Positions 1 through 64,000 of a stretch of DNA of 64,000 nucleotides are shown here, in pieces. The position numbers and the translations under genes were made by a program. Origin of the DNA: Alicyclobacillus pomorum DSM 14955 (GTDB taxonomy: Bacteria > Bacillota > Bacilli > Alicyclobacillales > Alicyclobacillaceae); the NCBI RefSeq assembly GCF_000472905.1, contig NZ_AXAR01000013.1:253-64252 (forward strand), given 5' to 3'. Below the pieces are notes generated by a model. It ran no database searches, had not been told where the DNA came from, and worked only from the letters and a program-made list of their open reading frames with translations. Each line of letters opens with the position of its first letter. Positions within the stretch are counted from its first letter, which is position 1.

Positions 1-125
1 CACGAATCTCTCTTGGAGATCCACCGGAAATTGTTTCCGGCATGGTCGCTGTCGACTTCAGAAACGCTGATGTGACGCGGTTTGTTGCTTCATTTTTCAT
101 CACCGCCGCAGCGGCGACGTCGAAT

Positions 126-154
126 AATATATCACGGTTCATTCACGAGATCAA
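126..154 (-). promoter_or_regulatory. Sigma A promoter, probably of an rRNA operon
   Basis: On the minus strand a TTGATC -35 (149-154) and a TATATT -10 (126-131) are separated by exactly 17 bp. Transcription would start near 119 and run off the left edge. No protein-coding frame with a ribosome binding site follows in the 118 bases left. In B. subtilis an rRNA operon follows lysS, so an rRNA leader is the likeliest transcript. The promoter elements are seen; the rRNA assignment is inference. Confidence 0.55.
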
Positions 155-160
155 CCCTTT

Positions 161-200
161 TTGTAAAGGAATGTTTCAATTTTGTAAATGAATGTTTCAA
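161..200 (-). repeat. Two 19-bp direct repeats upstream of the edge promoter, possible UP elements
   Basis: TTGTAAAGGAATGTTTCAA (161-179) and TTGTAAATGAATGTTTCAA (182-200) differ at one base and are spaced 21 bp, two helical turns. They sit just upstream of the -35 at 149-154 on the minus strand and are A/T rich, as expected of UP elements of strong rRNA promoters. An activator site is the alternative. Confidence 0.5.
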
Positions 201-277
201 GCGACTTTCGTTCAAGGCGCAGCGGCGAAGAATCGGGGTAAATGAGGGAACGCGAAGGCCAGTCCTGCAAAGAACAA

Positions 278-321
278 ACATCCCGGGTTGTCGCAGTTTC
301 CACTGAAACAACCCGGGATGT
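278..321 (-). terminator. Rho-independent terminator after lysS
   Basis: Perfect 14-bp inverted repeat ACATCCCGGGTTGT (278-291) and its complement (308-321), with extra pairing in the loop. On the minus strand the stem is followed by a T-rich stretch (TTTGTTCTTT). It lies 20 bp past the lysS stop and closes the greA-lysS transcript. Confidence 0.8.
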
Positions 322-340
322 GAAGACTGAATTGAGTCGG

Positions 341-1828
<1,488 letters not shown>

Positions 1829-1919
1829 TCACCTCTCCAATTCAAACGGACGAGGAACGTTTCCTCGTCCGAATCCTTTCTCATTCAGAAACCCTTTTCA
1901 TGCCAGTAACAGCAGCAAA

Positions 1920-2396
1920 CTACCGTTTGATCTCCAGGATCTGAAAACGAATCGTGCCTGCGGGCACAGCGACATCCACCATCGAACCGATGGCCTTACC
2001 GAGCAGCGCACGTCCAACTGGGGATTCGTTCGAAATCTTATTGCTCGCCGGATCTGCCTCTGCGGAGCCGACAATAGTGTACTCTACCTCTTCGTCAAAT
2101 TCTACATCTTTCAGCAAAACGGTCGATCCAATGCTGACCACATCCGTATTGACGTCGTCTTCATGGATGATGCGGGCGTTCCGGAGCATTTTTTCGAGGG
2201 TCATAATACGCCCCTCTACGAACGCCTGTTCGTTTTTGGCGTCTTCGTATTCTGAGTTTTCGCTAATATCTCCGTAGCTGATGGCCAATTTTATACGTTC
2301 CGCGACTTCGCGTCTTTTCACACTCTTCAGATGTTCCAGTTCGTCCTCGAGCTTTTGTAAACCCTCGGGCGTCAGCAGAACTTCCTTTTCGGTCAT
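1920..2396 (-). CDS. greA: Transcription elongation factor GreA
   Basis: Binds the RNA polymerase secondary channel and stimulates cleavage of backtracked transcripts. The 158-residue protein has the N-terminal coiled coil (about 1-75, with the acidic tip residues in [16 protein letters not shown]) and the C-terminal FKBP-like domain (about 80-158). AAAGGAGAG lies 7 bp before the ATG. It is first in the greA-lysS transcription unit, driven by a full-consensus sigma A promoter at 2551-2579 and separated from it by a leader of about 150 nt with a hairpin. Confidence 0.96.
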
Positions 2397-2487
2397 TTTG
2401 GTCTCTCCTTTACTGTCCGCAACTCGTACCTCAACATATGCTATGGGTCTATTTCCGTATTCGTATTCGTGTGCAGATTGTAGAAAA

Positions 2488-2517
2488 CACTGCCAGTACA
2501 GTATGTACTAAGCAGTG
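2488..2517 (-). other. Hairpin in the greA leader
   Basis: CACTGC (2488-2493) pairs with GCAGTG (2512-2517) and, inside, AGTAC (2495-2499) with GTACT (2505-2509). It lies about 30 nt into the predicted greA transcript. It has no T tract on the minus strand, so it looks like a leader structure rather than a terminator. Confidence 0.4.
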
Positions 2518-2550
2518 CGCTTCAACCCGGAAAAGTTGCGTCTATGCGCA

Positions 2551-2579
2551 ATTATAGAGAGCCCCTTTCGGAATGTCAA
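2551..2579 (-). promoter_or_regulatory. Consensus sigma A promoter of greA-lysS
   Basis: Minus strand TTGACA (2574-2579), 17-bp spacer, TATAAT (2551-2556): a full match to the sigma A consensus. Start expected near 2544, giving a 5' leader of about 150 nt to greA. Confidence 0.85.
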
Positions 2580-2607
2580 CGCATACCAAACGTTCGCCCA
2601 GACTACA

Positions 2608-2850
2608 CTAAAAGGACGGCTGCGAGTCATTGTCAAGCGGTTGGGGACTCGCGTCACCGAGCAGTTCTGCCGTGGACACATTCAAAACTTCGGCCAACTG
2701 GTCCAGGATTGGCTTCGTCGGATACCGAGTGCCGCGTTCTAAACCGCCGATGATGGCCACACTCACACCAATCTTCTCTGCTAGCTCCGTCTGCGTCCAA
2801 TGTTTCAACTTACGGTATGCGCGCAAACGTCTACCGAAGATGTCCGACAC
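2608..2850 (-). CDS. Small XRE-family DNA-binding protein (YazB-like)
   Basis: An 80-residue protein that is almost only a helix-turn-helix: RRLRAYRKLKHWTQTELAEK is followed by the recognition helix and a conserved ERGTRYPTKPILDQLAEVLN segment. The GTG at 2850 is chosen because GGGGAG sits 9 bp upstream; it overlaps folK by 20 bp. The frame stays open further upstream, but that part is the folK shadow. B. subtilis has the similar small regulator yazB directly after folK, so synteny supports the call. Target unknown; a folate-operon or housekeeping role is only inference. Confidence 0.8.
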   Translation of the reverse strand: MSDIFGRRLRAYRKLKHWTQTELAEKIGVSVAIIGGLERGTRYPTKPILDQLAEVLNVSTAELLGDASPQPLDNDSQPSF

Positions 2851-3337
2851 GCCGAATCTCCCCTTCGCGAGCAATCTGTTCGGCCAACGATTTGATAGAA
2901 GATCCACCGAGCCCCCTGCGATGTGGAACCAGTTCCGCCAGCGGAACCAGAACAAATGCCCTCTCCCACATCCGAGGATGCGGGACCTGCAACATACGAA
3001 GGCAAATGTACTCGTCGTCGTACAATAGAAGATCCAGGTCGAGGGTGCGCGGACCAAACCGAATGTCTCTGGTCCGCCCGTGCTCGCGTTCGATAGCAAG
3101 CAGTTGATTCAATAGTTCCAGTGGGGGCAACGTGGTTTGTAACTCTACCACCATATTGAGGAATGGGGGTTGCTCCGTGTAGCCCACCGGTTCCGTCTCG
3201 TAGACGGACGAGCATTGAATGGAACCCATCGTCCGGAGACATTCTACCGCGCTCTTGAGAAATGCTTCTCGCCTGCCCAAATTGGAACCCAAAGCGACGT
3301 AGGCAGTGTGCGTCTCAAACGTCCTCTGCTCATTCAT
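2831..3337 (-). CDS. folK: 2-amino-4-hydroxy-6-hydroxymethyldihydropteridine pyrophosphokinase
   Basis: Transfers pyrophosphate from ATP to 6-hydroxymethyldihydropterin, the step before dihydropteroate synthase. The 168-residue protein shows the family signatures ALGSNLGRRE near the N-terminus and RFGPRTLDLDLLLYD in the second half, with the metal-binding DLD. It overlaps folP by 8 bp (translational coupling) and the yazB-like gene by 20 bp. folB, which lies between folP and folK in B. subtilis, is missing. Confidence 0.95.
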   Translation of the reverse strand: MNEQRTFETHTAYVALGSNLGRREAFLKSAVECLRTMGSIQCSSVYETEPVGYTEQPPFLNMVVELQTTLPPLELLNQLLAIEREHGRTRDIRFGPRTLDLDLLLYDDEYICLRMLQVPHPRMWERAFVLVPLAELVPHRRGLGGSSIKSLAEQIAREGEIRRVGHLR

Positions 3338-4154
3338 CGGCTTGGAGAATCGCCTCGGTCATTCGGCACGCACGAACCGTGGCTCGGACGTCGTGCACGC
3401 GGATACACCGCACGCCAGCAGCAACGCCAAGTACCGCCGTTGCCAGGGAGCCTTCCAGCCGATCCGCTGGCGGCACGTTCAGCGTATTGCCGATGACACT
3501 CTTCCGGCTCGTTCCCAGTAGTACCGGGTAGCCCAGCGCGCAGTACTCGGAGAGACGGCGTAAAATGCTGAGATTTTGGTGGTACGTCTTGCCGAACCCA
3601 ATGCCCGGATCTATCCACAGCAATGCCTTGTCGATGCCGGCAGCAAGACACCGTTCAATCCCAGCCCGCGTCTCATGGACGAGTGCGTCAAAGGCGTTTT
3701 CTTGCACTGGATGTTCTCGATTGTGCATCCATATGTACCCACATTTCGCTTGGGCAACGACGTTGAGCATGTCGGCGTCGGCCAAACCGCCCCAGATGTC
3801 GTTGATGATGTCGATGCCCAACTCGATAGCGCGCGCCGCGACGGATGATTTGTAGGTGTCGACAGAAATCGGGACAGGGCTGTTTTGGCACAGTTCACGA
3901 AGTACAGGCTCCAGGCGGCGCCACTCGTCTTCGGCGGATACGTACTCGGCACCTGGCCTCGTACTCTCGGCCCCGATGTCGAGGATGTCCGCGCCTTCTT
4001 CAACGAGGCGGTACGCTTGTTCAATCGCAGCCTTGGGATCCAGAAACTTGCCTCCGTCGGAAAAGGAATCGGGCGTCACGTTGACAATCCCCATGATTAG
4101 GGTACCTGATGTTTTCAAAGCCTGTCGCGGTGTTTCGGTCAATGCAGTTGGCAT
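3330..4154 (-). CDS. folP: Dihydropteroate synthase
   Basis: Condenses 6-hydroxymethyldihydropterin pyrophosphate with p-aminobenzoate; the target of sulfonamides. The 274-residue TIM-barrel protein has both signature motifs: MGIVNVTPDSFSDGG (about residue 21) and DIGAESTRPG, then WIDPGIGFGKT and LGTSRKS with the pterin/phosphate-binding residues. The ATG follows GGGGGTGAAAGG. Only folP-folK-yazB remain of the B. subtilis folate operon: pabA, pabB, pabC and folB are not here. Confidence 0.96.
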   Translation of the reverse strand: MPTALTETPRQALKTSGTLIMGIVNVTPDSFSDGGKFLDPKAAIEQAYRLVEEGADILDIGAESTRPGAEYVSAEDEWRRLEPVLRELCQNSPVPISVDTYKSSVAARAIELGIDIINDIWGGLADADMLNVVAQAKCGYIWMHNREHPVQENAFDALVHETRAGIERCLAAGIDKALLWIDPGIGFGKTYHQNLSILRRLSEYCALGYPVLLGTSRKSVIGNTLNVPPADRLEGSLATAVLGVAAGVRCIRVHDVRATVRACRMTEAILQADE

Positions 4155-4172
4155 CCTTTCACCCCCAGCCAG

Positions 4173-5042
4173 TCAGTTGTCTAATATGGACTGCAGTTCT
4201 GCCTTGTCAAAATGATATCGCTCATTGCAGAAGTGGCACACCACTTCCGCTTCGCCTTGTTCTTCCAGAAGAGATTGAATCTCCGCGTCACCGAGGCTCT
4301 TTAACAGAACCTTCATCCTGTCCTTCGAACAGCCGCAGTGAAACTGGATGTTGCGCTCCTCCAAGACCGCCGCGCCAGGCAACACCATGTCCAACAGGTC
4401 TTTCGCTGTGGCACCCGTGCGAAGAATCTCTGTAACACTTTTCATCTGTCCTACCCGTTGTTCCAACGCTTCAATATCTGCTTCAGTATGACCTGGGAGC
4501 AATTGCACGATAAACCCGCCTGACACAATCACACTGTTGTCAGTATCCACAAGTACACCCGCGCCGACGGACGATGGCGTTTGCTCGGAAATGGCGAAGT
4601 AATAGGTAAAGTCGTCGCCGATTTCTCCGGTTTGCAGCTCCGCACTCCCTCGATAGACATCTTTCAGCCCGAGATCGCGCATCACGTACAACATGCCTGA
4701 CCCGACGGCGCCGCCGACATCAAGTTTTCCCTGCGCGTTCGCTGGCAGGTGTACATGGGGGTTCTGGACATACCCGCGCACGTGACCTTCCGAGTCAGCA
4801 TCCACCAGAATGGAACCTAGCGGCCCGTCCCCTTTCACCTGCACCGTCAGTCGCTCTCGCCCCTTCAGCATGAGGCCCATCATGGCGGCAACGGACGCTG
4901 TACGTCCGAGCGCTGCGGTTGCGACGGGCCAGGTTCCGTGTCTCCGCTGCAGCTCGTTGGTCAACTGTGTGGTAGTACAGGTCAATGCACGAACATGTCC
5001 GTTTTCAGAAATCGCTCGAATGGCAACATCTATTGGTGTCAA
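4173..5042 (-). CDS. hslO: Redox-regulated chaperone Hsp33
   Basis: Holdase activated by oxidative unfolding in the cytoplasm. The C-terminal zinc centre is complete: CGC (CXC) and CHFC (CXXC) about 30 residues apart. The frame extends to an ATG at 5072, but a TTG at 5042 has AAGGAGG 9 bp upstream and gives 289 residues, the family's normal size, so TTG is preferred. It follows coaX closely on the same strand, the same order as in B. subtilis. Confidence 0.94.
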   Translation of the reverse strand: MTPIDVAIRAISENGHVRALTCTTTQLTNELQRRHGTWPVATAALGRTASVAAMMGLMLKGRERLTVQVKGDGPLGSILVDADSEGHVRGYVQNPHVHLPANAQGKLDVGGAVGSGMLYVMRDLGLKDVYRGSAELQTGEIGDDFTYYFAISEQTPSSVGAGVLVDTDNSVIVSGGFIVQLLPGHTEADIEALEQRVGQMKSVTEILRTGATAKDLLDMVLPGAAVLEERNIQFHCGCSKDRMKVLLKSLGDAEIQSLLEEQGEAEVVCHFCNERYHFDKAELQSILDN

Positions 5043-5073
5043 GCGGGTTTCCTCCTTGCAAGTCGGTATCATA

Positions 5074-5844
5074 TCAGCGGTTGAGGTCCCACAAAATACG
5101 TAAACCTTCCAGCGTGAGATGTGGTACTACATCGGTGATGACGCTGCTGTGCGGGCTAATGAGCCGCGCGTAGTGTCCGGTGGCGACCACGCGGTACGGG
5201 GCCGGGACCTCCTGGCAGATGCGTTCCACAAGGTGATCAATGAGTCCAGCGAATCCGTACACGATGCCCGACTGCATACTGGACACTGTGTTTTTACCTA
5301 TGACATTCCGCGGTGCGGCAAGGTCAATACTAGGGAGTTTCGCCGTCTGTTGAAACAGCGCATTCGCAGAAGACTTCACTCCGGGTGCGATGACGCCCCC
5401 AATATAGTGCCCTTCCTGGTTGACCACTGTAAATGTCGTCGCCGTCCGCACGTCCACAACGATGACGGGACAACCGAAGCGGTGGACCGCAGCCACAGCA
5501 TTGGCTACCCGATCCGCTCCGACATCCCGGGGATTTTCGTATTTTACGAGAAGTCCCGTTTTGATGCCTGGGCCCACGATTAACGGTGCACAGCGGAAGT
5601 AGAGCTTGCACATGTCTTCTATCACGGACACCATCGGAGGCACGACGGAACTCACCACGACACCGTTCACACGTTCGGATTTCAATCCCTGATCCTGAAA
5701 CAACGTCTTTATCAGAATGCCCATTTCGTCGGCAGTTCGGTCTTTGGCGGTGGTCACTCGCCAGTGATGCGCGAGACGTTCCCCCTGAAACACGCCGACG
5801 GCCGTGTTGGTGTTCCCGACGTCCATCACGAGGATATTGTCCAC
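5074..5844 (-). CDS. coaX: Type III pantothenate kinase
   Basis: First step of coenzyme A synthesis, pantothenate to 4'-phosphopantothenate, using the ASKHA fold. Motifs are the N-terminal P-loop-like DVGNTNTAVGVF, the GADRVANAVAA segment and DVRTATTFTV. The GTG at 5844 (256 residues) is preferred because AGGTG lies 9 bp upstream; another GTG at 5856 has no well-placed Shine-Dalgarno. It precedes hslO in the same direction. Confidence 0.94.
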   Translation of the reverse strand: MDNILVMDVGNTNTAVGVFQGERLAHHWRVTTAKDRTADEMGILIKTLFQDQGLKSERVNGVVVSSVVPPMVSVIEDMCKLYFRCAPLIVGPGIKTGLLVKYENPRDVGADRVANAVAAVHRFGCPVIVVDVRTATTFTVVNQEGHYIGGVIAPGVKSSANALFQQTAKLPSIDLAAPRNVIGKNTVSSMQSGIVYGFAGLIDHLVERICQEVPAPYRVVATGHYARLISPHSSVITDVVPHLTLEGLRILWDLNR

Positions 5845-5979
5845 AGGCGGAATCACCTGCCTTTGTGAGGTTGCCCGTACATGCCATCAAGAACCGGTTC
5901 CATGTTGCGAGGTTTCAACCTTATCCTTCCCTTGACCGTTTTCGGGCACACACTGTGTGCGATTGGCAAATCGCGGACT

Positions 5980-7062
5980 TTACGATTCACGCCCAACAAT
6001 TTCAATGGTCAACTCTTTCGAAAGATCCATCTCCCAAGGGACCGGCACTGGATTCCCTTCTGCATCCTCTATCACGCGGACAATCGGCCGCTGCGTCTGT
6101 TTCTGGGGCGACCGTACCACCACTGCCCGATGGCCAGTTGACAAGAGCAACGTCATTCCCACTGGGTAAATCGCGATAGTGGAGACGAAAGCTTCAATCA
6201 CCAGCGGATCAAACTGAGTCCCACCGCCCCCGAGCAGTAATTCAAACGCGTGGTGAGGTAAATACGCGTTGCGATAGACGCGGTTTGCAGTCAAGGCTTC
6301 GTAAACGTCTACCACTGCTGTAATGCGAGAGAAGTAGTGGATCCCCTCACCTAGCAACCCCTTGGGGTAGCCCGAACCGTTGATGCGCTCGTGGTGTTGA
6401 AGAGCCACCATGGCCGAGGCCGTTGACAAGTCGGGCACGGCTCGCAACAACTCGTATCCGTAACTGGTGTGGAGCTTGATATACTGAAACTCTTCGTCTG
6501 TAAGGCGCCCTGGTTTTTTCAGTATGGACTCTGGGATTTTCAGCTTGCCCACGTCGTGTAAAAGGGTACCGATACCAAGGTCAATGAGCTGCTCTTCGGT
6601 GAGTCCCATAGCAATGCCGACGCCAAGTGCGAAAAATGTCACATTTACAGAATGGTGGTACAGATCTCCACCAGATACGTAGACAGTCCCCAGATGTTCT
6701 CCCGCGCCATCCATCGCTTTCAGTTGACCAATGACGTCAGAGAGCAACGGTCTGAGTTGTCGTTTGACCCGATTCGGTTTGACGACGCGTGAATATGTGC
6801 CGTTGGCGAGCTCCCTTAGTGAACGATACGTGGCATCCAAGACGAGTTGCCGTGTCTGAGGAGAGACGACCCCTTGTGTCTGCAAGTCGTCCGTCGATGT
6901 GTCTTCAATGCAAACGGAGCCTATCCCCATGCGACGAAGGCGCTCAACCATTCGAGAACTAAGTACCATACCACGAGCCAACAGCACCCTTCCACGCTCA
7001 TCAAAGATGCTCTGCGCCAAAACTCGATTGGGTTGAATCGTCCGGAGTGATACCCAACGCAC
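5980..7062 (-). CDS. HD-GYP domain protein, putative cyclic-di-GMP phosphodiesterase
   Basis: The 360-residue protein has a conserved N-terminal region (about 1-130) and an HD-GYP domain (about 140-310) with HDVGK, the HH of LQHHERINGSGYPKG and the GYP signature complete, so it should be catalytically competent. No transmembrane segment is seen. The GTG start has TGGAGG 7 bp upstream. It sits between ftsH and coaX, an insertion relative to B. subtilis. A perfect Spo0A-box heptamer lies about 55 bp upstream. Family members hydrolyse cyclic-di-GMP; activity here is inferred from the intact motif. Confidence 0.88.
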   Translation of the reverse strand: MRWVSLRTIQPNRVLAQSIFDERGRVLLARGMVLSSRMVERLRRMGIGSVCIEDTSTDDLQTQGVVSPQTRQLVLDATYRSLRELANGTYSRVVKPNRVKRQLRPLLSDVIGQLKAMDGAGEHLGTVYVSGGDLYHHSVNVTFFALGVGIAMGLTEEQLIDLGIGTLLHDVGKLKIPESILKKPGRLTDEEFQYIKLHTSYGYELLRAVPDLSTASAMVALQHHERINGSGYPKGLLGEGIHYFSRITAVVDVYEALTANRVYRNAYLPHHAFELLLGGGGTQFDPLVIEAFVSTIAIYPVGMTLLLSTGHRAVVVRSPQKQTQRPIVRVIEDAEGNPVPVPWEMDLSKELTIEIVGRES

Positions 7063-7113
7063 AAATAAGCCTCCATTACACCGCTGCCGATGTACACTAC
7101 GTTGGGTACATGA

Positions 7114-7120
7114 TTCGACA
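7114..7120 (-). promoter_or_regulatory. Possible Spo0A box upstream of the HD-GYP gene
   Basis: Minus-strand TGTCGAA, the exact 0A-box core, inside TTTTTTGTCGAATC. It lies 52-58 bp upstream of the HD-GYP start codon and touches the T tract of the ftsH terminator. A 7-bp match can occur by chance, so this is only suggestive. Confidence 0.35.
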
Positions 7121-7148
7121 AAAAACCCTCGAGTCCTCGCTCGAGGGT
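7120..7148 (-). terminator. Terminator after ftsH
   Basis: ACCCTCGAG (7125-7133) pairs perfectly with CTCGAGGGT (7140-7148) around a 6-nt loop. On the minus strand it is followed by six T residues. It lies 22 bp past the ftsH stop. Confidence 0.85.
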
Positions 7149-7170
7149 AAAGTTTTTTCAGTTAGACCGC

Positions 7171-8979
7171 TTAGCCTTCCATGACTGCCTTAATTTCCTC
7201 TTCGACCAGTGTTTCTTTCTCAAGCAGGATGTTCGCCAAGGCGTCCAGTTTGTCCCGGTGTTCCATCAAAACCTTGCGCGTGATTTCATGACATTCTTCG
7301 ACAATGCGCTTCATCTCTTCGTCAATTTGGTACGCCACCTGGTCGCTGTAGTTTGGTTCAACGGACAAGTCTTTGCCAAGGAACACTTGGCCCGAACCCT
7401 GTCGATTCCCGAATTGCATCGGTCCAAGTTTGTCGCTCATTCCATATTCGGTGACCATCTGCCGGGCAATCTGCGTCACCTGCTGCAGGTCGTTGTGCGC
7501 ACCGGTGGAAATTTCCCCGAACACAATTTCTTCGGCTACCCGTCCACCGAGGAAGCCGCAAATTTTGTCCAGCATCTCCTGACGAGTCATGAAGTAACGC
7601 TCTTCCTTCGGAAGCATCAGATTGTATCCGCCAGCCATTCCACGCGGCACGATGGTCACCTTGTGCACGGTGTCGGCATTCGAAACGAAGTACCCAACCA
7701 CCGCGTGTCCAGACTCGTGATACGCGACAAGCTTTCGCTCGCGTTCCGACATCACACGGCTTCGCTTTTCCGGGCCAGCCATGACGCGGTCAATGGCCTC
7801 GTCGATGTCACTGTTTCGGATGGTCGATTCACCGCGCCGTGCGGCCAGCAAAGCCGCTTCATTGAGCACGTTCTCTAAATCCGCTCCCGTAAACCCTGGG
7901 GTTCGTTTGGCAATCTGGTCCAAGCGGACATCTTCATGAAAAGGCTTGTTCCGAGCATGCACTTTCAGGATTTCCTCGCGCCCTTTGACGTCCGGACGAT
8001 TGACGATGATTTGGCGGTCAATGCGGCCTGGGCGGAGCAACGCTGGATCCAGAATGTCCGGCCGGTTTGTTGCCGCGATAATGATAATTCCTTCGTTCGC
8101 GGAAAATCCGTCCATTTCTACGAGCAACTGATTTAACGTCTGTTCGCGTTCGTCGTGGCCGCCGCCGAGTCCGGCACCACGGTGACGACCCACAGCGTCA
8201 ATTTCGTCAATGAAGATGATACACGGTGCATTCTTCTTTGCCGTCTCAAACAAGTCGCGCACGCGAGATGCACCGACACCGACGAACATTTCGACAAAGT
8301 CGGAACCACTGATGCTGAAGAACGGAACCCCCGCCTCGCCAGCGACGGCGCGCGCGAGCAACGTTTTACCTGTGCCAGGGGGACCGACGAGCAAAACACC
8401 TTTCGGGATCCGCGCTCCGAGTGCGGAGAAACGCTTTGGATCCTTCAGGAATTCCACGATTTCCTCGAGTTCTGTCTTTTCTTCATCAGCGCCCGCAACG
8501 TCTCTGAATGTGACGCGCCGCTTTTCCTCTGAGTACAAGCGAGCGCGACTCTTGCCGAAGTTCATTACGCGGCTGCCGCCACCTTGCGCCTGATTGAAGA
8601 GGAAGAACATCAGGATGAAAATGAAGATAAATGGCACGACCGATTCCAGGAACTGAATCCAGATGGACGCCTTCGGCTGTGGAGCGTACGTCGCGTTCAG
8701 TTTGTTGTCCTGAAGGAAGCTTGTGATGTCGTTGTCAATAATCAGGGCCCGCGTCGTAAACTTGTTCCCATTGGTCAACGTACCGTCAATCGTGGCGGTC
8801 AAACCCTCCGGAGTGACAAGAACATCCGGTTCGACCTCATGGTTTTTCACATCGTTGACAAATTGCGTATATGTAAGGGTTGTCTTTGTGTGATCTTGTC
8901 CCGTTATATAGTTGACAACTCCAACAATCGCCAGCAATATCAGGACGTAGAAAACGATGCTACGGTAAAATCTGTTCAT
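7171..8979 (-). CDS. ftsH: ATP-dependent zinc metalloprotease FtsH
   Basis: Membrane AAA+ protease for quality control and regulated proteolysis. The 602-residue protein has an N-terminal membrane segment (about 7-23), an extracytoplasmic loop, a second membrane segment (about 107-127), the AAA module with Walker A GPPGTGKT and Walker [12 protein letters not shown], and the protease domain with HESGHA. The C-terminal tail is short compared with the B. subtilis protein. It has its own terminator and a plausible promoter at 9010-9039. Confidence 0.97.
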
Positions 8980-9009
8980 GCCTTACCTCCTCTCGGTCAT
9001 GGCGCAATC

Positions 9010-9039
9010 ATTGTACCATAGGGCACTGACCGCGTAACA
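9010..9039 (-). promoter_or_regulatory. Possible promoter of ftsH
   Basis: Minus-strand TACAAT (9010-9015) preceded after 18 bp by TGTTAC (9034-9039). The -10 is good and the -35 weak. It lies about 35 bp upstream of the ftsH start codon. Confidence 0.4.
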
Positions 9040-9060
9040 GAAATGGCCGTGGATTCACGA

Positions 9061-9600
9061 TTACTTCACATATATCTCCGGTTTGAGGACGCCTACGTAC
9101 GGCAAGTTGCGGTACTGCTCAGCGTAATCCAAGCCATAACCAACGATGAATTCGTTCGGTACTTCAAAGCCGTGGTAATCGGGTGTAATCTCTACCTTGC
9201 GGCCTTCCGGCTTATCGAACAGCGTGACCACGCGAACGCTCGCTACGTGCCTGCGTATCAGGAGATCTTTCAAATACGCGAGGGTGAGACCTGTGTCCAC
9301 AATATCTTCAACGATGACGACATGTCGTCCTTCCACGGGCCGGTCAAGGTCCTTCATAATCCGTACCACGCCCGAAGACTTAGAAGAGTCTCCATAGCTG
9401 GAGACAGCCATAAAGTCCATTTCCATGGGCACCTCGACGTGTTTGACGAGGTCCGCCATGAACATGACGGCACCCTTCAAAACGCAGATGAACAAAGGGT
9501 TCTTACCGTCGTAGTCTACAGAAAGTTGTTTTCCCAGCTTTGCGACACAGCCTTGAATGTCTTGTTCTGAAAAGAGGATTTTTTTCAAGTGTGGATGCAT
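9061..9600 (-). CDS. hpt: Hypoxanthine phosphoribosyltransferase
   Basis: Purine salvage: converts hypoxanthine or guanine plus PRPP to IMP or GMP. The 179-residue protein carries the PRPP-binding motif [13 protein letters not shown] (about residue 94) and the C-terminal [14 protein letters not shown] segment. The order tilS-hpt-ftsH is conserved from B. subtilis. A copy of the GATTTGCAAAAT motif lies 65-76 bp upstream of its ATG. Confidence 0.95.
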
Positions 9601-9664
9601 AAGGGCCTCCCTGAGCCATGCTTATCTTATTCATACGTCGTCCTCGCGGATACATGTACCCAGC

Positions 9665-9676
9665 GATTTGCAAAAT
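9665..9676. repeat. Copy of the intergenic GATTTGCAAAAT motif (hpt side)
   Basis: GATTTGCAAAAT followed by CCAC on the plus strand, between the tilS stop (9691) and the hpt start (9600). Other copies are at 37359, 45755, 47315 and, inverted, 47346. See findings. Confidence 0.5.
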
Positions 9677-9690
9677 CCACAAAGAGAACG

Positions 9691-11130
9691 TCAAAATGAC
9701 CGAGATGAGTCCGTGGGCGGTGTTGCTTGAATCCGCAAAACACCCTGTTCCGGGTTGACCACGAGACAGTGCTCGCTGCGAACCAAACCCGGAATCCAGA
9801 CGACGTTCCCATCCACTTCAAACAAAGGCCAAGACGCTCGTTGCAAGCGTGGAACCTTGGCATCAACGAAAATGTCGTGTACTTTCTTGCTTCCGTTTAG
9901 GCCGAGCGGTCTCACTCGGTCACCCGGCATCGCGGTACGGACAATGACGTTTTCCACTTTTGGAAGGTACAATTCATACCGATTTTCAGTGCGAACCGTG
10001 TCCACGTTGGACAAGCACGTGCTCTCGAACACCCATCGCTGATTCGGCAGCGACAGTTCCAGATGACGAGTGTGCTCCGGTTGCCACCGATAGAAGAAAG
10101 ACGTTCGCTCCTCTGCCGGAACGGTCTCCACCACGAGGAGGCCGTACTCGCGGCGGGCACGAAGTGTACCAGATAAGTGTAATTCCGCAGATGGGTTTTG
10201 ACCGTGAATTAAGGTCAGGATACCTTCAACGTCATTGAATGTCCAATCCTCGCCAGAAGCGAAACAATACAATAGTATTTTAATCAGGCGGCGTTGTAAA
10301 GAACGGTGTAGTGCGCAAATCCGCTTACACTCGATACTGTACCCCCGCTCCTCTTTCTTAACCAACTGCGTGAACGCCCTTTTTGCCTCCGCCTCGAGAA
10401 AGTCGTCTTCGTCCTGAAGCACCGTACACAGGTGAGAGACCGCCTGCGGCAACCGCGGTTGCCATTGCTTCAAATTCGGAATCACGTGATGGCGGAGAAA
10501 ATTTCGGGTATAGGCGTCCGAGGCATTAGTTTCATCTTCAACGTGTGGCACGCCATGGTTTTTCGCATACGCCGCGAGTTCGGCTTTTGAAATGGATAGA
10601 AACGGGCGCAACCAGTAAATCCCTTCTCGTTTGACCAACGGTCTCATACCGGACAATCCCGTCAGTGACGTCCCCCGCATCAACCTCCACAGCACGGTTT
10701 CCACCTGGTCGTCTGCGTGATGGGCAAGCAGAACGCACGACGCGCCAACACGGCGAGCCTCGGTGGTCATGGCTTCGTACCGCAGAGCGCGCGCGTCCGC
10801 CTCGGTGCCTTTGCGTTTGTGGTGCGGAATGTCCCCGAGATGTACGCTGTACACGCGGATGGGAATTTGCCAGGAAGCACAGACCTGCGTCACCCACTCC
10901 GCGTCCTGCGCAGAGGTGGGACGTAAGTTGTGATTGACGTGAACAGCCTGTACATCCCAGCGCCGTTGACGCGCAACAGTACAGACTGCATGGAGGAGCG
11001 CCATGCTGTCGACACCGCCGGAAACGGCTACCAACAGCGGCCCGGTTGCAACCTCCTCTGGTCGCGTGGAAGCGATGAGACCTGTAATACAATCCAACAC
11101 CGCGTTCTGAACCTCATTGACGAGAGACAC
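9691..11130 (-). CDS. tilS: tRNA(Ile)-lysidine synthase
   Basis: Modifies C34 of tRNA-Ile(CAU) to lysidine so that it reads AUA. The 479-residue protein has the N-terminal PP-loop (VAVSGGVDSMALLHAV, about residue 40), the NHNLRP segment, and a C-terminal region with two subdomains. The GTG at 11130 is chosen because GGGGGTGA lies just upstream; the frame further up runs into the preceding terminator. Slightly longer than many homologues. Confidence 0.93.
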   Translation of the reverse strand: MSLVNEVQNAVLDCITGLIASTRPEEVATGPLLVAVSGGVDSMALLHAVCTVARQRRWDVQAVHVNHNLRPTSAQDAEWVTQVCASWQIPIRVYSVHLGDIPHHKRKGTEADARALRYEAMTTEARRVGASCVLLAHHADDQVETVLWRLMRGTSLTGLSGMRPLVKREGIYWLRPFLSISKAELAAYAKNHGVPHVEDETNASDAYTRNFLRHHVIPNLKQWQPRLPQAVSHLCTVLQDEDDFLEAEAKRAFTQLVKKEERGYSIECKRICALHRSLQRRLIKILLYCFASGEDWTFNDVEGILTLIHGQNPSAELHLSGTLRARREYGLLVVETVPAEERTSFFYRWQPEHTRHLELSLPNQRWVFESTCLSNVDTVRTENRYELYLPKVENVIVRTAMPGDRVRPLGLNGSKKVHDIFVDAKVPRLQRASWPLFEVDGNVVWIPGLVRSEHCLVVNPEQGVLRIQATPPTDSSRSF

Positions 11131-11176
11131 CTGTTCACCCCCTGTCCCTGGGCAGATTGTATCACGCGCCCGCCGC

Positions 11177-11207
11177 CAAAAAAACGGCACGTGCCAAGCA
11201 CGTGCCG
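11177..11207 (-). terminator. Strong terminator between the Ser/Thr kinase gene and tilS
   Basis: Ten-bp stem CGGCACGTGC (11185-11194) and its complement (11198-11207) with a 3-nt loop, followed on the minus strand by seven T residues. It begins 8 bp past the kinase stop, so tilS must have its own promoter or depend on readthrough. Confidence 0.88.
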
Positions 11208-11215
11208 CCATGCGC

Positions 11216-12190
11216 CTAAAGCAATCCCAGAAATGAGGCCCATGCGGTCATCGTCACCATGACCGCCATCCCGAGTGACGTCCACATCAGCCACTCTGTC
11301 CAGTCGACTTGTCTATGCAACCTGCGGGACGGCGCCGCCCGGTGCTTACCTGTGGCTGCCGAAGTACTTCTGGATGGCGGATGTGCCGCGGAGGCTGCCC
11401 TGACGTTCTTGCGGGAGCGCGCGGTGGCCGAGCCTGCGCGGGCCCACTCCCGCTGGAATTGCAATGCGTCCAGCACCTCTCCACGTAGTACGCGTTGTAT
11501 CAATGGCACGTAGGAGGCGGACGGAAATTTTCTTAGCGCCTTCCACAGCCATTCCTTGCGCTGCTCCGGTGATTTCCCAAGCAATACGTCCGGAGGCTGA
11601 ACCGATGTAAAAAGAACGGCCAACGCGACGCCGCACAAGTCGTAGGAGGCGTCTGCCTTTCGCGAACCAAGCCCCCAGAACCCACGGTCGTAGAACGGGG
11701 TGTACTGCCGTACAGAGCGGCCGAACTGCGTCACGCCACCCACGTCCACAAACCGAATGGATGGTGGCGTCGTTGCCGAGACAAGGATGTTCTCCGGTTT
11801 GATGTCGCAAAATCCATGTCCCGTTGCGTGCAGTTCTGCAAATCCCGCAAGCAGAGCTCCGACGACGTCGTGAAACTGTGTGGGAGATAGATTCTTCGCC
11901 GCGCGGTGAAATGGTTCTCCGGCAATCCACTCCATCACGTAAAAGTACAAGTCAGGCGCACAGTCATCGATGAACATGGGTTTGGGGAACACACTGCTGC
12001 GTGCACTCAGCTTTTCGAGCAATCCCCACTCCATGGCGATGTCGCTGGAACTGGGACACACTTTCATGGCGGCTCTGCCTGCTGGCGACCGTACGAGGTA
12101 TACCTGTCCGTTTGCCCCGCTGCCTAAGTGTTGTTCAACGTACAACACCGTGTTGGTCCACTTGCCGACGACCTTTGTCCCTTGCGGCAT
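11216..12190 (-). CDS. Membrane-anchored Ser/Thr protein kinase, YabT-like
   Basis: A 324-residue Hanks-type kinase. The glycine loop (LGSGANGQVY, about 24), the lysine of AAMKV, the catalytic aspartate in FCDIKPENIL and the metal aspartate in FVDVGG are present. The usual HRD histidine and the DFG phenylalanine are replaced. A Ser/Arg/Ala-rich linker leads to one C-terminal membrane helix (about 297-320) with no extracellular domain, as in B. subtilis YabT. The start at 12190 is set by AGGTGG 8 bp upstream; ATG at 12193 and 12208 are alternatives. It lies directly behind the VWA gene and two genes from spoIIE, the B. subtilis order. Confidence 0.88.
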   Translation of the reverse strand: MPQGTKVVGKWTNTVLYVEQHLGSGANGQVYLVRSPAGRAAMKVCPSSSDIAMEWGLLEKLSARSSVFPKPMFIDDCAPDLYFYVMEWIAGEPFHRAAKNLSPTQFHDVVGALLAGFAELHATGHGFCDIKPENILVSATTPPSIRFVDVGGVTQFGRSVRQYTPFYDRGFWGLGSRKADASYDLCGVALAVLFTSVQPPDVLLGKSPEQRKEWLWKALRKFPSASYVPLIQRVLRGEVLDALQFQREWARAGSATARSRKNVRAASAAHPPSRSTSAATGKHRAAPSRRLHRQVDWTEWLMWTSLGMAVMVTMTAWASFLGLL

Positions 12191-12208
12191 CATTGCATCC
12201 ACCTGCAT

Positions 12209-12943
12209 TTACTGAGACTGTGTCTCTCCCGTCCAGCGGCTGGTCGGAAAGTCGTCGACGTCGCGCAATTGCTGAAACAATCCTCTGGCGTGGTCAATGG
12301 CCGGTCCGGTCGGAGTCCCACCACGCGCCACGAGAATGTCGTCCAGTTTCGCCATGTCCACCTCAGATTGAAACGGCTGAACGGTTTCCACCATGCTGTC
12401 TCCCGAGCCAGGAAACGTAATCACAGCCACCCGCGAATCGCCTTGCCGAGCCTGCAGTGACAGTGACAAATCGCGAATGGCTTCACGCACGGTGGGAATC
12501 TTGTCCCGCATGCTGGCACTGGTATCAACTGCGACGACGACTTCCAGTCGCACTTCCTCCTCCAGCTTGTCGACGACTTGCATCACCTTGGAGCGCTCCA
12601 TCGGAGGCAGGTCCTCCGTAGATTTTCCCATCACTTCGAGTAACTCCTGGTTCACGACCTGCTGCAGGGTCAATTGCATGGTCTGATGCGTCATCATTTG
12701 CACCGTTGCAGAGAGTTCTACCGGTTGTACCAGTCTACACATGCCACCGCCCGCGTCTGCAATCGACAGTGCTTCCATCTTGCCATGCTGCCCAACCTCA
12801 CCTTTGTCGACAATCCCGATGACGTTCACCACCATGCCCTGTTTGCGGGCGTTGGAAGCGGCTACGACGGGATCGTCCCCGACGTTTGAACAGCCGTCGG
12901 TGACCACCAATATCTGTCGAATGGTTCCTTTCACATCTCCCAA
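12209..12943 (-). CDS. VWA-domain protein, YabS-like
   Basis: About 244 residues with two von Willebrand A-like halves: an N-terminal one starting ILVVTDGCSNVGDDP and a second with a MIDAS-like DTSAS (about residue 138). Soluble, with no signal peptide. TTG at 12943 has GGAGGTGA 5 bp upstream; a GTG at 12952 is also open. Paired with the Ser/Thr kinase gene and downstream of spoIIE exactly as yabS-yabT in B. subtilis, which points to a sporulation link. Biochemical role unknown. Confidence 0.82.
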   Translation of the reverse strand: MGDVKGTIRQILVVTDGCSNVGDDPVVAASNARKQGMVVNVIGIVDKGEVGQHGKMEALSIADAGGGMCRLVQPVELSATVQMMTHQTMQLTLQQVVNQELLEVMGKSTEDLPPMERSKVMQVVDKLEEEVRLEVVVAVDTSASMRDKIPTVREAIRDLSLSLQARQGDSRVAVITFPGSGDSMVETVQPFQSEVDMAKLDDILVARGGTPTGPAIDHARGLFQQLRDVDDFPTSRWTGETQSQ

Positions 12944-13017
12944 CTCTTTCACCTCCGTACCTGGTTAGTAGCCAGTATGGACGGTTTTGTCAGGAGTCAT
13001 TCCAGTCCTCGGCGAGA

Positions 13018-15474
13018 CTACGCCCCCTGTTTGCGCTTCTCCTTGCGCAGGCCCGTAAGTCCGGGTAGCTTGATGGATGCCCATTCGGGCTGATAGTTGG
13101 TGACGGTTGCCACGAGCACCGTCATGTCGTCGTGAATCTCACCGTGGTTCAGGCGGGCGGCTGACTCGACAATTGTGTCCGCGATTTCCTGCGGATCCGT
13201 CGTTTCCAACCGCTCAATCTGCCGCTTCAACCAATCCTCTTTGTCGTAGACGTTTTGCGGCGCGTCGTAAATCCCGTCCGAGACGAGAATGAGAATGTCG
13301 CCGTCGTACAGTTGTTCATCAATCGTGTGAACTTCAATGTCCTGTAAAATTCCAATGGGCACGTTGTCCCCGGTAATGGCAAACACCTGATTGCCACGCT
13401 TCACAAAACTCGGCGCCGACCCAATCTTCAAGAACTCTGCACGAGCCGAATACAGGTCTATCAACGCCATGTCAAGCGTGGTGAACATTTCGTCCCGCGA
13501 CCGCAACAGGAGCGTGGAGTTTACAGTTTTGATGGCGAGTTGCTCGTCAAAACCTGCTTTCAACAACTTTTTCAACAGCTCAATCGCGGCCTTTGACTCG
13601 CGACGTGCACGCTCTCCGTTCCCCATGCCGTCGCTGACTGCGACCGCGTAGCGACCGTTCCCCAAGTCCACCGAAGCGTACGTGTCTCCAGAGACCGTTC
13701 GCCCATCTCTCGCCACCGTGGCGACTGCTGTGTCCACATTGAACAGCCGAGCCGACGTGAACACGCTGGTACAGGGGCCACCTTCGTCGCCTAACACTTT
13801 GCTGAGCGTAATGTTCTCTCCAATCACCCCGGAAAGTAGCGGTGCAATCATGCGTACGGAATTTTCATACGCACCGGTAGAAGGTTGACTGACCTCGATT
13901 TCGACCTTACCTGGCTCGAGGCTGACGATGTGAACATGGTCTACAAACAAGCCCAGCTGCTCAAGCGCCCCCAAGATCTGCTCTTCGCCTGACATCGAGG
14001 ATTCGTTACTCCGGTTTAACTCGTTCACAACGTCGCGTATCACGTAAGCGACACCGGACAATTGAGCGGACACCAACGATCGTTGTTCCCTGAGTTTATC
14101 TATCCACTTCGCGTCCCTGTCCGTCATCTCCAAATTGTGACGGAGCACGCCCATCATGGAGTCGATGCGGGCGCAGCGTTGCTTCAGATCTGCCGTGGGC
14201 TGAGCGTGTATGCTGTCGGACGCTTCCAATTTTTCAACCGTGTGTACAATCGCCTGATACGTTGCGTAGCCTTCCTTATCCCAACACTTCGCGCGCAATG
14301 GACAGCCGTTGCATACGGCCTTCGCTGCACTTCCCACCGTGTGGTCCAGCAATTGTTGTGCAGACACCACTGCGTTGTCGTTCGTGTCCGCGAATGTGGC
14401 CGACAGTTCTTCGAAGACAGCACTCATATCGTAGATTTTCTCTGATAACAGTTCACGGATGCGACGCGCGCGTTCCTGTTCCGTTTGAGTGTGTTCTGCG
14501 GTTCCTGGCACAAAGGTCGCCAATTCACGAATCAGGCTGCGCGGCGTCAGCCAATACAGCCCGGTTGCCACAGCCGCCGCCAGGATGGTGCTGGTTGTCG
14601 CAGTCCAATCCGTATTCGTAGCCACCGTCAAAAGACCGAAGCTCAACAAAAACGCCAGACCGGACCACGTTCTTCGGGCATCCTTCAACACACCTGCCAA
14701 CAGACCGGCAAACGCAAGCACAGCGACGGCAGACATCGACTGCGCGTGATTCATCATCGCCAGCACGCCGACGACAATCGCCACGGTTGCCCCCATCCCG
14801 GCTCCGCCAGCCGCAGCCAGCGCCAGAACGAGCCAGTCGACGCCAACCTGCAGCGGCGCCACGCCTTGTACGTCTAAACCCGCCAGCCCGGTGATCATGG
14901 AGCCGAGCAGAATGGTCAGACTCACCACCTGTTCATGTTTCAGTTTTCGAGTCTGCGGGGCACCAGCAAACAGCGGAAGGCACTGAATAAAGATCAGAGA
15001 CAGCAGGATAACCAGAGCGCCTTCCGCCAGCGAGAGCAAAATGTCATAGCGAGTCCATACAGTGCCAACGGAACCCAAGCGCCCGGCAGTATCGACAAGT
15101 CCTGCGATGAACGGTATCCAGTGTAAATCCGGATTTTTACGGACAAATACCACCTTGCGCAAGAGTCGGTAAAGCAGCATTTCCACGGCCAATATGGCGA
15201 CCGCGCTCATCCCGCCCTGCCAATACGCGCCTGCTAGAGTGGCATACGCCGGCCAGCTGCGCTTGGTTCCCGTCAGTTCCGTGAGAACCACGTAGTACGC
15301 CAAAGCAAATGGAGAGATCACGTGCTCTATACCGGCGTGTCCGAGCAGAACTGCCATGGCCAGCAACAACGCCGTTCGAGCCCACCTGCGTGCGTGGGCC
15401 TTCATTCTTGTGCTCTGCCTTTGCAACAACGAGGTTTGCGTGTCACCACCGTTTTGCGCGAAAGAGTATGCCAT
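13018..15474 (-). CDS. spoIIE: Stage II sporulation protein E, PP2C-type phosphatase
   Basis: Dephosphorylates SpoIIAA and thereby activates sigma F in the forespore; also interacts with FtsZ at the polar septum. The 818-residue protein has a multi-span N-terminal membrane domain (about residues 30-310), a cytoplasmic FtsZ-interacting region, and a C-terminal PP2C domain with SDGMGNGERARRES and SDGIYD metal-binding aspartates. GAAGGAGGGG precedes the ATG. The promoter has the long-spacer, Spo0A-controlled architecture described at 15503-15535. Confidence 0.97.
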   Translation of the reverse strand: MAYSFAQNGGDTQTSLLQRQSTRMKAHARRWARTALLLAMAVLLGHAGIEHVISPFALAYYVVLTELTGTKRSWPAYATLAGAYWQGGMSAVAILAVEMLLYRLLRKVVFVRKNPDLHWIPFIAGLVDTAGRLGSVGTVWTRYDILLSLAEGALVILLSLIFIQCLPLFAGAPQTRKLKHEQVVSLTILLGSMITGLAGLDVQGVAPLQVGVDWLVLALAAAGGAGMGATVAIVVGVLAMMNHAQSMSAVAVLAFAGLLAGVLKDARRTWSGLAFLLSFGLLTVATNTDWTATTSTILAAAVATGLYWLTPRSLIRELATFVPGTAEHTQTEQERARRIRELLSEKIYDMSAVFEELSATFADTNDNAVVSAQQLLDHTVGSAAKAVCNGCPLRAKCWDKEGYATYQAIVHTVEKLEASDSIHAQPTADLKQRCARIDSMMGVLRHNLEMTDRDAKWIDKLREQRSLVSAQLSGVAYVIRDVVNELNRSNESSMSGEEQILGALEQLGLFVDHVHIVSLEPGKVEIEVSQPSTGAYENSVRMIAPLLSGVIGENITLSKVLGDEGGPCTSVFTSARLFNVDTAVATVARDGRTVSGDTYASVDLGNGRYAVAVSDGMGNGERARRESKAAIELLKKLLKAGFDEQLAIKTVNSTLLLRSRDEMFTTLDMALIDLYSARAEFLKIGSAPSFVKRGNQVFAITGDNVPIGILQDIEVHTIDEQLYDGDILILVSDGIYDAPQNVYDKEDWLKRQIERLETTDPQEIADTIVESAARLNHGEIHDDMTVLVATVTNYQPEWASIKLPGLTGLRKEKRKQGA

Positions 15475-15502
15475 GCGTTACCCCTCCTTCATGTGTAGGG
15501 AC

Positions 15503-15535
15503 ATTATACGGAGGGGCGCGCGATAAGTTTGTCAA
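15503..15535 (-). promoter_or_regulatory. spoIIE promoter: sigma A elements with 21-bp spacer
   Basis: Minus-strand TTGACA (15530-15535) and TATAAT (15503-15508), both perfect, but 21 bp apart instead of 17. B. subtilis spoIIE is known for this 21-bp spacing, which makes it depend on Spo0A~P. The start would be near 15496, 22 bp upstream of the start codon. Confidence 0.8.
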
Positions 15536-15560
15536 ACCGAGTCAGCAAGGACGAGAAATA

Positions 15561-15587
15561 TTCCGACAGAAACCGTACGGGTCGACA
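15561..15587 (-). promoter_or_regulatory. Two Spo0A boxes upstream of spoIIE
   Basis: On the minus strand TGTCGAC (15581-15587) and TGTCGGAA (15561-15568), each one base off the TGTCGAA core, lie about 70 and 90 bp upstream of the predicted start. They occupy the position of the 0A boxes of B. subtilis spoIIE. Confidence 0.6.
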
Positions 15588-15682
15588 GGATCCCAGACAA
15601 CTCGATGCAGTTCTGCGAATTCTTTATAATGTCAGGAGACACAAGATGCAGTTTGACACTGCCGAAAGAGGCGAGGAAAACC

Positions 15683-16165
15683 ATGGTAGAGCGTGGATCG
15701 CAGCAATCGACAAGAATGTCTTGGGAGGAGTTTTTCGCCACACAAAGTCGCGTGATGGCGATGCGTTCAACCTGCACGAGACTCGCAGTGGGGTGCGTCA
15801 TTGTCCGTGACAAACGAATTATCGCCAGCGGTTACAACGGTTCTATCGTCGGGGACGTTCACTGTATCGACGTAGGCTGTAAGGTCGTCGACGGCCATTG
15901 CGTCCGAGCCATCCATGCGGAACAAAATGCGCTCCTGCAGTGTGCGAGGTTCGGCATTGCAACGGAAGGAGCCGACATTTATGTAACGCATCAGCCGTGC
16001 CTGCAATGCACAAAAAGCATTATTCAGGCTGGAATCGCTCGAGTGTATTACGAAAAGCCGTATCGACCGGACCCCTATGCAGAAGAACTGTTTGCCCTCG
16101 CCGGCATCCCCGTTCAGCAGGTGCACAGTAATCTGAAATCCTTTTTGCGAGCACAGGAACAATAG
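15683..16165 (+). CDS. comEB: dCMP/cytidine deaminase, ComEB-like
   Basis: Zinc-dependent deaminase, expected to convert dCMP to dUMP. The 160-residue protein contains HAEQNALLQ (zinc histidine and catalytic glutamate) and PCLQC (zinc cysteines), plus the extra Cys/His residues of the dCMP deaminase family (DVHCIDVGC). The ATG at 15683 is set by GAGGCGAGG; the frame is open 26 codons further up without a good Shine-Dalgarno. Divergent from spoIIE; a TATAAT at 15625-15630 may serve as -10. In B. subtilis this gene lies in the comE operon, so the location differs. Confidence 0.88.
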   Translation: MVERGSQQSTRMSWEEFFATQSRVMAMRSTCTRLAVGCVIVRDKRIIASGYNGSIVGDVHCIDVGCKVVDGHCVRAIHAEQNALLQCARFGIATEGADIYVTHQPCLQCTKSIIQAGIARVYYEKPYRPDPYAEELFALAGIPVQQVHSNLKSFLRAQEQ

Positions 16166-16333
16166 GTGCACATTGGGCGAACGTTCATATGATGAAGTAA
16201 GGACCTTCTTTGAGGGGTTGATGGAATGCCGGATTGGCTTTGCAGTCAACTGCGTAGGGCGTTCCAAAACCGAGACGCGAAATCCATTCAAATGCTGAAT
16301 CAGGCGTTCTTCCGGTACCGGGCCGCCGCACAC
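16166..16333. other. Spacer without a supportable gene
   Basis: Between the comEB stop and the terminator. A 41-codon open stretch on the plus strand (TTG about 16170) and overlapping frames on the minus strand exist but lack a ribosome binding site or a recognisable family. Nothing convincing. Confidence 0.3.
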
Positions 16334-16372
16334 AAATAAAGAGGGAGAATCGCCGATTCTCCCTCTTTATTT
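16334..16372. terminator. Bidirectional terminator, 18-bp perfect stem
   Basis: AAATAAAGAGGGAGAATC (16334-16351) and its exact complement (16355-16372) around a 3-nt loop. A/T-rich stem ends give T tracts on both strands, so it can close both comEB (plus) and the small membrane gene (minus), which converge here. Confidence 0.85.
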
Positions 16373-16440
16373 GACGAGGTTCCTGGAAAGAGGCCAAGAA
16401 TGCCTGCCCCTTTCCAGACACGCATTGGAGAGCAAGACTA

Positions 16441-16620
16441 GGCATGGAGCGTCGCTGCAATCCAAGTACTGTATCCGAAGACCAAGGTGGACATCAGCAA
16501 AAGCACGCTTCCGAACAAATTCCGTTCACGCAATAGTCGAATGAGTCCGACAATGGACATCAGCGTGAAAAGTAACAGAAAAATGGCAATCAACCACGGA
16601 TGAAGGTAATGTTCTCCCAC
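16441..16620 (-). CDS. Small membrane protein, DUF2759-like
   Basis: 59 residues with two predicted membrane helices (about 8-25 and 33-52) separated by a short basic turn (RLLRERN). Size and layout resemble the DUF2759/YqgW family of Bacilli, of unknown function. The GTG at 16620 is chosen because GAGGTGAG lies 4-8 bp upstream. It has its own promoter (16667-16696) and ends at the bidirectional terminator, so it seems a monocistronic gene. Family assignment rests on pattern only. Confidence 0.6.
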
Positions 16621-16666
16621 AGCGCTCACCTCGAGTCGCATCAGTCGCCCATACATCCACGACGAT

Positions 16667-16696
16667 ATTATAAGTTACAAGCGGTTCTTGGGTCAA
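16667..16696 (-). promoter_or_regulatory. Sigma A promoter of the small membrane protein gene
   Basis: Minus-strand TTGACC (16691-16696), 18-bp spacer, TATAAT (16667-16672), about 50 bp before the start codon. Confidence 0.65.
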
Positions 16697-16723
16697 AGCA
16701 ATCCACAGATTGTATGTAAAAAT

Positions 16724-16939
16724 TTATGAATTCGGTGCAACCAACTGACCGCCGAACTTCCGAGTGATGCCTTCAAGCACCGACATATCCACAGGCCCAA
16801 GCTGAACTTTGTACATGTCCAACGAGATGTGGCAGCCATCCCTGTCGTTCTCGTTGTCAAATTTCAAAATCACTCGGCTTCCATCGGACAACTCATACTC
16901 CAAGTAATACGCATCCGGACTGCCCACAGTCCACTTCAC
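16724..16939 (-). CDS. Hypothetical protein
   Basis: About 71 residues from a GTG at 16939, or 81 from a GTG at 16969 that lies inside the S1-gene terminator stem. The sequence looks protein-like (YYLEYELSDGSRVILKFDNE, then MYKVQLGPVDMSVLEG) and would form a small beta-rich domain. No family recognised, no clear Shine-Dalgarno. It could be expressed by readthrough from the S1 gene. Confidence 0.45.
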   Translation of the reverse strand: MKWTVGSPDAYYLEYELSDGSRVILKFDNENDRDGCHISLDMYKVQLGPVDMSVLEGITRKFGGQLVAPNS

Positions 16940-16958
16940 ATCCTTTACGGAGAAACAT

Positions 16959-16984
16959 CCCGGGGGCACTGGAGTGCCCCCGGG
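16959..16984 (-). terminator. Hairpin after the S1 RNA-binding gene
   Basis: CCCGGGGGCAC (16959-16969) pairs perfectly with GTGCCCCCGGG (16974-16984) around a 4-nt loop. The following T run on the minus strand is short (TGTTTCTCC), so termination may be partial. Confidence 0.65.
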
Positions 16985-16995
16985 TATATCGTGTA

Positions 16996-17412
16996 TTATC
17001 CACGCCGACCGCCGCGGCCACCGCGCTTGGATTCACTGCGACGAAGCGCCTGCAAACGGTCTTCGCTATCCTTCATAAAACGCGACAATTTGTCTTCAAA
17101 CGTCTGGCGTTGAAATCCGCCACCGCCGTGCCGACCTCGATTCGGACGGTCCCCACCCCGTGCAGGAGGATTTGGGTTTTCCATGGTCTGCCGAATGGAC
17201 AGCCCAATCTTTCCGTCTTTATCGACGTTGATGACTTTGACTGTGACTTCATCGTTGACTTTGAGGTGTTCGTGAATGTCTTTCACGTAACTGTGTGATA
17301 TCTCAGAGATATGCACAAGACCCGTGACACCTCCCGGCAGCAACACAAACGCTCCGAAATGTGTGATGCCCGTGACCTTCCCTGACAATTTGCTGCCGAC
17401 CTCAATGGACAT
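16996..17412 (-). CDS. S1-domain RNA-binding protein, YabR-like
   Basis: 138 residues: one S1 domain (about 3-75; GSKLSGKVTGITHFGAFVLL and GLVHISEIS) followed by a Gly/Arg-rich linker and a basic tail ending RGGRGGRRG. Related to polynucleotide phosphorylase S1 domains and general stress protein 13. AAGGAGG precedes the ATG, and a sigma A promoter lies at 17456-17485. Neighbour of divIC as in B. subtilis, where the function is not well defined. The RGG-rich tail suggests RNA binding. Confidence 0.88.
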   Translation of the reverse strand: MSIEVGSKLSGKVTGITHFGAFVLLPGGVTGLVHISEISHSYVKDIHEHLKVNDEVTVKVINVDKDGKIGLSIRQTMENPNPPARGGDRPNRGRHGGGGFQRQTFEDKLSRFMKDSEDRLQALRRSESKRGGRGGRRG

Positions 17413-17455
17413 ACAGAAGAAATGCCTCCTTAAGAGTGTAGACCTACCCGTACTT

Positions 17456-17485
17456 AATATAAGAAATTATGCAGGATCAATTCAA
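17456..17485 (-). promoter_or_regulatory. Sigma A promoter of the S1-domain gene
   Basis: Minus-strand TTGAAT (17480-17485), 18 bp, TATATT (17456-17461), about 45 bp upstream of the start codon and downstream of the divIC stop. Confidence 0.6.
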
Positions 17486-17512
17486 GTCGTCATGGCCAAT
17501 CACACAAATATT

Positions 17513-17857
17513 TTAATGTTTGACGTCAAACGCGACTTGACCGGGAAGAATGAGGTTGTAGTGTTCGCTGGCATACCGGGCAATGTAACTGTCGTCTTGG
17601 AGTTGGTTCGATTGCTTGACTAACTCTGCATGTTGTTTGGCGGCAGCATTCAGGCTTTGTTGCAACTGCGCCTGCTTCATGGATAGCATCTTCAATTGCG
17701 GATACTGAACGTGCCAGTAATAATACGTCGCCCATCCACACACTGCGAGTAACGCAATGTACCGCAATCTAAACCATTTTCGACGGCGTGGCGCAGGTGA
17801 TTTCGCGCCTCTGGGATACGACTGGTGGGACACCGGCAAAGTTGCGATTCGGGACAC
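17513..17857 (-). CDS. divIC: Cell division protein DivIC (FtsB family)
   Basis: Bitopic septum protein that complexes with FtsL and DivIB. The 114-residue protein has a basic cytoplasmic N-terminus (about 1-30, PRRRKWFRLR), one membrane helix (about 32-47) and an extracellular coiled coil (about 52-90). The GTG at 17857 is 12 bp from AAGGAG, rather far. An ATG 6 bp from the same AAGGAG is in another frame and would give only about 30 residues. Synteny with yabQ and the S1 gene supports the call. Confidence 0.87.
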   Translation of the reverse strand: MSRIATLPVSHQSYPRGAKSPAPRRRKWFRLRYIALLAVCGWATYYYWHVQYPQLKMLSMKQAQLQQSLNAAAKQHAELVKQSNQLQDDSYIARYASEHYNLILPGQVAFDVKH

Positions 17858-17890
17858 TCCTCATGCCATCTCCTTGTACGCTTGGATGTG

Positions 17891-18478
17891 TTACACCCGT
17901 TCCCATTTTCCTCTCAGCCACTTCGACACCGATGCCCACATCTCCTCCCACGACGCCTGAAATCTTACGAAAATACGCTGAATGAACGGGAGTCGTAAAA
18001 TCCAGCGCACCAAGGTCACCCTGAGCCAGAACTGCACAATTCGGAAAATCCACGTCTCCAACACGCACAACACGAAATAGACGCCTTTCAGCAGCGCGAA
18101 CGCCACGCGAAGCAGGGCAGTCATTGGCCGAACCGTCACGGTATAGACCAATCTGTACAGACCGCGAATCACCGACTGCAGGAACCGAACAATTAAAAAC
18201 GCACTCGCAACCACCGTACGGCGAAGGGTCAACCGATACAGGCTGTATCCGATGGCCAGCAGCACATACGTGTACATGCGAAGCTTGCCGTCATCGGTCG
18301 TGAACACGACGTAAAAGACTGCCAACGCGGAAGCTACCCAGAACGCAACATCCAAGGTGGGTTGAATCCATTTCAACCACTTCGATGCACCTGTCACCGT
18401 GTTGTAGATGTCGAACACCATGCCCATCAGTAAACCAGCCGCCAGCAAACCGAAGATATAGGAAACCTGTCCAGACAT
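17891..18478 (-). CDS. yabQ: Spore cortex membrane protein YabQ
   Basis: 195 residues with several hydrophobic helices in the N-terminal half (about 5-25, 40-62, 70-85) and a longer basic, aromatic C-terminal half than the roughly 210-residue family shows in other Bacilli. YabQ is a mother-cell membrane protein needed for the spore cortex. It is 3 bp downstream of yabP, so the two form an operon, and it precedes divIC as in B. subtilis. Confidence 0.88.
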   Translation of the reverse strand: MSGQVSYIFGLLAAGLLMGMVFDIYNTVTGASKWLKWIQPTLDVAFWVASALAVFYVVFTTDDGKLRMYTYVLLAIGYSLYRLTLRRTVVASAFLIVRFLQSVIRGLYRLVYTVTVRPMTALLRVAFALLKGVYFVLCVLETWIFRIVQFWLRVTLVRWILRLPFIQRIFVRFQASWEEMWASVSKWLRGKWERV

Positions 18479-18481
18479 CGC

Positions 18482-18748
18482 TTAACGGAATAGTGCTCCT
18501 GTTAGTTTTCTCTTCTTATCCTTCGGCACGGTGTAAGACAGGCTGGTCACGGTTCCTTCAATGATGACGACTCCGGTTTGCAAATCCAGGGTCTTCATAT
18601 GCAAGTTGGATCCTTGAATGATGAGTGGCCCTGCGCACGTAATGAGAGAAAACGCGCCCGTATCGAAGCTTTCCACACTGGACACGCCCGTCACTTCAAC
18701 AGACTTGCGGCCAAGAATGTGAATATCGTGTTCGTCCTTGTTCTGCAC
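18482..18748 (-). CDS. yabP: Sporulation protein YabP
   Basis: 88 residues of mostly beta structure with the family pattern HDIHILGRKSVEVTGVSSVESFD and a C-terminal IIEGTVTSLSY. YabP is a small sporulation protein expressed in the mother cell, related to YqfC. The GTG at 18748 follows GGGGGTG; an upstream start at 18778 is possible but has no Shine-Dalgarno. A sigma E-type promoter lies at 18787-18816. Confidence 0.88.
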   Translation of the reverse strand: MQNKDEHDIHILGRKSVEVTGVSSVESFDTGAFSLITCAGPLIIQGSNLHMKTLDLQTGVVIIEGTVTSLSYTVPKDKKRKLTGALFR

Positions 18749-18786
18749 AGCGTACACCCCCAAACCTCGTCCATCCAATCTGGTTC

Positions 18787-18816
18787 AATGTATGCATGGT
18801 TCGCACTGGATTAGAA
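18787..18816 (-). promoter_or_regulatory. Sigma E-type promoter of yabPQ
   Basis: Minus-strand CATACATT (18787-18794) fits the sigma E -10 consensus CATACAnT fully. 15 bp upstream TTCTAAT (18810-18816) is a weak -35. B. subtilis yabP is sigma E dependent. Confidence 0.5.
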
Positions 18817-18865
18817 CACATCAGACGCAACTGCGTCGTGGGCCATGTCCCTCCCGCCCAAAATG

Positions 18866-18904
18866 AGTAAAGGCTGCTGAGACAGGGTCTCAGCAGCCTT
18901 TACT
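18866..18904 (-). terminator. Terminator after rqcP
   Basis: AGTAAAGGCTGCTGAGAC (18866-18883) and its perfect complement (18887-18904) with a 3-nt loop; TTTT follows on the minus strand after two bases. It separates the mazG-hbs-rqcP unit from yabPQ. Confidence 0.82.
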
Positions 18905-18942
18905 GACAGCACAAGGCCGTGGGACTGACCGGATAACTTCCG

Positions 18943-19221
18943 TCAGTCGTCCTCTTCTTCCGCATCATCAAACCGACTTTCGCCGATGATTTCAAACATC
19001 TGTTCAGCAAGTTCTTTCCGCGGGTTCTCCAGCAACTGAAGGACGCGAGCTTGAACCGTTTTTTGCCCGTACTTAATGGTCAGTACGTCACCGACTTTGA
19101 CGTCGGATCCGGGCTTCGCCACCTTGTCGTTGATCAAAATGCGACCTGCTTCAGAAACTTCCTTGGCAATGGTCCGCCGTTTGATGAGCCGCGAAGACTT
19201 CAAAAACTTGTCAAGTCGCAA
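18943..19221 (-). CDS. rqcP: S4-domain ribosome quality control protein RqcP
   Basis: 92 residues with an S4 RNA-binding domain from the first residue (MRLDKFLKSSRLIKRRTIA, then ILINDKVAKPGSDVKVGD) and an acidic C-terminal tail. Homologue of YabO, now RqcP, which acts with RqcH in adding alanine tails to nascent chains on stalled 50S subunits. Older annotation calls it Hsp15/HslR-like. Its start codon abuts the HU stop (no gap), so translation is coupled. Confidence 0.9.
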   Translation of the reverse strand: MRLDKFLKSSRLIKRRTIAKEVSEAGRILINDKVAKPGSDVKVGDVLTIKYGQKTVQARVLQLLENPRKELAEQMFEIIGESRFDDAEEEDD

Positions 19222-19494
19222 TTACTTCGTGAGTTCCTTCAACCGGTTGCCAGGCTTGAAAGCTGGAACCGTGGATTCTGGAATTTCGATGATTTCACCG
19301 GTTTGCGGATTGCGGCCGGAGCGAGCGGAGCGCTTGCGCGTTTCAAAGGTGCCAAAGCCAATCACTTGGACTTTTTCACCCGCAGCCAATGCTTCTTCAA
19401 TCGCAGCGAACACGCTGTTGACAGCTTGTTCCGCGTCCTTTTTCTTCAAGCCGGTTTGTTCTGCTACCTTATTCACGAGTTCGTTCTTATTCAC
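19222..19494 (-). CDS. hup: HU-family DNA-binding protein
   Basis: 90 residues, textbook [24 protein letters not shown] at the N-terminus, the DNA-contacting arm with RNPQTGE and [12 protein letters not shown]. Nucleoid protein that binds and bends DNA. The GTG start follows GGAGGGGG by about 10 bp. It lies between mazG and rqcP. In B. subtilis hbs is elsewhere, so the position is a lineage difference. Confidence 0.96.
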
Positions 19495-19558
19495 GTAATT
19501 TAGCCCCCTCCATGGGAATATCCGAAAGATGTATTCGTCCTAGAACGGAGAAATCCTT

Positions 19559-21049
19559 CTAATCAAGCGGTACTTCAGCAGATTTCCCACGGGTTTTCGC
19601 TTGATTCCAATATTTCTCCAAGTCTGATGCTCCATTATTCGCTATGGTGGACGTATTTTCCTTTAATTTTCCCTCTACAAAACGAAATCTTTCCGCAAAC
19701 TTCTTGTTCGCGCGCGTCGCGGCGCGGTCCATATCGATGTCCAACCAGCGTGCGACGTTCACCAGCGTAAACAGGACGTCGCCAAACTCCTCCTCCACAC
19801 GTTCCCGGGAATCGGCAGATGAACGCACTTCGTGTTCCAGTTCTGCGACTTCCTCCTTCAACTTGTCGACGACACCCTGGACGTCTTTCCAGTCAAAGCC
19901 AACGCTCGCCGCCTTTTCCTGCAAGTCCTGCGCCACAGTCAGCGGATGACGCGCCCACTTGACCTTGTCCACCAACGACGCGTCACGGGTCTTTGGTTCC
20001 GCTTCGGCAGCCTTCGCCTGGTTCCAAAACGCATTTGCGTCCGAAACACTCTTCGCCGTTTCCTCGCCGAAGACGTGAGGGTGGCGACGGATCAGCTTGC
20101 TGGCCAGCGCCGCGTACACGTCACGGAGGGTAAAATCTCCCGATTCGCTCGCGATTTGTGCGTGCAACAGCACCTGCAACAACAAGTCGCCGAGTTCATC
20201 GGCCAGGGCGTCCGGATTGTCCTCATCGATGGCATGGGCAACCTCGTAAGCCTCTTCCAGGACGTACTTGCGCAAAGACGTGTGCGTTTGCTTCCTGTCC
20301 CACGGGCACCCGTCAGGTTCCCGAAGTCTGCGAACCAACCCGGCGACAAACCACGGGTCCGTATACCGCACCCTTTCACTCACCGCAGGTGGCAAGTACA
20401 CGGTGGTCAAGTGGTCAATCCACTCCACTCGGTCCAATTCGTGCAGAGGGATTCGCAGAATCCGCTCTTGCCCCTCCACCCCAGCAGCGCGCACAACCAC
20501 AATTTCGTAGTCGTCCGGGTACACTTCCATAAGCGTCAGCTTCACGTCCGAAGCCACAGACGGTGAATAAACCTGCACCACAAACGTATGCAGTCCCACC
20601 TGGAGTTCACTGGAGGAGAAGCTCGTACCGTCGAGTAACAGAAATCCCTCGATGGGATCGACTCTCAATGCGGCACACACCGCGTCCAAGAAGCTTTGGC
20701 CAGCCCCTACCTCCACCTCGACGTCTCCCGCCATGCGGTAGAGGTTCTGCACAGACTGCTCCGCCATCAGTGGGTGCCCCGGTACTGCGTACACCACTTC
20801 GCCATGAGCAGCCGCCATAGCGAGCAGACGCCTTGCCATCTCCTCGTAGATTTGTTCAAACGCCTGACCGGTTTCGTACAACTCGTCAAAGGAAACAAAC
20901 TCTATCCCCTCGCTGCGGAGAGCGTCGACCACAGGATGAACCGTCGTCCGCAACACGACGGGACGACCCGATTTCAGTAACTTGTACGTTCCCATCGGCA
21001 ACCCGGAGACATCCCCAGGGCCGAGACCAACCACCCAAATCTTCGACAA
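19559..21049 (-). CDS. mazG: Tetrapyrrole methylase / MazG nucleotide pyrophosphohydrolase fusion (YabN)
   Basis: 496-residue fusion. The N-terminal half (about 1-215) is a tetrapyrrole methylase-like fold starting IWVVGLGPGD; the C-terminal half (about 230-490) is MazG with the repeated EExxE-type metal motifs (EEAYEVAHAIDEDN and DELGDLLLQVLLH). MazG hydrolyses (d)NTPs to monophosphates as a house-cleaning enzyme. The TTG at 21049 is preferred because AGGAG lies 8 bp upstream; a GTG at 21058 touches the Shine-Dalgarno. Same position as yabN in B. subtilis. Confidence 0.93.
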   Translation of the reverse strand: MSKIWVVGLGPGDVSGLPMGTYKLLKSGRPVVLRTTVHPVVDALRSEGIEFVSFDELYETGQAFEQIYEEMARRLLAMAAAHGEVVYAVPGHPLMAEQSVQNLYRMAGDVEVEVGAGQSFLDAVCAALRVDPIEGFLLLDGTSFSSSELQVGLHTFVVQVYSPSVASDVKLTLMEVYPDDYEIVVVRAAGVEGQERILRIPLHELDRVEWIDHLTTVYLPPAVSERVRYTDPWFVAGLVRRLREPDGCPWDRKQTHTSLRKYVLEEAYEVAHAIDEDNPDALADELGDLLLQVLLHAQIASESGDFTLRDVYAALASKLIRRHPHVFGEETAKSVSDANAFWNQAKAAEAEPKTRDASLVDKVKWARHPLTVAQDLQEKAASVGFDWKDVQGVVDKLKEEVAELEHEVRSSADSRERVEEEFGDVLFTLVNVARWLDIDMDRAATRANKKFAERFRFVEGKLKENTSTIANNGASDLEKYWNQAKTRGKSAEVPLD

Positions 21050-21088
21050 TGATGTCACTCCTGTCTGCCGCCGCTGTAGGTGAGCTGC

Positions 21089-22696
21089 CTACGAGCGAAC
21101 CCACCCCAATCGCCGACACCAAAATGCCAGCCGAGGTCCAACCCGCGGTACTGCAGCGATGTCCCGTTCCGTAAGGGCACCCGTCAGAAGCAGCGCAACG
21201 GCGTAAATGACAACGGCAATCACGATTATGATACCACTTGCGGCGGCAATCCCAACCCTGTCCCACGACAGTCCGCCCCAGATGCGCCACTGAGACGCCG
21301 CCGCGTACACAAATGCCCCCATCATAAACGCCGCTACGGCGGGCTTGACCACCCAGCTCCGCCAGTGTATACGCTCGCCAGTGCAACGGTACATCCCGCT
21401 GAAGTTTAACGTCGTGGCCACTGCATAGCTCAGCACGGTGGAGAAGGCCGCCCCTTCTATACCATAGATGGGCACGAGAAACAAATTGCCCACGAGCTTG
21501 GCCAATGAAGCCAACGCCAAGTTGAGCACCGGCAAGTAGACCCAACCCGCACCTTGCAAAATGGCCGCCGCCGTCGTCTGCACGCTGGCGAAGAACGTGG
21601 CACATGCCATGATTTGAATCACACGTGCACCGGCGTCGTCCTTAAACAAGGCGATATCCACCGGTACAGCGAGCATCGCCAGGCCGACACTGGCCGGGAG
21701 GGCAATCAGCACAGTCAAACGAATGGCGGTGTCAATCCGCTCTGACATCAATCTCCGAAAGCCGAGCGTAAACGCCTCTGAAACAGCAGGCATGACCGCG
21801 ATGCCGATGCCCGACGCCAATGTGGTAGGCAACATCATGAGCTTGAATGCCCGGCCAGCGAGGAGACCGAAGTCGGTCGTCGCCGCTCCCTGAGACGCTC
21901 CAGCATTCTTCAACAAATTGACCACGGTCACCACGTCGACGTTGTTCATCAACGGCACGACCATCGCTCCCAAGCTGATGGGAAACGCGTAGTAGAGCAA
22001 CTGCCTGGCCAATACCCGCGCGGACGTCCCGTGGGGCCGACGCTCCGTCAGTACACTTGGGTGCTTGGCAACCCAGTAGTACGCCAGGAGCAGTAATGCA
22101 GCCGCCGCTCCAGTCACGGCCCCAAAGGCAGCCCCTGCAGCTGCGAATTCTCTTCCGAACCCAGCGCGCGTCAGCCACATGGCAAGCCCAATAATGGTCG
22201 CCACGCGGACAAATTGCTCCACCACTTGCGAAATGGCCGTAGGCTGCATCCACTGGTAACCCTGAAAATAGCCGCGGATGGCGCTCACCACGGGCACCAT
22301 CAACAGTGCGGGCGAGATGGCGCGAATGGCCCAAGCCGCATCTGGATCTCCGGCGATGCTCGCCCACGAATCTGCCCAGAAGTACAGCACAGCACAGGCG
22401 ACAATACCAAGCGTCCCCAACATCACTGTGGCGACCCTGAAAATTTGCCGCACCCCGTACTCGTCACCGAACGCAATACGCTCCGACACTAATTTCGAGA
22501 TGGCTACCGGAAATCCAGCCGTCGCGACCGCGAGCAGTGTGGCGTATACCGGATACGCCATCTGAAACAGTCCCATGCCGTGATCCCCGATGACATTCTG
22601 AAGCACTATCGTATACACAGACCCCAACAACTTGCTGATGATGGCGGCCAAAGCTAACAATAAGGCACCGTACACGAATCCCTGCCGTTTCGGCAC
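21089..22696 (-). CDS. MOP-superfamily polysaccharide/lipid flippase (YabM, SpoVB-like)
   Basis: 535 residues with about 14 membrane helices, beginning GFVYGALLLALAAIISKLLG; the MVF/SpoVB family shows the same N-terminal helix with a conserved Lys-Gly. Such proteins move lipid-linked saccharides across the membrane. GTG at 22696 with GGGGGAG upstream is chosen; the longer open frame to 22858 crosses the spoVT terminator and is unlikely. A paralogue lies at 54255-55901. Confidence 0.88.
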   Translation of the reverse strand: MPKRQGFVYGALLLALAAIISKLLGSVYTIVLQNVIGDHGMGLFQMAYPVYATLLAVATAGFPVAISKLVSERIAFGDEYGVRQIFRVATVMLGTLGIVACAVLYFWADSWASIAGDPDAAWAIRAISPALLMVPVVSAIRGYFQGYQWMQPTAISQVVEQFVRVATIIGLAMWLTRAGFGREFAAAGAAFGAVTGAAAALLLLAYYWVAKHPSVLTERRPHGTSARVLARQLLYYAFPISLGAMVVPLMNNVDVVTVVNLLKNAGASQGAATTDFGLLAGRAFKLMMLPTTLASGIGIAVMPAVSEAFTLGFRRLMSERIDTAIRLTVLIALPASVGLAMLAVPVDIALFKDDAGARVIQIMACATFFASVQTTAAAILQGAGWVYLPVLNLALASLAKLVGNLFLVPIYGIEGAAFSTVLSYAVATTLNFSGMYRCTGERIHWRSWVVKPAVAAFMMGAFVYAAASQWRIWGGLSWDRVGIAAASGIIIVIAVVIYAVALLLTGALTERDIAAVPRVGPRLAFWCRRLGWVRS

Positions 22697-22856
22697 GTCT
22701 CTCCCCCGCTTCCACACCAAGCGGCCTCCAACCGCCGGAATCACTCTTTGTAATACGTATGGACAGACTACCGGGGATAGTCCGAGCTTCAGGAAAACCA
22801 GGCAACAATTCGCGTACCGTATCGGGATTTTCGCGTATTTCGTACCAACTGCATGC

Positions 22857-22881
22857 AAAAGACCCGCGCAGTGTGCGCGGG
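22857..22881 (-). terminator. Terminator after spoVT
   Basis: CCCGCGCA (22863-22870) pairs with TGCGCGGG (22874-22881) around 3 nt. On the minus strand TCTTTTGC follows. It lies 20 bp past the spoVT stop. Confidence 0.75.
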
Positions 22882-22900
22882 CCGTATCGGAAGAAGCAAC

Positions 22901-23440
22901 TTACTGTTCCATCTGCTTAGCCAGAAAACCTGCCGCCGTTTCGGCCAGTTTTCGTTCCAGGTCTCCCATCTTGACGCCGTCTTCGCGCGACAGCAAAACC
23001 ACGCTGCCAATCGGATCACCTGCAGCGATGATGGGTGCAACCACTCGCGACGAGAACTTCTCTGTCCGATCCCGCACCACGGCGTACTCTCCCATGCCGT
23101 TGACCAATGTTTTGCGATCTTCCATCGCCTGTTCCAAATCATCGCTGATCGGTTTTTCCAAGAATTCTTTCTTGGAAGCGCCAGAGACCGCGATGATGAC
23201 ATCTCTGTCTGTAATCATGGCGATGTGTCCGGTGGAATCCGCAAGCGACTCTGCGTATTCCTTCGCAAAATCGCTGAGTTCGCCGATGGGCGAGTACTTC
23301 TTTAAAATGACCTCACCATCTCGGTCCACGAAGATCTCCAAAGGATCCCCTTCGCGGATACGCAGTGTCCTTCGAATTTCTTTCGGAATCACGACGCGGC
23401 CGAGGTCATCAATCCTACGTACGATGCCAGTAGCTTTCAA
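22901..23440 (-). CDS. spoVT: Stage V sporulation protein T, AbrB-type regulator
   Basis: 179 residues: an N-terminal AbrB swapped-hairpin DNA-binding domain (ATGIVRRIDDLGRVVIPKEI) and a C-terminal GAF-like domain (about 55-178). SpoVT modulates sigma G-dependent genes in the late forespore. Lies between yabM and mfd as in B. subtilis. A promoter matching the sigma G consensus is present at 23586-23615. Its DNA-binding domain is close to that of AbrB at 45502-45741. Confidence 0.96.
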   Translation of the reverse strand: MKATGIVRRIDDLGRVVIPKEIRRTLRIREGDPLEIFVDRDGEVILKKYSPIGELSDFAKEYAESLADSTGHIAMITDRDVIIAVSGASKKEFLEKPISDDLEQAMEDRKTLVNGMGEYAVVRDRTEKFSSRVVAPIIAAGDPIGSVVLLSREDGVKMGDLERKLAETAAGFLAKQMEQ

Positions 23441-23585
23441 CGGTTCATCCCACCCTTGATCTGTATTGTAGATGTGGCTTGCCGAACCTCACCCCTGTGT
23501 TGCATAGCATTTCCCTGTTGCCGCTGCGACTGTGCCAACAACTCCAATATGTGTATCTAACGACTGCGGATTCCTGACGTGCATT

Positions 23586-23615
23586 TATTATGTTTCCAGC
23601 ACGTAGCCGCTATGC
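23586..23615 (-). promoter_or_regulatory. Sigma G promoter of spoVT
   Basis: Minus-strand GCATA (23611-23615), 18 bp, CATAATA (23586-23592): a full match to the sigma G form GHATR-N18-CATWHTA. B. subtilis spoVT is sigma G controlled. The 5' leader would be about 140 nt. Confidence 0.65.
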
Positions 23616-23663
23616 AACCAGGAGGTGCCGCCGACCTTCGCATCAGGCAGCCCTTCTTGCAAG

Positions 23664-26600
23664 CTAGTTTACGACCTGTTCAACTTCCTTCTTATCCTTC
23701 ATCACGGAACGAAAATCCGCCAGGAATTGAATAAGGCGTTTGCACAACTCGCGGTCCTTGAGTCCCTTGGTGCGGAACACGACGTGCAAACTGCCGTTGC
23801 TCTTCTTCAGGAATTGCCCTGCGTGCTGCTTGGCCAGGCCAAACAGCTTCGCCTGATCAATGCGCCCCACTGACTCCGGTGCAACCCGGACCACGGTTTC
23901 CGCGCCTTGCGTCGAGACACCTTCCACACCGTACTGTGCGGCGTAACTCTTCATACGCGTTACGTCCAACAAGTTGCGCACTGCCTCCGGCAGGTCCCCG
24001 TACCTATCCTCCAGTTCCTCCTCGAGGTCATCCGCAGCTTCTGGGCTCTTCACAAACTTAAATTTCTTGTACATCGCGATTTTCTGAGCTGCATCTGGAA
24101 TGAATGAGTCCGGTAAATACGCTTCGATGGACAGATCAATCACCGGTTCGGGCGCTTCCTGCACTTGCTCGCCCCGGATTTCTTTGACCGCTTTCGCCAG
24201 CATGTCGTTGTACAAGTCAAAGCCGACCGAGTTGATGAAGCCATGCTGTTCCGCGCCCAGTAGATTGCCCGCGCCGCGAATGGCGAGATCGCGCATGGCA
24301 ATCTTAAAGCCGCTGCCAAGTTCCGTGAACTCCTTGATGGCCTGCAGCCGCTTCTCGGCCACTTCCGTCAACACCTTGTCCTTCTGGTAGGTGAAATACG
24401 CGTACGCGATGCGGTTTGACCGCCCCACACGCCCACGCAATTGGTACAACTGACTGAGTCCAAGTCGATCCGCGTCATACACGATGAGCGTGTTGACATT
24501 CGGGATGTCCAGCCCAGTTTCGATGATAGTGGTGGTCACGAGAATATCGATGGCGCCATCGAGAAAGTCCAGCATCACACGCTCCAACTCGTCTTCCGGC
24601 ATCTGTCCGTGGGCAACGGCAATGCGTGCATCCGGCACCAGCCGCTGCACCCGCTCCGCCATCGAGTGAATGCCGTTCACCTGGTTGTACAGAAAATACA
24701 CTTGCCCTTCGCGATTCAGTTCCCGCTCCAGGGCCTCGCGAATGAGACTTTCGTTAAACTCGGCCACGTAGGTCTGTACCGGGAATCGATTTTCCGGCGG
24801 CGTCTCGATAACAGACAAGTCGCGTACACCCAGCAGCGACATATGAAGTGTTCTAGGAATGGGTGTTGCCGTCAGCGTCAGGCAATCTACGTTCGTGCGA
24901 AGTTGTTTCAACCGCTCTTTGTGCGTCACGCCGAACCGCTGCTCTTCGTCGACAATGAGCAATCCGAGGTCCTTGAACTGCACCGACTTTTGCAATAGGC
25001 GATGCGTCCCAATCACCACGTCAATGCTCCCGTCTTTTAGCCCTTTCAGGATAGCCTGCGCTTCTGACTTCGTTCGAAAGCGGCTTAACACTTCCACCGT
25101 CGCCGGGAACCCAGAAAATCGCTCCTTAAATGTTTCGTAGTGCTGGTGCGCCAAAATGGTGGTCGGAACCAAAACCGCCACCTGTTTGCCATCAACCACC
25201 GCTTTGAACGCTGCCCGGATGGCGACTTCCGTCTTTCCGTACCCGACATCGCCGCAGAGCAACCGGTCCATGGGCCGCGGTTTTTCCATATCCCGCTTGA
25301 TTTCAGCGATAGCCCGCAGTTGGTCCGGCGTCTCTTCGTACGGAAACATCGCCTCAAAGTCCTTTTGCCACGCAGTGTCCGGCGAAAACGCGTAGCCGGG
25401 CGCGGACTGTCTGGCGGCATATAACTTCACGAGGTCCTCGGCAATATCCCGAACCGACTTCGAAACTTTTTGCTTGACCCGATTCCACTCATTGCCACCC
25501 AAGTGATAGACTTTCGGCTCTTTGTCTTCGGATCCAATGTAGCGCTGTACTTGGTCAATCTGTTCCACCGGCACGTATAGGCTGTCGTTTCCAGCGTACT
25601 GAAGGTGCAGATAGTCCTTGTGTCTTCCGTCGATTTCCAAGGTTTGAATCCCGATGTATTTGCCAATACCGTGGTTGACATGCACAACATAATCACCAGG
25701 CCGCAGTTCCTGGTAGCTCTTAATGCGCTCTGCATCCGACATTTCCTGACGAACGCGCCGCGTCTTCTTCCGTTGGGTGAACACTTCGGTCTCGCCAACC
25801 ACAACAATCCGGTGCAGCGGAAGTTCAAATCCGTTGGCCAGGTTCCCGACCAGGATGACGGGGCCACTGTCCGGTACCCACTGGGCAGACCGATGGACAT
25901 CAATGCGGTAATCGCGCAAGACGCGCTCCATACGCTCCGCGCGTTCCTCGTTGGCGGCCAAAAACACCACTTGCATGTTGCTGTGCTGCCAACGTTGTAC
26001 TTCCGCCTTGAGCACGTTCATCTGGCCATGGAACTGTTGCATGGACTTGGCCGATACGTTGTATACAGTAGCGTATCGCTTGCCGGCACCACCGCGTGTA
26101 AACGTAGTGAACTCCACGCCTCGCTTGCCCTTGTGCGCCCAAAGCAAATCAAAGTTCGGTTGAGCTACCGTACCGGACAGAAGTTCGCCGCGCATAAGGC
26201 CTGTGGACAACCACTCCATGAAATCCTTTTCCAAACCTCTCTGCCGCTCTTGCAGCCTTGAAGGTTCGTCCAGGCAGACCACGCTGTTGTCTGGTACATG
26301 GTGCAGCAGTGTATGTACGTGCGCACCCAGCAATTCTGTATATCGCAGCAAGCCGAAAAACGGAATCCCAGATCCTAACCGGGCGACGTCTGAGCCGACC
26401 GTGGTTTGCAGCCGATCTTTGACCTCCAAGTCCGTTACGGTACGCAATCGTTGCTCCAGATTTGCTTGCAGTGCTTCGGCTGCGTCAGCCATCACAGAGG
26501 CGGGAACGATGAAGTCAAACGCAGGAGGTACCTCCACAGAATCGCACTTTTCGAGGGATCTTTGTGTAGAAGCGTCAAATGTCCGGATGGAGTCGATGTC

Positions 26601-27212
26601 TGTGTCGAACAATTCAATGCGAACAGGGTGCTCGCACGTCAATGGGTAGATGTCGAGAATACCCCCACGGACCGAAAATTGGCCCTTCGTCTCCACGAGA
26701 TCGACGCGCTCATACCCGTTTCCAACGAGCTGTTGGATGTTTTCTTGTAAGTCAATCCGATCTCCGACGCGGTATTGCAGGCGCCGTGCAGAAAAGACCG
26801 CCTTCGTCATCACAGGTTGAACGACGGAGGAAATCGTAGCCACCACAATCCCTGCGCCACCGCTCGCCAAATGTTGCAACACACGTAATCGGTCAGCAGT
26901 GACGTCGCGACTGTAGGCGATGACATCTACGACAGACAACTCTTGCTCTGGGAACAGCAAGACAGTTTCATCCGGCAAATACTCCCGTAAGTCTTCGACG
27001 ATTTGCTCCGCCTGCCCCATGGAATGAGCGACAATGAGCGTAGGTGCCCTCAGTTTTTGCTGCTGTTCCGACCAGTGGATTGCGGCATAAAAGAGATGTC
27101 GCGCGCTCCCGCTGACCCCCGTCACCAGTCCGTCGTGGTTGCTTTGGCGAAGACTGCTCAACATGTCTTTGAATTCAGGGTCCGAAGCAATCACACGAAC
27201 CAAGTCAATCAC
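23664..27212 (-). CDS. mfd: Transcription-repair coupling factor
   Basis: Removes RNA polymerase stalled at lesions and recruits UvrA. The 1182-residue protein has the UvrB-like N-terminal domains, the RNA polymerase-interacting domain (about 500-565, PGDYVVHVNHGIGKY), the SF2 translocase (Walker A GDVGYGKTEVA, DEEQ box, TATPIPRTLHM) and a C-terminal TRCF domain. The GTG at 27212 follows GGAGGAGGAG, giving the normal length; upstream codons lie in the spacer. Sits between fin and spoVT as in B. subtilis. Confidence 0.97.
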   Translation of the reverse strand: MIDLVRVIASDPEFKDMLSSLRQSNHDGLVTGVSGSARHLFYAAIHWSEQQQKLRAPTLIVAHSMGQAEQIVEDLREYLPDETVLLFPEQELSVVDVIAYSRDVTADRLRVLQHLASGGAGIVVATISSVVQPVMTKAVFSARRLQYRVGDRIDLQENIQQLVGNGYERVDLVETKGQFSVRGGILDIYPLTCEHPVRIELFDTDIDSIRTFDASTQRSLEKCDSVEVPPAFDFIVPASVMADAAEALQANLEQRLRTVTDLEVKDRLQTTVGSDVARLGSGIPFFGLLRYTELLGAHVHTLLHHVPDNSVVCLDEPSRLQERQRGLEKDFMEWLSTGLMRGELLSGTVAQPNFDLLWAHKGKRGVEFTTFTRGGAGKRYATVYNVSAKSMQQFHGQMNVLKAEVQRWQHSNMQVVFLAANEERAERMERVLRDYRIDVHRSAQWVPDSGPVILVGNLANGFELPLHRIVVVGETEVFTQRKKTRRVRQEMSDAERIKSYQELRPGDYVVHVNHGIGKYIGIQTLEIDGRHKDYLHLQYAGNDSLYVPVEQIDQVQRYIGSEDKEPKVYHLGGNEWNRVKQKVSKSVRDIAEDLVKLYAARQSAPGYAFSPDTAWQKDFEAMFPYEETPDQLRAIAEIKRDMEKPRPMDRLLCGDVGYGKTEVAIRAAFKAVVDGKQVAVLVPTTILAHQHYETFKERFSGFPATVEVLSRFRTKSEAQAILKGLKDGSIDVVIGTHRLLQKSVQFKDLGLLIVDEEQRFGVTHKERLKQLRTNVDCLTLTATPIPRTLHMSLLGVRDLSVIETPPENRFPVQTYVAEFNESLIREALERELNREGQVYFLYNQVNGIHSMAERVQRLVPDARIAVAHGQMPEDELERVMLDFLDGAIDILVTTTIIETGLDIPNVNTLIVYDADRLGLSQLYQLRGRVGRSNRIAYAYFTYQKDKVLTEVAEKRLQAIKEFTELGSGFKIAMRDLAIRGAGNLLGAEQHGFINSVGFDLYNDMLAKAVKEIRGEQVQEAPEPVIDLSIEAYLPDSFIPDAAQKIAMYKKFKFVKSPEAADDLEEELEDRYGDLPEAVRNLLDVTRMKSYAAQYGVEGVSTQGAETVVRVAPESVGRIDQAKLFGLAKQHAGQFLKKSNGSLHVVFRTKGLKDRELCKRLIQFLADFRSVMKDKKEVEQVVN

Positions 27213-27376
27213 GGTACTCCTCCTCCATCCCATCAACACAAACAGCCCGAAAGTCGCCTCAGCCTGGTTCGGCCAAGGCGATGCCTTCGGTTTCTGCACA
27301 GATTTGTGGTGCCCACCGCATCCACCCGCAAAGATTGCCACAACCTATGACGTTGCCTCAGTGATCCTACTACACC

Positions 27377-27622
27377 TTATTGTAAGAGTTTCCCCTCAAT
27401 GAGCAGTTCCGGATGCTGCTCCACCGCTTGTTGGCAATGGTCACAGACGGTCTGCACCGTCATCACGTGAGGGCTCCCATGCACGGACACCCACTCCGAC
27501 CGCTCCGTCGAGGTTAAATGCTGAATCCCACAATATCGCTCTGCGTCTGCCAGATTCCAGTCCGGTCGGTCCAATTCTCCAATCAGATGCTTACAGTACT
27601 TGCACCAGTATTCGACTCGCAT
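27377..27622 (-). CDS. fin: Anti-sigma F factor Fin
   Basis: 81-residue zinc-binding protein (YabK) that shuts off sigma F as sigma G takes over in the forespore. It has a CXXC near the N-terminus (WCKYC) and a second one (CDHC), with the conserved core YCGIQHLTSTERSEW and VHVMT-like strand between. The ATG at 27622 is set by GGAGGG 5 bp upstream; a longer frame from 27679 lacks support. A forespore-type promoter lies at 27702-27731. Confidence 0.9.
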   Translation of the reverse strand: MRVEYWCKYCKHLIGELDRPDWNLADAERYCGIQHLTSTERSEWVSVHGSPHVMTVQTVCDHCQQAVEQHPELLIEGKLLQ

Positions 27623-27701
27623 GCCATCCCTCCACTCCGGTACTTGCTGTACCACTTCCTCGCAGTGTTCGGAAGACATCCATCTCTTCGGACACTGTTA
27701 T

Positions 27702-27731
27702 TAGTATGGAAAGTGGAGAGGGGCAGCATAC
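27702..27731 (-). promoter_or_regulatory. Forespore (sigma F/G) promoter of fin
   Basis: Minus-strand GTATG (27727-27731), 18 bp, CATACTA (27702-27708). It matches GHATR-N18-CATWHTA at every position. Start codon of fin lies about 75 bp downstream. Confidence 0.68.
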
Positions 27732-27765
27732 CTCGTCTCATTGGGAGCATCCTCGAAAATTGGCC

Positions 27766-28338
27766 TCACCGACTGGCGTTGTATCGGTTCATCGCCATAG
27801 GAAACCCGTCCTGTAACGCATAGTCGACCGCTTCTACAGCCCTTTGCACAGCATCCTGAACCAAGGCTAGGTCATCTCGCGAGAAAGAGCTCAAAACGTG
27901 CTCCACGACGGTCTGTGACTGTGGCGGTCGGCCAATGCCGACTCGGATGCGCGGAAACTCCTCGGTGCCCAGGTGCTGGATCACCGATTTCATCCCGTTG
28001 TGACCGCCCGCGCTGCCTTTCACACGCAACCGCAGCTCACCCGGTGGAAAATCCATGTCGTCGTAAACAATGATGAGATCTTCCTCCGGTATCAACTCAC
28101 TGTAATAGGATACGATAGCTCGGACTGCTTCGCCACTGAGGTTCATAAATGTCAGCGGCTTGCAGAGCAAAACCTTTTCCTGACCAACGCGCCCTTCGCC
28201 AATCACGGACTGAAACTTTTCCTTCTGCACAGGAATGTTCCACCGTTTGGACAACCCGTCAACGACCCAGAAACCGACGTTGTGCTTGGTCATGGCGTAT
28301 TTCGCCCCAGGGTTCCCCAGGCCAATGATGACTTTCAT
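27766..28338 (-). CDS. pth: Peptidyl-tRNA hydrolase
   Basis: Releases tRNA from peptidyl-tRNA dropped off the ribosome. 190 residues starting MKVIIGLGNPG with the catalytic histidine in TKHNVGFWVVD and the motifs PLTFMNLSGEAV and GSAGGHNGMKSV. The ATG at 28338 has AAGTGAT 7 bp upstream and matches the family start. In B. subtilis ctc lies between prs and pth; it is absent here. Confidence 0.96.
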   Translation of the reverse strand: MKVIIGLGNPGAKYAMTKHNVGFWVVDGLSKRWNIPVQKEKFQSVIGEGRVGQEKVLLCKPLTFMNLSGEAVRAIVSYYSELIPEEDLIIVYDDMDFPPGELRLRVKGSAGGHNGMKSVIQHLGTEEFPRIRVGIGRPPQSQTVVEHVLSSFSRDDLALVQDAVQRAVEAVDYALQDGFPMAMNRYNASR

Positions 28339-28382
28339 GTTAGGTATCACTTCTCTCGGGGATGAGGTTTCACTTCGGCGAC

Positions 28383-29327
28383 TCAGTCAAAGAGTTGGCT
28401 GATGGAGCGATGCGTATGCACGCGCATAATCGCTTCCGCAATCAGCTCAGCCACAGACAATACCTTGATTTTGTCAATCCTTTTCTCCGGCGGAAGTGCG
28501 ATGGTATTCGTGACGACAATCTCGCGAATGGCAGATTTCCGCAGCTTGTCCACGCCATCGCCCGACAACACAGGATGGATGCAGCACGCATATACATCCT
28601 TCGCTCCGCGGTCTAGCAGTGCCTGAGCGCCCAGCGTAATGGTGCCAGCTGTATCAATCATGTCGTCAATCAAAATCGCCGTCTTGCCTTGGATGTCCCC
28701 AATAATGTTCATAACTTCAGCAACATTCGCGTCTGGCCGCCGCTTGTCGATAATCGCGAGCGGCGCCTCCAGTCGTTCCGCCAGTGCCCGCGCTCGCGTA
28801 ACGCCTCCCATATCGGGCGATACGACGACCGGATTGTCAATCTTCTTCTCTAAGAAGTAATTCGCCAGGATGGGCATGCCGACCAAGTGGTCCAGCGGTA
28901 TGTCGAAGAAACCTTGAATTTGCCCCGCGTGCAGGTCCATGCAGATGACCCGGTTCGCTCCCGCCTTCTCGAGCAGGTTGGCCACCAGCTTTGCCGTAAT
29001 CGGATCTCTCGCGCGCGCCTTTCTATCCTGCCTGGCGTACCCATAGTACGGTATGACCACGTTGATGGTCCGTGCAGAAGCGCGCTTCAACGCATCTATC
29101 ATAATCAGGAGTTCCATGAGATGTTCATTCACGGGCGCAGACGTCGGCTGAATGACAAACACGTTGCACCCGCGAACGCTTTCACCGAGTTTAATCCGAA
29201 CTTCTCCATCCTTGAATCGGCCGACGAAGCACTCTCCCAAGGAGATGCCGATGTGGTCGGCAATCTCCTGTGCCAAGTCCGGGTTCGCGTTGCCGGTGAA
29301 CAGTTTCAAGTCCGCGTCTCTAAACAC
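28383..29327 (-). CDS. prs: Ribose-phosphate pyrophosphokinase
   Basis: Makes PRPP from ribose 5-phosphate and ATP for nucleotide, His and Trp synthesis. 314 residues with the flexible loop [11 protein letters not shown] and the PRPP/ribose-phosphate loop [12 protein letters not shown]. The GTG at 29327 shares a base with the glmU stop (TAGTG), and AAAGGAAG lies 9 bp upstream; the frame open further up is inside glmU. Operon glmU-prs conserved in Bacilli. Confidence 0.96.
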
Positions 29328-30727
29328 TACGACCGACTTCCTTTCCGCACGTTCTGGCCCTTCTTTAGTTTCCACGCTTTGACGTAGTCGCCCTTGGTCA
29401 CCTGTCGGCTGCGGCCGATGGCAAAACCGTCATCCGGCACTTCGTCCGTAATGGTAGATCCCGCACACAGGTAAGCACCCTTGCCAATTTTCACAGGTGC
29501 AATCAGGTTGACGTTTGAACCCACGAAACTGTCGTCGCCAACCACCGTCTTGTGCTTGTGTTCGCCATCGTAGTTGACTGTAATCACGCCGCATCCGATG
29601 TTGACACGTTGACCAATCTCGGCATCTCCCACGTACGCTAAGTGGCTCACCTTGGTGCAGTCTCCAATGGCGCTGTTCTTAATTTCGACAAAGTCACCAA
29701 TCTTTACGTGTTCACCGATTCTGCTGCCGGGTCGGACATATGCAAACGGACCGACGGTCGTGTCCGAACCGACCTCGCTGTCCACGAGCACAGACTGTTC
29801 CACCGTCACGCGGTCGTGCAGCGTCACGTTCGAAAGTCGTGAGTTTGGCCCCACGACGCAGTCTTCACCAATGACCGTCTTGCCTTCGAGGATGGAACCA
29901 GGAAGAATTACGGAGTCCCGCCCAATTTTCACATCCAAACCAATGTAAGTGTGCGCAGGATTGATAATGGTGACACCTTGACGTGCCCAGTACTCGCAGA
30001 TTCTCTCTCGCAGTATGCCCTCCACGACGGCCAGTTGAGCCCGGTCATTGACACTCGCAATTTCTCGTTCATCATCCACTTGAACGGCATACACGGGTTT
30101 CCCCGCATTCCGCAATATCTCAAGTGTATCCGTGAGATAATACTCGCCTTGTGCGTTCTCCGGCGTCAGGTGCTGCAGCGAATCCAGCAAATCGGACGTC
30201 TGGTACGCATAGATCCCCGTGTTAATTAAGTGAATCTCCCGTTCCTCTGGTGAAGCGTCTTTCTCCTCGACAATCCGATCCACCAAACCTCCGGAACCGA
30301 GAATCACGCGCCCTAATCCATGCGGATTCCGCACGTCTGCGGTCAACACCGTCGCACTGGCTTCTCGCGCTTCCCGTTCGGTCAACAGTCTCTCCAACGT
30401 TTCCGCTCGGATAAGTGGTGCGTCCCCGTACAGGACCACCGTTGTGTCATTCTCAGCATTGAGCAGGCCTGCCGCTGCTTGTACAGCATGGCCCGTGCCC
30501 AACTGTTGCTCCTGGACAGCAATCTCGGCTCTATCCGCGACAACTGCGGAAACCGCTTCCTTCTGCTGTCCTACCACCACAATCACTTGGTTCAGTTCAA
30601 GCTTCTCTAATTCGTCCAGAATATGAAGAATCATGGGCTTGCCGCAGACCTCGTGCAGCACCTTATGCCGCTTTGACTTCATGCGCGTGCCTAAACCGGC
30701 GGCCAAAACAATTGCACTTCTGCCCAC
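29327..30727 (-). CDS. glmU: Bifunctional GlcNAc-1-phosphate uridyltransferase / GlcN-1-phosphate acetyltransferase
   Basis: Makes UDP-GlcNAc for peptidoglycan. 466 residues: N-terminal uridyltransferase (about 1-230) with [11 protein letters not shown] and C-terminal left-handed beta helix (about 250-450) with hexapeptide repeats and acetyltransferase residues ([18 protein letters not shown]). The GTG start has GGAGGCGAT upstream. Driven by the promoter at 30758-30787 and coupled to prs. Confidence 0.97.
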
Positions 30728-30757
30728 ATCATCGCCTCCAAGCCAACTATCCTATTC

Positions 30758-30787
30758 AGTGTACCCGAAGGCCATCGACCTTTTCAA
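30758..30787 (-). promoter_or_regulatory. Sigma A promoter of glmU-prs
   Basis: Minus-strand TTGAAA (30782-30787), 18-bp spacer, TACACT (30758-30763), about 30 bp upstream of the glmU start. Confidence 0.6.
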
Positions 30788-30946
30788 TTTATGCGTGGGA
30801 CATGGATTTGACGAAACCTAGGCAGTTTCACGGCAGTGTGTGTTGAAAGGGCCTTGTGCCAGCTGGCAAAACGGCGCGATGTGCAGAAGATGGGTTGGTA
30901 TATTCAGGCAGACTAGCCTGTCGCGACGTTGCAAACCGAGGACGAG

Positions 30947-30972
30947 AAAAACCCTGACAAGTCAGGGTTTTT
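30947..30972. terminator. Terminator after spoVG
   Basis: AAAAACCCTGAC (30947-30958) and GTCAGGGTTTTT (30961-30972) with a 2-nt loop; symmetric, so usable in both directions. Between 30788 and 30946 no gene is seen. Confidence 0.8.
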
Positions 30973-30991
30973 GTAAGCACTTGCTTCATCA

Positions 30992-31264
30992 TTATGCGCT
31001 CGGCTGTTCCACTTCTACCTTGTAGTACTCCTCGAGGACGGCATCCTGAATCTTTTGCCGTGTCTCCGACGAAATGGGATGGGCGATGTCACGAAATTCA
31101 CCGTCTGGTGTCTTCTTGCTCGGCATCGCGACAAACATTCCGTTGTTTCCGTCGATGACGCGAATGTCATGTACTACAAACTCGCCATCAATCGTAATGG
31201 ATGCGATAGCCTTCATACGCCCTTCTCCGTTCACTCTACGAAGGCGAACATCGGTAATTTGCAC
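30992..31264 (-). CDS. spoVG: Septation and RNA-binding regulator SpoVG
   Basis: 90-residue nucleic-acid-binding protein that affects asymmetric septation and many surface functions in Firmicutes. The sequence VTDVRLRR-like start, [20 protein letters not shown] and [20 protein letters not shown] are near-invariant family stretches. The GTG at 31264 is preceded by AGGGTGGTGA; a longer frame to 31306 has no Shine-Dalgarno. A sigma H-type promoter lies 47-73 bp upstream. Confidence 0.96.
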
Positions 31265-31310
31265 CTTTTTCACCACCCTTATAATTCCATCGGATGATAC
31301 TACCATTCGT

Positions 31311-31337
31311 ATTCCACAGGCCCTGCAAAAGTCCTGC
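31311..31337 (-). promoter_or_regulatory. Sigma H-type promoter of spoVG
   Basis: Minus-strand GCAGGACTT (31329-31337), 11 bp, GTGGAAT (31311-31317), close to the sigma H consensus RnAGGAwWW-N11-12-RnnGAAT with one mismatch. B. subtilis spoVG is the classic sigma H gene. A/T-rich DNA (31341-31375) lies upstream, where AbrB binds in B. subtilis. Confidence 0.6.
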
Positions 31338-31373
31338 TGCCTTCCTTAGAATTTTTCGAAATTATTTGCTCGC

Positions 31374-31426
31374 AAAAAAGAGCCTGCCTCGTCAGCGACC
31401 AAAACTCGCTGCTTGACAGACTCTTT
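31374..31426 (-). terminator. Terminator after ridA
   Basis: Long imperfect stem: AAAGAG(T/C)CTG...CAGCGA on one side and TCGCTG...CAG(A/G)CTCTTT on the other around a GTTTTGG loop, then six T residues on the minus strand. Confidence 0.78.
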
Positions 31427-31471
31427 GCTTTCCAGTGGACCCGATACGAAACGAGACTTAGGCCGGGCCTC

Positions 31472-31846
31472 TCAACCCTTGACCGCAATCAGTTCAATTT
31501 CCACCTGTACGCCTTTCGGCAACGCCGCCACCTGGACCGTGGTCCGAGCCGGGCGATGGTCTCCGAAGAACGCAGCGTACGCTTGGTTGACCGTCTCAAA
31601 GTCCGCGAGATTCGTCATAAAGATGGTGGACTTTACCACCTGATTGCGGCTGACACCCGCTTCCGTCAACACAGCGTCGAGATTCTTCAGCACTTGCTCT
31701 ACCTGCTCCGTAATCCCGCCTTCCACCAGCGTTCCGTCTGGACGAAGTGGAATTTGGCCAGAGGTAAATACAAAATTTCCAACTTCCATCGCTTGGCTGT
31801 AGGGGCCAATCGCCGCTGGAGCGTTCTTTGTCGCAATGATCTTCAT
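31472..31846 (-). CDS. ridA: 2-iminobutanoate/2-iminopropanoate deaminase RidA
   Basis: Hydrolyses reactive enamine/imine intermediates released by PLP enzymes. 124 residues with APAAIGPYSQA near the N-terminus, FTSGQIPL and the substrate-binding arginine in RTTVQVAALPKGVQVEIE. The order spoVG-ridA-purR is that of B. subtilis (yabJ). It is preceded by purR by 39 bp and likely co-transcribed. Confidence 0.96.
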   Translation of the reverse strand: MKIIATKNAPAAIGPYSQAMEVGNFVFTSGQIPLRPDGTLVEGGITEQVEQVLKNLDAVLTEAGVSRNQVVKSTIFMTNLADFETVNQAYAAFFGDHRPARTTVQVAALPKGVQVEIELIAVKG

Positions 31847-31885
31847 GAGAACATCCTCCTTCTGATGCAGTACACAAACATGGTT

Positions 31886-32695
31886 TCAATCAGGCTTGGC
31901 ATTGCCAGGCACAATCAGGACCTCCTGATCTTCCTGGAGTGGGCCAACCGAAAACAGCGATATGTAGTCGTCAACCAACTTTAGAGCAGGTTCCAGAGTG
32001 GACATGAAAACGGCAGTTCCCAGAACCTCCGCATCAAACTCTGCAAGCAACCGCTTGACCGTCTGTACCGTCGCACCGGCTCGCATAAAGTCGTCGACAA
32101 TCAAGGCTTTCGCATGCTGTGGCATCGCTCGCTTGGAGACGGACATGGTCTGAATACGCTTGGCCGATCCAGACACGTAGTGGACACTCACGGCCGCGCC
32201 GTCGGTCACGCGGTGTTCGCGCCGAACCACCACCACAGGCACGTGCAAGTACCGCGCGGTAGCGACAGCAATCGGGATCCCTTTGGTTTCCACGGTCACC
32301 ACCACGTTGACTCCGCTTTCGGCGAAGCGTTCCGCCAAGAGACGACCAGAGAAGTCAAGTACATCCGGATCTCCCAAGACGTCCGACATGTACAAAAATC
32401 CACCTGGCAAAATGCGCGACACATCTCCAAGGCGCTGGATGATGTCCTGTTCGAAAGCTTCTCGTACCGCGGCGGGTACGCGGACTTGAAACTTTACGCC
32501 GCCCCCTGCCCCGGCGATGGTCTGCACGACGCCTGTCTCTTCCCCTGCCAGGACGTCGCGCACCATGGCGACATCCTCACTCACGGATGACTTCGCCGCT
32601 TCCATACCGTCGGCAAGTTCGGACAGGGACACCGCGCAATTCGGGCGATCCAGCAGGTATTTTGTAATGCGAATCAACCGTTCCGAACGACGCAC
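31886..32695 (-). CDS. purR: Purine biosynthesis repressor PurR
   Basis: PRPP-responsive repressor of purine genes in Gram-positives. 269 residues: N-terminal winged helix (about 1-75, RRSERLIRITKYLLDRPN) and a phosphoribosyltransferase-like domain with the PRPP loop ALIVDDFMRAGATV. The GTG at 32695 follows GAGGAGGGGG. The frame runs further upstream, but without a ribosome binding site. Confidence 0.95.
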   Translation of the reverse strand: MRRSERLIRITKYLLDRPNCAVSLSELADGMEAAKSSVSEDVAMVRDVLAGEETGVVQTIAGAGGGVKFQVRVPAAVREAFEQDIIQRLGDVSRILPGGFLYMSDVLGDPDVLDFSGRLLAERFAESGVNVVVTVETKGIPIAVATARYLHVPVVVVRREHRVTDGAAVSVHYVSGSAKRIQTMSVSKRAMPQHAKALIVDDFMRAGATVQTVKRLLAEFDAEVLGTAVFMSTLEPALKLVDDYISLFSVGPLQEDQEVLIVPGNAKPD

Positions 32696-32794
32696 ATGGC
32701 CCCCTCCTCGGCATGCCAACATCTTCGCCACTTTGCTAGCCATCTCGCCCATCCCGCCTTGAGCGAGGATGGGACGAAACTCATTGCGAATATA

Positions 32795-33649
32795 TCACAG
32801 TCCGGCGAAACGGCACAAATAGACTTCCTTCATGAATCCGCGCAGCGCGTTATACGTTCGCTGTGCAACACTGCGCGTCGGAAAGAGTGTAAATAACGTG
32901 GGGCCGCTCCCAGACATATACACCGGTTGACCTGTGACGGCGGTCATTCGGGCGTACAGTGCCTCTACTTCGGGGTACAGCCGAAACGTGGTGGCCATCA
33001 ATGCATTGGTATACGCGTTGCGAACCCCTGCAAAATCGCAGTGTTGCAGCGCGTGCACCATCTTGGGGCTGGCGACGGTCCTCGCGTATTGCTCCGGGCG
33101 CGTCGCCTTATACACGTCTGCCGTAGAGACAAACACAGGCGGGCGGGTCAGCACGACCCACGCGCGCAATTCGTGCTGGACGCGCGCAATGTTCTCCCCT
33201 CGACCGGTGGCCACGGCGCAGCCGCCGTACACGCAGAACGGCACATCCGATCCGATGGATGCGCCCATCTGAGCCAGCTCATCCAAGCTGTAGCCGGTTC
33301 GCCACAGGCGGTTCAATCCTCTGAGAACCGCCGCAGCGTCTGCGGACCCGCCGGCCAACCCCGCCGCAACTGGAATGTGTTTTTCAATTTTCATGTGCAA
33401 GCCACGCAGAATTCCGCTCTGTTGCTGAAACACTTTGGCTGCAACGACAGCCAAGTTCCGGTGATCTAACGGGATGTGAGGGGCTGTCGAATCGACGACA
33501 ATGTCGCGACCGTCTGTTTCCTCCAACCAAATCAAGTCCGATAAATCGACGGTTTGCATCACCATGTCCACGTCGTGGAACCCGTCAGGTCGTTTGCCGA
33601 GAATATCCAGCGTTAAATTAATCTTTGCGTATGCACGTTCTACCAACAC
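32795..33649 (-). CDS. ispE: 4-diphosphocytidyl-2-C-methyl-D-erythritol kinase
   Basis: GHMP kinase of the MEP isoprenoid pathway. 284 residues with AYAKINLTLDILGKRPDGFH at the N-terminus and the ATP loop PVAAGLAGGSADAAA (about residue 95). GTG at 33649 has AGGTGG 5 bp upstream; GTG at 33658 is open too. In B. subtilis ispE is preceded by sspF; here the cyanophycin genes lie in between. Confidence 0.95.
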   Translation of the reverse strand: MLVERAYAKINLTLDILGKRPDGFHDVDMVMQTVDLSDLIWLEETDGRDIVVDSTAPHIPLDHRNLAVVAAKVFQQQSGILRGLHMKIEKHIPVAAGLAGGSADAAAVLRGLNRLWRTGYSLDELAQMGASIGSDVPFCVYGGCAVATGRGENIARVQHELRAWVVLTRPPVFVSTADVYKATRPEQYARTVASPKMVHALQHCDFAGVRNAYTNALMATTFRLYPEVEALYARMTAVTGQPVYMSGSGPTLFTLFPTRSVAQRTYNALRGFMKEVYLCRFAGL

Positions 33650-33815
33650 AGCTTCCACCTCAACTCACATCATCATCCCAGACCGTCATTCGCGACGCAA
33701 CCCCATACCTGAGGAGTCAAGGCCATTTCGAATGGTGGCGCCGCGAATGACACAGTCGAGAGACACAGTGATGCTTACGGAAGTGACAATCCCTCCGTCA
33801 AGGGGAACTTCAACC

Positions 33816-36458
33816 TCACTTGATGGCTGTGCTGGGAGCGACGGGTACAGCAATGTGGGGGACGCGCACCCCCCCGATGTCCGCAAGCAGATCTTGCGCT
33901 GGTGCAAGTTTCTCGTAAAACATGACGACGACGTCTCCTGGCAGCGTTTGTTCTACAGCGAAGCGCAGCGCTTCGACTTCGTCGGAGACGGAGGTACACA
34001 TTTTTTCTGGCCGCCGGGCCCGAATTTGATCTGCCATCAGTGCAGCGACTTCTCCCGGTTGGCGCCCCCGTTTATCGCGGTCTTCCTTCACCACAAGCAC
34101 GTCGAACACCTCTGCCAACACATCGGCCCCTTGCCGAATCACGACATCAGACCGATCTCCTGGAACACCGACCACCCCCATCAAACGACGATGAGGCACG
34201 TTCCGAAGCCAAGAGCCAACCTGCTTGAATCCGTCTGGGTTGTGTCCGTAATCAAGCACAACGTGGCTGCCGTTCTGCATGCGGTAGACCGAACAGCGTC
34301 CGGGGTTGTGTACACTAGGGATAAACGAAGTCAGCCCTTCTGCCACCTGTTGGCGAGTACACCCCAAGGCTCGGAGCGCGGCAATGGCTGCGAGGCAGTT
34401 TTCCACCTGAAACCGAACCGTTCCGTGCCCCGTCAAGGGCACCTCGGCGACAGCAGCAACCTGCCACGTCAAATTTCCCCGCGCCTCCACGAACCAACCA
34501 TCCGCGACGTAGTAGCCGACACCGCCGCAGGCCAGGTGTCTGGCCAGCACTGGATGATCTTGTGCCGGCGCGAAGTAAGCCACCCGCGCCTTCACTTTGC
34601 GGCTGAGGTCAACCAGGTGCGGATCTGCCGCGTTGAGAACAACCACACCATCTTCCCACACACACTCTGCGACGAGGGACTTGATGTGCAGCAGATCTTC
34701 CAGCGTGTCCACGCAGTCCTGTCCGAGGTGATCCACGGTGATGTTGGTGAGCACGGCGACATTTGCTTTGTCGTAGGCAAGCCCACCGCGGACGATGCCA
34801 CCCCGCGCAGTCTCGAGCACCGCCACGTCCACCGACGGATCGGACAGAACCATGCGAGCACTGGCAGGCCCCGTGGTGTCTCCTTCCGCAACCTGCTCAT
34901 TCGCAATCCAGACGCCACCAGTGGTGGTCATTCCGACCGTTTTTCCAGTGCTCTGCAAGGCATGTCCAATGAGCCGTGTTGTGGTCGTTTTGCCGTTGGT
35001 TCCAGTAATGGATACAATCGGAATCCGCCCATTTCCCTGCGGAAACAACGAACGGACAATGGCCTCTGCAGCCTGCCGCGGCAATCCGTGTGAAGGATGT
35101 TCATGCATGCGGATGCCTGGGGCCGCGTTCACTTCAATGACCGTCGATTGCCCCGGATGGTACGGTAACACCGGGTTCGCGATGACCATGTCAATGCCGC
35201 AGACGTCCAGCCCGACCACCGCCGCCGTACGCTCTGCCAATCGCTGATACGTAGGATGAATTTCGTCGGTGACGTCAATCGCTTCACCACCGGTGGATAA
35301 ATTCGCGTTGTTGCGCAGCATCACGACCGTGCCTGCAGAAGGAATGTGGTCCAGGGTGAAATTCTGACGGCGCAACGTAGCTTCCACGACCGGGTCCACG
35401 ACGATTTTGGTCAACGGCTTTTCGTGGCCATCGCCACGCAGTGGATTACGGTTGACTTCCTCAATCAGCTCGCGGATGCATCTCCGGCCGTCTCCGCAGA
35501 CACGTGCTGGCAGCCGTTCACTCGCGGCGACAAATTGTCCAGCGACCACGAGCAGCCGGATGTTCCTCCCCTGCACGTACTGCTCCACAATCACCTTTTC
35601 CGAAAACCGGGCCGCAATTTGATATGCTTCCCTGACATCCTCAGGTGTACAGAGATTCAGACTGACGCCACGTCCCTGATTCCCGTTGTACGGCTTGACG
35701 ACGACAGGCGCGCCAATCGCCTCCAACTGCTCCACCGCCTCTTCAGCTGAATGGGCAACACCGCCAGCCGGCACAGGAATCCCGGCATCCTGTAGGACTT
35801 GCTTGGTTAATTCCTTGTCACAGGCGATATCAACGGCAACAGCGGACGTATTTTCGGTAATGGTCGCTTCAACCCGCTTCCGGTGTCGGCCGTAACCGAG
35901 CTGAATCAAGCTGCCGTCACTGACGCGCCGAACCGGGATTTGGCGCTGCAGTGCGACGTCAACGATGGCTTGCGTGCTTGGCCCCAGCTGAGTTCTAGCG
36001 AGTTGTTTCGATGCGTTGTCCATCACGTCCGACACCACAGGCGCCTTGCCGGACAGCAGGCATTCCACGATGTCAGCAGCAGCCTCGAGCAGATATTTCT
36101 GCACGGGATACGCTTTGCATTCCACCACAATGTCGTACTGGCCGATACCGCCAGCGTACAGCGTCTTTCCGTAGTGCACGTCAAGGCCCACACAGCAGGC
36201 AAGCTCAATGGCCAAGTGTTCCACGATGTGACCGAAATAGGTCCCGCCGTACAACCGCTCGACAAAACCACCGGGCTCTCCCTTCGCGCAGTGGTGCTCG
36301 CGAAGTCCTGGAAACAAGCGCAGTAGGCGGTCCGCAAAACCTGGAAATTCGTAACTTTCGCGCTCTGACAAATGCTGTAAGTCCACACGAGCAACCATGA
36401 CAGGCTTGTAGATATACACGTTCGGGCCGTCGATATGGCGTACCGAAAGGATTTTCAT
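33816..36458 (-). CDS. cphA: Cyanophycin synthetase
   Basis: Polymerises aspartate and arginine into the storage polymer cyanophycin. The 880-residue protein has the CphA N-terminal domain (ILSVRHIDGPNVYIYKPVM at the start), an ATP-grasp domain (about 220-470) that adds aspartate, and a Mur-ligase-like domain (SITGTNGKTTTTRLIG, about 490, to the end) that adds arginine. AAGGAG precedes the ATG. It follows cphB by 17 bp, so synthetase and degrading enzyme are one operon. Full length for CphA1. Unusual for a Bacilli core region. Confidence 0.94.
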   Translation of the reverse strand: MKILSVRHIDGPNVYIYKPVMVARVDLQHLSERESYEFPGFADRLLRLFPGLREHHCAKGEPGGFVERLYGGTYFGHIVEHLAIELACCVGLDVHYGKTLYAGGIGQYDIVVECKAYPVQKYLLEAAADIVECLLSGKAPVVSDVMDNASKQLARTQLGPSTQAIVDVALQRQIPVRRVSDGSLIQLGYGRHRKRVEATITENTSAVAVDIACDKELTKQVLQDAGIPVPAGGVAHSAEEAVEQLEAIGAPVVVKPYNGNQGRGVSLNLCTPEDVREAYQIAARFSEKVIVEQYVQGRNIRLLVVAGQFVAASERLPARVCGDGRRCIRELIEEVNRNPLRGDGHEKPLTKIVVDPVVEATLRRQNFTLDHIPSAGTVVMLRNNANLSTGGEAIDVTDEIHPTYQRLAERTAAVVGLDVCGIDMVIANPVLPYHPGQSTVIEVNAAPGIRMHEHPSHGLPRQAAEAIVRSLFPQGNGRIPIVSITGTNGKTTTTRLIGHALQSTGKTVGMTTTGGVWIANEQVAEGDTTGPASARMVLSDPSVDVAVLETARGGIVRGGLAYDKANVAVLTNITVDHLGQDCVDTLEDLLHIKSLVAECVWEDGVVVLNAADPHLVDLSRKVKARVAYFAPAQDHPVLARHLACGGVGYYVADGWFVEARGNLTWQVAAVAEVPLTGHGTVRFQVENCLAAIAALRALGCTRQQVAEGLTSFIPSVHNPGRCSVYRMQNGSHVVLDYGHNPDGFKQVGSWLRNVPHRRLMGVVGVPGDRSDVVIRQGADVLAEVFDVLVVKEDRDKRGRQPGEVAALMADQIRARRPEKMCTSVSDEVEALRFAVEQTLPGDVVVMFYEKLAPAQDLLADIGGVRVPHIAVPVAPSTAIK

Positions 36459-36475
36459 ATTGTCAGCTCCTTGCT

Positions 36476-37297
36476 TCAGCTCGATTCCCAGCGTCCCCAG
36501 TCCGTGATGGGCTCCCGTTTGCGCAAGTGAAATCCGTACCCTTCAGGGAGAATGTGCAGTTTGACACCGCACAGTGCCAGGGATTCGTCTTTTCGTACGC
36601 GCTCCAAATTACTATGTGCAAGCGCACCTGCGTCCACGACGCTTACGGCGCCACTGCCAATCACGCGCATCGCTTCACCTTGGACAACCACCGCTGTGTC
36701 TTCGTCCAATCCGAGACCGAGGTGGTGCGGGTATTGAGCCACCGCGGACAGAAGCCGACCAAGCCGACCGCGTTGGGCAAAATGTTGATCAATGACAACA
36801 CCATCCACAAACTCCATGCCGGGCGCCATCTGGACAACGCTGATGCGGGGATTGGTTTCCGCCTCCCCGTCTACAATCATCGTGCTGGACATCATCGAAG
36901 CACCTGCGCTGGTTCCACCGAGTGGAATGCCTTGCCCAAGGGCGTCGTGAAGCGCGGAATCAATTCTGGTTCCACCCAACAGTTTGGTGATTCGGAGTTG
37001 ATCCCCGCCTGTGAAAAAAATACACGTTGCATCGCGAACAAACTGAACCGCACTGTCTCTGTCTGCTGCCTTTCGGTCCGAGACATCGAAGGTGCGAACA
37101 TCCTCGGCTCCGAGGCGTTTAAATATCTCGACGTAATCCATTCCGACCTCAATGGGAAGTTCGGTGGCGACCGTCATGACCAGAACTCTTGCAGCCGTGC
37201 CCCCGCCAAGCCGCAAGAATTCACGGAGTATCCTGCACTCGCCTGTCTTGTCCTCAGCCCCGCCAATGATAATTAACGGGCCAGGCTCACCTCGCAA
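36476..37297 (-). CDS. cphB: Cyanophycinase
   Basis: Serine-type exopeptidase of the S51 family that releases beta-Asp-Arg dipeptides from cyanophycin. 273 residues with IIIGGAEDK at the start and the catalytic serine in GGTSAGASMMS (about residue 135), plus the histidine of VIDQHFAQRGR. TTG at 37297 is preferred (GAGGTGG 6 bp upstream, normal length); an open frame reaches 37423 but has no Shine-Dalgarno. Upstream lie two copies of the GATTTGCAAAAT-type motif. Confidence 0.92.
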   Translation of the reverse strand: MRGEPGPLIIIGGAEDKTGECRILREFLRLGGGTAARVLVMTVATELPIEVGMDYVEIFKRLGAEDVRTFDVSDRKAADRDSAVQFVRDATCIFFTGGDQLRITKLLGGTRIDSALHDALGQGIPLGGTSAGASMMSSTMIVDGEAETNPRISVVQMAPGMEFVDGVVIDQHFAQRGRLGRLLSAVAQYPHHLGLGLDEDTAVVVQGEAMRVIGSGAVSVVDAGALAHSNLERVRKDESLALCGVKLHILPEGYGFHLRKREPITDWGRWESS

Positions 37298-37358
37298 GGG
37301 TGTCCACCTCGCTTTTTTGTCAAGCCTCTCTCGAATCTGCTGTCGAGTTGACATGAGC

Positions 37359-37426
37359 GATTTGCAAAATTCCACTAGACGACTCCATGTTGTGCTCAAC
37401 CCGTGGCTTATCCAATTTTGCAAAAC
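37359..37426. repeat. Inverted pair of the GATTTGCAAAAT-type motif upstream of cphB
   Basis: GATTTGCAAAATTCCAC at 37359-37375 and ATTTTGCAAAAC at 37415-37426, opposite orientation with one mismatch. The first is 62-73 bp upstream of the cphB start. The 17-bp form is identical to the copy at 45755. Confidence 0.5.
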
Positions 37427-37496
37427 GCTGACATGGATGTGTAAAAATCGAGCTTAGCGTGTCCTGCGACGTTCACCCGTATGCGTCGAAAAACGT

Positions 37497-37520
37497 GAAA
37501 AGCCGGGGGTTCCCCCGGCT
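37497..37520 (-). terminator. Terminator after sspF
   Basis: AGCCGGGGG (37501-37509) pairs with CCCCCGGCT (37512-37520); TTTT follows on the minus strand. 22 bp past the sspF stop. Confidence 0.75.
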
Positions 37521-37541
37521 GGCCGTCAGTTGCACTCTGCT

Positions 37542-37727
37542 TCAGTTCGGTCGTTGTTGTTCTGCCAACGCGCGTTCGGCGATTTCGATGGCTCGTTTCA
37601 CCATGTTCCCGGCATCGCGAGTGGTGATACCTCCCCATCCCTCGCGTTGCACAGTGTCATAGAACCCAAGTTCTTTAGCCAGCTCGTACTTGAATTCCTC
37701 GGACATGATTCCACGTCTTCTTCCCAT
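37542..37727 (-). CDS. sspF: Small acid-soluble spore protein, SspF type
   Basis: 61-residue alpha/beta-type [24 protein letters not shown] at the start, then [14 protein letters not shown] and [15 protein letters not shown]. These proteins coat and protect spore DNA; SspF is the divergent member. AAGGAGG lies 9 bp before the ATG. Located next to veg as in B. subtilis. A clear sigma G promoter was not found in the 110 bp upstream. Confidence 0.94.
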
Positions 37728-37840
37728 CACTCAACGCCTCCTTCGCATGGACGGCCATACCTAGCGTTGCACCGCACAGGCAATGAAACACAGGAATATT
37801 TTTCTTCTCTCGCGAAATTCTCACGAAGTTCCTGAACAAC

Positions 37841-37866
37841 AAAAAAAAGCGACTGAAACAGTCGCT
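37841..37866 (-). terminator. Terminator after veg
   Basis: AGCGACTG (37848-37855) pairs with CAGTCGCT (37859-37866) around AAA; eight T residues follow on the minus strand. Confidence 0.85.
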
Positions 37867-37891
37867 CCTAGCAATCCCTTGATCTGGTTCC

Positions 37892-38167
37892 TTACACTTG
37901 TGTATAAGTAATCCGAACATTGTCTCCATCGCGGCAAACCATCAGTTCAACCGTTTCGGTCAACACGTCCGCATAACTGTAAGAAACACGTTTGAATGTA
38001 CCGTCCGGCGGGTCAAGTTTCACGACGAACACAGAAGGATATGTCTCTTCTAGAACCCCCGTGCGTTCGACAGTCTTCCTCCGACCACCGTTTGCCCGTA
38101 GAAGGACTTTTTCCCCGATGAGTCCATCGAGGCTTCTTTTAATCTCGTGGAGCGCATTTCTTGTCAA
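37892..38167 (-). CDS. veg: Veg protein
   Basis: 91-residue conserved Firmicutes protein with the signature stretches [29 protein letters not shown] and [10 protein letters not shown]. In B. subtilis Veg stimulates biofilm genes through SinR and is expressed from a very strong promoter. The TTG at 38167 (AGAGGTGG 6 bp upstream) fits the family start; a GTG one codon earlier is possible. Tandem sigma A promoters precede it. Confidence 0.93.
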
Positions 38168-38192
38168 CACACACCACCTCTTTCCAAAAGCC

Positions 38193-38222
38193 ATTGTAAC
38201 ACAGAAAAGAGGCATGTGTCAA
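38193..38222 (-). promoter_or_regulatory. veg promoter, proximal
   Basis: Minus-strand TTGACA (38217-38222), 18-bp spacer, TACAAT (38193-38198), about 30 bp upstream of the start codon. Confidence 0.72.
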
Positions 38223-38234
38223 TAAAGGTTTATA

Positions 38235-38264
38235 ATTATAGCAACGCATGATTTGCGTTGTCAA
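38235..38264 (-). promoter_or_regulatory. veg promoter, distal, with palindrome in the spacer
   Basis: Minus-strand TTGACA (38259-38264), 18-bp spacer, TATAAT (38235-38240), both perfect. The spacer region holds the inverted repeat AACGCA-N5-TGCGTT (38243-38259), which could be an operator. Confidence 0.7.
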
Positions 38265-38325
38265 TGGGCATTCTTCACTACATTTGTCGATTTCTATTCG
38301 CATATTTCGTCGAATGCTGTGAAGG

Positions 38326-39186
38326 TCAGTATAGTGATTTCGGTAACCCGAGTCGGTACTTTCCGCGGGATTCCAGGCCGCCAATCCCGTCGGTGCCCGT
38401 GTACGTAGAGCGAATGACGTCGTACACATTGACCGTGTCGTTAATCGGGGTGAACGCCACTTTTTCTGCGATGAAGACCGGATCGAGCGCGTGAATCATG
38501 ATTCGCTGTGGAGAACTCGCGAAGTTGGCGCCGGCGTCCAGGATGGCCTCAAAGTGGGATTGGCATGCCCCAGCAATAATCACAAGGTCGTCCATGTTCC
38601 GAGAGTGCTTCCGTGCATTCTGCACCGTCTTCACGAAATACCCGGAGTTGCGGTAGTTAAACAGATCTGTCCAGGATTTCCCTTTTCGAATGAGACCATC
38701 GTGCCCTGTGATAATCAAAATGTCCGGCTCATACTGTTCCAACAGCCCCTTTACCGATGTAGGCATGTCGGCTTCTCGCATTTGTTGTCCAATCGCCCGG
38801 ATGCCCAGTTCCTTGTACATGTTCAAACACTTCTGTAGGTAGGTGCCGTCTCCGTCCAAGTGCAGAACCTGTCCGGGCCGCTCAAAAAAATCAGGATCCG
38901 AGTGAAATCTGGCCTCCTTTCGCAGTGATCTTTTCTCAGACTCTATCGCTCGGCGCGATTGCACCAACCGCAGGCACTCGTCCTCGACGTGTTTGCGATT
39001 CTTCTCGAATCGCTGCCATTCTTCGTCCGTCAACTGCTCCAAATCGGAAAACGGAGCATCCGCCATCAAACGGACGTCAATCCCTTTGAGGATGGCTGTC
39101 TCAGACGTCGTATCCACTTCGACAATGACGAAGCACAGATCTTTTCCATACGATTTGCGAGTCACCACGTCCCCGGATTTCCACAA
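38326..39186 (-). CDS. yabG: Sporulation-specific protease YabG
   Basis: 286-residue cysteine-type protease that processes spore coat proteins. Conserved stretches include GQVLHLDGDGTYLQKCLNMY, PDILIITGHDG, the candidate catalytic cysteine in IIAGACQSHFEAI and ASSPQRIMIHALDPV. The TTG at 39186 (GAGGGGGA 8 bp upstream) gives the family-like start LWKSGDVVTRKSYGKD; the frame extends further up into the divergent glycosyltransferase gene. A sigma K-type promoter is at 39222-39250. Confidence 0.93.
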   Translation of the reverse strand: MWKSGDVVTRKSYGKDLCFVIVEVDTTSETAILKGIDVRLMADAPFSDLEQLTDEEWQRFEKNRKHVEDECLRLVQSRRAIESEKRSLRKEARFHSDPDFFERPGQVLHLDGDGTYLQKCLNMYKELGIRAIGQQMREADMPTSVKGLLEQYEPDILIITGHDGLIRKGKSWTDLFNYRNSGYFVKTVQNARKHSRNMDDLVIIAGACQSHFEAILDAGANFASSPQRIMIHALDPVFIAEKVAFTPINDTVNVYDVIRSTYTGTDGIGGLESRGKYRLGLPKSLY

Positions 39187-39221
39187 GGCCACATCCCCCT
39201 CTTCTGAGGCAGTTACACCCC

Positions 39222-39250
39222 TAGCATATGGCCCGGAGCAAACTGGCGTG
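39222..39250 (-). promoter_or_regulatory. Sigma K-type promoter of yabG
   Basis: Minus-strand CACG (39247-39250), 16 bp, CATATGCTA (39222-39230), fitting mACm-N16-CATAnnnTA except the last -35 base. B. subtilis yabG is sigma K controlled. Confidence 0.5.
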
Positions 39251-39269
39251 ACGATGGGAGGTGTGGGGA

Positions 39270-40085
39270 ATGATGGAAGGAAGGAACTTCGTGTGTGCCA
39301 TTGTCTCCGCGAGCAATGAAGCAAGTACCATTGAAAACGTCTTGCACCAGTTGTACCGAGCGCGAGTGGACACTTGCGTGCTGGTGGTGAACGGGACGCG
39401 CGACCAAACTTTACACATTGCCCAGCGCTGTGCAAGTCGATTGCAGTTACCCCTGCACGTTCAATTGTTCTCCGATGCACTCGGACCGGACGTGGCTAAA
39501 GCAACAGGAACGTTCGAGGCACTGCGCGTCCATCCAACCGTAGAACAGCTGGTGTACGTGGACGGCGACTGGAAGGGTAGCTTTGGCCCGATGCTGCGGG
39601 ATTTCATTGACGAAGGCATAGAAACAGGCTGTGATTGTATGTGGACGCGGCACACCGGTCCCCTACGGGAGGATATCGCGTTGTGGCAGAACGTGTTGCA
39701 ACAAGTGGCGCCGCATCTTGTAGATGCAGCGCCCGCGCAATCTCCACTGTACATTCGCCGTTCCCTGTTGCAGTTCCTCTCCCCCACCAGTTTGCACCAC
39801 CCGGGGCTCTGGATGGCCGAGGCGGCCTCCTTCCTTCAGCCCGCATTGCACCTCTCTACGAGTGCCTTGTGGGATGTGAGATTTGCTGGCAATCCTGTCC
39901 GCAGCGCGCTGCACCAGTCTCTCATGGCAGACACCCTCATTGGGGACGCCCTGGAGGGCTGCCGTATTCTGCTGGAACAGCGCCCATCTCGGGAGTGGCG
40001 CGGCAGACGGTACGACGGCCTTCACCTGCGTCGCAGGACGGACCTGTTGGAGGCGGTGGCCGCCGTTGTCCGTTGGAGGACATAA
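39270..40085 (+). CDS. Glycosyltransferase family 2-like protein
   Basis: 271 residues with a GT-A type N-terminal half: CAIVSASNEASTIENVLHQL, then VLVVNGTRD and a DXD-like metal site in VYVDGDWKGS (about residue 95). No membrane helix and no signal peptide. GGAGGTG precedes the ATG at 39270. It diverges from yabG, shares an 83-bp spacer with it, and converges on the YkuK-like gene. Donor and acceptor unknown. A role in spore or envelope saccharides is only suggested by context. Confidence 0.75.
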   Translation: MMEGRNFVCAIVSASNEASTIENVLHQLYRARVDTCVLVVNGTRDQTLHIAQRCASRLQLPLHVQLFSDALGPDVAKATGTFEALRVHPTVEQLVYVDGDWKGSFGPMLRDFIDEGIETGCDCMWTRHTGPLREDIALWQNVLQQVAPHLVDAAPAQSPLYIRRSLLQFLSPTSLHHPGLWMAEAASFLQPALHLSTSALWDVRFAGNPVRSALHQSLMADTLIGDALEGCRILLEQRPSREWRGRRYDGLHLRRRTDLLEAVAAVVRWRT

Positions 40086-40120
40086 AAAGGCCGACTCAGT
40101 GTTTGGTATACCGGTCGGCC
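40084..40120 (-). terminator. Terminator overlapping the end of the YkuK-like gene
   Basis: GGCCGAC (40089-40095) pairs with GTCGGCC (40114-40120), followed by TTTTT on the minus strand. The stem covers the last codons and stop of the gene at 40096, and also the stop region of the convergent glycosyltransferase gene. Confidence 0.7.
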
Positions 40121-40581
40121 ACTTTCGAAGCTCCATAGGAGTCTGGTTTTATGCGCGCTTCGTAACCACTTTGCGTAATCCACGAGACGATTTCTCGGAC
40201 CAATTGTTTGGTTGCACCTTTCTGTCCAATATCCAGATGAACTTCCCAGCCCCAATGGGCGCCTCTTTCGTTCAAATATTCAGATAACATACCGCCAGCT
40301 TGGAGCGAGTAGGACGCTTCCGTAAACATCCGCTGCCGAAGGGAGTAAATGTGGTCCTGTTTTTCGCGGTGAATATAGTACCTTGCGCCTTTACCCACAT
40401 GGTGAATGATGACTGCCGTAACAAACGTGACCGACTTGCTGCCCTGTTTTGGTTGCGAGTCGGAGCCCACCATCAGCCGAAACTCGTCTTTCGGAAACTG
40501 GTTCACCTGCAGCAAGAGATCCTCTGCGACCTCTTCAAGCGTCATGTTACCGCGACTTGGGCTATGAAAGGTCCAGTTCAC
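40096..40581 (-). CDS. YkuK/DUF458 RNase H-like protein
   Basis: 161 residues. The pattern MTLEEVAEDLL followed by FRLMVGSDSQPKQG, VTFVTAVIIHHVGKGARYYIHRE and a C-terminal EVHLDIGQKGATKQLVREIV fits the YkuK family, predicted to have an RNase H fold with the first acidic residue in GSDSQ. No proven function in Bacilli; B. subtilis ykuK is elsewhere. GGAGGAG lies upstream of the ATG. It shares strand but not spacing with ksgA. Confidence 0.82.
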   Translation of the reverse strand: MNWTFHSPSRGNMTLEEVAEDLLLQVNQFPKDEFRLMVGSDSQPKQGSKSVTFVTAVIIHHVGKGARYYIHREKQDHIYSLRQRMFTEASYSLQAGGMLSEYLNERGAHWGWEVHLDIGQKGATKQLVREIVSWITQSGYEARIKPDSYGASKVADRYTKH

Positions 40582-40661
40582 GGGAATCTCCTCCTTTCAC
40601 CGCTTGGCAACAGTATATGCCAATTCTCGACAAAGCGAAAGATGCGGAGTACCCACCCCGG

Positions 40662-41534
40662 TCAAGAAAAGGCACAATTGTGCAACAGATTTGCAATGGA
40701 TGCAAACTCCTCCAGAGAGAGTGTCTCACCTCTGCGGTTGCTGTCAATGCCGCATCTCTGCAACAACCGTGCACATGCCTCCTTGCTCAATCCCAATGAA
40801 CCCGAAAGCGTATTGAGCAGCGTTTTCCTGCGCATCGCGAACGCGCCCTTAACCACGCGAAAAAACGTCCGCTCATCGCTCACTTCCACGGGGGGCTTGT
40901 CCAGGCAACGCAACCGAACGACCATCGAGTCCACCCCCGGCGGCGGGAGAAAGGAACCCGGAGATACTTTGACCACCTTCTCCACCCGTGCTCGGTACTG
41001 GACGGCAATGCTGAGCGCGCCATAGTCTTTCGTCCCCGGCCCCGCGCCTAACCTGTCTGCCACTTCCTTTTGCACCATGACAATGACGTTGTGGAGTGAC
41101 ACGCCCGACTCGAGCAAGTGAAACAGAATGGGCGTCGTGACGTAATACGGGAGATTCGCGACGACGGACACGCGCTTACACGTAGAAAACTGTTTCCAAA
41201 TGTCCGGCAGATGAAGCTCCAAGACGTCTCCAAAGATAACATCCACGTTACCCGCACCCTCCAGAGACTTCTGAAGGATGGCGGAGAGCGACCGGTCCTT
41301 CTCGACGGCAATCACCTGTTTTGCGATGCGAGCCAAGCGCTGCGTGACCACACCGGCGCCAGGACCGACTTCAAACGCGCCGTCTTCAGAGGTCAGTTCC
41401 GCCGCGTCGACAATCTGCTGAAGAATGCGTTCATCGATGAGAAAGTTCTGCCCAAGTTGTTTCTTAAAGGAAAATCCGTGTTCCGCGAGCAGCGCTTTGA
41501 GTTGGCTCGGTTTGGCTACATCCCATTCAATCAT
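40662..41534 (-). CDS. ksgA: 16S rRNA dimethyladenosine transferase KsgA/RsmA
   Basis: Dimethylates A1518 and A1519 of 16S rRNA. 290 residues with KKQLGQNFLIDERIL near the N-terminus, the SAM motif FEVGPGAGVVTQRL and the catalytic NLPYYVTTPI. It overlaps the rnmV end by 8 bp, so translation is coupled. The order tatD-rnmV-ksgA is conserved in Bacilli, but the rpfB-like yabE gene found there in B. subtilis is missing. Confidence 0.96.
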   Translation of the reverse strand: MIEWDVAKPSQLKALLAEHGFSFKKQLGQNFLIDERILQQIVDAAELTSEDGAFEVGPGAGVVTQRLARIAKQVIAVEKDRSLSAILQKSLEGAGNVDVIFGDVLELHLPDIWKQFSTCKRVSVVANLPYYVTTPILFHLLESGVSLHNVIVMVQKEVADRLGAGPGTKDYGALSIAVQYRARVEKVVKVSPGSFLPPPGVDSMVVRLRCLDKPPVEVSDERTFFRVVKGAFAMRRKTLLNTLSGSLGLSKEACARLLQRCGIDSNRRGETLSLEEFASIANLLHNCAFS

Positions 41535-42084
41535 TCACGATATCCCTTCGTACCGTAGTCAGTGCGCATTCCCATTCGGAGCGCGTGATACCGAGTGCGT
41601 TGAGCTTGCGTAAAAACGCCTTTGCGTTCCCAGTGCCAATGCCGAGTGCATCGCCGATACGCTCGCGGGCCAACGCGCTGAAAGGTTGCCCTGCCAAGCC
41701 GTTTGCCAGCAAATCGTCCATCGTAAACGTGGCTTCACCAGGCGCAAGCACCGTTGGTCTCACCTGCTGGATGGCCTTGAGAATGGCTGCGTCGGAGGCG
41801 TGTTCTACCCCCAATCCGTGCACCGACGTCGCTTCCCTGCGCGGAAGAAACGCGTGCTTGCAATGTGGGATGCGGCTTCCAATGCGCTTTCGAATGCGTT
41901 CGCCAGCGCCGTCTGGATCTGTCAATACAATCACGCCCCGCGAAGCACTCGCCCGCTCCAGCTCCCGCAGGAACCGCTCTGCAATCCGGTCGCCGCCAAT
42001 GACCCAAATGTCTCCTTCAACCACGCGCTCAACCGCCTGTTTGTCGTGAATACCTTCTACTACGATGATTTCCCGAACGCGCAC
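41527..42084 (-). CDS. rnmV: Ribonuclease M5
   Basis: Matures the 5S rRNA precursor. 185 residues with a Toprim domain: IIVVEGIHDKQAV (first acidic residue) and VIVLTDPDGAGERIRKRI (DxD), then FLPRREATSVHGLGVEHA. The GTG at 42084 is chosen because it restores the family N-terminus and has GGAG 10 bp upstream; starts at 42102 and 42105 are open. Needs L18 as cofactor in B. subtilis. Confidence 0.93.
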   Translation of the reverse strand: MRVREIIVVEGIHDKQAVERVVEGDIWVIGGDRIAERFLRELERASASRGVIVLTDPDGAGERIRKRIGSRIPHCKHAFLPRREATSVHGLGVEHASDAAILKAIQQVRPTVLAPGEATFTMDDLLANGLAGQPFSALARERIGDALGIGTGNAKAFLRKLNALGITRSEWECALTTVRRDIVND

Positions 42085-42101
42085 GAAATGAACACTCCGC
42101 A

Positions 42102-42868
42102 TCAACCGATTTTATAGAAGAGCTTTCGCCCATTCTGCAACGTATACTGCGCCACTGCCTCGAATGTTTGACCGCGCAGCTCGGCTAACTTCTCTACCAT
42201 CAGTGAGACGCGGGCTGGCTCGTTTCGCTTGCCGCGGAACGGGTGAGGTGACAGATACGGAGAATCGGTCTCCACGAGTAAGAATTCATCCGGAATTTCC
42301 AGTGCTGCTCTGCGTACATTTTCCGCTTTCTTGAATGTCACAGGTCCGCCGTAGGAAATGTAGAATCCTTGTTTCATACACCGTCTTGCCGTTTCTATAC
42401 TGCCTGTAAAGCAGTGCATGACACCAGTGACGCCGCTGCAGTGATGCTCGATAATCTCTACTGTGTCCTCGGTCGCATCCCGGTTGTGAATGATGATGGG
42501 TAGATTCACCCTGCGAGCGATGTCAATCTGGCGCAGGAATACTTCCTTCTGCACCTCCCGGGGCGCGACATTCCAGTAGTAGTCGAGTCCAATCTCGCCA
42601 ATCGCAACCACCTTCGGGTGACTGGCCAGCGCCTCCACCTCGGTAAACGCAGACTCTGACAGGGCTTTTAGCGACTCTGGGTGAATACCAACTGCCGCGT
42701 AGATTTCCTCGTACCGCTCCGCCAGTGCGATGGCGCGACGTGCGGAGGCCACGTCCACTGCAGGCACCACCATGTATCGAACGCCCGCCTCGCGCGCGCG
42801 GTCGATAGTGGCCTCCACGTCGTCCGCAAATTGCTCGTCAAACAGGTGACAGTGGGTGTCAAACAACA

Positions 42869-42869
<1 letters not shown>
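42102..42869 (-). CDS. tatD: TatD-family metal-dependent DNase
   Basis: 255-residue TIM-barrel hydrolase. Metal ligands are visible: HxH in FDTHCHLFD, Glu in IGEIGLDYYW, His in IIIHNRDA and VMHCFTGS, Asp in VETDSPYLSP. TatD proteins act as 3'-5' exonucleases on DNA. Its start shares bases with the metG stop (42869). Same place as yabD of B. subtilis. Confidence 0.95.
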
Positions 42870-45219
<2,350 letters not shown>

Positions 45220-45225
45220 TGATTC

Positions 45226-45254
45226 AATATAACAACTCCGGCCGCCACTGTCAA
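45226..45254 (-). promoter_or_regulatory. Sigma A promoter of the T-box-metG transcript
   Basis: Minus-strand TTGACA (45249-45254), 17-bp spacer, TATATT (45226-45231). It places the start near 45219, just before the T-box stem I. Confidence 0.78.
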
Positions 45255-45342
45255 CCAAATGAACGGCTCTATATACCAGCATACCCCTTTGTCTACCAAT
45301 CAATTCGCAGGTATCACGCGGACATTCCCAATGATAGGTGCT

Positions 45343-45370
45343 TGCAAAATTGTCGCTATGTTGTATAGTT
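45343..45370 (+). promoter_or_regulatory. Possible abrB promoter with a partial 0A box
   Basis: TTGCAA (45343-45348), 16 bp, TATAGT (45365-45370) on the plus strand. The spacer holds TTGTCGC, similar to a Spo0A box. Spo0A~P represses abrB in B. subtilis, and here the site would overlap the promoter. The leader to the GTG would be about 125 nt. Confidence 0.45.
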
Positions 45371-45501
45371 AAAGCGAATTGAAGAATTTGCATGTGATGA
45401 TAGGGACTCCCTAAGTCTCCAGCATGCTGACTCGCAAACAGCAGAAGAGACATGCGAGCTCACAGAAAAGGAAGCGAATAACATTTCGGGGGTGCTGTAC
45501 A

Positions 45502-45741
45502 GTGAAGTCCACGGGTATTGTCCGTAAGGTCGATGAATTGGGTCGCGTCGTCATCCCGATTGAGCTGCGCCGGACACTGGGTATTGGCGAAAAAGATGCG
45601 CTGGAAATCTATGTTGACGGTGACCGTATCATCCTCAAGAAGTATGAGCCCGCTTGCATTTTCTGCGGCCAAGCGGACGAAATCATCCACTTCAAAGGTA
45701 AGAACATCTGCCCGTCCTGCATTGCTGAAATGAGTTCCTGA
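45502..45741 (+). CDS. abrB: Transition-state regulator AbrB, with CXXC C-terminal domain
   Basis: 79 residues. The first 50 are near-identical to B. subtilis AbrB (STGIVRKVDELGRVVIPIEL) and form the DNA-binding swapped-hairpin barrel. The C-terminal part differs: CIFC ... CPSC, which looks like a zinc knuckle instead of the B. subtilis multimerisation tail. GTG at 45502 lies about 9 bp after GGGGGTG; the frame is open upstream without another good start. Divergent from metG, as in B. subtilis. Confidence 0.93.
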   Translation: MKSTGIVRKVDELGRVVIPIELRRTLGIGEKDALEIYVDGDRIILKKYEPACIFCGQADEIIHFKGKNICPSCIAEMSS

Positions 45742-45754
45742 TCCCTGAATGAAT

Positions 45755-45771
45755 GATTTGCAAAATTCCAC
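45755..45771. repeat. Copy of the intergenic GATTTGCAAAAT motif (after abrB)
   Basis: GATTTGCAAAATTCCAC, 13 bp past the abrB stop. All 17 bases match the copy at 37359. No start codon follows on either strand at the distance seen for the other copies. Confidence 0.5.
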
Positions 45772-45910
45772 CAGAGTGTTTCAGCACGACGAATTGTGAT
45801 GGTGTTTCCTGAATGCCAGAAAGGCGCGATAGGATTCTGAACCCGTTGTTCGTCGCTGTTCTGCAACTCGCTGGAATGATTGCTTTATGACGGACCAACG
45901 CATGTACTTC

Positions 45911-45937
45911 GGGTTGCCGATGCTCGGCAACCCTTTT
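45911..45937 (+). terminator. Terminator downstream of abrB
   Basis: GGGTTGCCGA (45911-45920) pairs with TCGGCAACCC (45924-45933), followed by TTTT on the plus strand. It lies 170 bp beyond the abrB stop and 6 bp before the rsmI stop. The 170-bp stretch between has no convincing gene. Confidence 0.72.
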
Positions 45938-45942
45938 GGTTT

Positions 45943-46878
45943 TCAGTCTACTTCCCCGCCACCAGACGACGTGTCTGGGGTCAGGGTCCTCTGATACAGT
46001 TCTTTTCGGCGCACGCCGGTTTGCGACGCCACATCCTTCACGGCTGTGGCGTGAGGGATCCCCTCTCGCATGAGCTGCTGAACGCGTTCCACCGCAGCGT
46101 CCATCCGTTGTTCCCCCGCCAAGACACCGTCCACGCCGACCTGCTGCCCAAAGTCCGCGTCTGTCGAGCGTCTCGGGCCAAGTATCACGACGTATTCGCC
46201 ACGCGGCGTCTCCTCTGCAAAATGGCCGAGCATCTCCACACAAGAATCTGCATAGTAGAACGTCTCATGGCGCTTGGTCAGTTCCTTCGCCACCGTCACC
46301 GCGCGGTCCGGACAGACCTCGGCTATCCACTTCAACGTCTGCACCAGTCTGTGTGGGGCTTCATATAACACCAGAGTTCCCGGCACGCCAAGGTAAGGTT
46401 CAAGCACTTCCCTCGCGCGTCTCTTCTCCCTCGGTAGAAACCCGATAAACGTGAACGGTTGCGGTGAAAATCCGCTCCCCACCAGACCGGCCAACACGGC
46501 GCTGGCGCCCGGCAATGGAATCACCGGAATTCCCGAGTCTATCGCCAGCTGGACGACACTGTCGCCAGGATCCGACACCAAGGGGGTGCCGGCGTCAGAA
46601 ACTAAGGCTATGCGCTTGCCTTCCTCCCACCATCGCACAAAATCCTTGTGCCTTGCGAGTTGGTTGTGCTCGTGGCAACTGATGAGCAATGGTGGATGAA
46701 TGTCGAAATGCGTCAGTAGTTTGCGCGTCTGCCGCGTGTCTTCCGCTGCCACAACGTCTACAGTGCGAAGCACCTCCAATAGCCGGTGTGACGTGTCGCC
46801 TAGATTGCCAATGGGTGTGCTGCATACGTACAGCACCGGCCCTTCTCCCTGAAAACTGCGCACAATACGTACGGACAT
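45943..46878 (-). CDS. rsmI: 16S rRNA 2'-O-ribose C1402 methyltransferase RsmI
   Basis: 311 residues of the SAM-dependent tetrapyrrole-methylase superfamily: LYVCSTPIGNLGDTSHR at the N-terminus, AEDTRQTRKLL, SDAGTPLVSDPG, PLPGASAVL and LYEAPHRL. Adds the 2'-O-methyl of C1402 in the decoding centre. ATG at 46878 has GGGGTG 6 bp upstream; the frame opens a few codons earlier. Follows yabA in the ricT-yabA-rsmI group, as in B. subtilis. Confidence 0.96.
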   Translation of the reverse strand: MSVRIVRSFQGEGPVLYVCSTPIGNLGDTSHRLLEVLRTVDVVAAEDTRQTRKLLTHFDIHPPLLISCHEHNQLARHKDFVRWWEEGKRIALVSDAGTPLVSDPGDSVVQLAIDSGIPVIPLPGASAVLAGLVGSGFSPQPFTFIGFLPREKRRAREVLEPYLGVPGTLVLYEAPHRLVQTLKWIAEVCPDRAVTVAKELTKRHETFYYADSCVEMLGHFAEETPRGEYVVILGPRRSTDADFGQQVGVDGVLAGEQRMDAAVERVQQLMREGIPHATAVKDVASQTGVRRKELYQRTLTPDTSSGGGEVD

Positions 46879-46903
46879 CCCGTGCACCCCACTTATAAGG
46901 AAG

Positions 46904-46922
46904 CCCGACCCAAAGGGTCGGG
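46904..46922 (-). terminator. Hairpin between yabA and rsmI
   Basis: CCCGACCC (46904-46911) pairs with GGGTCGGG (46915-46922) around AAA. The downstream minus-strand sequence CTTCCTTATAA is only partly T rich, so it may be a weak terminator or a processing structure. Confidence 0.5.
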
Positions 46923-46935
46923 ACGGATTCGCGTA

Positions 46936-47244
46936 TCACTTTTGAAGAAACGACATACAGAACAAACATTCACCTTCGGTGCGCAAGCTGCCGTATTTTA
47001 GGTTGCAAATGTGAAACCCTTCCTGGTAAATCTTATACAGGTTGTCAATGCCCTCGCCTGTATGGGAGCCCGCTTTGCCTTCCGCAGCGGCAACTTGCTT
47101 CCAACGGGCATTTTCCTGGGACAACCTCTGATTTTCCTCAATCAGTTCCTGGATCTTCTGTTTCAGGCTGCCCAATTCCACGTACAGTTCGCCAATGCGT
47201 TCCTCCAGATTGGCCACTTGCACAAACAACGATTGTTTGTCCAT
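46936..47244 (-). CDS. yabA: Replication initiation control protein YabA
   Basis: Binds DnaA and DnaN to limit initiation. 102 residues: an N-terminal leucine-zipper coiled coil (about 5-50) that tetramerises, a short linker, and a C-terminal zinc domain with HICNLKYGS and CLFC. ATG at 47244 has AGGAG 7 bp upstream. The linker is shorter than in B. subtilis (about 119 residues). A GATTTGCAAAAT motif copy lies 71-82 bp upstream. Confidence 0.93.
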
Positions 47245-47314
47245 CATGACGCTCCTGTCGAACGTCGCAGCCACGGCAAAACCGCCGCGGACCACAACCC
47301 GTAATTGCCTCGAC

Positions 47315-47357
47315 GATTTGCAAAATCCCCTACAGATTTCATCGTATTTTGCAAATC
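47315..47357. repeat. Inverted pair of the GATTTGCAAAAT motif between ricT and yabA
   Basis: GATTTGCAAAAT (47315-47326) and its exact reverse complement ATTTTGCAAATC (47346-47357), 19 bp apart. It fills the short spacer between the ricT stop and the yabA start and could fold into a 12-bp hairpin. Confidence 0.6.
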
Positions 47358-47375
47358 ACTGGCTTGCTTCAGAGC

Positions 47376-48035
47376 TTACAGAACGACACCCTGATCCTGG
47401 TACGTATCGTTTTCAAACTTCAGACAACACATCAGACGCCCACACAATCCGGAAATCTTGGTCGGATTGAGAGATAAGCTTTGATCTTTCGCCATGCGGA
47501 TGGAGACTGGATCAAACTCCCCCATCCAGGTGCTGCAGCATAACAACCTTCCACACGGCCCAATGCCGCCGAGCAACTTTGCTTCGTCACGCACGCCAAT
47601 TTGACGAAGCTCAATCCGCACGCGAAAGACCGCAGCCAGATCCTTGACGAGTTCACGAAAATCCACGCGGCCATCCGCCGTGAAGTAGAAAATCAACTTG
47701 TTTTTGTCAAAAGTGTACTCGGCGTCCACCAACTTCATTTCTAAACCGTGCGCTGCAACTTTTTGCTTAAATATCACCATTGCATCCTTGGATAGCCGTC
47801 GATTTTCTGCGACCACCTCTGCATCTTTCTCGTCAGCAATACGAATGACCTGCTTGAGCGGCAGAACTACATCGTCCTCCGTAACTTCTTTCCGACCGAC
47901 GACGACTTCTCCGTACTCAATGCCGCGCGCAGTCTCCACAATGACGTGGTCTTTGCGTTCTATCGGCAGCTTGCCCGGGTCAAAGTAGTAAATCTTGCCG
48001 GCGGGCTTAAAGCGAACGCCTACCACGCTATACAC
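47376..48035 (-). CDS. ricT: Regulatory iron-sulfur-containing complex subunit RicT (YaaT), C-terminally short
   Basis: 219 residues that follow B. subtilis YaaT closely up to GLCGRLMCCLKFENDTY, including CGRLLCC and the other cysteines that bind Fe-S clusters in the RicAFT complex, which promotes RNase Y-dependent mRNA maturation and the Spo0A phosphorelay. The protein stops 5 residues later, while the family usually continues for about 55. GTG start with GGGAGG upstream; it overlaps holB by 8 bp. The stop is 19 bp from the motif pair. Confidence 0.92.
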   Translation of the reverse strand: MYSVVGVRFKPAGKIYYFDPGKLPIERKDHVIVETARGIEYGEVVVGRKEVTEDDVVLPLKQVIRIADEKDAEVVAENRRLSKDAMVIFKQKVAAHGLEMKLVDAEYTFDKNKLIFYFTADGRVDFRELVKDLAAVFRVRIELRQIGVRDEAKLLGGIGPCGRLLCCSTWMGEFDPVSIRMAKDQSLSLNPTKISGLCGRLMCCLKFENDTYQDQGVVL

Positions 48036-48972
48036 TTGTTAAAACCTCCCGTAATCGGATGCACATCTGTTCCAAGTTGAGATGAACCGCGACGTGCGCT
48101 TTCATCCGCGTCCGTGCTTCAATCACAACTTGTGCTGCAGAAAACAGTCGTTGTATGGGAATAACCTGCGATTGTCGTTCCAGGTCAGATAGATGTTGAG
48201 CAAACTTGACGAACTCACGCTCGCCCGCCTTCACGTGCGCCAGGTCTCGGAAATAAACAGCTAATAACCACAGAAAAGCATCAACTCCGACATCTCCTGC
48301 TGCCTGGACAAGAGCGTCCGCCAACAACAGCGGTTCTTCCTTTCGCACCAGGAGTGTCTCCGCCCATTGTACCACTGCCTTGGAAGTTGCTGCAAACCAT
48401 CCATCATCGGACACCTGGGCATCCGTCGTTTGAATATCCGGTAATATGTCTTCCCACGGCTGAACGTTGCCCGCTGACTGCACAGGGTACACAAAGCAGC
48501 GGGACACAATGGTTGGCAACACCTTCTGCAGGTTGCTTGCAGAGAGCAGGGCAAACACCGATGGATTCGGCTCCTCCAGCGTCTTCAACAGTCGGTTAGC
48601 CGCCACAACAGTCATGTTGTCCACACCCGGTACAGTGTAGACGAGGCGGCCACCCGTATGACTTTTCCGCGACAGGCGTTCCTGCACTTCCTCAATTTGA
48701 GACGTCTTGACAGAACCGTTGTCACCTGGCATCACGCGAATCGCATCGGGATGGTTGTCCATCTGTAAACACGACGCACAACGGCCGCACGGCGCCCCCG
48801 GCGCCGTGCACAGCAACAACCTCACTAAATATTCAGTTAATACCTCGGTGTCTTCAGGTTTTCCGACAAACAACATGGCGTGAGGGATGCGACCACTCTC
48901 TATGGTACGATGCAAACGTTCAAGCACATCGGTCTGTATCGGCCAGGATTCAAATGCTGCAATGGATATCAT
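48028..48972 (-). CDS. holB: DNA polymerase III delta' subunit
   Basis: Clamp-loader subunit. 314 residues of the RFC/AAA fold, with a zinc module (CGRCASC preceded by another Cys) and the SRC motif (TIVSRCF). The Walker A lysine is lost (VGKPEDTEV), as expected for a non-ATPase delta'. AAGGAGAT precedes the ATG. Cluster tmk-darA-holB-ricT-yabA-rsmI is that of B. subtilis. Confidence 0.92.
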   Translation of the reverse strand: MISIAAFESWPIQTDVLERLHRTIESGRIPHAMLFVGKPEDTEVLTEYLVRLLLCTAPGAPCGRCASCLQMDNHPDAIRVMPGDNGSVKTSQIEEVQERLSRKSHTGGRLVYTVPGVDNMTVVAANRLLKTLEEPNPSVFALLSASNLQKVLPTIVSRCFVYPVQSAGNVQPWEDILPDIQTTDAQVSDDGWFAATSKAVVQWAETLLVRKEEPLLLADALVQAAGDVGVDAFLWLLAVYFRDLAHVKAGEREFVKFAQHLSDLERQSQVIPIQRLFSAAQVVIEARTRMKAHVAVHLNLEQMCIRLREVLTSV

Positions 48973-48981
48973 GATATCTCC

Positions 48982-49311
48982 TTAGAACTGTTCAAACTGT
49001 TCTACGTCAATGACAAATACAGTTGCACCGCCGACTTGCACACTGACTGGATACGGGACGTACGATTCCAGTTGGCTCCCCATGGGAGACATCGGGGTGA
49101 CGACTTGTTCGCGAGATCGGCAACTGGACTGGATGAGGTCCAACACTTGTGGAACCTTGTCTTCCGTCGTGCCAATCATGAAAGTCGTGTTGCCCGCGTG
49201 GAGAAAGCCGCCGGTACTCGCCATTTTGGTGGCTCGAATGCCTTCCTTGACGAGATTTTGGGCGAGGCGCGGGCTGTCTTTGTCCTGGACAACCGCAATA
49301 ATCATCTTCAC
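48982..49311 (-). CDS. darA: Cyclic-di-AMP receptor DarA (PII-like)
   Basis: 109 residues, exactly the DarA/YaaQ length. PII-like fold with KMIIAVVQDKDSPRLAQNLV at the start, KMASTGGFLHAGNTTFMIG and the C-terminal GGATVFVIDVEQFEQF. Binds c-di-AMP as a trimer; downstream partner unknown. The GTG at 49311 follows GGGGGGTG; codons further up lie in the tmk spacer. Confidence 0.94.
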   Translation of the reverse strand: MKMIIAVVQDKDSPRLAQNLVKEGIRATKMASTGGFLHAGNTTFMIGTTEDKVPQVLDLIQSSCRSREQVVTPMSPMGSQLESYVPYPVSVQVGGATVFVIDVEQFEQF

Positions 49312-49331
49312 GGGTAACACACCCCCCTGTT

Positions 49332-49982
49332 TCATTCCAGGTCTACATAACGATTCGCCACGATGTTCCAAATCTCCTGCTCTAGCCGTTCCGGTGAAGC
49401 CGTCGCGTCCAATACCACCACCCGTTCGGGCTCTGCAGCCGCAATGCGGAGAAACTCCTGGCGAACCCGTTGAAAATACTCGGCATCCCGGCGTTCAATC
49501 CGGTCTGGAGCGGATCCGCTTCGGGCATGCAGGACGCGAGACTGACTTTCTTGGACGGGGAGGTCGAACAAGAAGGTCAAGTTGGGCTTTAGATCTTCCG
49601 TCGCGAAGCGATTCAAGCGAGCGACTTCCTCGCTGCCGAGCCCCAAGCCCGCCCCTTGGTATGCAAGACTGGCATCGACATAGCGGTCGCAGAGTACGAC
49701 GTCTCCGCGCTCCAACGCCGGTCGTATCACTTGATGCAGCAGCTGCGCGCGGGAAGCAGCGTACAGCAGCGCCTCCGTCCTGGGCGACAGCGCCGTGTGC
49801 TTCGGGTCTAACAGAATTTCCCTCAGTGCGTTGCCAATTTCCGTGCCACCAGGTTCACGCGTCATCACCACGCGCAACCCCTGTGCTTGAAATTTATGTA
49901 GTAAGCGTTCAATCTGTGTGCTCTTGCCCGCTCCATCTAACCCCTCAAAGGTAATGAACAATCTCCTCTGCACTCCTGTCAC
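49332..49982 (-). CDS. tmk: Thymidylate kinase
   Basis: Phosphorylates dTMP to dTDP. 216 residues from a GTG at 49982: P-loop FEGLDGAGKST, the DRYVDASLAYQG DR motif and the LID region with Arg (RSGSAPDRIERR). The start is uncertain: ATG 50003, GTG 49973 and TTG 49961 are in frame and none has an ideal Shine-Dalgarno; AGGAG at about 49974 would best serve the TTG. Follows the decarboxylase gene by a few bases. Confidence 0.94.
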   Translation of the reverse strand: MTGVQRRLFITFEGLDGAGKSTQIERLLHKFQAQGLRVVMTREPGGTEIGNALREILLDPKHTALSPRTEALLYAASRAQLLHQVIRPALERGDVVLCDRYVDASLAYQGAGLGLGSEEVARLNRFATEDLKPNLTFLFDLPVQESQSRVLHARSGSAPDRIERRDAEYFQRVRQEFLRIAAAEPERVVVLDATASPERLEQEIWNIVANRYVDLE

Positions 49983-49989
49983 ATCAGAT

Positions 49990-51378
49990 TTATGTCGTTT
50001 CATCTTGCAGCACGGCAATCAGCCCGTCTCGCATCCCATGGATGTCACTGTGCATGTCGGACAACGCCGTCAACATCTGCACACACGGTTCGTCCAGTCG
50101 CTGTCCAGGCACCACCACCGGTACCCCCGGAGGATACGGTGTGACCATGCCCGCGGAAACTCTGCCGAGTGCCTTTTGGACGGGCACCCATTCGGCTGGC
50201 TTGCCGAATGCGCGACGTGGGCGGATGGCCAGAGTGCCCATCTGCTCCAATTCGTACGGGACGAAGCCCGTTGCCCTCGACGTGGGTGTCTGTTGCAAGA
50301 CGCGATTCACAACGGAAAGGTATCTCGACACTTCCGCACGCGTAATCCCGAATCCAAAAACCGACAGTACGCCGAGACCGTCCGCCAGTTCCACGTAAAT
50401 TCCGCTCTCTTGAAGCGCAGACCGGATGGTCATACTCAGTTCCAGACTGCCAGTAGGCAGCCAATGTCGAAGCGGATCTGCAAATGGCATCTCGGATGGA
50501 AGCAGTCCTGCTTCCGCCAGCACGTTCATCGTCTCCGTTGCAACGCGCGGCCCTTCTTCGCGAAGCCACGCTTGCGCGACGTCGAGTGACGCCAACAGAA
50601 GGTATGACGGACTGGTGGTCTGCAGCGTCAGCAGCCATCGCTCCAGTGTAGCTGCCGATACCAAGTCTCCCGTGACGTGGACCCAGGCAGTTTGGGTCAA
50701 GCCAGGCAACATTTTGTGCACACTTTGAATGACGACGTCTGCCCCAGCGGCTACACTATGCTTGGGAAACGCCTCAATGAGCCCGAAGTGCGCGCCATGC
50801 GCCTCGTCGACAATCAGCGGCACCCCTTCACTGTGACAGATTTCCGCCAGAGTTGCTACGTCGGCGACAACGCCGTGGTAAGTGGGAGACGTCACAAACA
50901 CGGCTGCTGTATCGGGATGCGCAGCGAGGGCCTGACGAAGGTGCTCTGGACTCGGCGGTTCATGCCGACACTGCTCTGCATGAAACCGAGAGGGCAGGAA
51001 CACCGGTTCCGCATCAGCCAGCACAAGCCCCCGCCAAGCGCTTTGGTGAAACGGGCCAGCGAAAAGAACCTTCCGCCCTTCCGCGCACGCCAAAATCGCG
51101 GCCATGATGCCCGCGGAAGATCCGTTCACACTGTACAGGCACTGGTCGCTTCCGTAATACGCTGCAGTTAACTGCTGCGAAGCCAAAATGCAGCCGTCAG
51201 GCTGGTGCAGGTTGTCCAGTCCAGGCAATTCCGTCAAGTCCAGTTTGGCGGCTTGTCCGAGCCAAGTTGCGAAAGCCGACGGCAGCACCCGCCCCTGTTT
51301 GTGCCCGGGTACGTGGAGCGGTACGCGTAGCCGCTCGACTGTATGGATCAGCGCGTCGAGAATCGGTGTCTCTGCCAC
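49990..51378 (-). CDS. Orn/Lys/Arg-type PLP-dependent decarboxylase (YaaO-like)
   Basis: 462 residues of fold type I with ILDALIHTVERLRVPLHVPG at the N-terminus, IVDEAHGAHFG (PLP aspartate and histidine) and the PLP lysine in SVHKMLPGLTQTA. Probable lysine, arginine or ornithine decarboxylase; substrate cannot be told from sequence. GTG at 51378 has GAGAGGTT upstream; ATG at 51384 is an alternative. In B. subtilis yaaO precedes tmk, so context agrees. Confidence 0.9.
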   Translation of the reverse strand: MAETPILDALIHTVERLRVPLHVPGHKQGRVLPSAFATWLGQAAKLDLTELPGLDNLHQPDGCILASQQLTAAYYGSDQCLYSVNGSSAGIMAAILACAEGRKVLFAGPFHQSAWRGLVLADAEPVFLPSRFHAEQCRHEPPSPEHLRQALAAHPDTAAVFVTSPTYHGVVADVATLAEICHSEGVPLIVDEAHGAHFGLIEAFPKHSVAAGADVVIQSVHKMLPGLTQTAWVHVTGDLVSAATLERWLLTLQTTSPSYLLLASLDVAQAWLREEGPRVATETMNVLAEAGLLPSEMPFADPLRHWLPTGSLELSMTIRSALQESGIYVELADGLGVLSVFGFGITRAEVSRYLSVVNRVLQQTPTSRATGFVPYELEQMGTLAIRPRRAFGKPAEWVPVQKALGRVSAGMVTPYPPGVPVVVPGQRLDEPCVQMLTALSDMHSDIHGMRDGLIAVLQDETT

Positions 51379-51384
51379 GTTCAT

Positions 51385-51647
51385 AACCTCTCATCACGAT
51401 GCGTATTCACGATACGTACGGACTGTGCATCATCACCCTCTATGATACAATACGGATGACATCTACGTCGGTGGTGGACAACCAAGCGCCGCGTGTTTTA
51501 TCGTGAAGTCATCACATGGAGCGTTCTGCAAGAGTCTCAAACATCGGTTCGCACTGTGGTTGTCTTGCACGACTCTGGAGTGCGGCAACCGTGTGCGGCA
51601 CCTGGTGTCCAGCATTCTTGTATGTCGCTAGATTGGGAGGAAACACC
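51385..51647. other. Spacer between the decarboxylase and malic enzyme genes
   Basis: 263 bp between divergent genes. A TACAAT at 51446-51451 could be a -10 for the malic enzyme gene, with a poor -35. A hairpin of GGTTG (51558-51562) and CAACC (51586-51590) with inner GCAC/GTGC pairing lies in the putative leader. Nothing else. Confidence 0.3.
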
Positions 51648-53075
51648 GTGTCGATTCAACAGACAAACGGGCTCAGCCTCATTCTCCGTTTGAAAATTCA
51701 CTCCAGCTCGGCATTTAGCGAAGTCGCTTCAGCGATTGGCGAAGCCGGCGGCGACATCATCGCAGTGGACGTCATCCACGTCGGCAAGGACCACGTGATC
51801 CGCGACATCACCGTCAACGTCCACAACGAAGCGCACCGCGAGCGCGTCGTCGAATCTCTGTCGCGCCGCCCCGGTATACAAGTCATTAACGTGTCCGACC
51901 GGACGTTCCTGATGCACCTTGGCGGCAAGATTGAAGTACAACCCAAATTGCCAGTTAAAAACCGGGACGATTTGTCTCGCGTATATACCCCAGGCGTAGC
52001 CCGCATTTGTGAAGAAATTCACCGCGATCCGTCCAAGGCGTTCCAACTGACCATCAAGCGCAACACCGTCGCGGTGGTGAGCGACGGCACCGCAGTGCTG
52101 GGGCTTGGCGACATCGGTCCCGAAGCTGCCCTCCCCGTCATGGAAGGTAAGGCGATGTTGTTTAAACAGTTTGCAGGCGTTGACGCCTTCCCGATTTGTC
52201 TGAACACCAAAGACCCCGACGAAATTGTTGCCATTGTCAAGGCGATTGCGCCTGCGTTTGGCGGCATCAACTTGGAAGACATCTCGTCGCCACGCTGCTT
52301 CGAAATCGAGGAGCGACTACGCGAAGAGTTGGACATCCCTGTGTTCCACGACGATCAACACGGCACCGCCGTCGTGTTCCTCGCCGGCCTTCTGAACGCC
52401 GTGAAAATTGTCGGAAAGCGGATGGAAGACCTGCGCGTTGTCGTCTGTGGCATCGGCGCAGCGGGCATCGCGTGTACGCGAATTTTGCAGGCAGCAGGTG
52501 TACAGAACATCATCGGCGTCGATAAGGCTGGCATCATCGAGAAGAACAAGGCGTACGACAACCCCATGTGGGCCTGGTACGCGCAGCACTCGAATCCAGA
52601 AGGTCGTACCGGCAACCTGGCTGCAGCCATCAAAGGAGCAGACGTGTTCCTTGGCGTGTCCGGCCCTGGGGTCCTGAAAGTGGAACACCTGAAATCCATG
52701 GCGCGCGATCCCATCGTGTTCGCGATGGCGAATCCGATTCCGGAGATTGCTCCCGAAGAAGCGGAACCTTACGTCCGAGTCTTGGCCACGGGTCGCTCCG
52801 ACTATCCAAACCAAATCAACAACGTGCTGTGCTTCCCTGGTATCTTCCGGGGCGCTTTGAAGGCGCGTGCGCGCGAAATCAACGAAGAAATGAAGCTGGC
52901 AGCCGCACATGCGATTGCAAGTTGCGTGCCAGAGGATCAGCTGAACGAGCAGTACATCGTTCCTACCGCGTTCAACACCAATGTGGTCAAAGCTGTCAGC
53001 CGAGCGGTCACAGAAGCCGCCTACCGCACGGGCGTGGCGCGCAGGGAATCTCCCCACGCATTTCCTGGCATCTAA
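51648..53075 (+). CDS. ACT domain-containing NAD(P)-dependent malic enzyme
   Basis: Oxidative decarboxylation of malate to pyruvate. 475 residues: an N-terminal ACT domain (about 8-80, ILRLKIHSSSAFSEVASAIG), then the malic enzyme core with YTPGVARICEEI, VSDGTAVLGLGDIGPEAALPVMEGKAML split features, FHDDQHGTAVV and the Rossmann segment VVVCGIGAAGIA. The GTG at 51648 follows GGGAGG. The ACT domain suggests allosteric control by an amino acid or other small ligand. A strong terminator follows. Confidence 0.93.
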   Translation: MSIQQTNGLSLILRLKIHSSSAFSEVASAIGEAGGDIIAVDVIHVGKDHVIRDITVNVHNEAHRERVVESLSRRPGIQVINVSDRTFLMHLGGKIEVQPKLPVKNRDDLSRVYTPGVARICEEIHRDPSKAFQLTIKRNTVAVVSDGTAVLGLGDIGPEAALPVMEGKAMLFKQFAGVDAFPICLNTKDPDEIVAIVKAIAPAFGGINLEDISSPRCFEIEERLREELDIPVFHDDQHGTAVVFLAGLLNAVKIVGKRMEDLRVVVCGIGAAGIACTRILQAAGVQNIIGVDKAGIIEKNKAYDNPMWAWYAQHSNPEGRTGNLAAAIKGADVFLGVSGPGVLKVEHLKSMARDPIVFAMANPIPEIAPEEAEPYVRVLATGRSDYPNQINNVLCFPGIFRGALKARAREINEEMKLAAAHAIASCVPEDQLNEQYIVPTAFNTNVVKAVSRAVTEAAYRTGVARRESPHAFPGI

Positions 53076-53115
53076 TCAGGGAAGAAGCTTTCAACCAGTA
53101 GTGCAACCGATAAAT

Positions 53116-53147
53116 GAAAGAGGCTGCGGACAATCGCAGCCTCTTTC
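53116..53147 (+). terminator. Terminator after the malic enzyme gene
   Basis: GAAAGAGGCTGCG (53116-53128) and CGCAGCCTCTTTC (53135-53147) form a perfect 13-bp stem. The A/T base of the stem gives short T tracts either way, so it may also serve csfB from the other side. Confidence 0.75.
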
Positions 53148-53161
53148 CCGTTTCTGCCATT

Positions 53162-53347
53162 CTAAGAAATGGCAGCCAACCAAATCTTCTTCATGCAGTC
53201 AATGTAATAACGATAGCGAAGGTCCGAAACATCTGTGGCCACAATGTCGCGCTCACAGTCAGCGCAGAGAAACTGGCCGCAAATGAAAATACCCGCAGGC
53301 TTATGTTCGTTGCACACGATGCAGCTGTTCATCGGCTTCTCTTCCAC
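53162..53347 (-). CDS. csfB: Anti-sigma G factor Gin (CsfB)
   Basis: 61-residue zinc protein that keeps sigma G (and sigma E in the wrong cell) inactive. CXXC pairs CIVC and CADC with the conserved GIFICGQFLCADCERDIV stretch and TDVSDLRYRYYI. GTG at 53347 has GGTGAT 5 bp upstream; an ATG five codons later is possible. Preceded by a sigma F/G-type promoter that overlaps the end of ytaF. Position next to the dnaX-recR-bofA cluster agrees with B. subtilis. Confidence 0.92.
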   Translation of the reverse strand: MEEKPMNSCIVCNEHKPAGIFICGQFLCADCERDIVATDVSDLRYRYYIDCMKKIWLAAIS

Positions 53348-53485
53348 TCAGTATCACCAACCTAGAAAGTCAGACGCACGAACGACGTCGCTTTGCGAAA
53401 CGCTCCATCAAACACGCTTGTCTATTGCGGCACTCAGCCGGGTGCGCTGGTGCGCCGAACGGAGAAAGCATGTCGGTCTACCAGT

Positions 53486-53515
53486 CAGTATGCCTTTCTC
53501 AAAGAGAAACTATAC
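53486..53515 (-). promoter_or_regulatory. Forespore (sigma F/G) promoter of csfB
   Basis: Minus-strand GTATA (53511-53515), 18 bp, CATACTG (53486-53492), one mismatch from GHATR-N18-CATWHTA. The -35 includes the last base of the ytaF stop codon. The leader to csfB would be about 135 nt. Confidence 0.5.
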
Positions 53516-54135
53516 TACCATATCTGATGAAACCCGATGAACATCAGTAGCAGTCCCGCAACATACGTCGCTTTGTCGCCCAGCGTATTCGCAGCATATT
53601 TGCGTCCAAGATAAGCACTGATGCCAAGTAATAGATAGCTGCACACCGCGACCGCGAGCGCGGTCTCCAGGACACCGATGTGGACAGCACCCGCGTCAAA
53701 GCCTCCGGCAAGGGCATTCAGTGCGAGCGCGATGCCCAGGACGAGCGCTTCCTTGATGCTGATGGTCTGTGACCTGTCGAAGTCTGCCTCTACTGGGTCT
53801 TGCAAGATCCTCGTGACCACATTTTGCGTGGACTGAGACTTGTCGGACGAACGTTTCGGGCACCGCCTACGCCATGGTTCAAGAAGCACCCAGATGCCGA
53901 CCAGCAACATGACGGTGCCCCCGGTCAGTATGGCATATCGCGGCTCTACATATTGGGTCATCGTATCACCGACCGCACCTGCCAGGTAGGTCGCAGCGCC
54001 CGATATCCCGGCAATCAGTGCGTTGGCCACCCAAGAGATTGTGATTCCGCGCGCGCCGTAGGCAATGCCAACGCCCGCGTTATCGAGGTTGGAGGCGACA
54101 GCAATAGCGACGATGGTGATGATTATGGACCCCAT
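53515..54135 (-). CDS. ytaF: Sporulation membrane protein YtaF (MntP-related)
   Basis: 206 residues with six predicted membrane helices in two repeats, each carrying the family motif (ASNLDNAGVGIAYG and LALNALAGGFDAGAV). The MntP family exports manganese; YtaF is its sporulation-associated branch, and substrate is unproven. ATG at 54135 has GGGGAGGG upstream. Divergent from the second SpoVB-like gene. In B. subtilis ytaF is elsewhere. Confidence 0.88.
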   Translation of the reverse strand: MGSIIITIVAIAVASNLDNAGVGIAYGARGITISWVANALIAGISGAATYLAGAVGDTMTQYVEPRYAILTGGTVMLLVGIWVLLEPWRRRCPKRSSDKSQSTQNVVTRILQDPVEADFDRSQTISIKEALVLGIALALNALAGGFDAGAVHIGVLETALAVAVCSYLLLGISAYLGRKYAANTLGDKATYVAGLLLMFIGFHQIW

Positions 54136-54254
54136 GCAGCACCCTCCCCACCTGACTCCATACAACTTATGTGGTATGGCTTGTTGGTGTTTCCTAGGTC
54201 GCAAGTTTGTAGGGTGTGCTATAATTGCGTTGCCGTTTTTGGGGGGTGAAGTGC

Positions 54255-55901
54255 GTGGCCGGTAAGAAGGGGCAAAGCCTCGCGCGTGGCACGTCGGTCA
54301 TGGTATTGATGGTGACGTTGGCAAAGGTACTCGGCCTGCTCTGGATTGTGCCGTTGTCACGCCTGATCCATGAAGAGGGTATCGGTATTTACTCACAAGC
54401 GTACTCTCTGTATATCTTCGTTCTGACACTGTCTACTGCTGGATTCCCCACGGCCATGGGAAAACTGATTGCCGAAAAACTCGCATTGCGCAAATACGCA
54501 GACGTTGAGCAGCTGTACAGGATTACCATGCGCACGGTGATATTGTTCGGCCTTGTGCTGTTTTTCGTCACCTGGTTTGGCGCGCCATTGTACGGCAGCC
54601 TGACTGCCTTGAAGGAGTCCCACCAGGCACGAGACGCCCTCACGATGTCCATTCGCGCATTGGCACCAGCTCTTCTCGTGGTGCCCTTGGAGAGCGCATT
54701 GCGCGGGTACATGCAAGGTTTTCAGAAGTTGGAGCCTTCCGCCTACTCGCAAGCCGTTGAACAGCTCTTCCGAGTCGCAACCATCGTGATTGGCGCTGAT
54801 TTGGTGATGAGTGCAGGCGGAAGTGTCGCTGCTGGTGCGGCGGCCGCCACATTGGGGGCGTTTGTGGGCGCGCTGGCTGGTGTGATATTGCTGATTTTTT
54901 CAGTCATCCCGATGCGGCGGCGATTTCTGGTGCGCGTAGCCAAGCAACAAGCGCAGCTCACACAACGAGAAGCGCTGCGTACGCTGATGAAGTACGCTTT
55001 GCCAGTGAGCCTGGGATCGCTCGTGGTCCCCATATCAGGCATGGTCGACTCACTGACCATCACGAACTTCCTCATGCTCGCGGGTGACAGCTACACAGCG
55101 GCAAATGCGGCCTACGGTATTTTCTCACGACAAGCCATGCAGCTCATTCAGTTGCCGCTCGCGTTTGCCATGGCGCTCGGCGTCTCGGTCCTACCGGCCA
55201 TCGCTGAGGCAAACGCCGTCCGCAACCAGACTGCCGTGGAAATAAGGATACGCACAACAATACGCTCCATGATGTTTATGACACTCCCTGTCGCAGCCAC
55301 TTTGTTGGTGCTCGGACGCCCACTGGATCAATTACTGTCCGGAGACACCAAAGGTGCTGTGATTATTTCCAGCGTCTGCTTCATGGGGATCTTCAGCAGC
55401 TTGGAGCTGATCTCCACGTACATGCTGCAAGGACTGGGCAAAATGTATCGCCCAGTCCGGAACATGTTCATTGGCGTGGTCGTCAAGATTGTCATGAACT
55501 TGGTGCTCATCCTGCCATTTCACATCATCGGCGCTGCCATCGCCACAACACTCGGCTACCTGGTGTCAACGTCGTTGAACGTGTCGGCCGTTCGCAAGTA
55601 CTCCAATGTGCACTTCTCAGTATGGAAACTCAGCGCTCCACTGATCCTGGCGTCCATCGTCTGTAGTGTGGGGCTGTTCATCGGCGACAAGGTGGGACTG
55701 GCACTCGCGGGCGACTTCACATCGCCTGACGTGAAGGCCCTGATTGAGGTGATCTCTGGCATTGCCGTTGGGGGGGTCTTGTACCTCGCGTCAACCCTGT
55801 GGTTTCGCGCTGTGTCCCCGTCCGAGCTGCAGCGTATCCCGTTCGTCGGCCGTCGGCTGTCACCGTTGGCGCAGAGAATGCAGCGGCGTAGATCCGCTTG
55901 A
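54255..55901 (+). CDS. Second MOP-superfamily flippase, SpoVB/YtgP-like
   Basis: 548 residues with about 14 membrane helices. Starts GQSLARGTSVMVLMVTLAKVLGLLW and continues with FPTAMGKLIAEKLA, the pattern of the SpoVB/MurJ-like lipid II flippase group. GTG at 54255 lies after GGGGGGTGA; TATAAT at 54220-54225 could be the -10. Closely related to yabM (21089-22696). Convergent with bofA, with only 3 bp between the two stops. Confidence 0.88.
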   Translation: MAGKKGQSLARGTSVMVLMVTLAKVLGLLWIVPLSRLIHEEGIGIYSQAYSLYIFVLTLSTAGFPTAMGKLIAEKLALRKYADVEQLYRITMRTVILFGLVLFFVTWFGAPLYGSLTALKESHQARDALTMSIRALAPALLVVPLESALRGYMQGFQKLEPSAYSQAVEQLFRVATIVIGADLVMSAGGSVAAGAAAATLGAFVGALAGVILLIFSVIPMRRRFLVRVAKQQAQLTQREALRTLMKYALPVSLGSLVVPISGMVDSLTITNFLMLAGDSYTAANAAYGIFSRQAMQLIQLPLAFAMALGVSVLPAIAEANAVRNQTAVEIRIRTTIRSMMFMTLPVAATLLVLGRPLDQLLSGDTKGAVIISSVCFMGIFSSLELISTYMLQGLGKMYRPVRNMFIGVVVKIVMNLVLILPFHIIGAAIATTLGYLVSTSLNVSAVRKYSNVHFSVWKLSAPLILASIVCSVGLFIGDKVGLALAGDFTSPDVKALIEVISGIAVGGVLYLASTLWFRAVSPSELQRIPFVGRRLSPLAQRMQRRRSA

Positions 55902-55904
55902 AGC

Positions 55905-56171
55905 TCAGATAAACCACGCCTTCAAAACCACGAGTGCAGCAACGCCAGGTATGCCAAGGAAGCCGGCGGTCAAAGCGGTGATGGGATTAAACGGGAGATG
56001 AAACTGAAAGTATCCGCCAATCCAGTTGACGGCGAGTACAAACAGGCATCCGAGGACGGCGCTTTTCGCCAACTTCCAGAACATCTGTCCGGGATAGCGC
56101 ACGAATTGCGAAACGACGTAAACGCCCGCTAAGAAAAGTCCAATTCCAATCAGCAGTTGTTGCTGAGTCAT
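55905..56171 (-). CDS. bofA: Pro-sigma K processing inhibitor BofA
   Basis: 88-residue membrane protein of the outer forespore membrane that holds the SpoIVFB protease inactive. Two hydrophobic helices (about 5-22 and 35-55) and the family signature NPITALTAGFLGIPGVAAL at the C-terminal side. In B. subtilis bofA lies beside yaaL and recR, as here. A sigma E-like -10 is found 26-33 bp upstream. Confidence 0.94.
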   Translation of the reverse strand: MTQQQLLIGIGLFLAGVYVVSQFVRYPGQMFWKLAKSAVLGCLFVLAVNWIGGYFQFHLPFNPITALTAGFLGIPGVAALVVLKAWFI

Positions 56172-56196
56172 GGCTCGTCCGCCTCCTGTCGCTACG

Positions 56197-56204
56197 AATC
56201 TATG
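56197..56204 (-). promoter_or_regulatory. Possible sigma E -10 element of bofA
   Basis: Minus-strand CATAGATT, one mismatch from CATACAnT. A GTTCTA lies 16 bp upstream, the same hexamer as in front of yabP. B. subtilis bofA is sigma E dependent. Confidence 0.35.
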
Positions 56205-56240
56205 CAGAGTGACCCGTGGCTAGAACACAGGTTCCGCACA

Positions 56241-56543
56241 TCAATCGTTTTCTGACCAATACCACTGGATCCCATCAAGGGAGAGATTCCACCTCCGAGC
56301 CAGTTGGAACAGGTAGCTGAAGTGGCGCTCTGCTGCGCCTAGGCGGAACACAATGTGATCAATCAGGAGCGGATCGGCCACGGCTTCAAACTGCTGCCGG
56401 GCAATTTCCAACTCCTGCTTGGACTTCCGGAGTGTCTGCAAAAACGCTTCGATATCCTCTTGTGACATACTTTCCACTTCCGCCGATGAAGAAAATGCCA
56501 ACGGTACCGACGTGGCGACTGACGGTCTTTGGTTCGTGTCCAT
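56241..56543 (-). CDS. DUF2508 protein (YaaL-like)
   Basis: 100 residues. The C-terminal 75 (QEDIEAFLQTLRKSKQELEI onward, then LIDHIVFRLGAAERHFSYLFQLARR) form a helical, probably coiled-coil domain matching YaaL; the N-terminal 25 are Ser-rich and extra. Function unknown. It follows recR and precedes bofA as in B. subtilis. Its Shine-Dalgarno (GGGGGAGG) lies in the 3' arm of a terminator-like hairpin just before the start codon. Confidence 0.82.
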   Translation of the reverse strand: MDTNQRPSVATSVPLAFSSSAEVESMSQEDIEAFLQTLRKSKQELEIARQQFEAVADPLLIDHIVFRLGAAERHFSYLFQLARRWNLSLDGIQWYWSEND

Positions 56544-56544
56544 C

Positions 56545-56602
56545 AAAAAACGTCCTCCCCCTGTCCAGAGTTAATAGATCATAGACAGGGAACAGGACGT
56601 TT
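56545..56602 (-). terminator. Terminator-like hairpin that contains the yaaL ribosome binding site
   Basis: AAACGTCCT plus CCCTGTC on one arm (584-602 side) pair with GACAGGG plus AGGACGTTT (56548-56566), followed by six T residues and then directly the ATG at 56543. The GGGGGAGG Shine-Dalgarno is in the second arm. It lies between recR and yaaL. Confidence 0.65.
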
Positions 56603-56646
56603 ATGACAAGCTTCTTGAGATTTCGCCACCATGCGCGGCTTGCCGA

Positions 56647-57246
56647 CTACATTTGTCGCCGGCCTTCCAGCGCCTTGGCGAGTGTGACTTCGTCGGCGTA
56701 TTCCAAGTCGCCGCCGACGGGAAGACCGTGTGCAATGCGAGTGACGGTGACTGCAAACGGCTTCAGCAGTCGAGCGATGTACATGGCGGTAGCTTCGCCC
56801 TCGACGTTTGGATTGGTCGCAACAATGACCTCTCGGATGTCGCTGGTTCCAATGCGCTGAACGAGCTCTTTGATTCGGATGTCGTTGGGACCAATGCCCT
56901 CCATCGGAGAGATGGCTCCGTGCAACACGTGATATCGTCCGTGAAACTCGTGCGTCTTTTCCATGGCAGCGACATCTTTTGCGTCCTGTACAACGCATAA
57001 GGATTTGTCGTCGCGGGAGGGATCTCGGCAGATGCTACACGGGCTCTCCTCCGTGATATTGCAACAAATGGCGCACTCTGTGAGCTTTTGTTTCACGTCC
57101 TGGAGCGCGGCAGCAAACTCCAACACGTCCTTTTCACTCATGGAAAGCACGCAAAACGCCAGCCGCGTGGCGGTCTTTGGGCCGATGCCAGGCAATTTCA
57201 TAAACTGCTCGACCAGGCGGTTAATCGGTTCTGGAAAGCCCCACAT
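56647..57246 (-). CDS. recR: Recombination protein RecR
   Basis: Works with RecF and RecO in loading RecA. 199 residues: helix-hairpin-helix (about 10-30, [13 protein letters not shown]), zinc finger with four cysteines ([16 protein letters not shown]), Toprim domain ([15 protein letters not shown]) and Walker-like C-terminus. In the dnaX-ybaB-recR operon typical for bacteria; the gap to ybaB is 2 bp. Confidence 0.97.
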
Positions 57247-57248
57247 CT

Positions 57249-57560
57249 TTAGAACAGACCCGGGATGTTCAGACCACGAGTATACTTGCCCATCTCCGCC
57301 TCGGTCATCTGATCTACTTTGGCCGTTGCATCCTGGAAGGCAGCCAGAATCAGATCCTGCAACATTTCCACGTCATCCGGATTGACAACGTCCTTGTCAA
57401 TGGTGACCGCTGTCACCTGTTTGTGCCCAGACATCGTCACCTTCACGGCGCCTCCGCCAGCGGTACCTTCCACGGTCTTCTCGCCGAGCGCTTCCTGCGC
57501 CTTCATCAGCTCTTCCTGCATTTTCTTCGCTTGTTTCATCAACTGATTCATATTTTTCAC
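57249..57560 (-). CDS. YbaB/EbfC-family nucleoid-associated protein
   Basis: 103 residues: N-terminal helix ([20 protein letters not shown]), beta sheet ([17 protein letters not shown]) and a Met/Gly-rich C-terminus. Dimeric DNA-binding protein next to dnaX and recR. GTG at 57560 is preferred as AGGAGTGA lies 8 bp upstream; GTG 57572 and ATG 57551 are alternatives. Confidence 0.93.
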
Positions 57561-57568
57561 GTCACGGG

Positions 57569-59239
57569 TCACTCCTCGCTGCGGATTTCAATCATTTCAT
57601 CGCCAAACAACTGCCTTGCCCGTTCGACGACGTCGCTTTCTTCTTCTGGCACGCGTTCTTCCGACGCCGCCTCCGCCGTGTGCAAGCCTTGTTGGAACTT
57701 CTCCCAGTCGTTGCGGACCAGAGCAAACACTTGAACATCCCGTCCGAGCACGTGGCGAAACGCTGCTTCAATCGTCTCGCGTTCCTCCGCTTTCATCACG
57801 GCGTTTCGATGAACGGGGCTGGAGAACGCGAGGACAACGGTGTCCGGCGTCGCCAACACCACTTCCCCGTTGATGAGCCAAGCGTGCGTCTGGATGCGTC
57901 GCTGTTTGACGAATTGCAGTATAGCGTCCCACTGGCGGCGGATGATCTCTTGCTGTTGTTCGTCAGACACTTCATACAGTTGCCGCAAAACTTCCATTTT
58001 ACGGCTGGCACTTGCTGATGACGCCCTTTTCCTGACCGCGGTCTGCGATGTAGTTGCGACAGACTTGCGCTCTGAGGCGGGCTGAATCCGACTTGCAGAA
58101 GAACGGCCCTGGGCCGCTGATGCTCCCCGGTTCGGCGCCTCTGCCGCTGGAGACCGCTGCGTCCCATCTGTCACCTGCAATGCTAATCCCATCAACGCAG
58201 CTTCGAGCGCGAGTCGCGGCTGGTCGACGTACCGCAAGCTTACGTAGGTCTCACCGAGTTTTTGGACGGCGGTCAGCAGCCATTCCACTGAACAAATGGC
58301 GGCGACCTCCGCGTACCCCGGCCGCGGTGCAACGCCTTCCCCGCGAGACACCTTGACGATAAACAAATCGCGAAGCAGTTGCAAGATTTCATGCACAATG
58401 CGCTGCGCATCCTTGCCCGTCGCGTACCAATCCATCAACTTGCGCAGTGCTTGTAGGACGTCTTGCTCCACCAGGTGGCGCACCAGTGCCAACAAGTCGG
58501 ATGTTGCGACGCCCCCCATGACATGGGCCGCGTTTTCTGCAGTCAACACGCCCTGTCCGAACGCTGCCGCCTGTTCGAGCAAGCCGAGCGCATCGCGCAA
58601 GCCCCCGTCCGCAGCTTCTGCCAGCTTCCACAACGCTTCATCTTCATACTGCAGCGCTTCGGCCTCGCAGACCTCCCGTAAGCGTGCAACGATGACTTCT
58701 GGCGCAATGCGGCGAAAGTCGAAGCGTTGGCAGCGGGACACGATGGTCCCCGGAATTTTATGCGGTTCTGTCGTAGCCAATACGAACAACGTATGACCAG
58801 GTGGCTCTTCCAGGGTCTTCAAAAGCGCATTAAACGCTTCTGTCGTCAACATGTGAACTTCGTCGACGATGTACACTTTCCGTTTCAGTTCAGCAGGCGC
58901 GTACTGAACCTTGTCGCGCAACTGGCGGATTTCGTCCACGCCGCGGTTGGAAGCAGCGTCAATTTCTTCAACATCCACACTGTTTCCGGAGTTGATGCTC
59001 TGGCAGGCCATGCACGCGTTACATGGCTCCACCCCTTGTGGAGACATGCAGTTGACTGCCTTTGCCAACACCTTGGCAGCACTCGTTTTCCCGGTTCCAC
59101 GAGGGCCTGAGAACAAGTACGCATGAGCAACCTGACCACGAGCAATGGCATTACTGAGGGTCTGGGTGACGTGCGGCTGCCCCATAATGTCGTGGAACGT
59201 CTGTGGCCGCCAAGATCGGTACAGTGCTTGATAAGACAA
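57569..59239 (-). CDS. dnaX: DNA polymerase III subunits gamma/tau
   Basis: Clamp-loader ATPase. 556 residues: AAA domain with Walker [13 protein letters not shown] (about 45), zinc module with four cysteines ([16 protein letters not shown]), Walker B IVDEVH and SRC motif; then a basic linker (about 370-415) and a C-terminal DnaB/polymerase-binding region. The TTG start is set by GAAGGAGGGG 9 bp upstream. Confidence 0.97.
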
Positions 59240-59331
59240 AGAGGCCCCCTCCTTCCCTTTAAGGTATCACAGGGACGTGGAGAGGGACAACGAATCAGTG
59301 TGTGAACAAGAGATACAATATCCGCAGGGCG

Positions 59332-60420
59332 TCATGAGGGCGTGTGGTCCGCCTCCTTGTCATACGGTAGGAGTACGCTGAACGTGGTTCCAAATCCTTT
59401 GGAAGAGACCCGAATTTCACCGCCGTGGTCTGCCACAATGCGTTGGCAAATGGGCAATCCCAACCCCGTTCCTTTGTCTTTGGTGGTGTAGAACGCGTCG
59501 AAAATTCTATCCATCAAGTAATACGGGATACCTGGCCCGGTGTCGGAGACATCCACGCGAACCCAAGCTCCATCCGCGGTCGCTGAAATCTTCAAGGTCC
59601 CCCCATCGTCCATCGCTTCCAGCGCATTTTTGACCAAGTTCAGCAGCACCTGCTTCAACATGTTGGAATCCGCCACGATGGAAGGAAGTTTCCCCGTGGC
59701 GCATTCAAAGTTGATGCTGCGCAGCAAAGTTTGAGACTCAATCAGCGGATACAATTCGGCGAGAATGGTTTCCATGGAACACACTGTTTTTTCCACATGA
59801 TGCGGTCTCGAGAGCAACAAGAGTTCGCTTACGAGCGCGTTCACCCGGTCGATTTCCTGAAGCATGACTTGCGTGTACTGCAGTTCTTCGTTCATGTTCT
59901 GACACGCGAACCGCGTCTCCATGACTTGCAGGAATCCTTTGATGGTCGTCATCGGGTTGCGGATTTCATGAGCAATCCCCGCAGCAATCTTACCGAGGGT
60001 AGCAAGCTTGTCGGTCTTCTGCATATGTTGCTCCAGCACGGTGAAATTGCCCAGGTCTTTCATGACAACATACATCCCGTCGACGGATCCCGCGCTGTTT
60101 TCCTTTTTGAATGAGTCCATCAGCACGTGGCGAATGCTGCCATCCTCCGCCCAGGTCAGCACGTGATTTCGAAACTCGCGTTCAAACGTCACGATGGCGG
60201 AGAGGACCTGATACTCCTCTCTTTCCGGTGCAAGACATTGCTGGAGAGGCACCGCCTGACCAATCGGGACCACCACATTCAGGAGTTGTGCTGCCAAGCC
60301 ATTGTACACAGTCATTTCCAGAGACTTGTTAATGAACAACACCCCAGAGTTCAACGAACCGAGTGCCTGCCAGTCCTCCCAGCTCCACTGTGGTTCCGCA
60401 AACGGCGTCATTGTGGTCAA
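59332..60420 (-). CDS. Cytosolic sensor histidine kinase with PAS-like domain
   Basis: 362 residues. An N-terminal PAS-like sensor (about 15-130), HisKA with the phosphoacceptor in GIAHEIRNPMTTIKGFLQ (about 170), and HATPase with LVKNALEAMDDGG (N box), DTGPGIPYYLMDRIF (G1), TTKDKGTGLGL (G2). No membrane helix. The H-box resembles B. subtilis sporulation phosphorelay kinases, and no response regulator gene is adjacent. TTG at 60420 has TGGAGGTC 6 bp upstream, but that Shine-Dalgarno is in a 9-bp hairpin. B. subtilis has no kinase at this position. Confidence 0.86.
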   Translation of the reverse strand: MTTMTPFAEPQWSWEDWQALGSLNSGVLFINKSLEMTVYNGLAAQLLNVVVPIGQAVPLQQCLAPEREEYQVLSAIVTFEREFRNHVLTWAEDGSIRHVLMDSFKKENSAGSVDGMYVVMKDLGNFTVLEQHMQKTDKLATLGKIAAGIAHEIRNPMTTIKGFLQVMETRFACQNMNEELQYTQVMLQEIDRVNALVSELLLLSRPHHVEKTVCSMETILAELYPLIESQTLLRSINFECATGKLPSIVADSNMLKQVLLNLVKNALEAMDDGGTLKISATADGAWVRVDVSDTGPGIPYYLMDRIFDAFYTTKDKGTGLGLPICQRIVADHGGEIRVSSKGFGTTFSVLLPYDKEADHTPS

Positions 60421-60427
60421 AGCAAAG

Positions 60428-60451
60428 ACCTCCATCGGAGTTGATGGAGGT
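60428..60451 (-). promoter_or_regulatory. Hairpin sequestering the kinase ribosome binding site
   Basis: ACCTCCATC (60428-60436) and GATGGAGGT (60443-60451) are perfect complements with a 6-nt loop. In the minus-strand RNA the 3' arm contains the GGAGG that fits the TTG start at 60420. Confidence 0.55.
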
Positions 60452-60483
60452 TGATTTGGACACCTAGACGCAGACTCCTGCCC

Positions 60484-60491
60484 TGTCGACA
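60484..60491. promoter_or_regulatory. Possible Spo0A-type site upstream of the kinase gene
   Basis: TGTCGACA, a palindrome that matches six of seven bases of the 0A box on both strands, 64-71 bp upstream of the start codon. Chance occurrence is possible. Confidence 0.3.
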
Positions 60492-60530
60492 AAACCTCTG
60501 GAAATACGACATACCCTGACAGAGTGCCGT

Positions 60531-60690
60531 ACAAAACAAAAGACGCAGTCTCCGACCAAGAACCAAACCAGGTTTCCCCATGTCACCCGAAAGGTCTTCC
60601 TTAGTGCTGCTTCCGTCAGGACCTGACACGGTTCGGAAGTTTTCGCCGCATGGGACCCAATTTGGTTCCTGGTCGCAAAGTGCGTCCTTC
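60531..60690 (-). ncRNA. ffs: Signal recognition particle RNA, small type
   Basis: On the minus strand GACGCA (complement of 60681-60686) and TGCGTC (complement of 60542-60547) close a long hairpin with GACCAGGAACCAAA and TTTGGTTCTTGGTC arms. The apical Ffh-binding domain is unmistakable: GTCAGGTCCTGACGGAAGCA with GCACTAAGG. TTTTGTTTT directly follows the stem. Location between tRNA-Ser/tadA and dnaX matches scr of B. subtilis. The roughly 155 nt leave no room for the Alu domain of the 270-nt Bacillus RNA. Confidence 0.9.
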
Positions 60691-60706
60691 ACGTGATTTT
60701 GGATAG

Positions 60707-60729
60707 AAAAGGCGAGCGCCTAGCCCGCC
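60707..60729 (-). terminator. Terminator after tRNA-Ser
   Basis: Minus-strand GGCGGGC (60723-60729) pairs with GCTCGCC (60711-60717, one G-T pair) around TAGGC, then TTTT. It separates tRNA-Ser from the SRP RNA gene. Confidence 0.65.
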
Positions 60730-60746
60730 CTTCCATCAATTGTGCT

Positions 60747-60836
60747 TGGCGGAGAGAGTGGGATTCGAACCCACGAGACCCTTGCGGGCCTACTCGCTTT
60801 CGAGGCGAGCTCTTTCGACCACTCAGACATCTCTCC
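60747..60836 (-). tRNA. tRNA-Ser (anticodon CGA)
   Basis: 90 nt with CCA encoded. Acceptor stem GGAGAGA/TCTCTCC, discriminator G, anticodon stem CTCGC/GCGAG with loop CTCGAAA giving anticodon CGA (60800-60802), a long variable arm, and T arm GGGTTCGAATCCC. Reads UCG. Its 5' 14 nt overlap the tadA end. Confidence 0.96.
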
Positions 60837-61299
60837 GCGACTTTTGTCCAGCTCGGATTCCTCGGAAGAAATCCTTGAGTATCATACCACATTCCTCGCC
60901 CAAAATGCCAGAGGTGATTTCTGGATGGTGATTCCACGTGCCCGGTTGCAGCAATTCTACTTTGGACGCAATGGCGCCGCCTTTCTCATCCTGTGCGCCA
61001 TAGTACACGTGGCGGATGCGAGCTAGCATGATGGCGCCCGCACACATCGGACACGGTTCGAGGGTTACGTACAAATCGCAGCCGTCCAACCGCCAACCAC
61101 CCAGCCTTTTACTGGCATCCTGAATGGCAATCAACTCGGCGTGCGCCGTCGGATCTTTCCATGTCTCCCGCCAATTATGCCCTTCGCCGACAATCGCGTC
61201 CCCTTTGACCACAACGGCTCCAATCGGTACTTCACCGTGTGTTGCTGCGATTCGCGCCAGTGTCAGTGCGCGGCGCATGTACTGTTCGTGCTTGTCCAT
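60823..61299 (-). CDS. tadA: tRNA-specific adenosine deaminase TadA
   Basis: Converts A34 of tRNA-Arg(ACG) to inosine. 158 residues with HAELIAIQ (zinc His, catalytic Glu) and PCPMCAGAI (zinc cysteines). The stop codon is the TGA in the D-arm of tRNA-Ser, so the two genes overlap by 14 nt. In B. subtilis tadA (yaaJ) likewise neighbours the SRP RNA gene and dnaX. Confidence 0.96.
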   Translation of the reverse strand: MDKHEQYMRRALTLARIAATHGEVPIGAVVVKGDAIVGEGHNWRETWKDPTAHAELIAIQDASKRLGGWRLDGCDLYVTLEPCPMCAGAIMLARIRHVYYGAQDEKGGAIASKVELLQPGTWNHHPEITSGILGEECGMILKDFFRGIRAGQKSRRDV

Positions 61300-61340
61300 C
61301 TGAATGTTGTATCCCCTTCGTCGTCTCAGCCAAGCTCAGT

Positions 61341-61652
61341 TTAAGCCCCACTCTGTCCTTCTGGCCCAGTGAGCCCACTGGACTGCTTGTGTCTGGGTTT
61401 CTGAGAAACGATGCTCGACGCGAGTGCCAGCTCGCGAATCACGTCAGACTGCAACTGCGGGTCAAAATACTGCGCTTTGGCGTACATCATTCCTTCATCG
61501 GTGGACACATACCGCGAGGGGAGTCGATTGAGGGCAATGGCCATGATGTCGTCTATGCACTGCTCACACTCACAAGCAAGTCTGCCCTTGTGCAAATAGG
61601 CGTCTTCCAACATCATCCGCACCAGTGCTTCCGTTACGTTGTACAGTGCCAC
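61341..61652 (-). CDS. ComFB-domain protein
   Basis: 103 residues with the ComFB signature: NVTEALVRMMLEDAY, the cysteine group CECEQC, DIMAIALNRLPSRYV and a C-terminal helix. Named from the B. subtilis late competence operon; members of the family have been reported to bind cyclic dinucleotides. GTG at 61652 has GGAG 6 bp upstream; the longer frame to 61715 crosses a stable hairpin. Between tadA and acsA. Confidence 0.83.
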   Translation of the reverse strand: MALYNVTEALVRMMLEDAYLHKGRLACECEQCIDDIMAIALNRLPSRYVSTDEGMMYAKAQYFDPQLQSDVIRELALASSIVSQKPRHKQSSGLTGPEGQSGA

Positions 61653-61690
61653 ACAGTTCTCCGCCCTTTCCTGCGACCAAAAGAAGTGGA

Positions 61691-61709
61691 GGCCGCCTGT
61701 GCGGCGGCC
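61691..61709 (-). terminator. GC-rich hairpin between acsA and the ComFB gene
   Basis: GGCCGCC (61691-61697) pairs with GGCGGCC (61703-61709). The minus-strand tail TCCACTTCTTTT is T rich only after several bases, so termination of the acsA message here is plausible but not certain. Confidence 0.45.
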
Positions 61710-61793
61710 AGACAACTTGTATGGCTTTTATTGTACACAATATTAGGGGTGTCGTCTCCGTGGAGCGACGTCAGCGACGTACGCCGACCTCAC

Positions 61794-63761
61794 TCATTTG
61801 CTGGGAGAACCCAGATCTTGCATCAACTTCTCCAGGATGTCGTTGTCCTCCAGCCCCGTGGTATCTCCGCGCACTTCGCCGTCGCGGATCATTTCGCGCA
61901 GCATGCGCCGGATGATTTTACCGGACCTTGTCTTGGGCATGGCTTCGACAAAGTACACTTTATCCGGTCTCGCAAACGTTCCAATGTCCCGCACAATCTG
62001 TTCCCGTAACGCCTCTGCGAGCGCGTCAGAAGGTGAGTAGGACTTGTCGAGCGTCACAAATGCGATGGGTACGGCGCCTTTGATTGGGTCAGGCTGGCCC
62101 ACTACCGCTGCTTCCACCACCGCAGGATGCTGAATGAGCGAACTCTCCATCTCCATGGTGCTGATGCGGTGACCGGATACGTTGATCACATCGTCTACAC
62201 GGCCGAGAACCCAGAAATGTCCATCCTCGTCCCGTACCGCACTGTCACCCGTGAAGTAGGCGCCCGGAATTTGCGAGAAGTACGAAGACAAGTAGCGCTG
62301 TCGGTCGCCAAACACATCGCGCGCGAGCGACGGGAACACATTCCGAATGACAAGGTAACCCGGTGTACCGTCCGGAACTGGGTTGCCCTGTAGGTCTGTG
62401 ACCTGCAGTTGGTGACCGAAGAACGGGACTCCGCAACTGCCTGGCTTCATATCCACCGCTCCCGGGATGGACGCCAACGGGGTGCCCCCGGTCTCCGTCT
62501 GCCCCCACGTGTTGTTGATGACCGCTGTGCCACCGCCGACAACCCTGCGGATCCAGTGCCACGCCTGAGGATTGAACGGTTCACCCACGGACGCCAGCAG
62601 TTGGAGCGTGGACAAATCGTATTGTTTTGCGACGTCTTCACCAAACTTCATCATCATGCGGTAGGCCGTGGGTGCGGAAAACAACTTGGTCACACCGTAT
62701 TTCTCAACGATGGCGTACAGTTGCCCCTGGTGCGGAAAGTCGAGGGCGCCCTCGTAGAGAATGGTGGTCACCCCCAACGCGAGTCCACCGACCAAGACGA
62801 AAATATGCGACGTCAACCATCCGATGTCGGCCGTGTTCCAGTACACGTCCTCCGGGCCCAGATCCAGCTGGTACTTTGTGTACGCATAGGTGCCTAACAA
62901 GAAACCGCCACCCGCATGTACTATGCCTTTGGGCTTGCCACTGGTGCCACTGGTGAAAATGAGCAATCCAGGGTCGTTGCAATCCAGTGCGGCTGGCGCG
63001 CAGACGGGACTGGCCGACTTCATCAATTCCTCATAGTCGTAATCTCGTCCAGGGGTCATCGGGGTATCCAAGTCTGGAATCCGGCGGTATACCACCACGT
63101 GTTGAACGGAGTTCACGCCTTCCAATGCCGCGTCTACCGTTTCCTTGAGGCGCAAGATCTTCCCGCGGCGATAGCTGCCGTTCGTGCAAATGACCGCTTT
63201 CGCCTCCGAACTGATAATTCGTTCGCGCAAGGCCTCCGGGGAAAAGCCTGCGAATACGGTGTTGTAGACGATACCCAAGCGTAAGCACGCAAGCAGAACG
63301 ACGTAGGTCTCCGCCAAGTTCTGCATATATACGCTGACCACATCCCCCTTCTGCAATCCCAGTGACAGAAGGACGTTTGCGAATTTCTGGACTTCCCGAT
63401 GTAGTTGGCCGTACGTCAAAGCCTTCGAATCGCCATTTTCACTGTCGAAGAAAATGGCAACTTTGTTCTTGGTGGCCGGGTTGTTCGCGTACCTGTCTAC
63501 ACAGTTTTCACACACATTGATGGTGCTGCCCGGAAAAAACGCAAAATCCGGCATTTTCCCGGTCACAACCGTCGCCTTTCGTTGTTGCCACTGGAGTTCA
63601 TCAGCGATGTCACTCCAGAACCCCTCAGGGTCTTTCACCGACTGCCGATATTTCGTCAGATACTCGTCCCAGGATTGAACGTACGATTTGCGGACATACG
63701 ACGCGGGCGGTGCAAATTTCTCGCTCTCCGCAATCATCGACAACATGGTTTCGTTTGCCAC
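61794..63761 (-). CDS. acsA: Acetyl-coenzyme A synthetase
   Basis: Activates acetate to acetyl-CoA through acetyl-AMP. 655 residues of the ANL superfamily: P-loop TSGTSGKPKGIVHA, the NTWGQTETGG motif, the hinge region GRVDDVINVSGHRI and the acetylation-target lysine in PKTRSGKIIRR. GTG at 63761 has GAGGTGA 5 bp upstream (GTG 63770 also open). A cre site overlaps the translation start region, which suggests carbon catabolite repression by CcpA. Confidence 0.96.
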   Translation of the reverse strand: MANETMLSMIAESEKFAPPASYVRKSYVQSWDEYLTKYRQSVKDPEGFWSDIADELQWQQRKATVVTGKMPDFAFFPGSTINVCENCVDRYANNPATKNKVAIFFDSENGDSKALTYGQLHREVQKFANVLLSLGLQKGDVVSVYMQNLAETYVVLLACLRLGIVYNTVFAGFSPEALRERIISSEAKAVICTNGSYRRGKILRLKETVDAALEGVNSVQHVVVYRRIPDLDTPMTPGRDYDYEELMKSASPVCAPAALDCNDPGLLIFTSGTSGKPKGIVHAGGGFLLGTYAYTKYQLDLGPEDVYWNTADIGWLTSHIFVLVGGLALGVTTILYEGALDFPHQGQLYAIVEKYGVTKLFSAPTAYRMMMKFGEDVAKQYDLSTLQLLASVGEPFNPQAWHWIRRVVGGGTAVINNTWGQTETGGTPLASIPGAVDMKPGSCGVPFFGHQLQVTDLQGNPVPDGTPGYLVIRNVFPSLARDVFGDRQRYLSSYFSQIPGAYFTGDSAVRDEDGHFWVLGRVDDVINVSGHRISTMEMESSLIQHPAVVEAAVVGQPDPIKGAVPIAFVTLDKSYSPSDALAEALREQIVRDIGTFARPDKVYFVEAMPKTRSGKIIRRMLREMIRDGEVRGDTTGLEDNDILEKLMQDLGSPSK

Positions 63762-63774
63762 CAAGGTCACCTCG

Positions 63775-63788
63775 TGTAAACGTTTTCG
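63775..63788 (-). promoter_or_regulatory. Catabolite-responsive element (cre) upstream of acsA
   Basis: Minus-strand CGAAAACGTTTACA matches the cre consensus TGWAANCGNTNWCA at 13 of 14 positions. It sits 14-27 bp upstream of the acsA start codon, a roadblock position. CcpA represses acsA in B. subtilis. Confidence 0.7.
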
Positions 63789-63814
63789 TCATTCGGCGCT
63801 CTAGAAAACGCCCA

Positions 63815-64000
63815 CACATACATATTAATAATATTCTATATTTTTAAAAGATAGTAGGGGAAATATTTTGTGAGGATGGGCGTCGCCGTGCTTCAGTCGG
63901 CAAAAACGCTGAGACAGCGGCGGCATCCACGCGCTCTGCCTTGCGCAGCCGCTGCCCTCTGAACCTACTTTCGCACCGTTCCGGGCGCACGCTCATGCAT
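63815..64000. other. Upstream region of acsA and right edge
   Basis: 63820-63870 is markedly A/T rich and probably contains the acsA promoter, though no single -35/-10 pair stands out. From 63871 to the edge no gene is supported; one minus-strand frame stays open to the edge (ending at about 63846) but has no recognisable sequence. Confidence 0.3.

Follow-up and report, generated by a model that had tools for sequence, protein, structure and literature searches.

Most work on cyanophycin concerns its role as a storage polymer in cyanobacteria. A forespore-made amino-acid store that is mobilised at germination is familiar from the SASP/GPR system of Bacillus, in which SASP also protects DNA; that bank is protein, whereas cyanophycin is made without ribosomes. 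The developmental control of akinetes, the dormant cells of cyanobacteria, differs from that of endospores. We know of one published mutant only that bears on cyanophycin in Firmicutes, in Clostridium perfringens, where Liu et al. (2016, J Bacteriol) reportedly obtained fewer and smaller spores from a cphA mutant and are said to have found cyanophycinase in germinated spores only; to our knowledge, that study contained neither a promoter analysis nor a cross-phylum comparison.

Like the C. perfringens pair, which is implicated in spore assembly, the genes considered here are the cphA and cphB of a spore-former. They lie in a window of 64,000 nucleotides, the whole stretch of DNA analysed, from Alicyclobacillus pomorum DSM 14955; unlike C. 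perfringens, this is a Bacilli genome, and the upstream gene is a SASP gene in place of SipL. The available passages of PMC5532821 and PMC13241827 cite the 2016 C. perfringens work on cphA and cphB, and PMC6174930, in the portion available, apparently describes the same spore-assembly study. In segmented filamentous bacteria, cphAB adjoin ispE as well as a ger operon, and a use in germination has been proposed from this position (PMC9482736); these are Clostridia, and the case was argued, in the accessible text, without promoter evidence, whereas the window is from Bacilli and a motif was found. For C. ljungdahlii, the authors place cphB within induced sporulation genes and describe putative granules in growing cells; in the sections available, the gene is discussed mainly as a stress-time arginine supply and its promoter is not analysed (PMC13241827). 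Akinetes store cyanophycin, according to an excerpt of PMC4586427; they resemble the proposed spore reserve in holding an Arg-Asp polymer in a dormant cell and differ in not being endospores. No published sigma-F link for cyanophycin genes was found in the open-licence PMC literature. A spore role for cyanophycin is already published for C. perfringens; what is new here is a sigma-F-type motif upstream of cphB.

The cphBA locus and its conservation

The locus contains the following features, given in the direction of transcription.

38326..39480, minus strand: yabG, sporulation peptidase (TIGR02855, 365.5 bits; PF05582)
37892..38215, minus strand: veg (NF046033, PF06257)
37542..37730, minus strand: SASP gene, alpha/beta type, upstream neighbour (PF00269, E 7.1e-08)
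37501..37520, minus strand: G+C-rich stem-loop between SASP and cphB, read in the sequence and missing from the terminator scan
37455..37484, minus strand: predicted forespore promoter of cphBA, sigma-F type, GCATA-N15-GGACACGCTA
37304..37309, minus strand: AGGTGG, probable ribosome-binding site of cphB, read in the sequence 6 nt before TTG 37297
36476..37297, minus strand: cphB, cyanophycinase, 273 aa from TTG; alternative starts ATG 37354 and TTG 37423
33816..36458, minus strand: cphA, cyanophycin synthetase 1, 880 aa; N domain, ATP-grasp and Mur-ligase domains
32795..33658, minus strand: ispE, downstream neighbour (TIGR00154, 276.3 bits)

Family models identify the cphA product as CphA1, with a predicted ability to synthesise the Asp-Arg polymer. 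The protein matches the CphA equivalog model TIGR02068 over its full length (residues 2-859, 1166.8 bits, cut-off 850), carries PF18921, PF08443 (ATP-grasp), PF08245 and PF02875 with both ligase halves intact, and aligns over residues 1-858 with the solved CphA 7lg5 (E 2.6e-212); GTNGKTTTT, the Mur-ligase motif, is present, and T485-T493 are invariant across 16 aligned rows. In the organism's own 3.4-Mb genome this is the sole full cphA; 11 further matches are partial and 27-34% identical, in keeping with the kinship of ATP-grasp and Mur-ligase proteins. CphB exceeds the TIGR02069 cut-off (307.7 against 126.6 bits) and matches the solved cyanophycinase 7uqv (phmmer, E 3.3e-75), with which its GTSAGAS aligns; we take the serine of this motif to be the catalytic nucleophile. 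The TTG start proposed in the earlier note is plausible, given the AGGTGG preceding it, and the 17-bp gap to cphA (36459-36475) suggests that the two genes are probably co-transcribed. The stem-loop is the probable terminator of the SASP transcript, and the true yabG start probably lies inside the ORF, whose similarity to the family starts only at residue 102. The arrangement described earlier, cphB and cphA between the SASP gene/veg and ispE, with purR also downstream, is borne out by family models and coordinates; in B. subtilis, SASP/veg and ispE presumably adjoin each other.

This placement recurs in relatives. The sample from the window's order comprised 54 genomes with cphA, with neighbours examined in 41 and 13 left out; cphB-cphA sit beside veg/SASP in all 41, with ispE at the locus in 40 and a contig end in the remaining one. 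Elsewhere in Bacilli, 15 of 18 examined loci show the same placement (G128, split over two contigs, was dropped). Of 68 Clostridia genomes, 17 have the cphBA-ispE arrangement, in most cases close to genes for SipL and SpoIIR (SipL, CotS, SpoIIR and Ger were identified in one representative per cluster), and it also occurs in one Syntrophomonadaceae and one Peptococcaceae record. In 51 of the 68 Clostridia genomes, ispE was not found within 5 kb of cphA; 53 Clostridia loci lack ispE, 4 of them with too little downstream DNA to tell. These neighbourhood counts rule out a chance location of cphBA. The search for cphBA at the same locus in related spore-formers, suggested by the earlier note, succeeded in Bacilli; the variable location that the note named as evidence against a spore role fails there, and is partly seen in Clostridia.

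The Bacilli on-locus copies form one clade (36 rows, FastTree support 98), which rules out their recent horizontal insertion, and the locus state changes three times over the Firmicutes rows of the tree, which omits L207 (short), L225-L227, L057, L156 and every second non-Firmicutes locus. The off-locus Bacilli copy L139 falls within Clostridia in this tree, which suggests a transfer.

Gene position by itself is weak evidence, because the metG-to-mfd block is largely conserved in these genomes. Its conservation fits an account in which cphBA is a plain nitrogen store for growing cells and the gene order an old stable stretch without meaning for expression, as do the putative granules and cphB induction in C. 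ljungdahlii and the storage of assimilated nitrogen in cyanophycin predicted for a spore-forming Peptococcaceae strain (available parts of PMC13241827 and PMC4541261). We consider this account improbable. In the sampled genomes cphA occurs almost exclusively with sporulation markers, one being present in 114 of 115 Bacilli and Clostridia carriers. Fisher tests of cphA against spoIVA gave p=1.8e-7 in Bacilli and 9e-7 in Clostridia, values that ignore kinship and are descriptive only. Three Clostridia genomes (G378, G401 and G477) have cphA without spoIVA, and since all three have spoIIIAE, the missing spoIVA likely reflects assembly gaps. G044 has neither yabG nor SASP at the locus, with gpr, spoIIIAE and spoIIR (below the family cut-off) present. 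The one true exception, G297, has an off-locus cphA and neither spoIVA nor spoIIIAE.

The sigma-F-type motif upstream of cphB

The decisive addition to the argument from position is a conserved sigma-F-type motif upstream of cphB. With a panel of ten sigma factors, this motif was enriched in Bacilli at z=12.1 (n=37; L057, which has no anchor, was dropped), whereas sigma-A, B, H, E, K, D, W and L promoters gave z values of -0.6 to 1.3 and were rejected. Sigma-A itself reached z=0.3 in the same 37 regions, which counts against a growth reserve, as veg in the same loci has a perfect sigma-A promoter in 38 of 38 (z=35.5; 12/12 at 38264-38235 in the window). Further controls at the same locus were yabG (sigma-K, z=11.0) and SASP (sigma-G, z=6.9), and elsewhere the known sigma-F target spoIIR (sigma-F, z=12.3) and gpr (sigma-G, z=7.2), with 30 rows each; veg, yabG and spoIIR agree with known biology. 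The spoIIR control also scores on the sigma-B consensus (z=8.6), a sign that sigma-factor motifs overlap.

A sigma-F regex, composed after the upstream sequences had been seen, matched 25 of the 37 Bacilli regions against 0.3 in shuffles, leaving 12 without a match. The z values overstate certainty because the rows are related; with one row per genus, the match persisted in 16 of 22 (z=7.7), and flanks and spacer were only 25-27% alike, so recent kinship is no explanation for the motif. A profile was also trained on spoIIR, with 28 sites used and the low-scoring rows L247 and L254 left out; it ranked cphB first among 14 genes (p=1e-8) but failed on the SASP promoters, 0 of 36 exceeding the 95% level of the shuffles. 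Taken alone, the site in the window is weak and would not stand out: it has 10 of 12 consensus positions, the window holds no sigma-F site with at most one mismatch, and the spoIIR profile does not score 37455..37484 highest. Copies cannot be told apart by a single score, because the marker-less G297 also reaches 10/12 at its best site (L139 reaches 9 and L145 11, both likewise off-locus).

The signal extends to Clostridia, both on-locus (z=9.3; 13 of 18 rows match 11 or all 12 positions) and off-locus, where most Clostridia copies lie (z=8.4; 21 of 51 rows, 30 lacking such a site). Its presence at off-locus copies is a further point against a growth reserve in an inert gene order. As the spoIIR-trained profile missed the Clostridia sites (AUC 0.58 and 0.50), this result rests on the sigma-F consensus. 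Non-Firmicutes cphB showed no sigma-F enrichment (z=1.6, 1 of 37), 25 of 62 such loci having given no usable upstream region. Among the off-locus Clostridia rows, upstream regions of cphA give as high a score as those of cphB (z=6.2 and 6.6), and a second perfect site (12/12) just upstream of cphA in eight loci accounts for part of this signal. A further idea is that the forespore promoter serves ispE by read-through, for an isoprenoid carrier of the cortex, with cphBA as passenger. The terminator scan, which also missed the SASP stem-loop, lists none between cphA and ispE, and ispE comes after cphA in 40 of the 41 order genomes examined; however, the Clostridia motif lies upstream of cphB even without ispE nearby, and the eight perfect sites adjoin cphA, which makes the idea highly improbable.

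Possible roles of cyanophycin in the spore

Taken with the conserved locus, the motif, which we infer to be a working sigma-F promoter, supports the possible role in sporulation, germination or outgrowth raised earlier, and forespore expression of cphBA is strongly predicted. Our favoured reading, held with somewhat better than even confidence, is a developmental operon for forespore-made cyanophycin whose Asp and Arg are released later as nutrient. After asymmetric division, forespore RNA polymerase of the sigma-F type would start upstream of cphB, sigma-G perhaps keeping transcription on, and within the forespore CphA would join Asp and Arg into cyanophycin. Both amino acids would be freed again by CphB and by IadA, whose gene is unlinked, most likely at germination and outgrowth, alongside those from SASP breakdown. 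A hydrolase made together with the synthetase would need timing control, which counts against this model.

IadA (TIGR01975, isoaspartyl dipeptidase) exceeds the model's cut-off in 29 of 31 relatives, the organism's own copy lying at G000:C1:287724-288887, and IaaA (PF01112) was found in none of the 31. Part of the relatives carry a weaker sigma-F-like element upstream of iadA, which may share the promoter type of cphB. The Firmicutes dipeptidase for cyanophycin breakdown is called undiscovered in the available text of PMC10206079; IadA is a candidate for this second step in the window's order.

Placement and promoter would fit equally well if the forespore-made polymer served to build or pack the spore (its size, core filling or charge) and not as food, and the C. 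perfringens spore-assembly role, as cited in the accessible part of PMC5532821, agrees with this. The probable co-transcription of cphB and the presence of iadA in 29 of 31 would be needless for a purely structural polymer. Cyanophycinase in germinated spores only, as reportedly seen in 2016, also favours a reserve, and we regard a structural role as possible but rather unlikely. We infer that the polymer is made, in the forespore, and serves as nutrient.

Whether cphBA, with iadA in the window's order, was an ancestral sigma-F forespore programme beside ispE in the ancestor of Bacilli and Clostridia, missed because model spore-formers lost it, seems to us evenly balanced; we know of no common model spore-former with cphBA. 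If so, an Asp-Arg store produced independently of ribosomes would have been present in early endospores. With the conserved forespore-type promoter motif, what was a remark on gene position becomes directly testable in two large groups of bacteria. The location of cphBA among spore genes, together with this signal, suggests that many spores contain such a reserve or use it in their making, as an additional amino-acid store or building material that the usual models do not have.

Conservation of the cyanophycin locus

CphA residues 1–858 align with solved synthetases (7lg5, E 2.6e-212) and CphB aligns with solved cyanophycinases (7uqv, E 3.3e-75). Profile matches bear out the arrangement described in the earlier note, with a 17-bp gap between cphB and cphA, a small acid-soluble spore protein (SASP) gene and veg upstream, and ispE downstream. 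The same-strand upstream genes also include yabG, purR lies downstream of cphA as well, and the genome holds one full cphA. A G+C-rich stem-loop just after the SASP gene, read from the sequence and absent from the terminator scan list, suggests that cphBA probably has its own promoter.

Features of the cyanophycin locus in the window
36458..33816, (-): cphA, cyanophycin synthetase (TIGR02068, 1166.8 bits, cut-off 850)
ORF end 36476, (-): cphB, cyanophycinase (TIGR02069, 307.7 bits)
37484-37455, (-): predicted sigma-F-type site of cphBA, GCATA-N15-GGACACGCTA, 10/12 consensus positions
39261-40085, (+): 274-aa ORF between a ykuK-like gene and yabG, on the strand opposite to its neighbours

The 274-aa ORF has no match in Pfam or NCBIfam; same-orientation tblastn matches (25–46% identity) stand beside yabG at 12 of 20 loci from the order, every one in the organism's own family, and at 8 of 15 on-locus loci (cphBA in the same place) elsewhere in the class.

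The earlier note had taken this placement to raise the possibility of a role in sporulation, germination or outgrowth, and the placement recurs in relatives. We detected cphA in 54 of the 61 relatives: 37/37 in the family (own genome counted), 17/18 in the rest of the order, where the single miss is a genome 73% complete, and 0/6 from other families. In each of the 41 genomes examined among these 54, veg or SASP precedes cphB-cphA, and ispE follows in 40, the remaining contig ending before that point. In a draw across the class, 47/299 genomes carry cphA, 19 of them outside the order; 15 of the 18 fetched from these 19 lie at the same locus, and three copies (L139, L145, L155; 40–42% identity) lie off-locus. 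Both genomes of one genus, g13 (loci L032 in G013, L034 and L050 in G023), have cphBA-ispE in place, with no SASP gene detected between veg and cphB. At locus L057 (G011:C1:2252524-2255156), cphA matched as two overlapping pieces (query 1–559 and 552–876), probably through a frameshift or sequencing error.

A sigma-F-type motif upstream of cphB

Side-by-side reading of the SASP-cphB gaps in Bacilli revealed a repeated pattern, GHATR-N14-16-GGNNANNNTR, which as a regular expression occurs in 25/37 cphB upstream regions, where dinucleotide shuffles average 0.3. Coding-strand matches lie upstream of 7/36 SASP and 1/35 yabG genes and in no row for 15 other block genes; on the opposite strand the pattern lies upstream of veg at 6/38 Bacilli loci. 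Because the expression was composed after viewing the sequences, we ran a panel of ten Bacillus sigma consensus pairs. The cphB regions (n=37) scored z=12.1 for sigma-F, 5.1 for sigma-G and 0.3 for sigma-A, and 16/37 matched at least 11/12 sigma-F positions (shuffles, 1.7%). Controls from the same loci gave the dependences expected of these genes, with perfect sigma-A matches at 38/38 veg regions, sigma-K z=11.0 for yabG and sigma-G z=6.9 for SASP; ispE showed no sigma-F signal. In the same genome group, the sigma-F target spoIIR reached z=12.3, yet also z=8.6 for sigma-B, and gpr gave sigma-G z=7.2. With one row per genus, cphB retained sigma-F z=7.7 and the expression 16/22 genera, with spacer and flanks merely 25–27% alike. 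The sigma-F-type motif and its distribution are facts of the sequence.

A profile trained solely on 28 spoIIR sites ranked cphB top of 14 genes (AUC 0.78, p=1e-8); it picked up no sites in Clostridia or in the SASP upstream regions and did not single out the window's own cphB site. That site matches 10/12 positions and no site in the whole window has one mismatch or fewer to the sigma-F consensus, so that the promoter call for A. pomorum rests on comparison. The GG in the cphB motif, set against difficile in the available text of PMC3789822, points to sigma-F.

Clostridia, the CphA tree and sporulation

In a Clostridia draw, cphA occurs in 68/293 genomes, from all of which loci were taken (70 in total). 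In 17/68 genomes ispE lies at most 5 kb from cphA on the same strand (on-locus); 4 of the other 53 loci have too little downstream DNA to judge. The fullest gene order is yabG-veg-sipL-cphB-cphA-ispE-ger-spoIIR. Among neighbour clusters, each named via one representative, SipL lies upstream of cphB at 16/70 loci (15 on-locus plus L227, the second contig of an on-locus genome), SpoIIR occurs at 16/70 and CotS at 11/70. Syntrophomonadaceae and Peptococcaceae records (L058, L122), which are not part of this draw, gave further examples; actinobacterial loci L059 and L061 lack such neighbours around cphA. Thirteen Clostridia loci (L158-L163, L170, L171, L175, L178, L182, L183, L225) carry a PF09924 lysyltransferase-like gene and a PF13527 GNAT gene downstream.

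The sigma-F signal on the consensus panel extends to this class. On-locus cphB (18 rows, including L058 and L122) scored sigma-F z=9.3, with 13/18 at 11/12 or better, the element being mostly GTATA/GAATA-N14-GGnAAAAATA near -95; off-locus cphB (51 rows, including L120) scored z=8.4, with 21/51 at 11 or more. Neighbouring genes stayed at z ≤3.5, save the region upstream of off-locus cphA (z=6.2), where eight loci (L165, L167, L173, L180, L190, L194, L200, L205) have a perfect 12/12 match 72–106 nt before the cphA ORF start. Non-Firmicutes cphB (n=37) gave z=1.6.

In a FastTree phylogeny of CphA (139 rows), Bacilli on-locus proteins form one clade (support 98), other on-locus rows fall in three places, some poorly supported, and the Firmicutes rows show 3 changes of locus state. 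Most simply read, the cphBA position would be old and left several times, in a tree that does not separate gain from loss. The CphA proteins of Actinomadura and Actinoplanes (L059, L072) sit beside the Bacilli on-locus clade in the tree, a hint of transfer between the two groups.

The sporulation marker spoIVA exceeds its cut-off in 206/299 Bacilli and 218/293 Clostridia genomes, and in 46/47 and 65/68 of those with cphA; the three Clostridia genomes without it have spoIIIAE, giving a marker in 114/115 cphA genomes. Fisher tests of cphA vs spoIVA were uncorrected and, because of kinship among genomes, are descriptive only. The exception, G297, has neither marker and an off-locus cphA; its best sigma-F site (10/12) is no worse than the window's. 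Vegetative storage as the main role of cphBA is unlikely, though the available text of PMC13241827 describes putative granules in growing C. ljungdahlii, where polymer extraction failed; the same text also remarks on a spore link.

Breakdown and a proposed role in the spore

According to the available text of PMC10206079, cyanophycinase is present in all 179 Firmicutes CphA1 genomes surveyed and IadA or IaaA in just 10.1%, the Firmicutes dipeptidase being termed undiscovered. Among 31 genomes of the order, IadA exceeded its cut-off in 29 and IaaA in none. The iadA gene is unlinked to cphBA; across the own-genome copy (L290, G000:C1:287000-291000) and 21 relatives, part of the loci have a sigma-F-like element, which in the own genome is GTTTG-N15-GGAAACACTG, shortly ahead of the ribosome-binding site. 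The 22 upstream regions scored sigma-F z=5.2; within 140 nt, 10/22 match at least 10/12 positions (shuffles, 7.6%) and 4/22 at least 11 (0.34%). IadA could equally serve isoaspartyl-damage repair in spore proteins.

The cphA and cphB enzymes are already known. The main rival to release at germination or outgrowth is a building role for cyanophycin in spore assembly, which has published support from C. perfringens; Liu 2016 reportedly described a spore link there in favour of this role. The available text of PMC5532821 cites that work for spore assembly, and that of PMC9482736 suggests a spore link in segmented filamentous bacteria. Our searches of the open-licence literature listed no report of a forespore promoter of cphBA or its conservation. 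Our best reading, in which the polymer, its compartment and its use are what we infer, is that cyanophycin would be made in the forespore from a sigma-F promoter, and that CphB and IadA would free Asp and Arg when the spore germinates or grows out.
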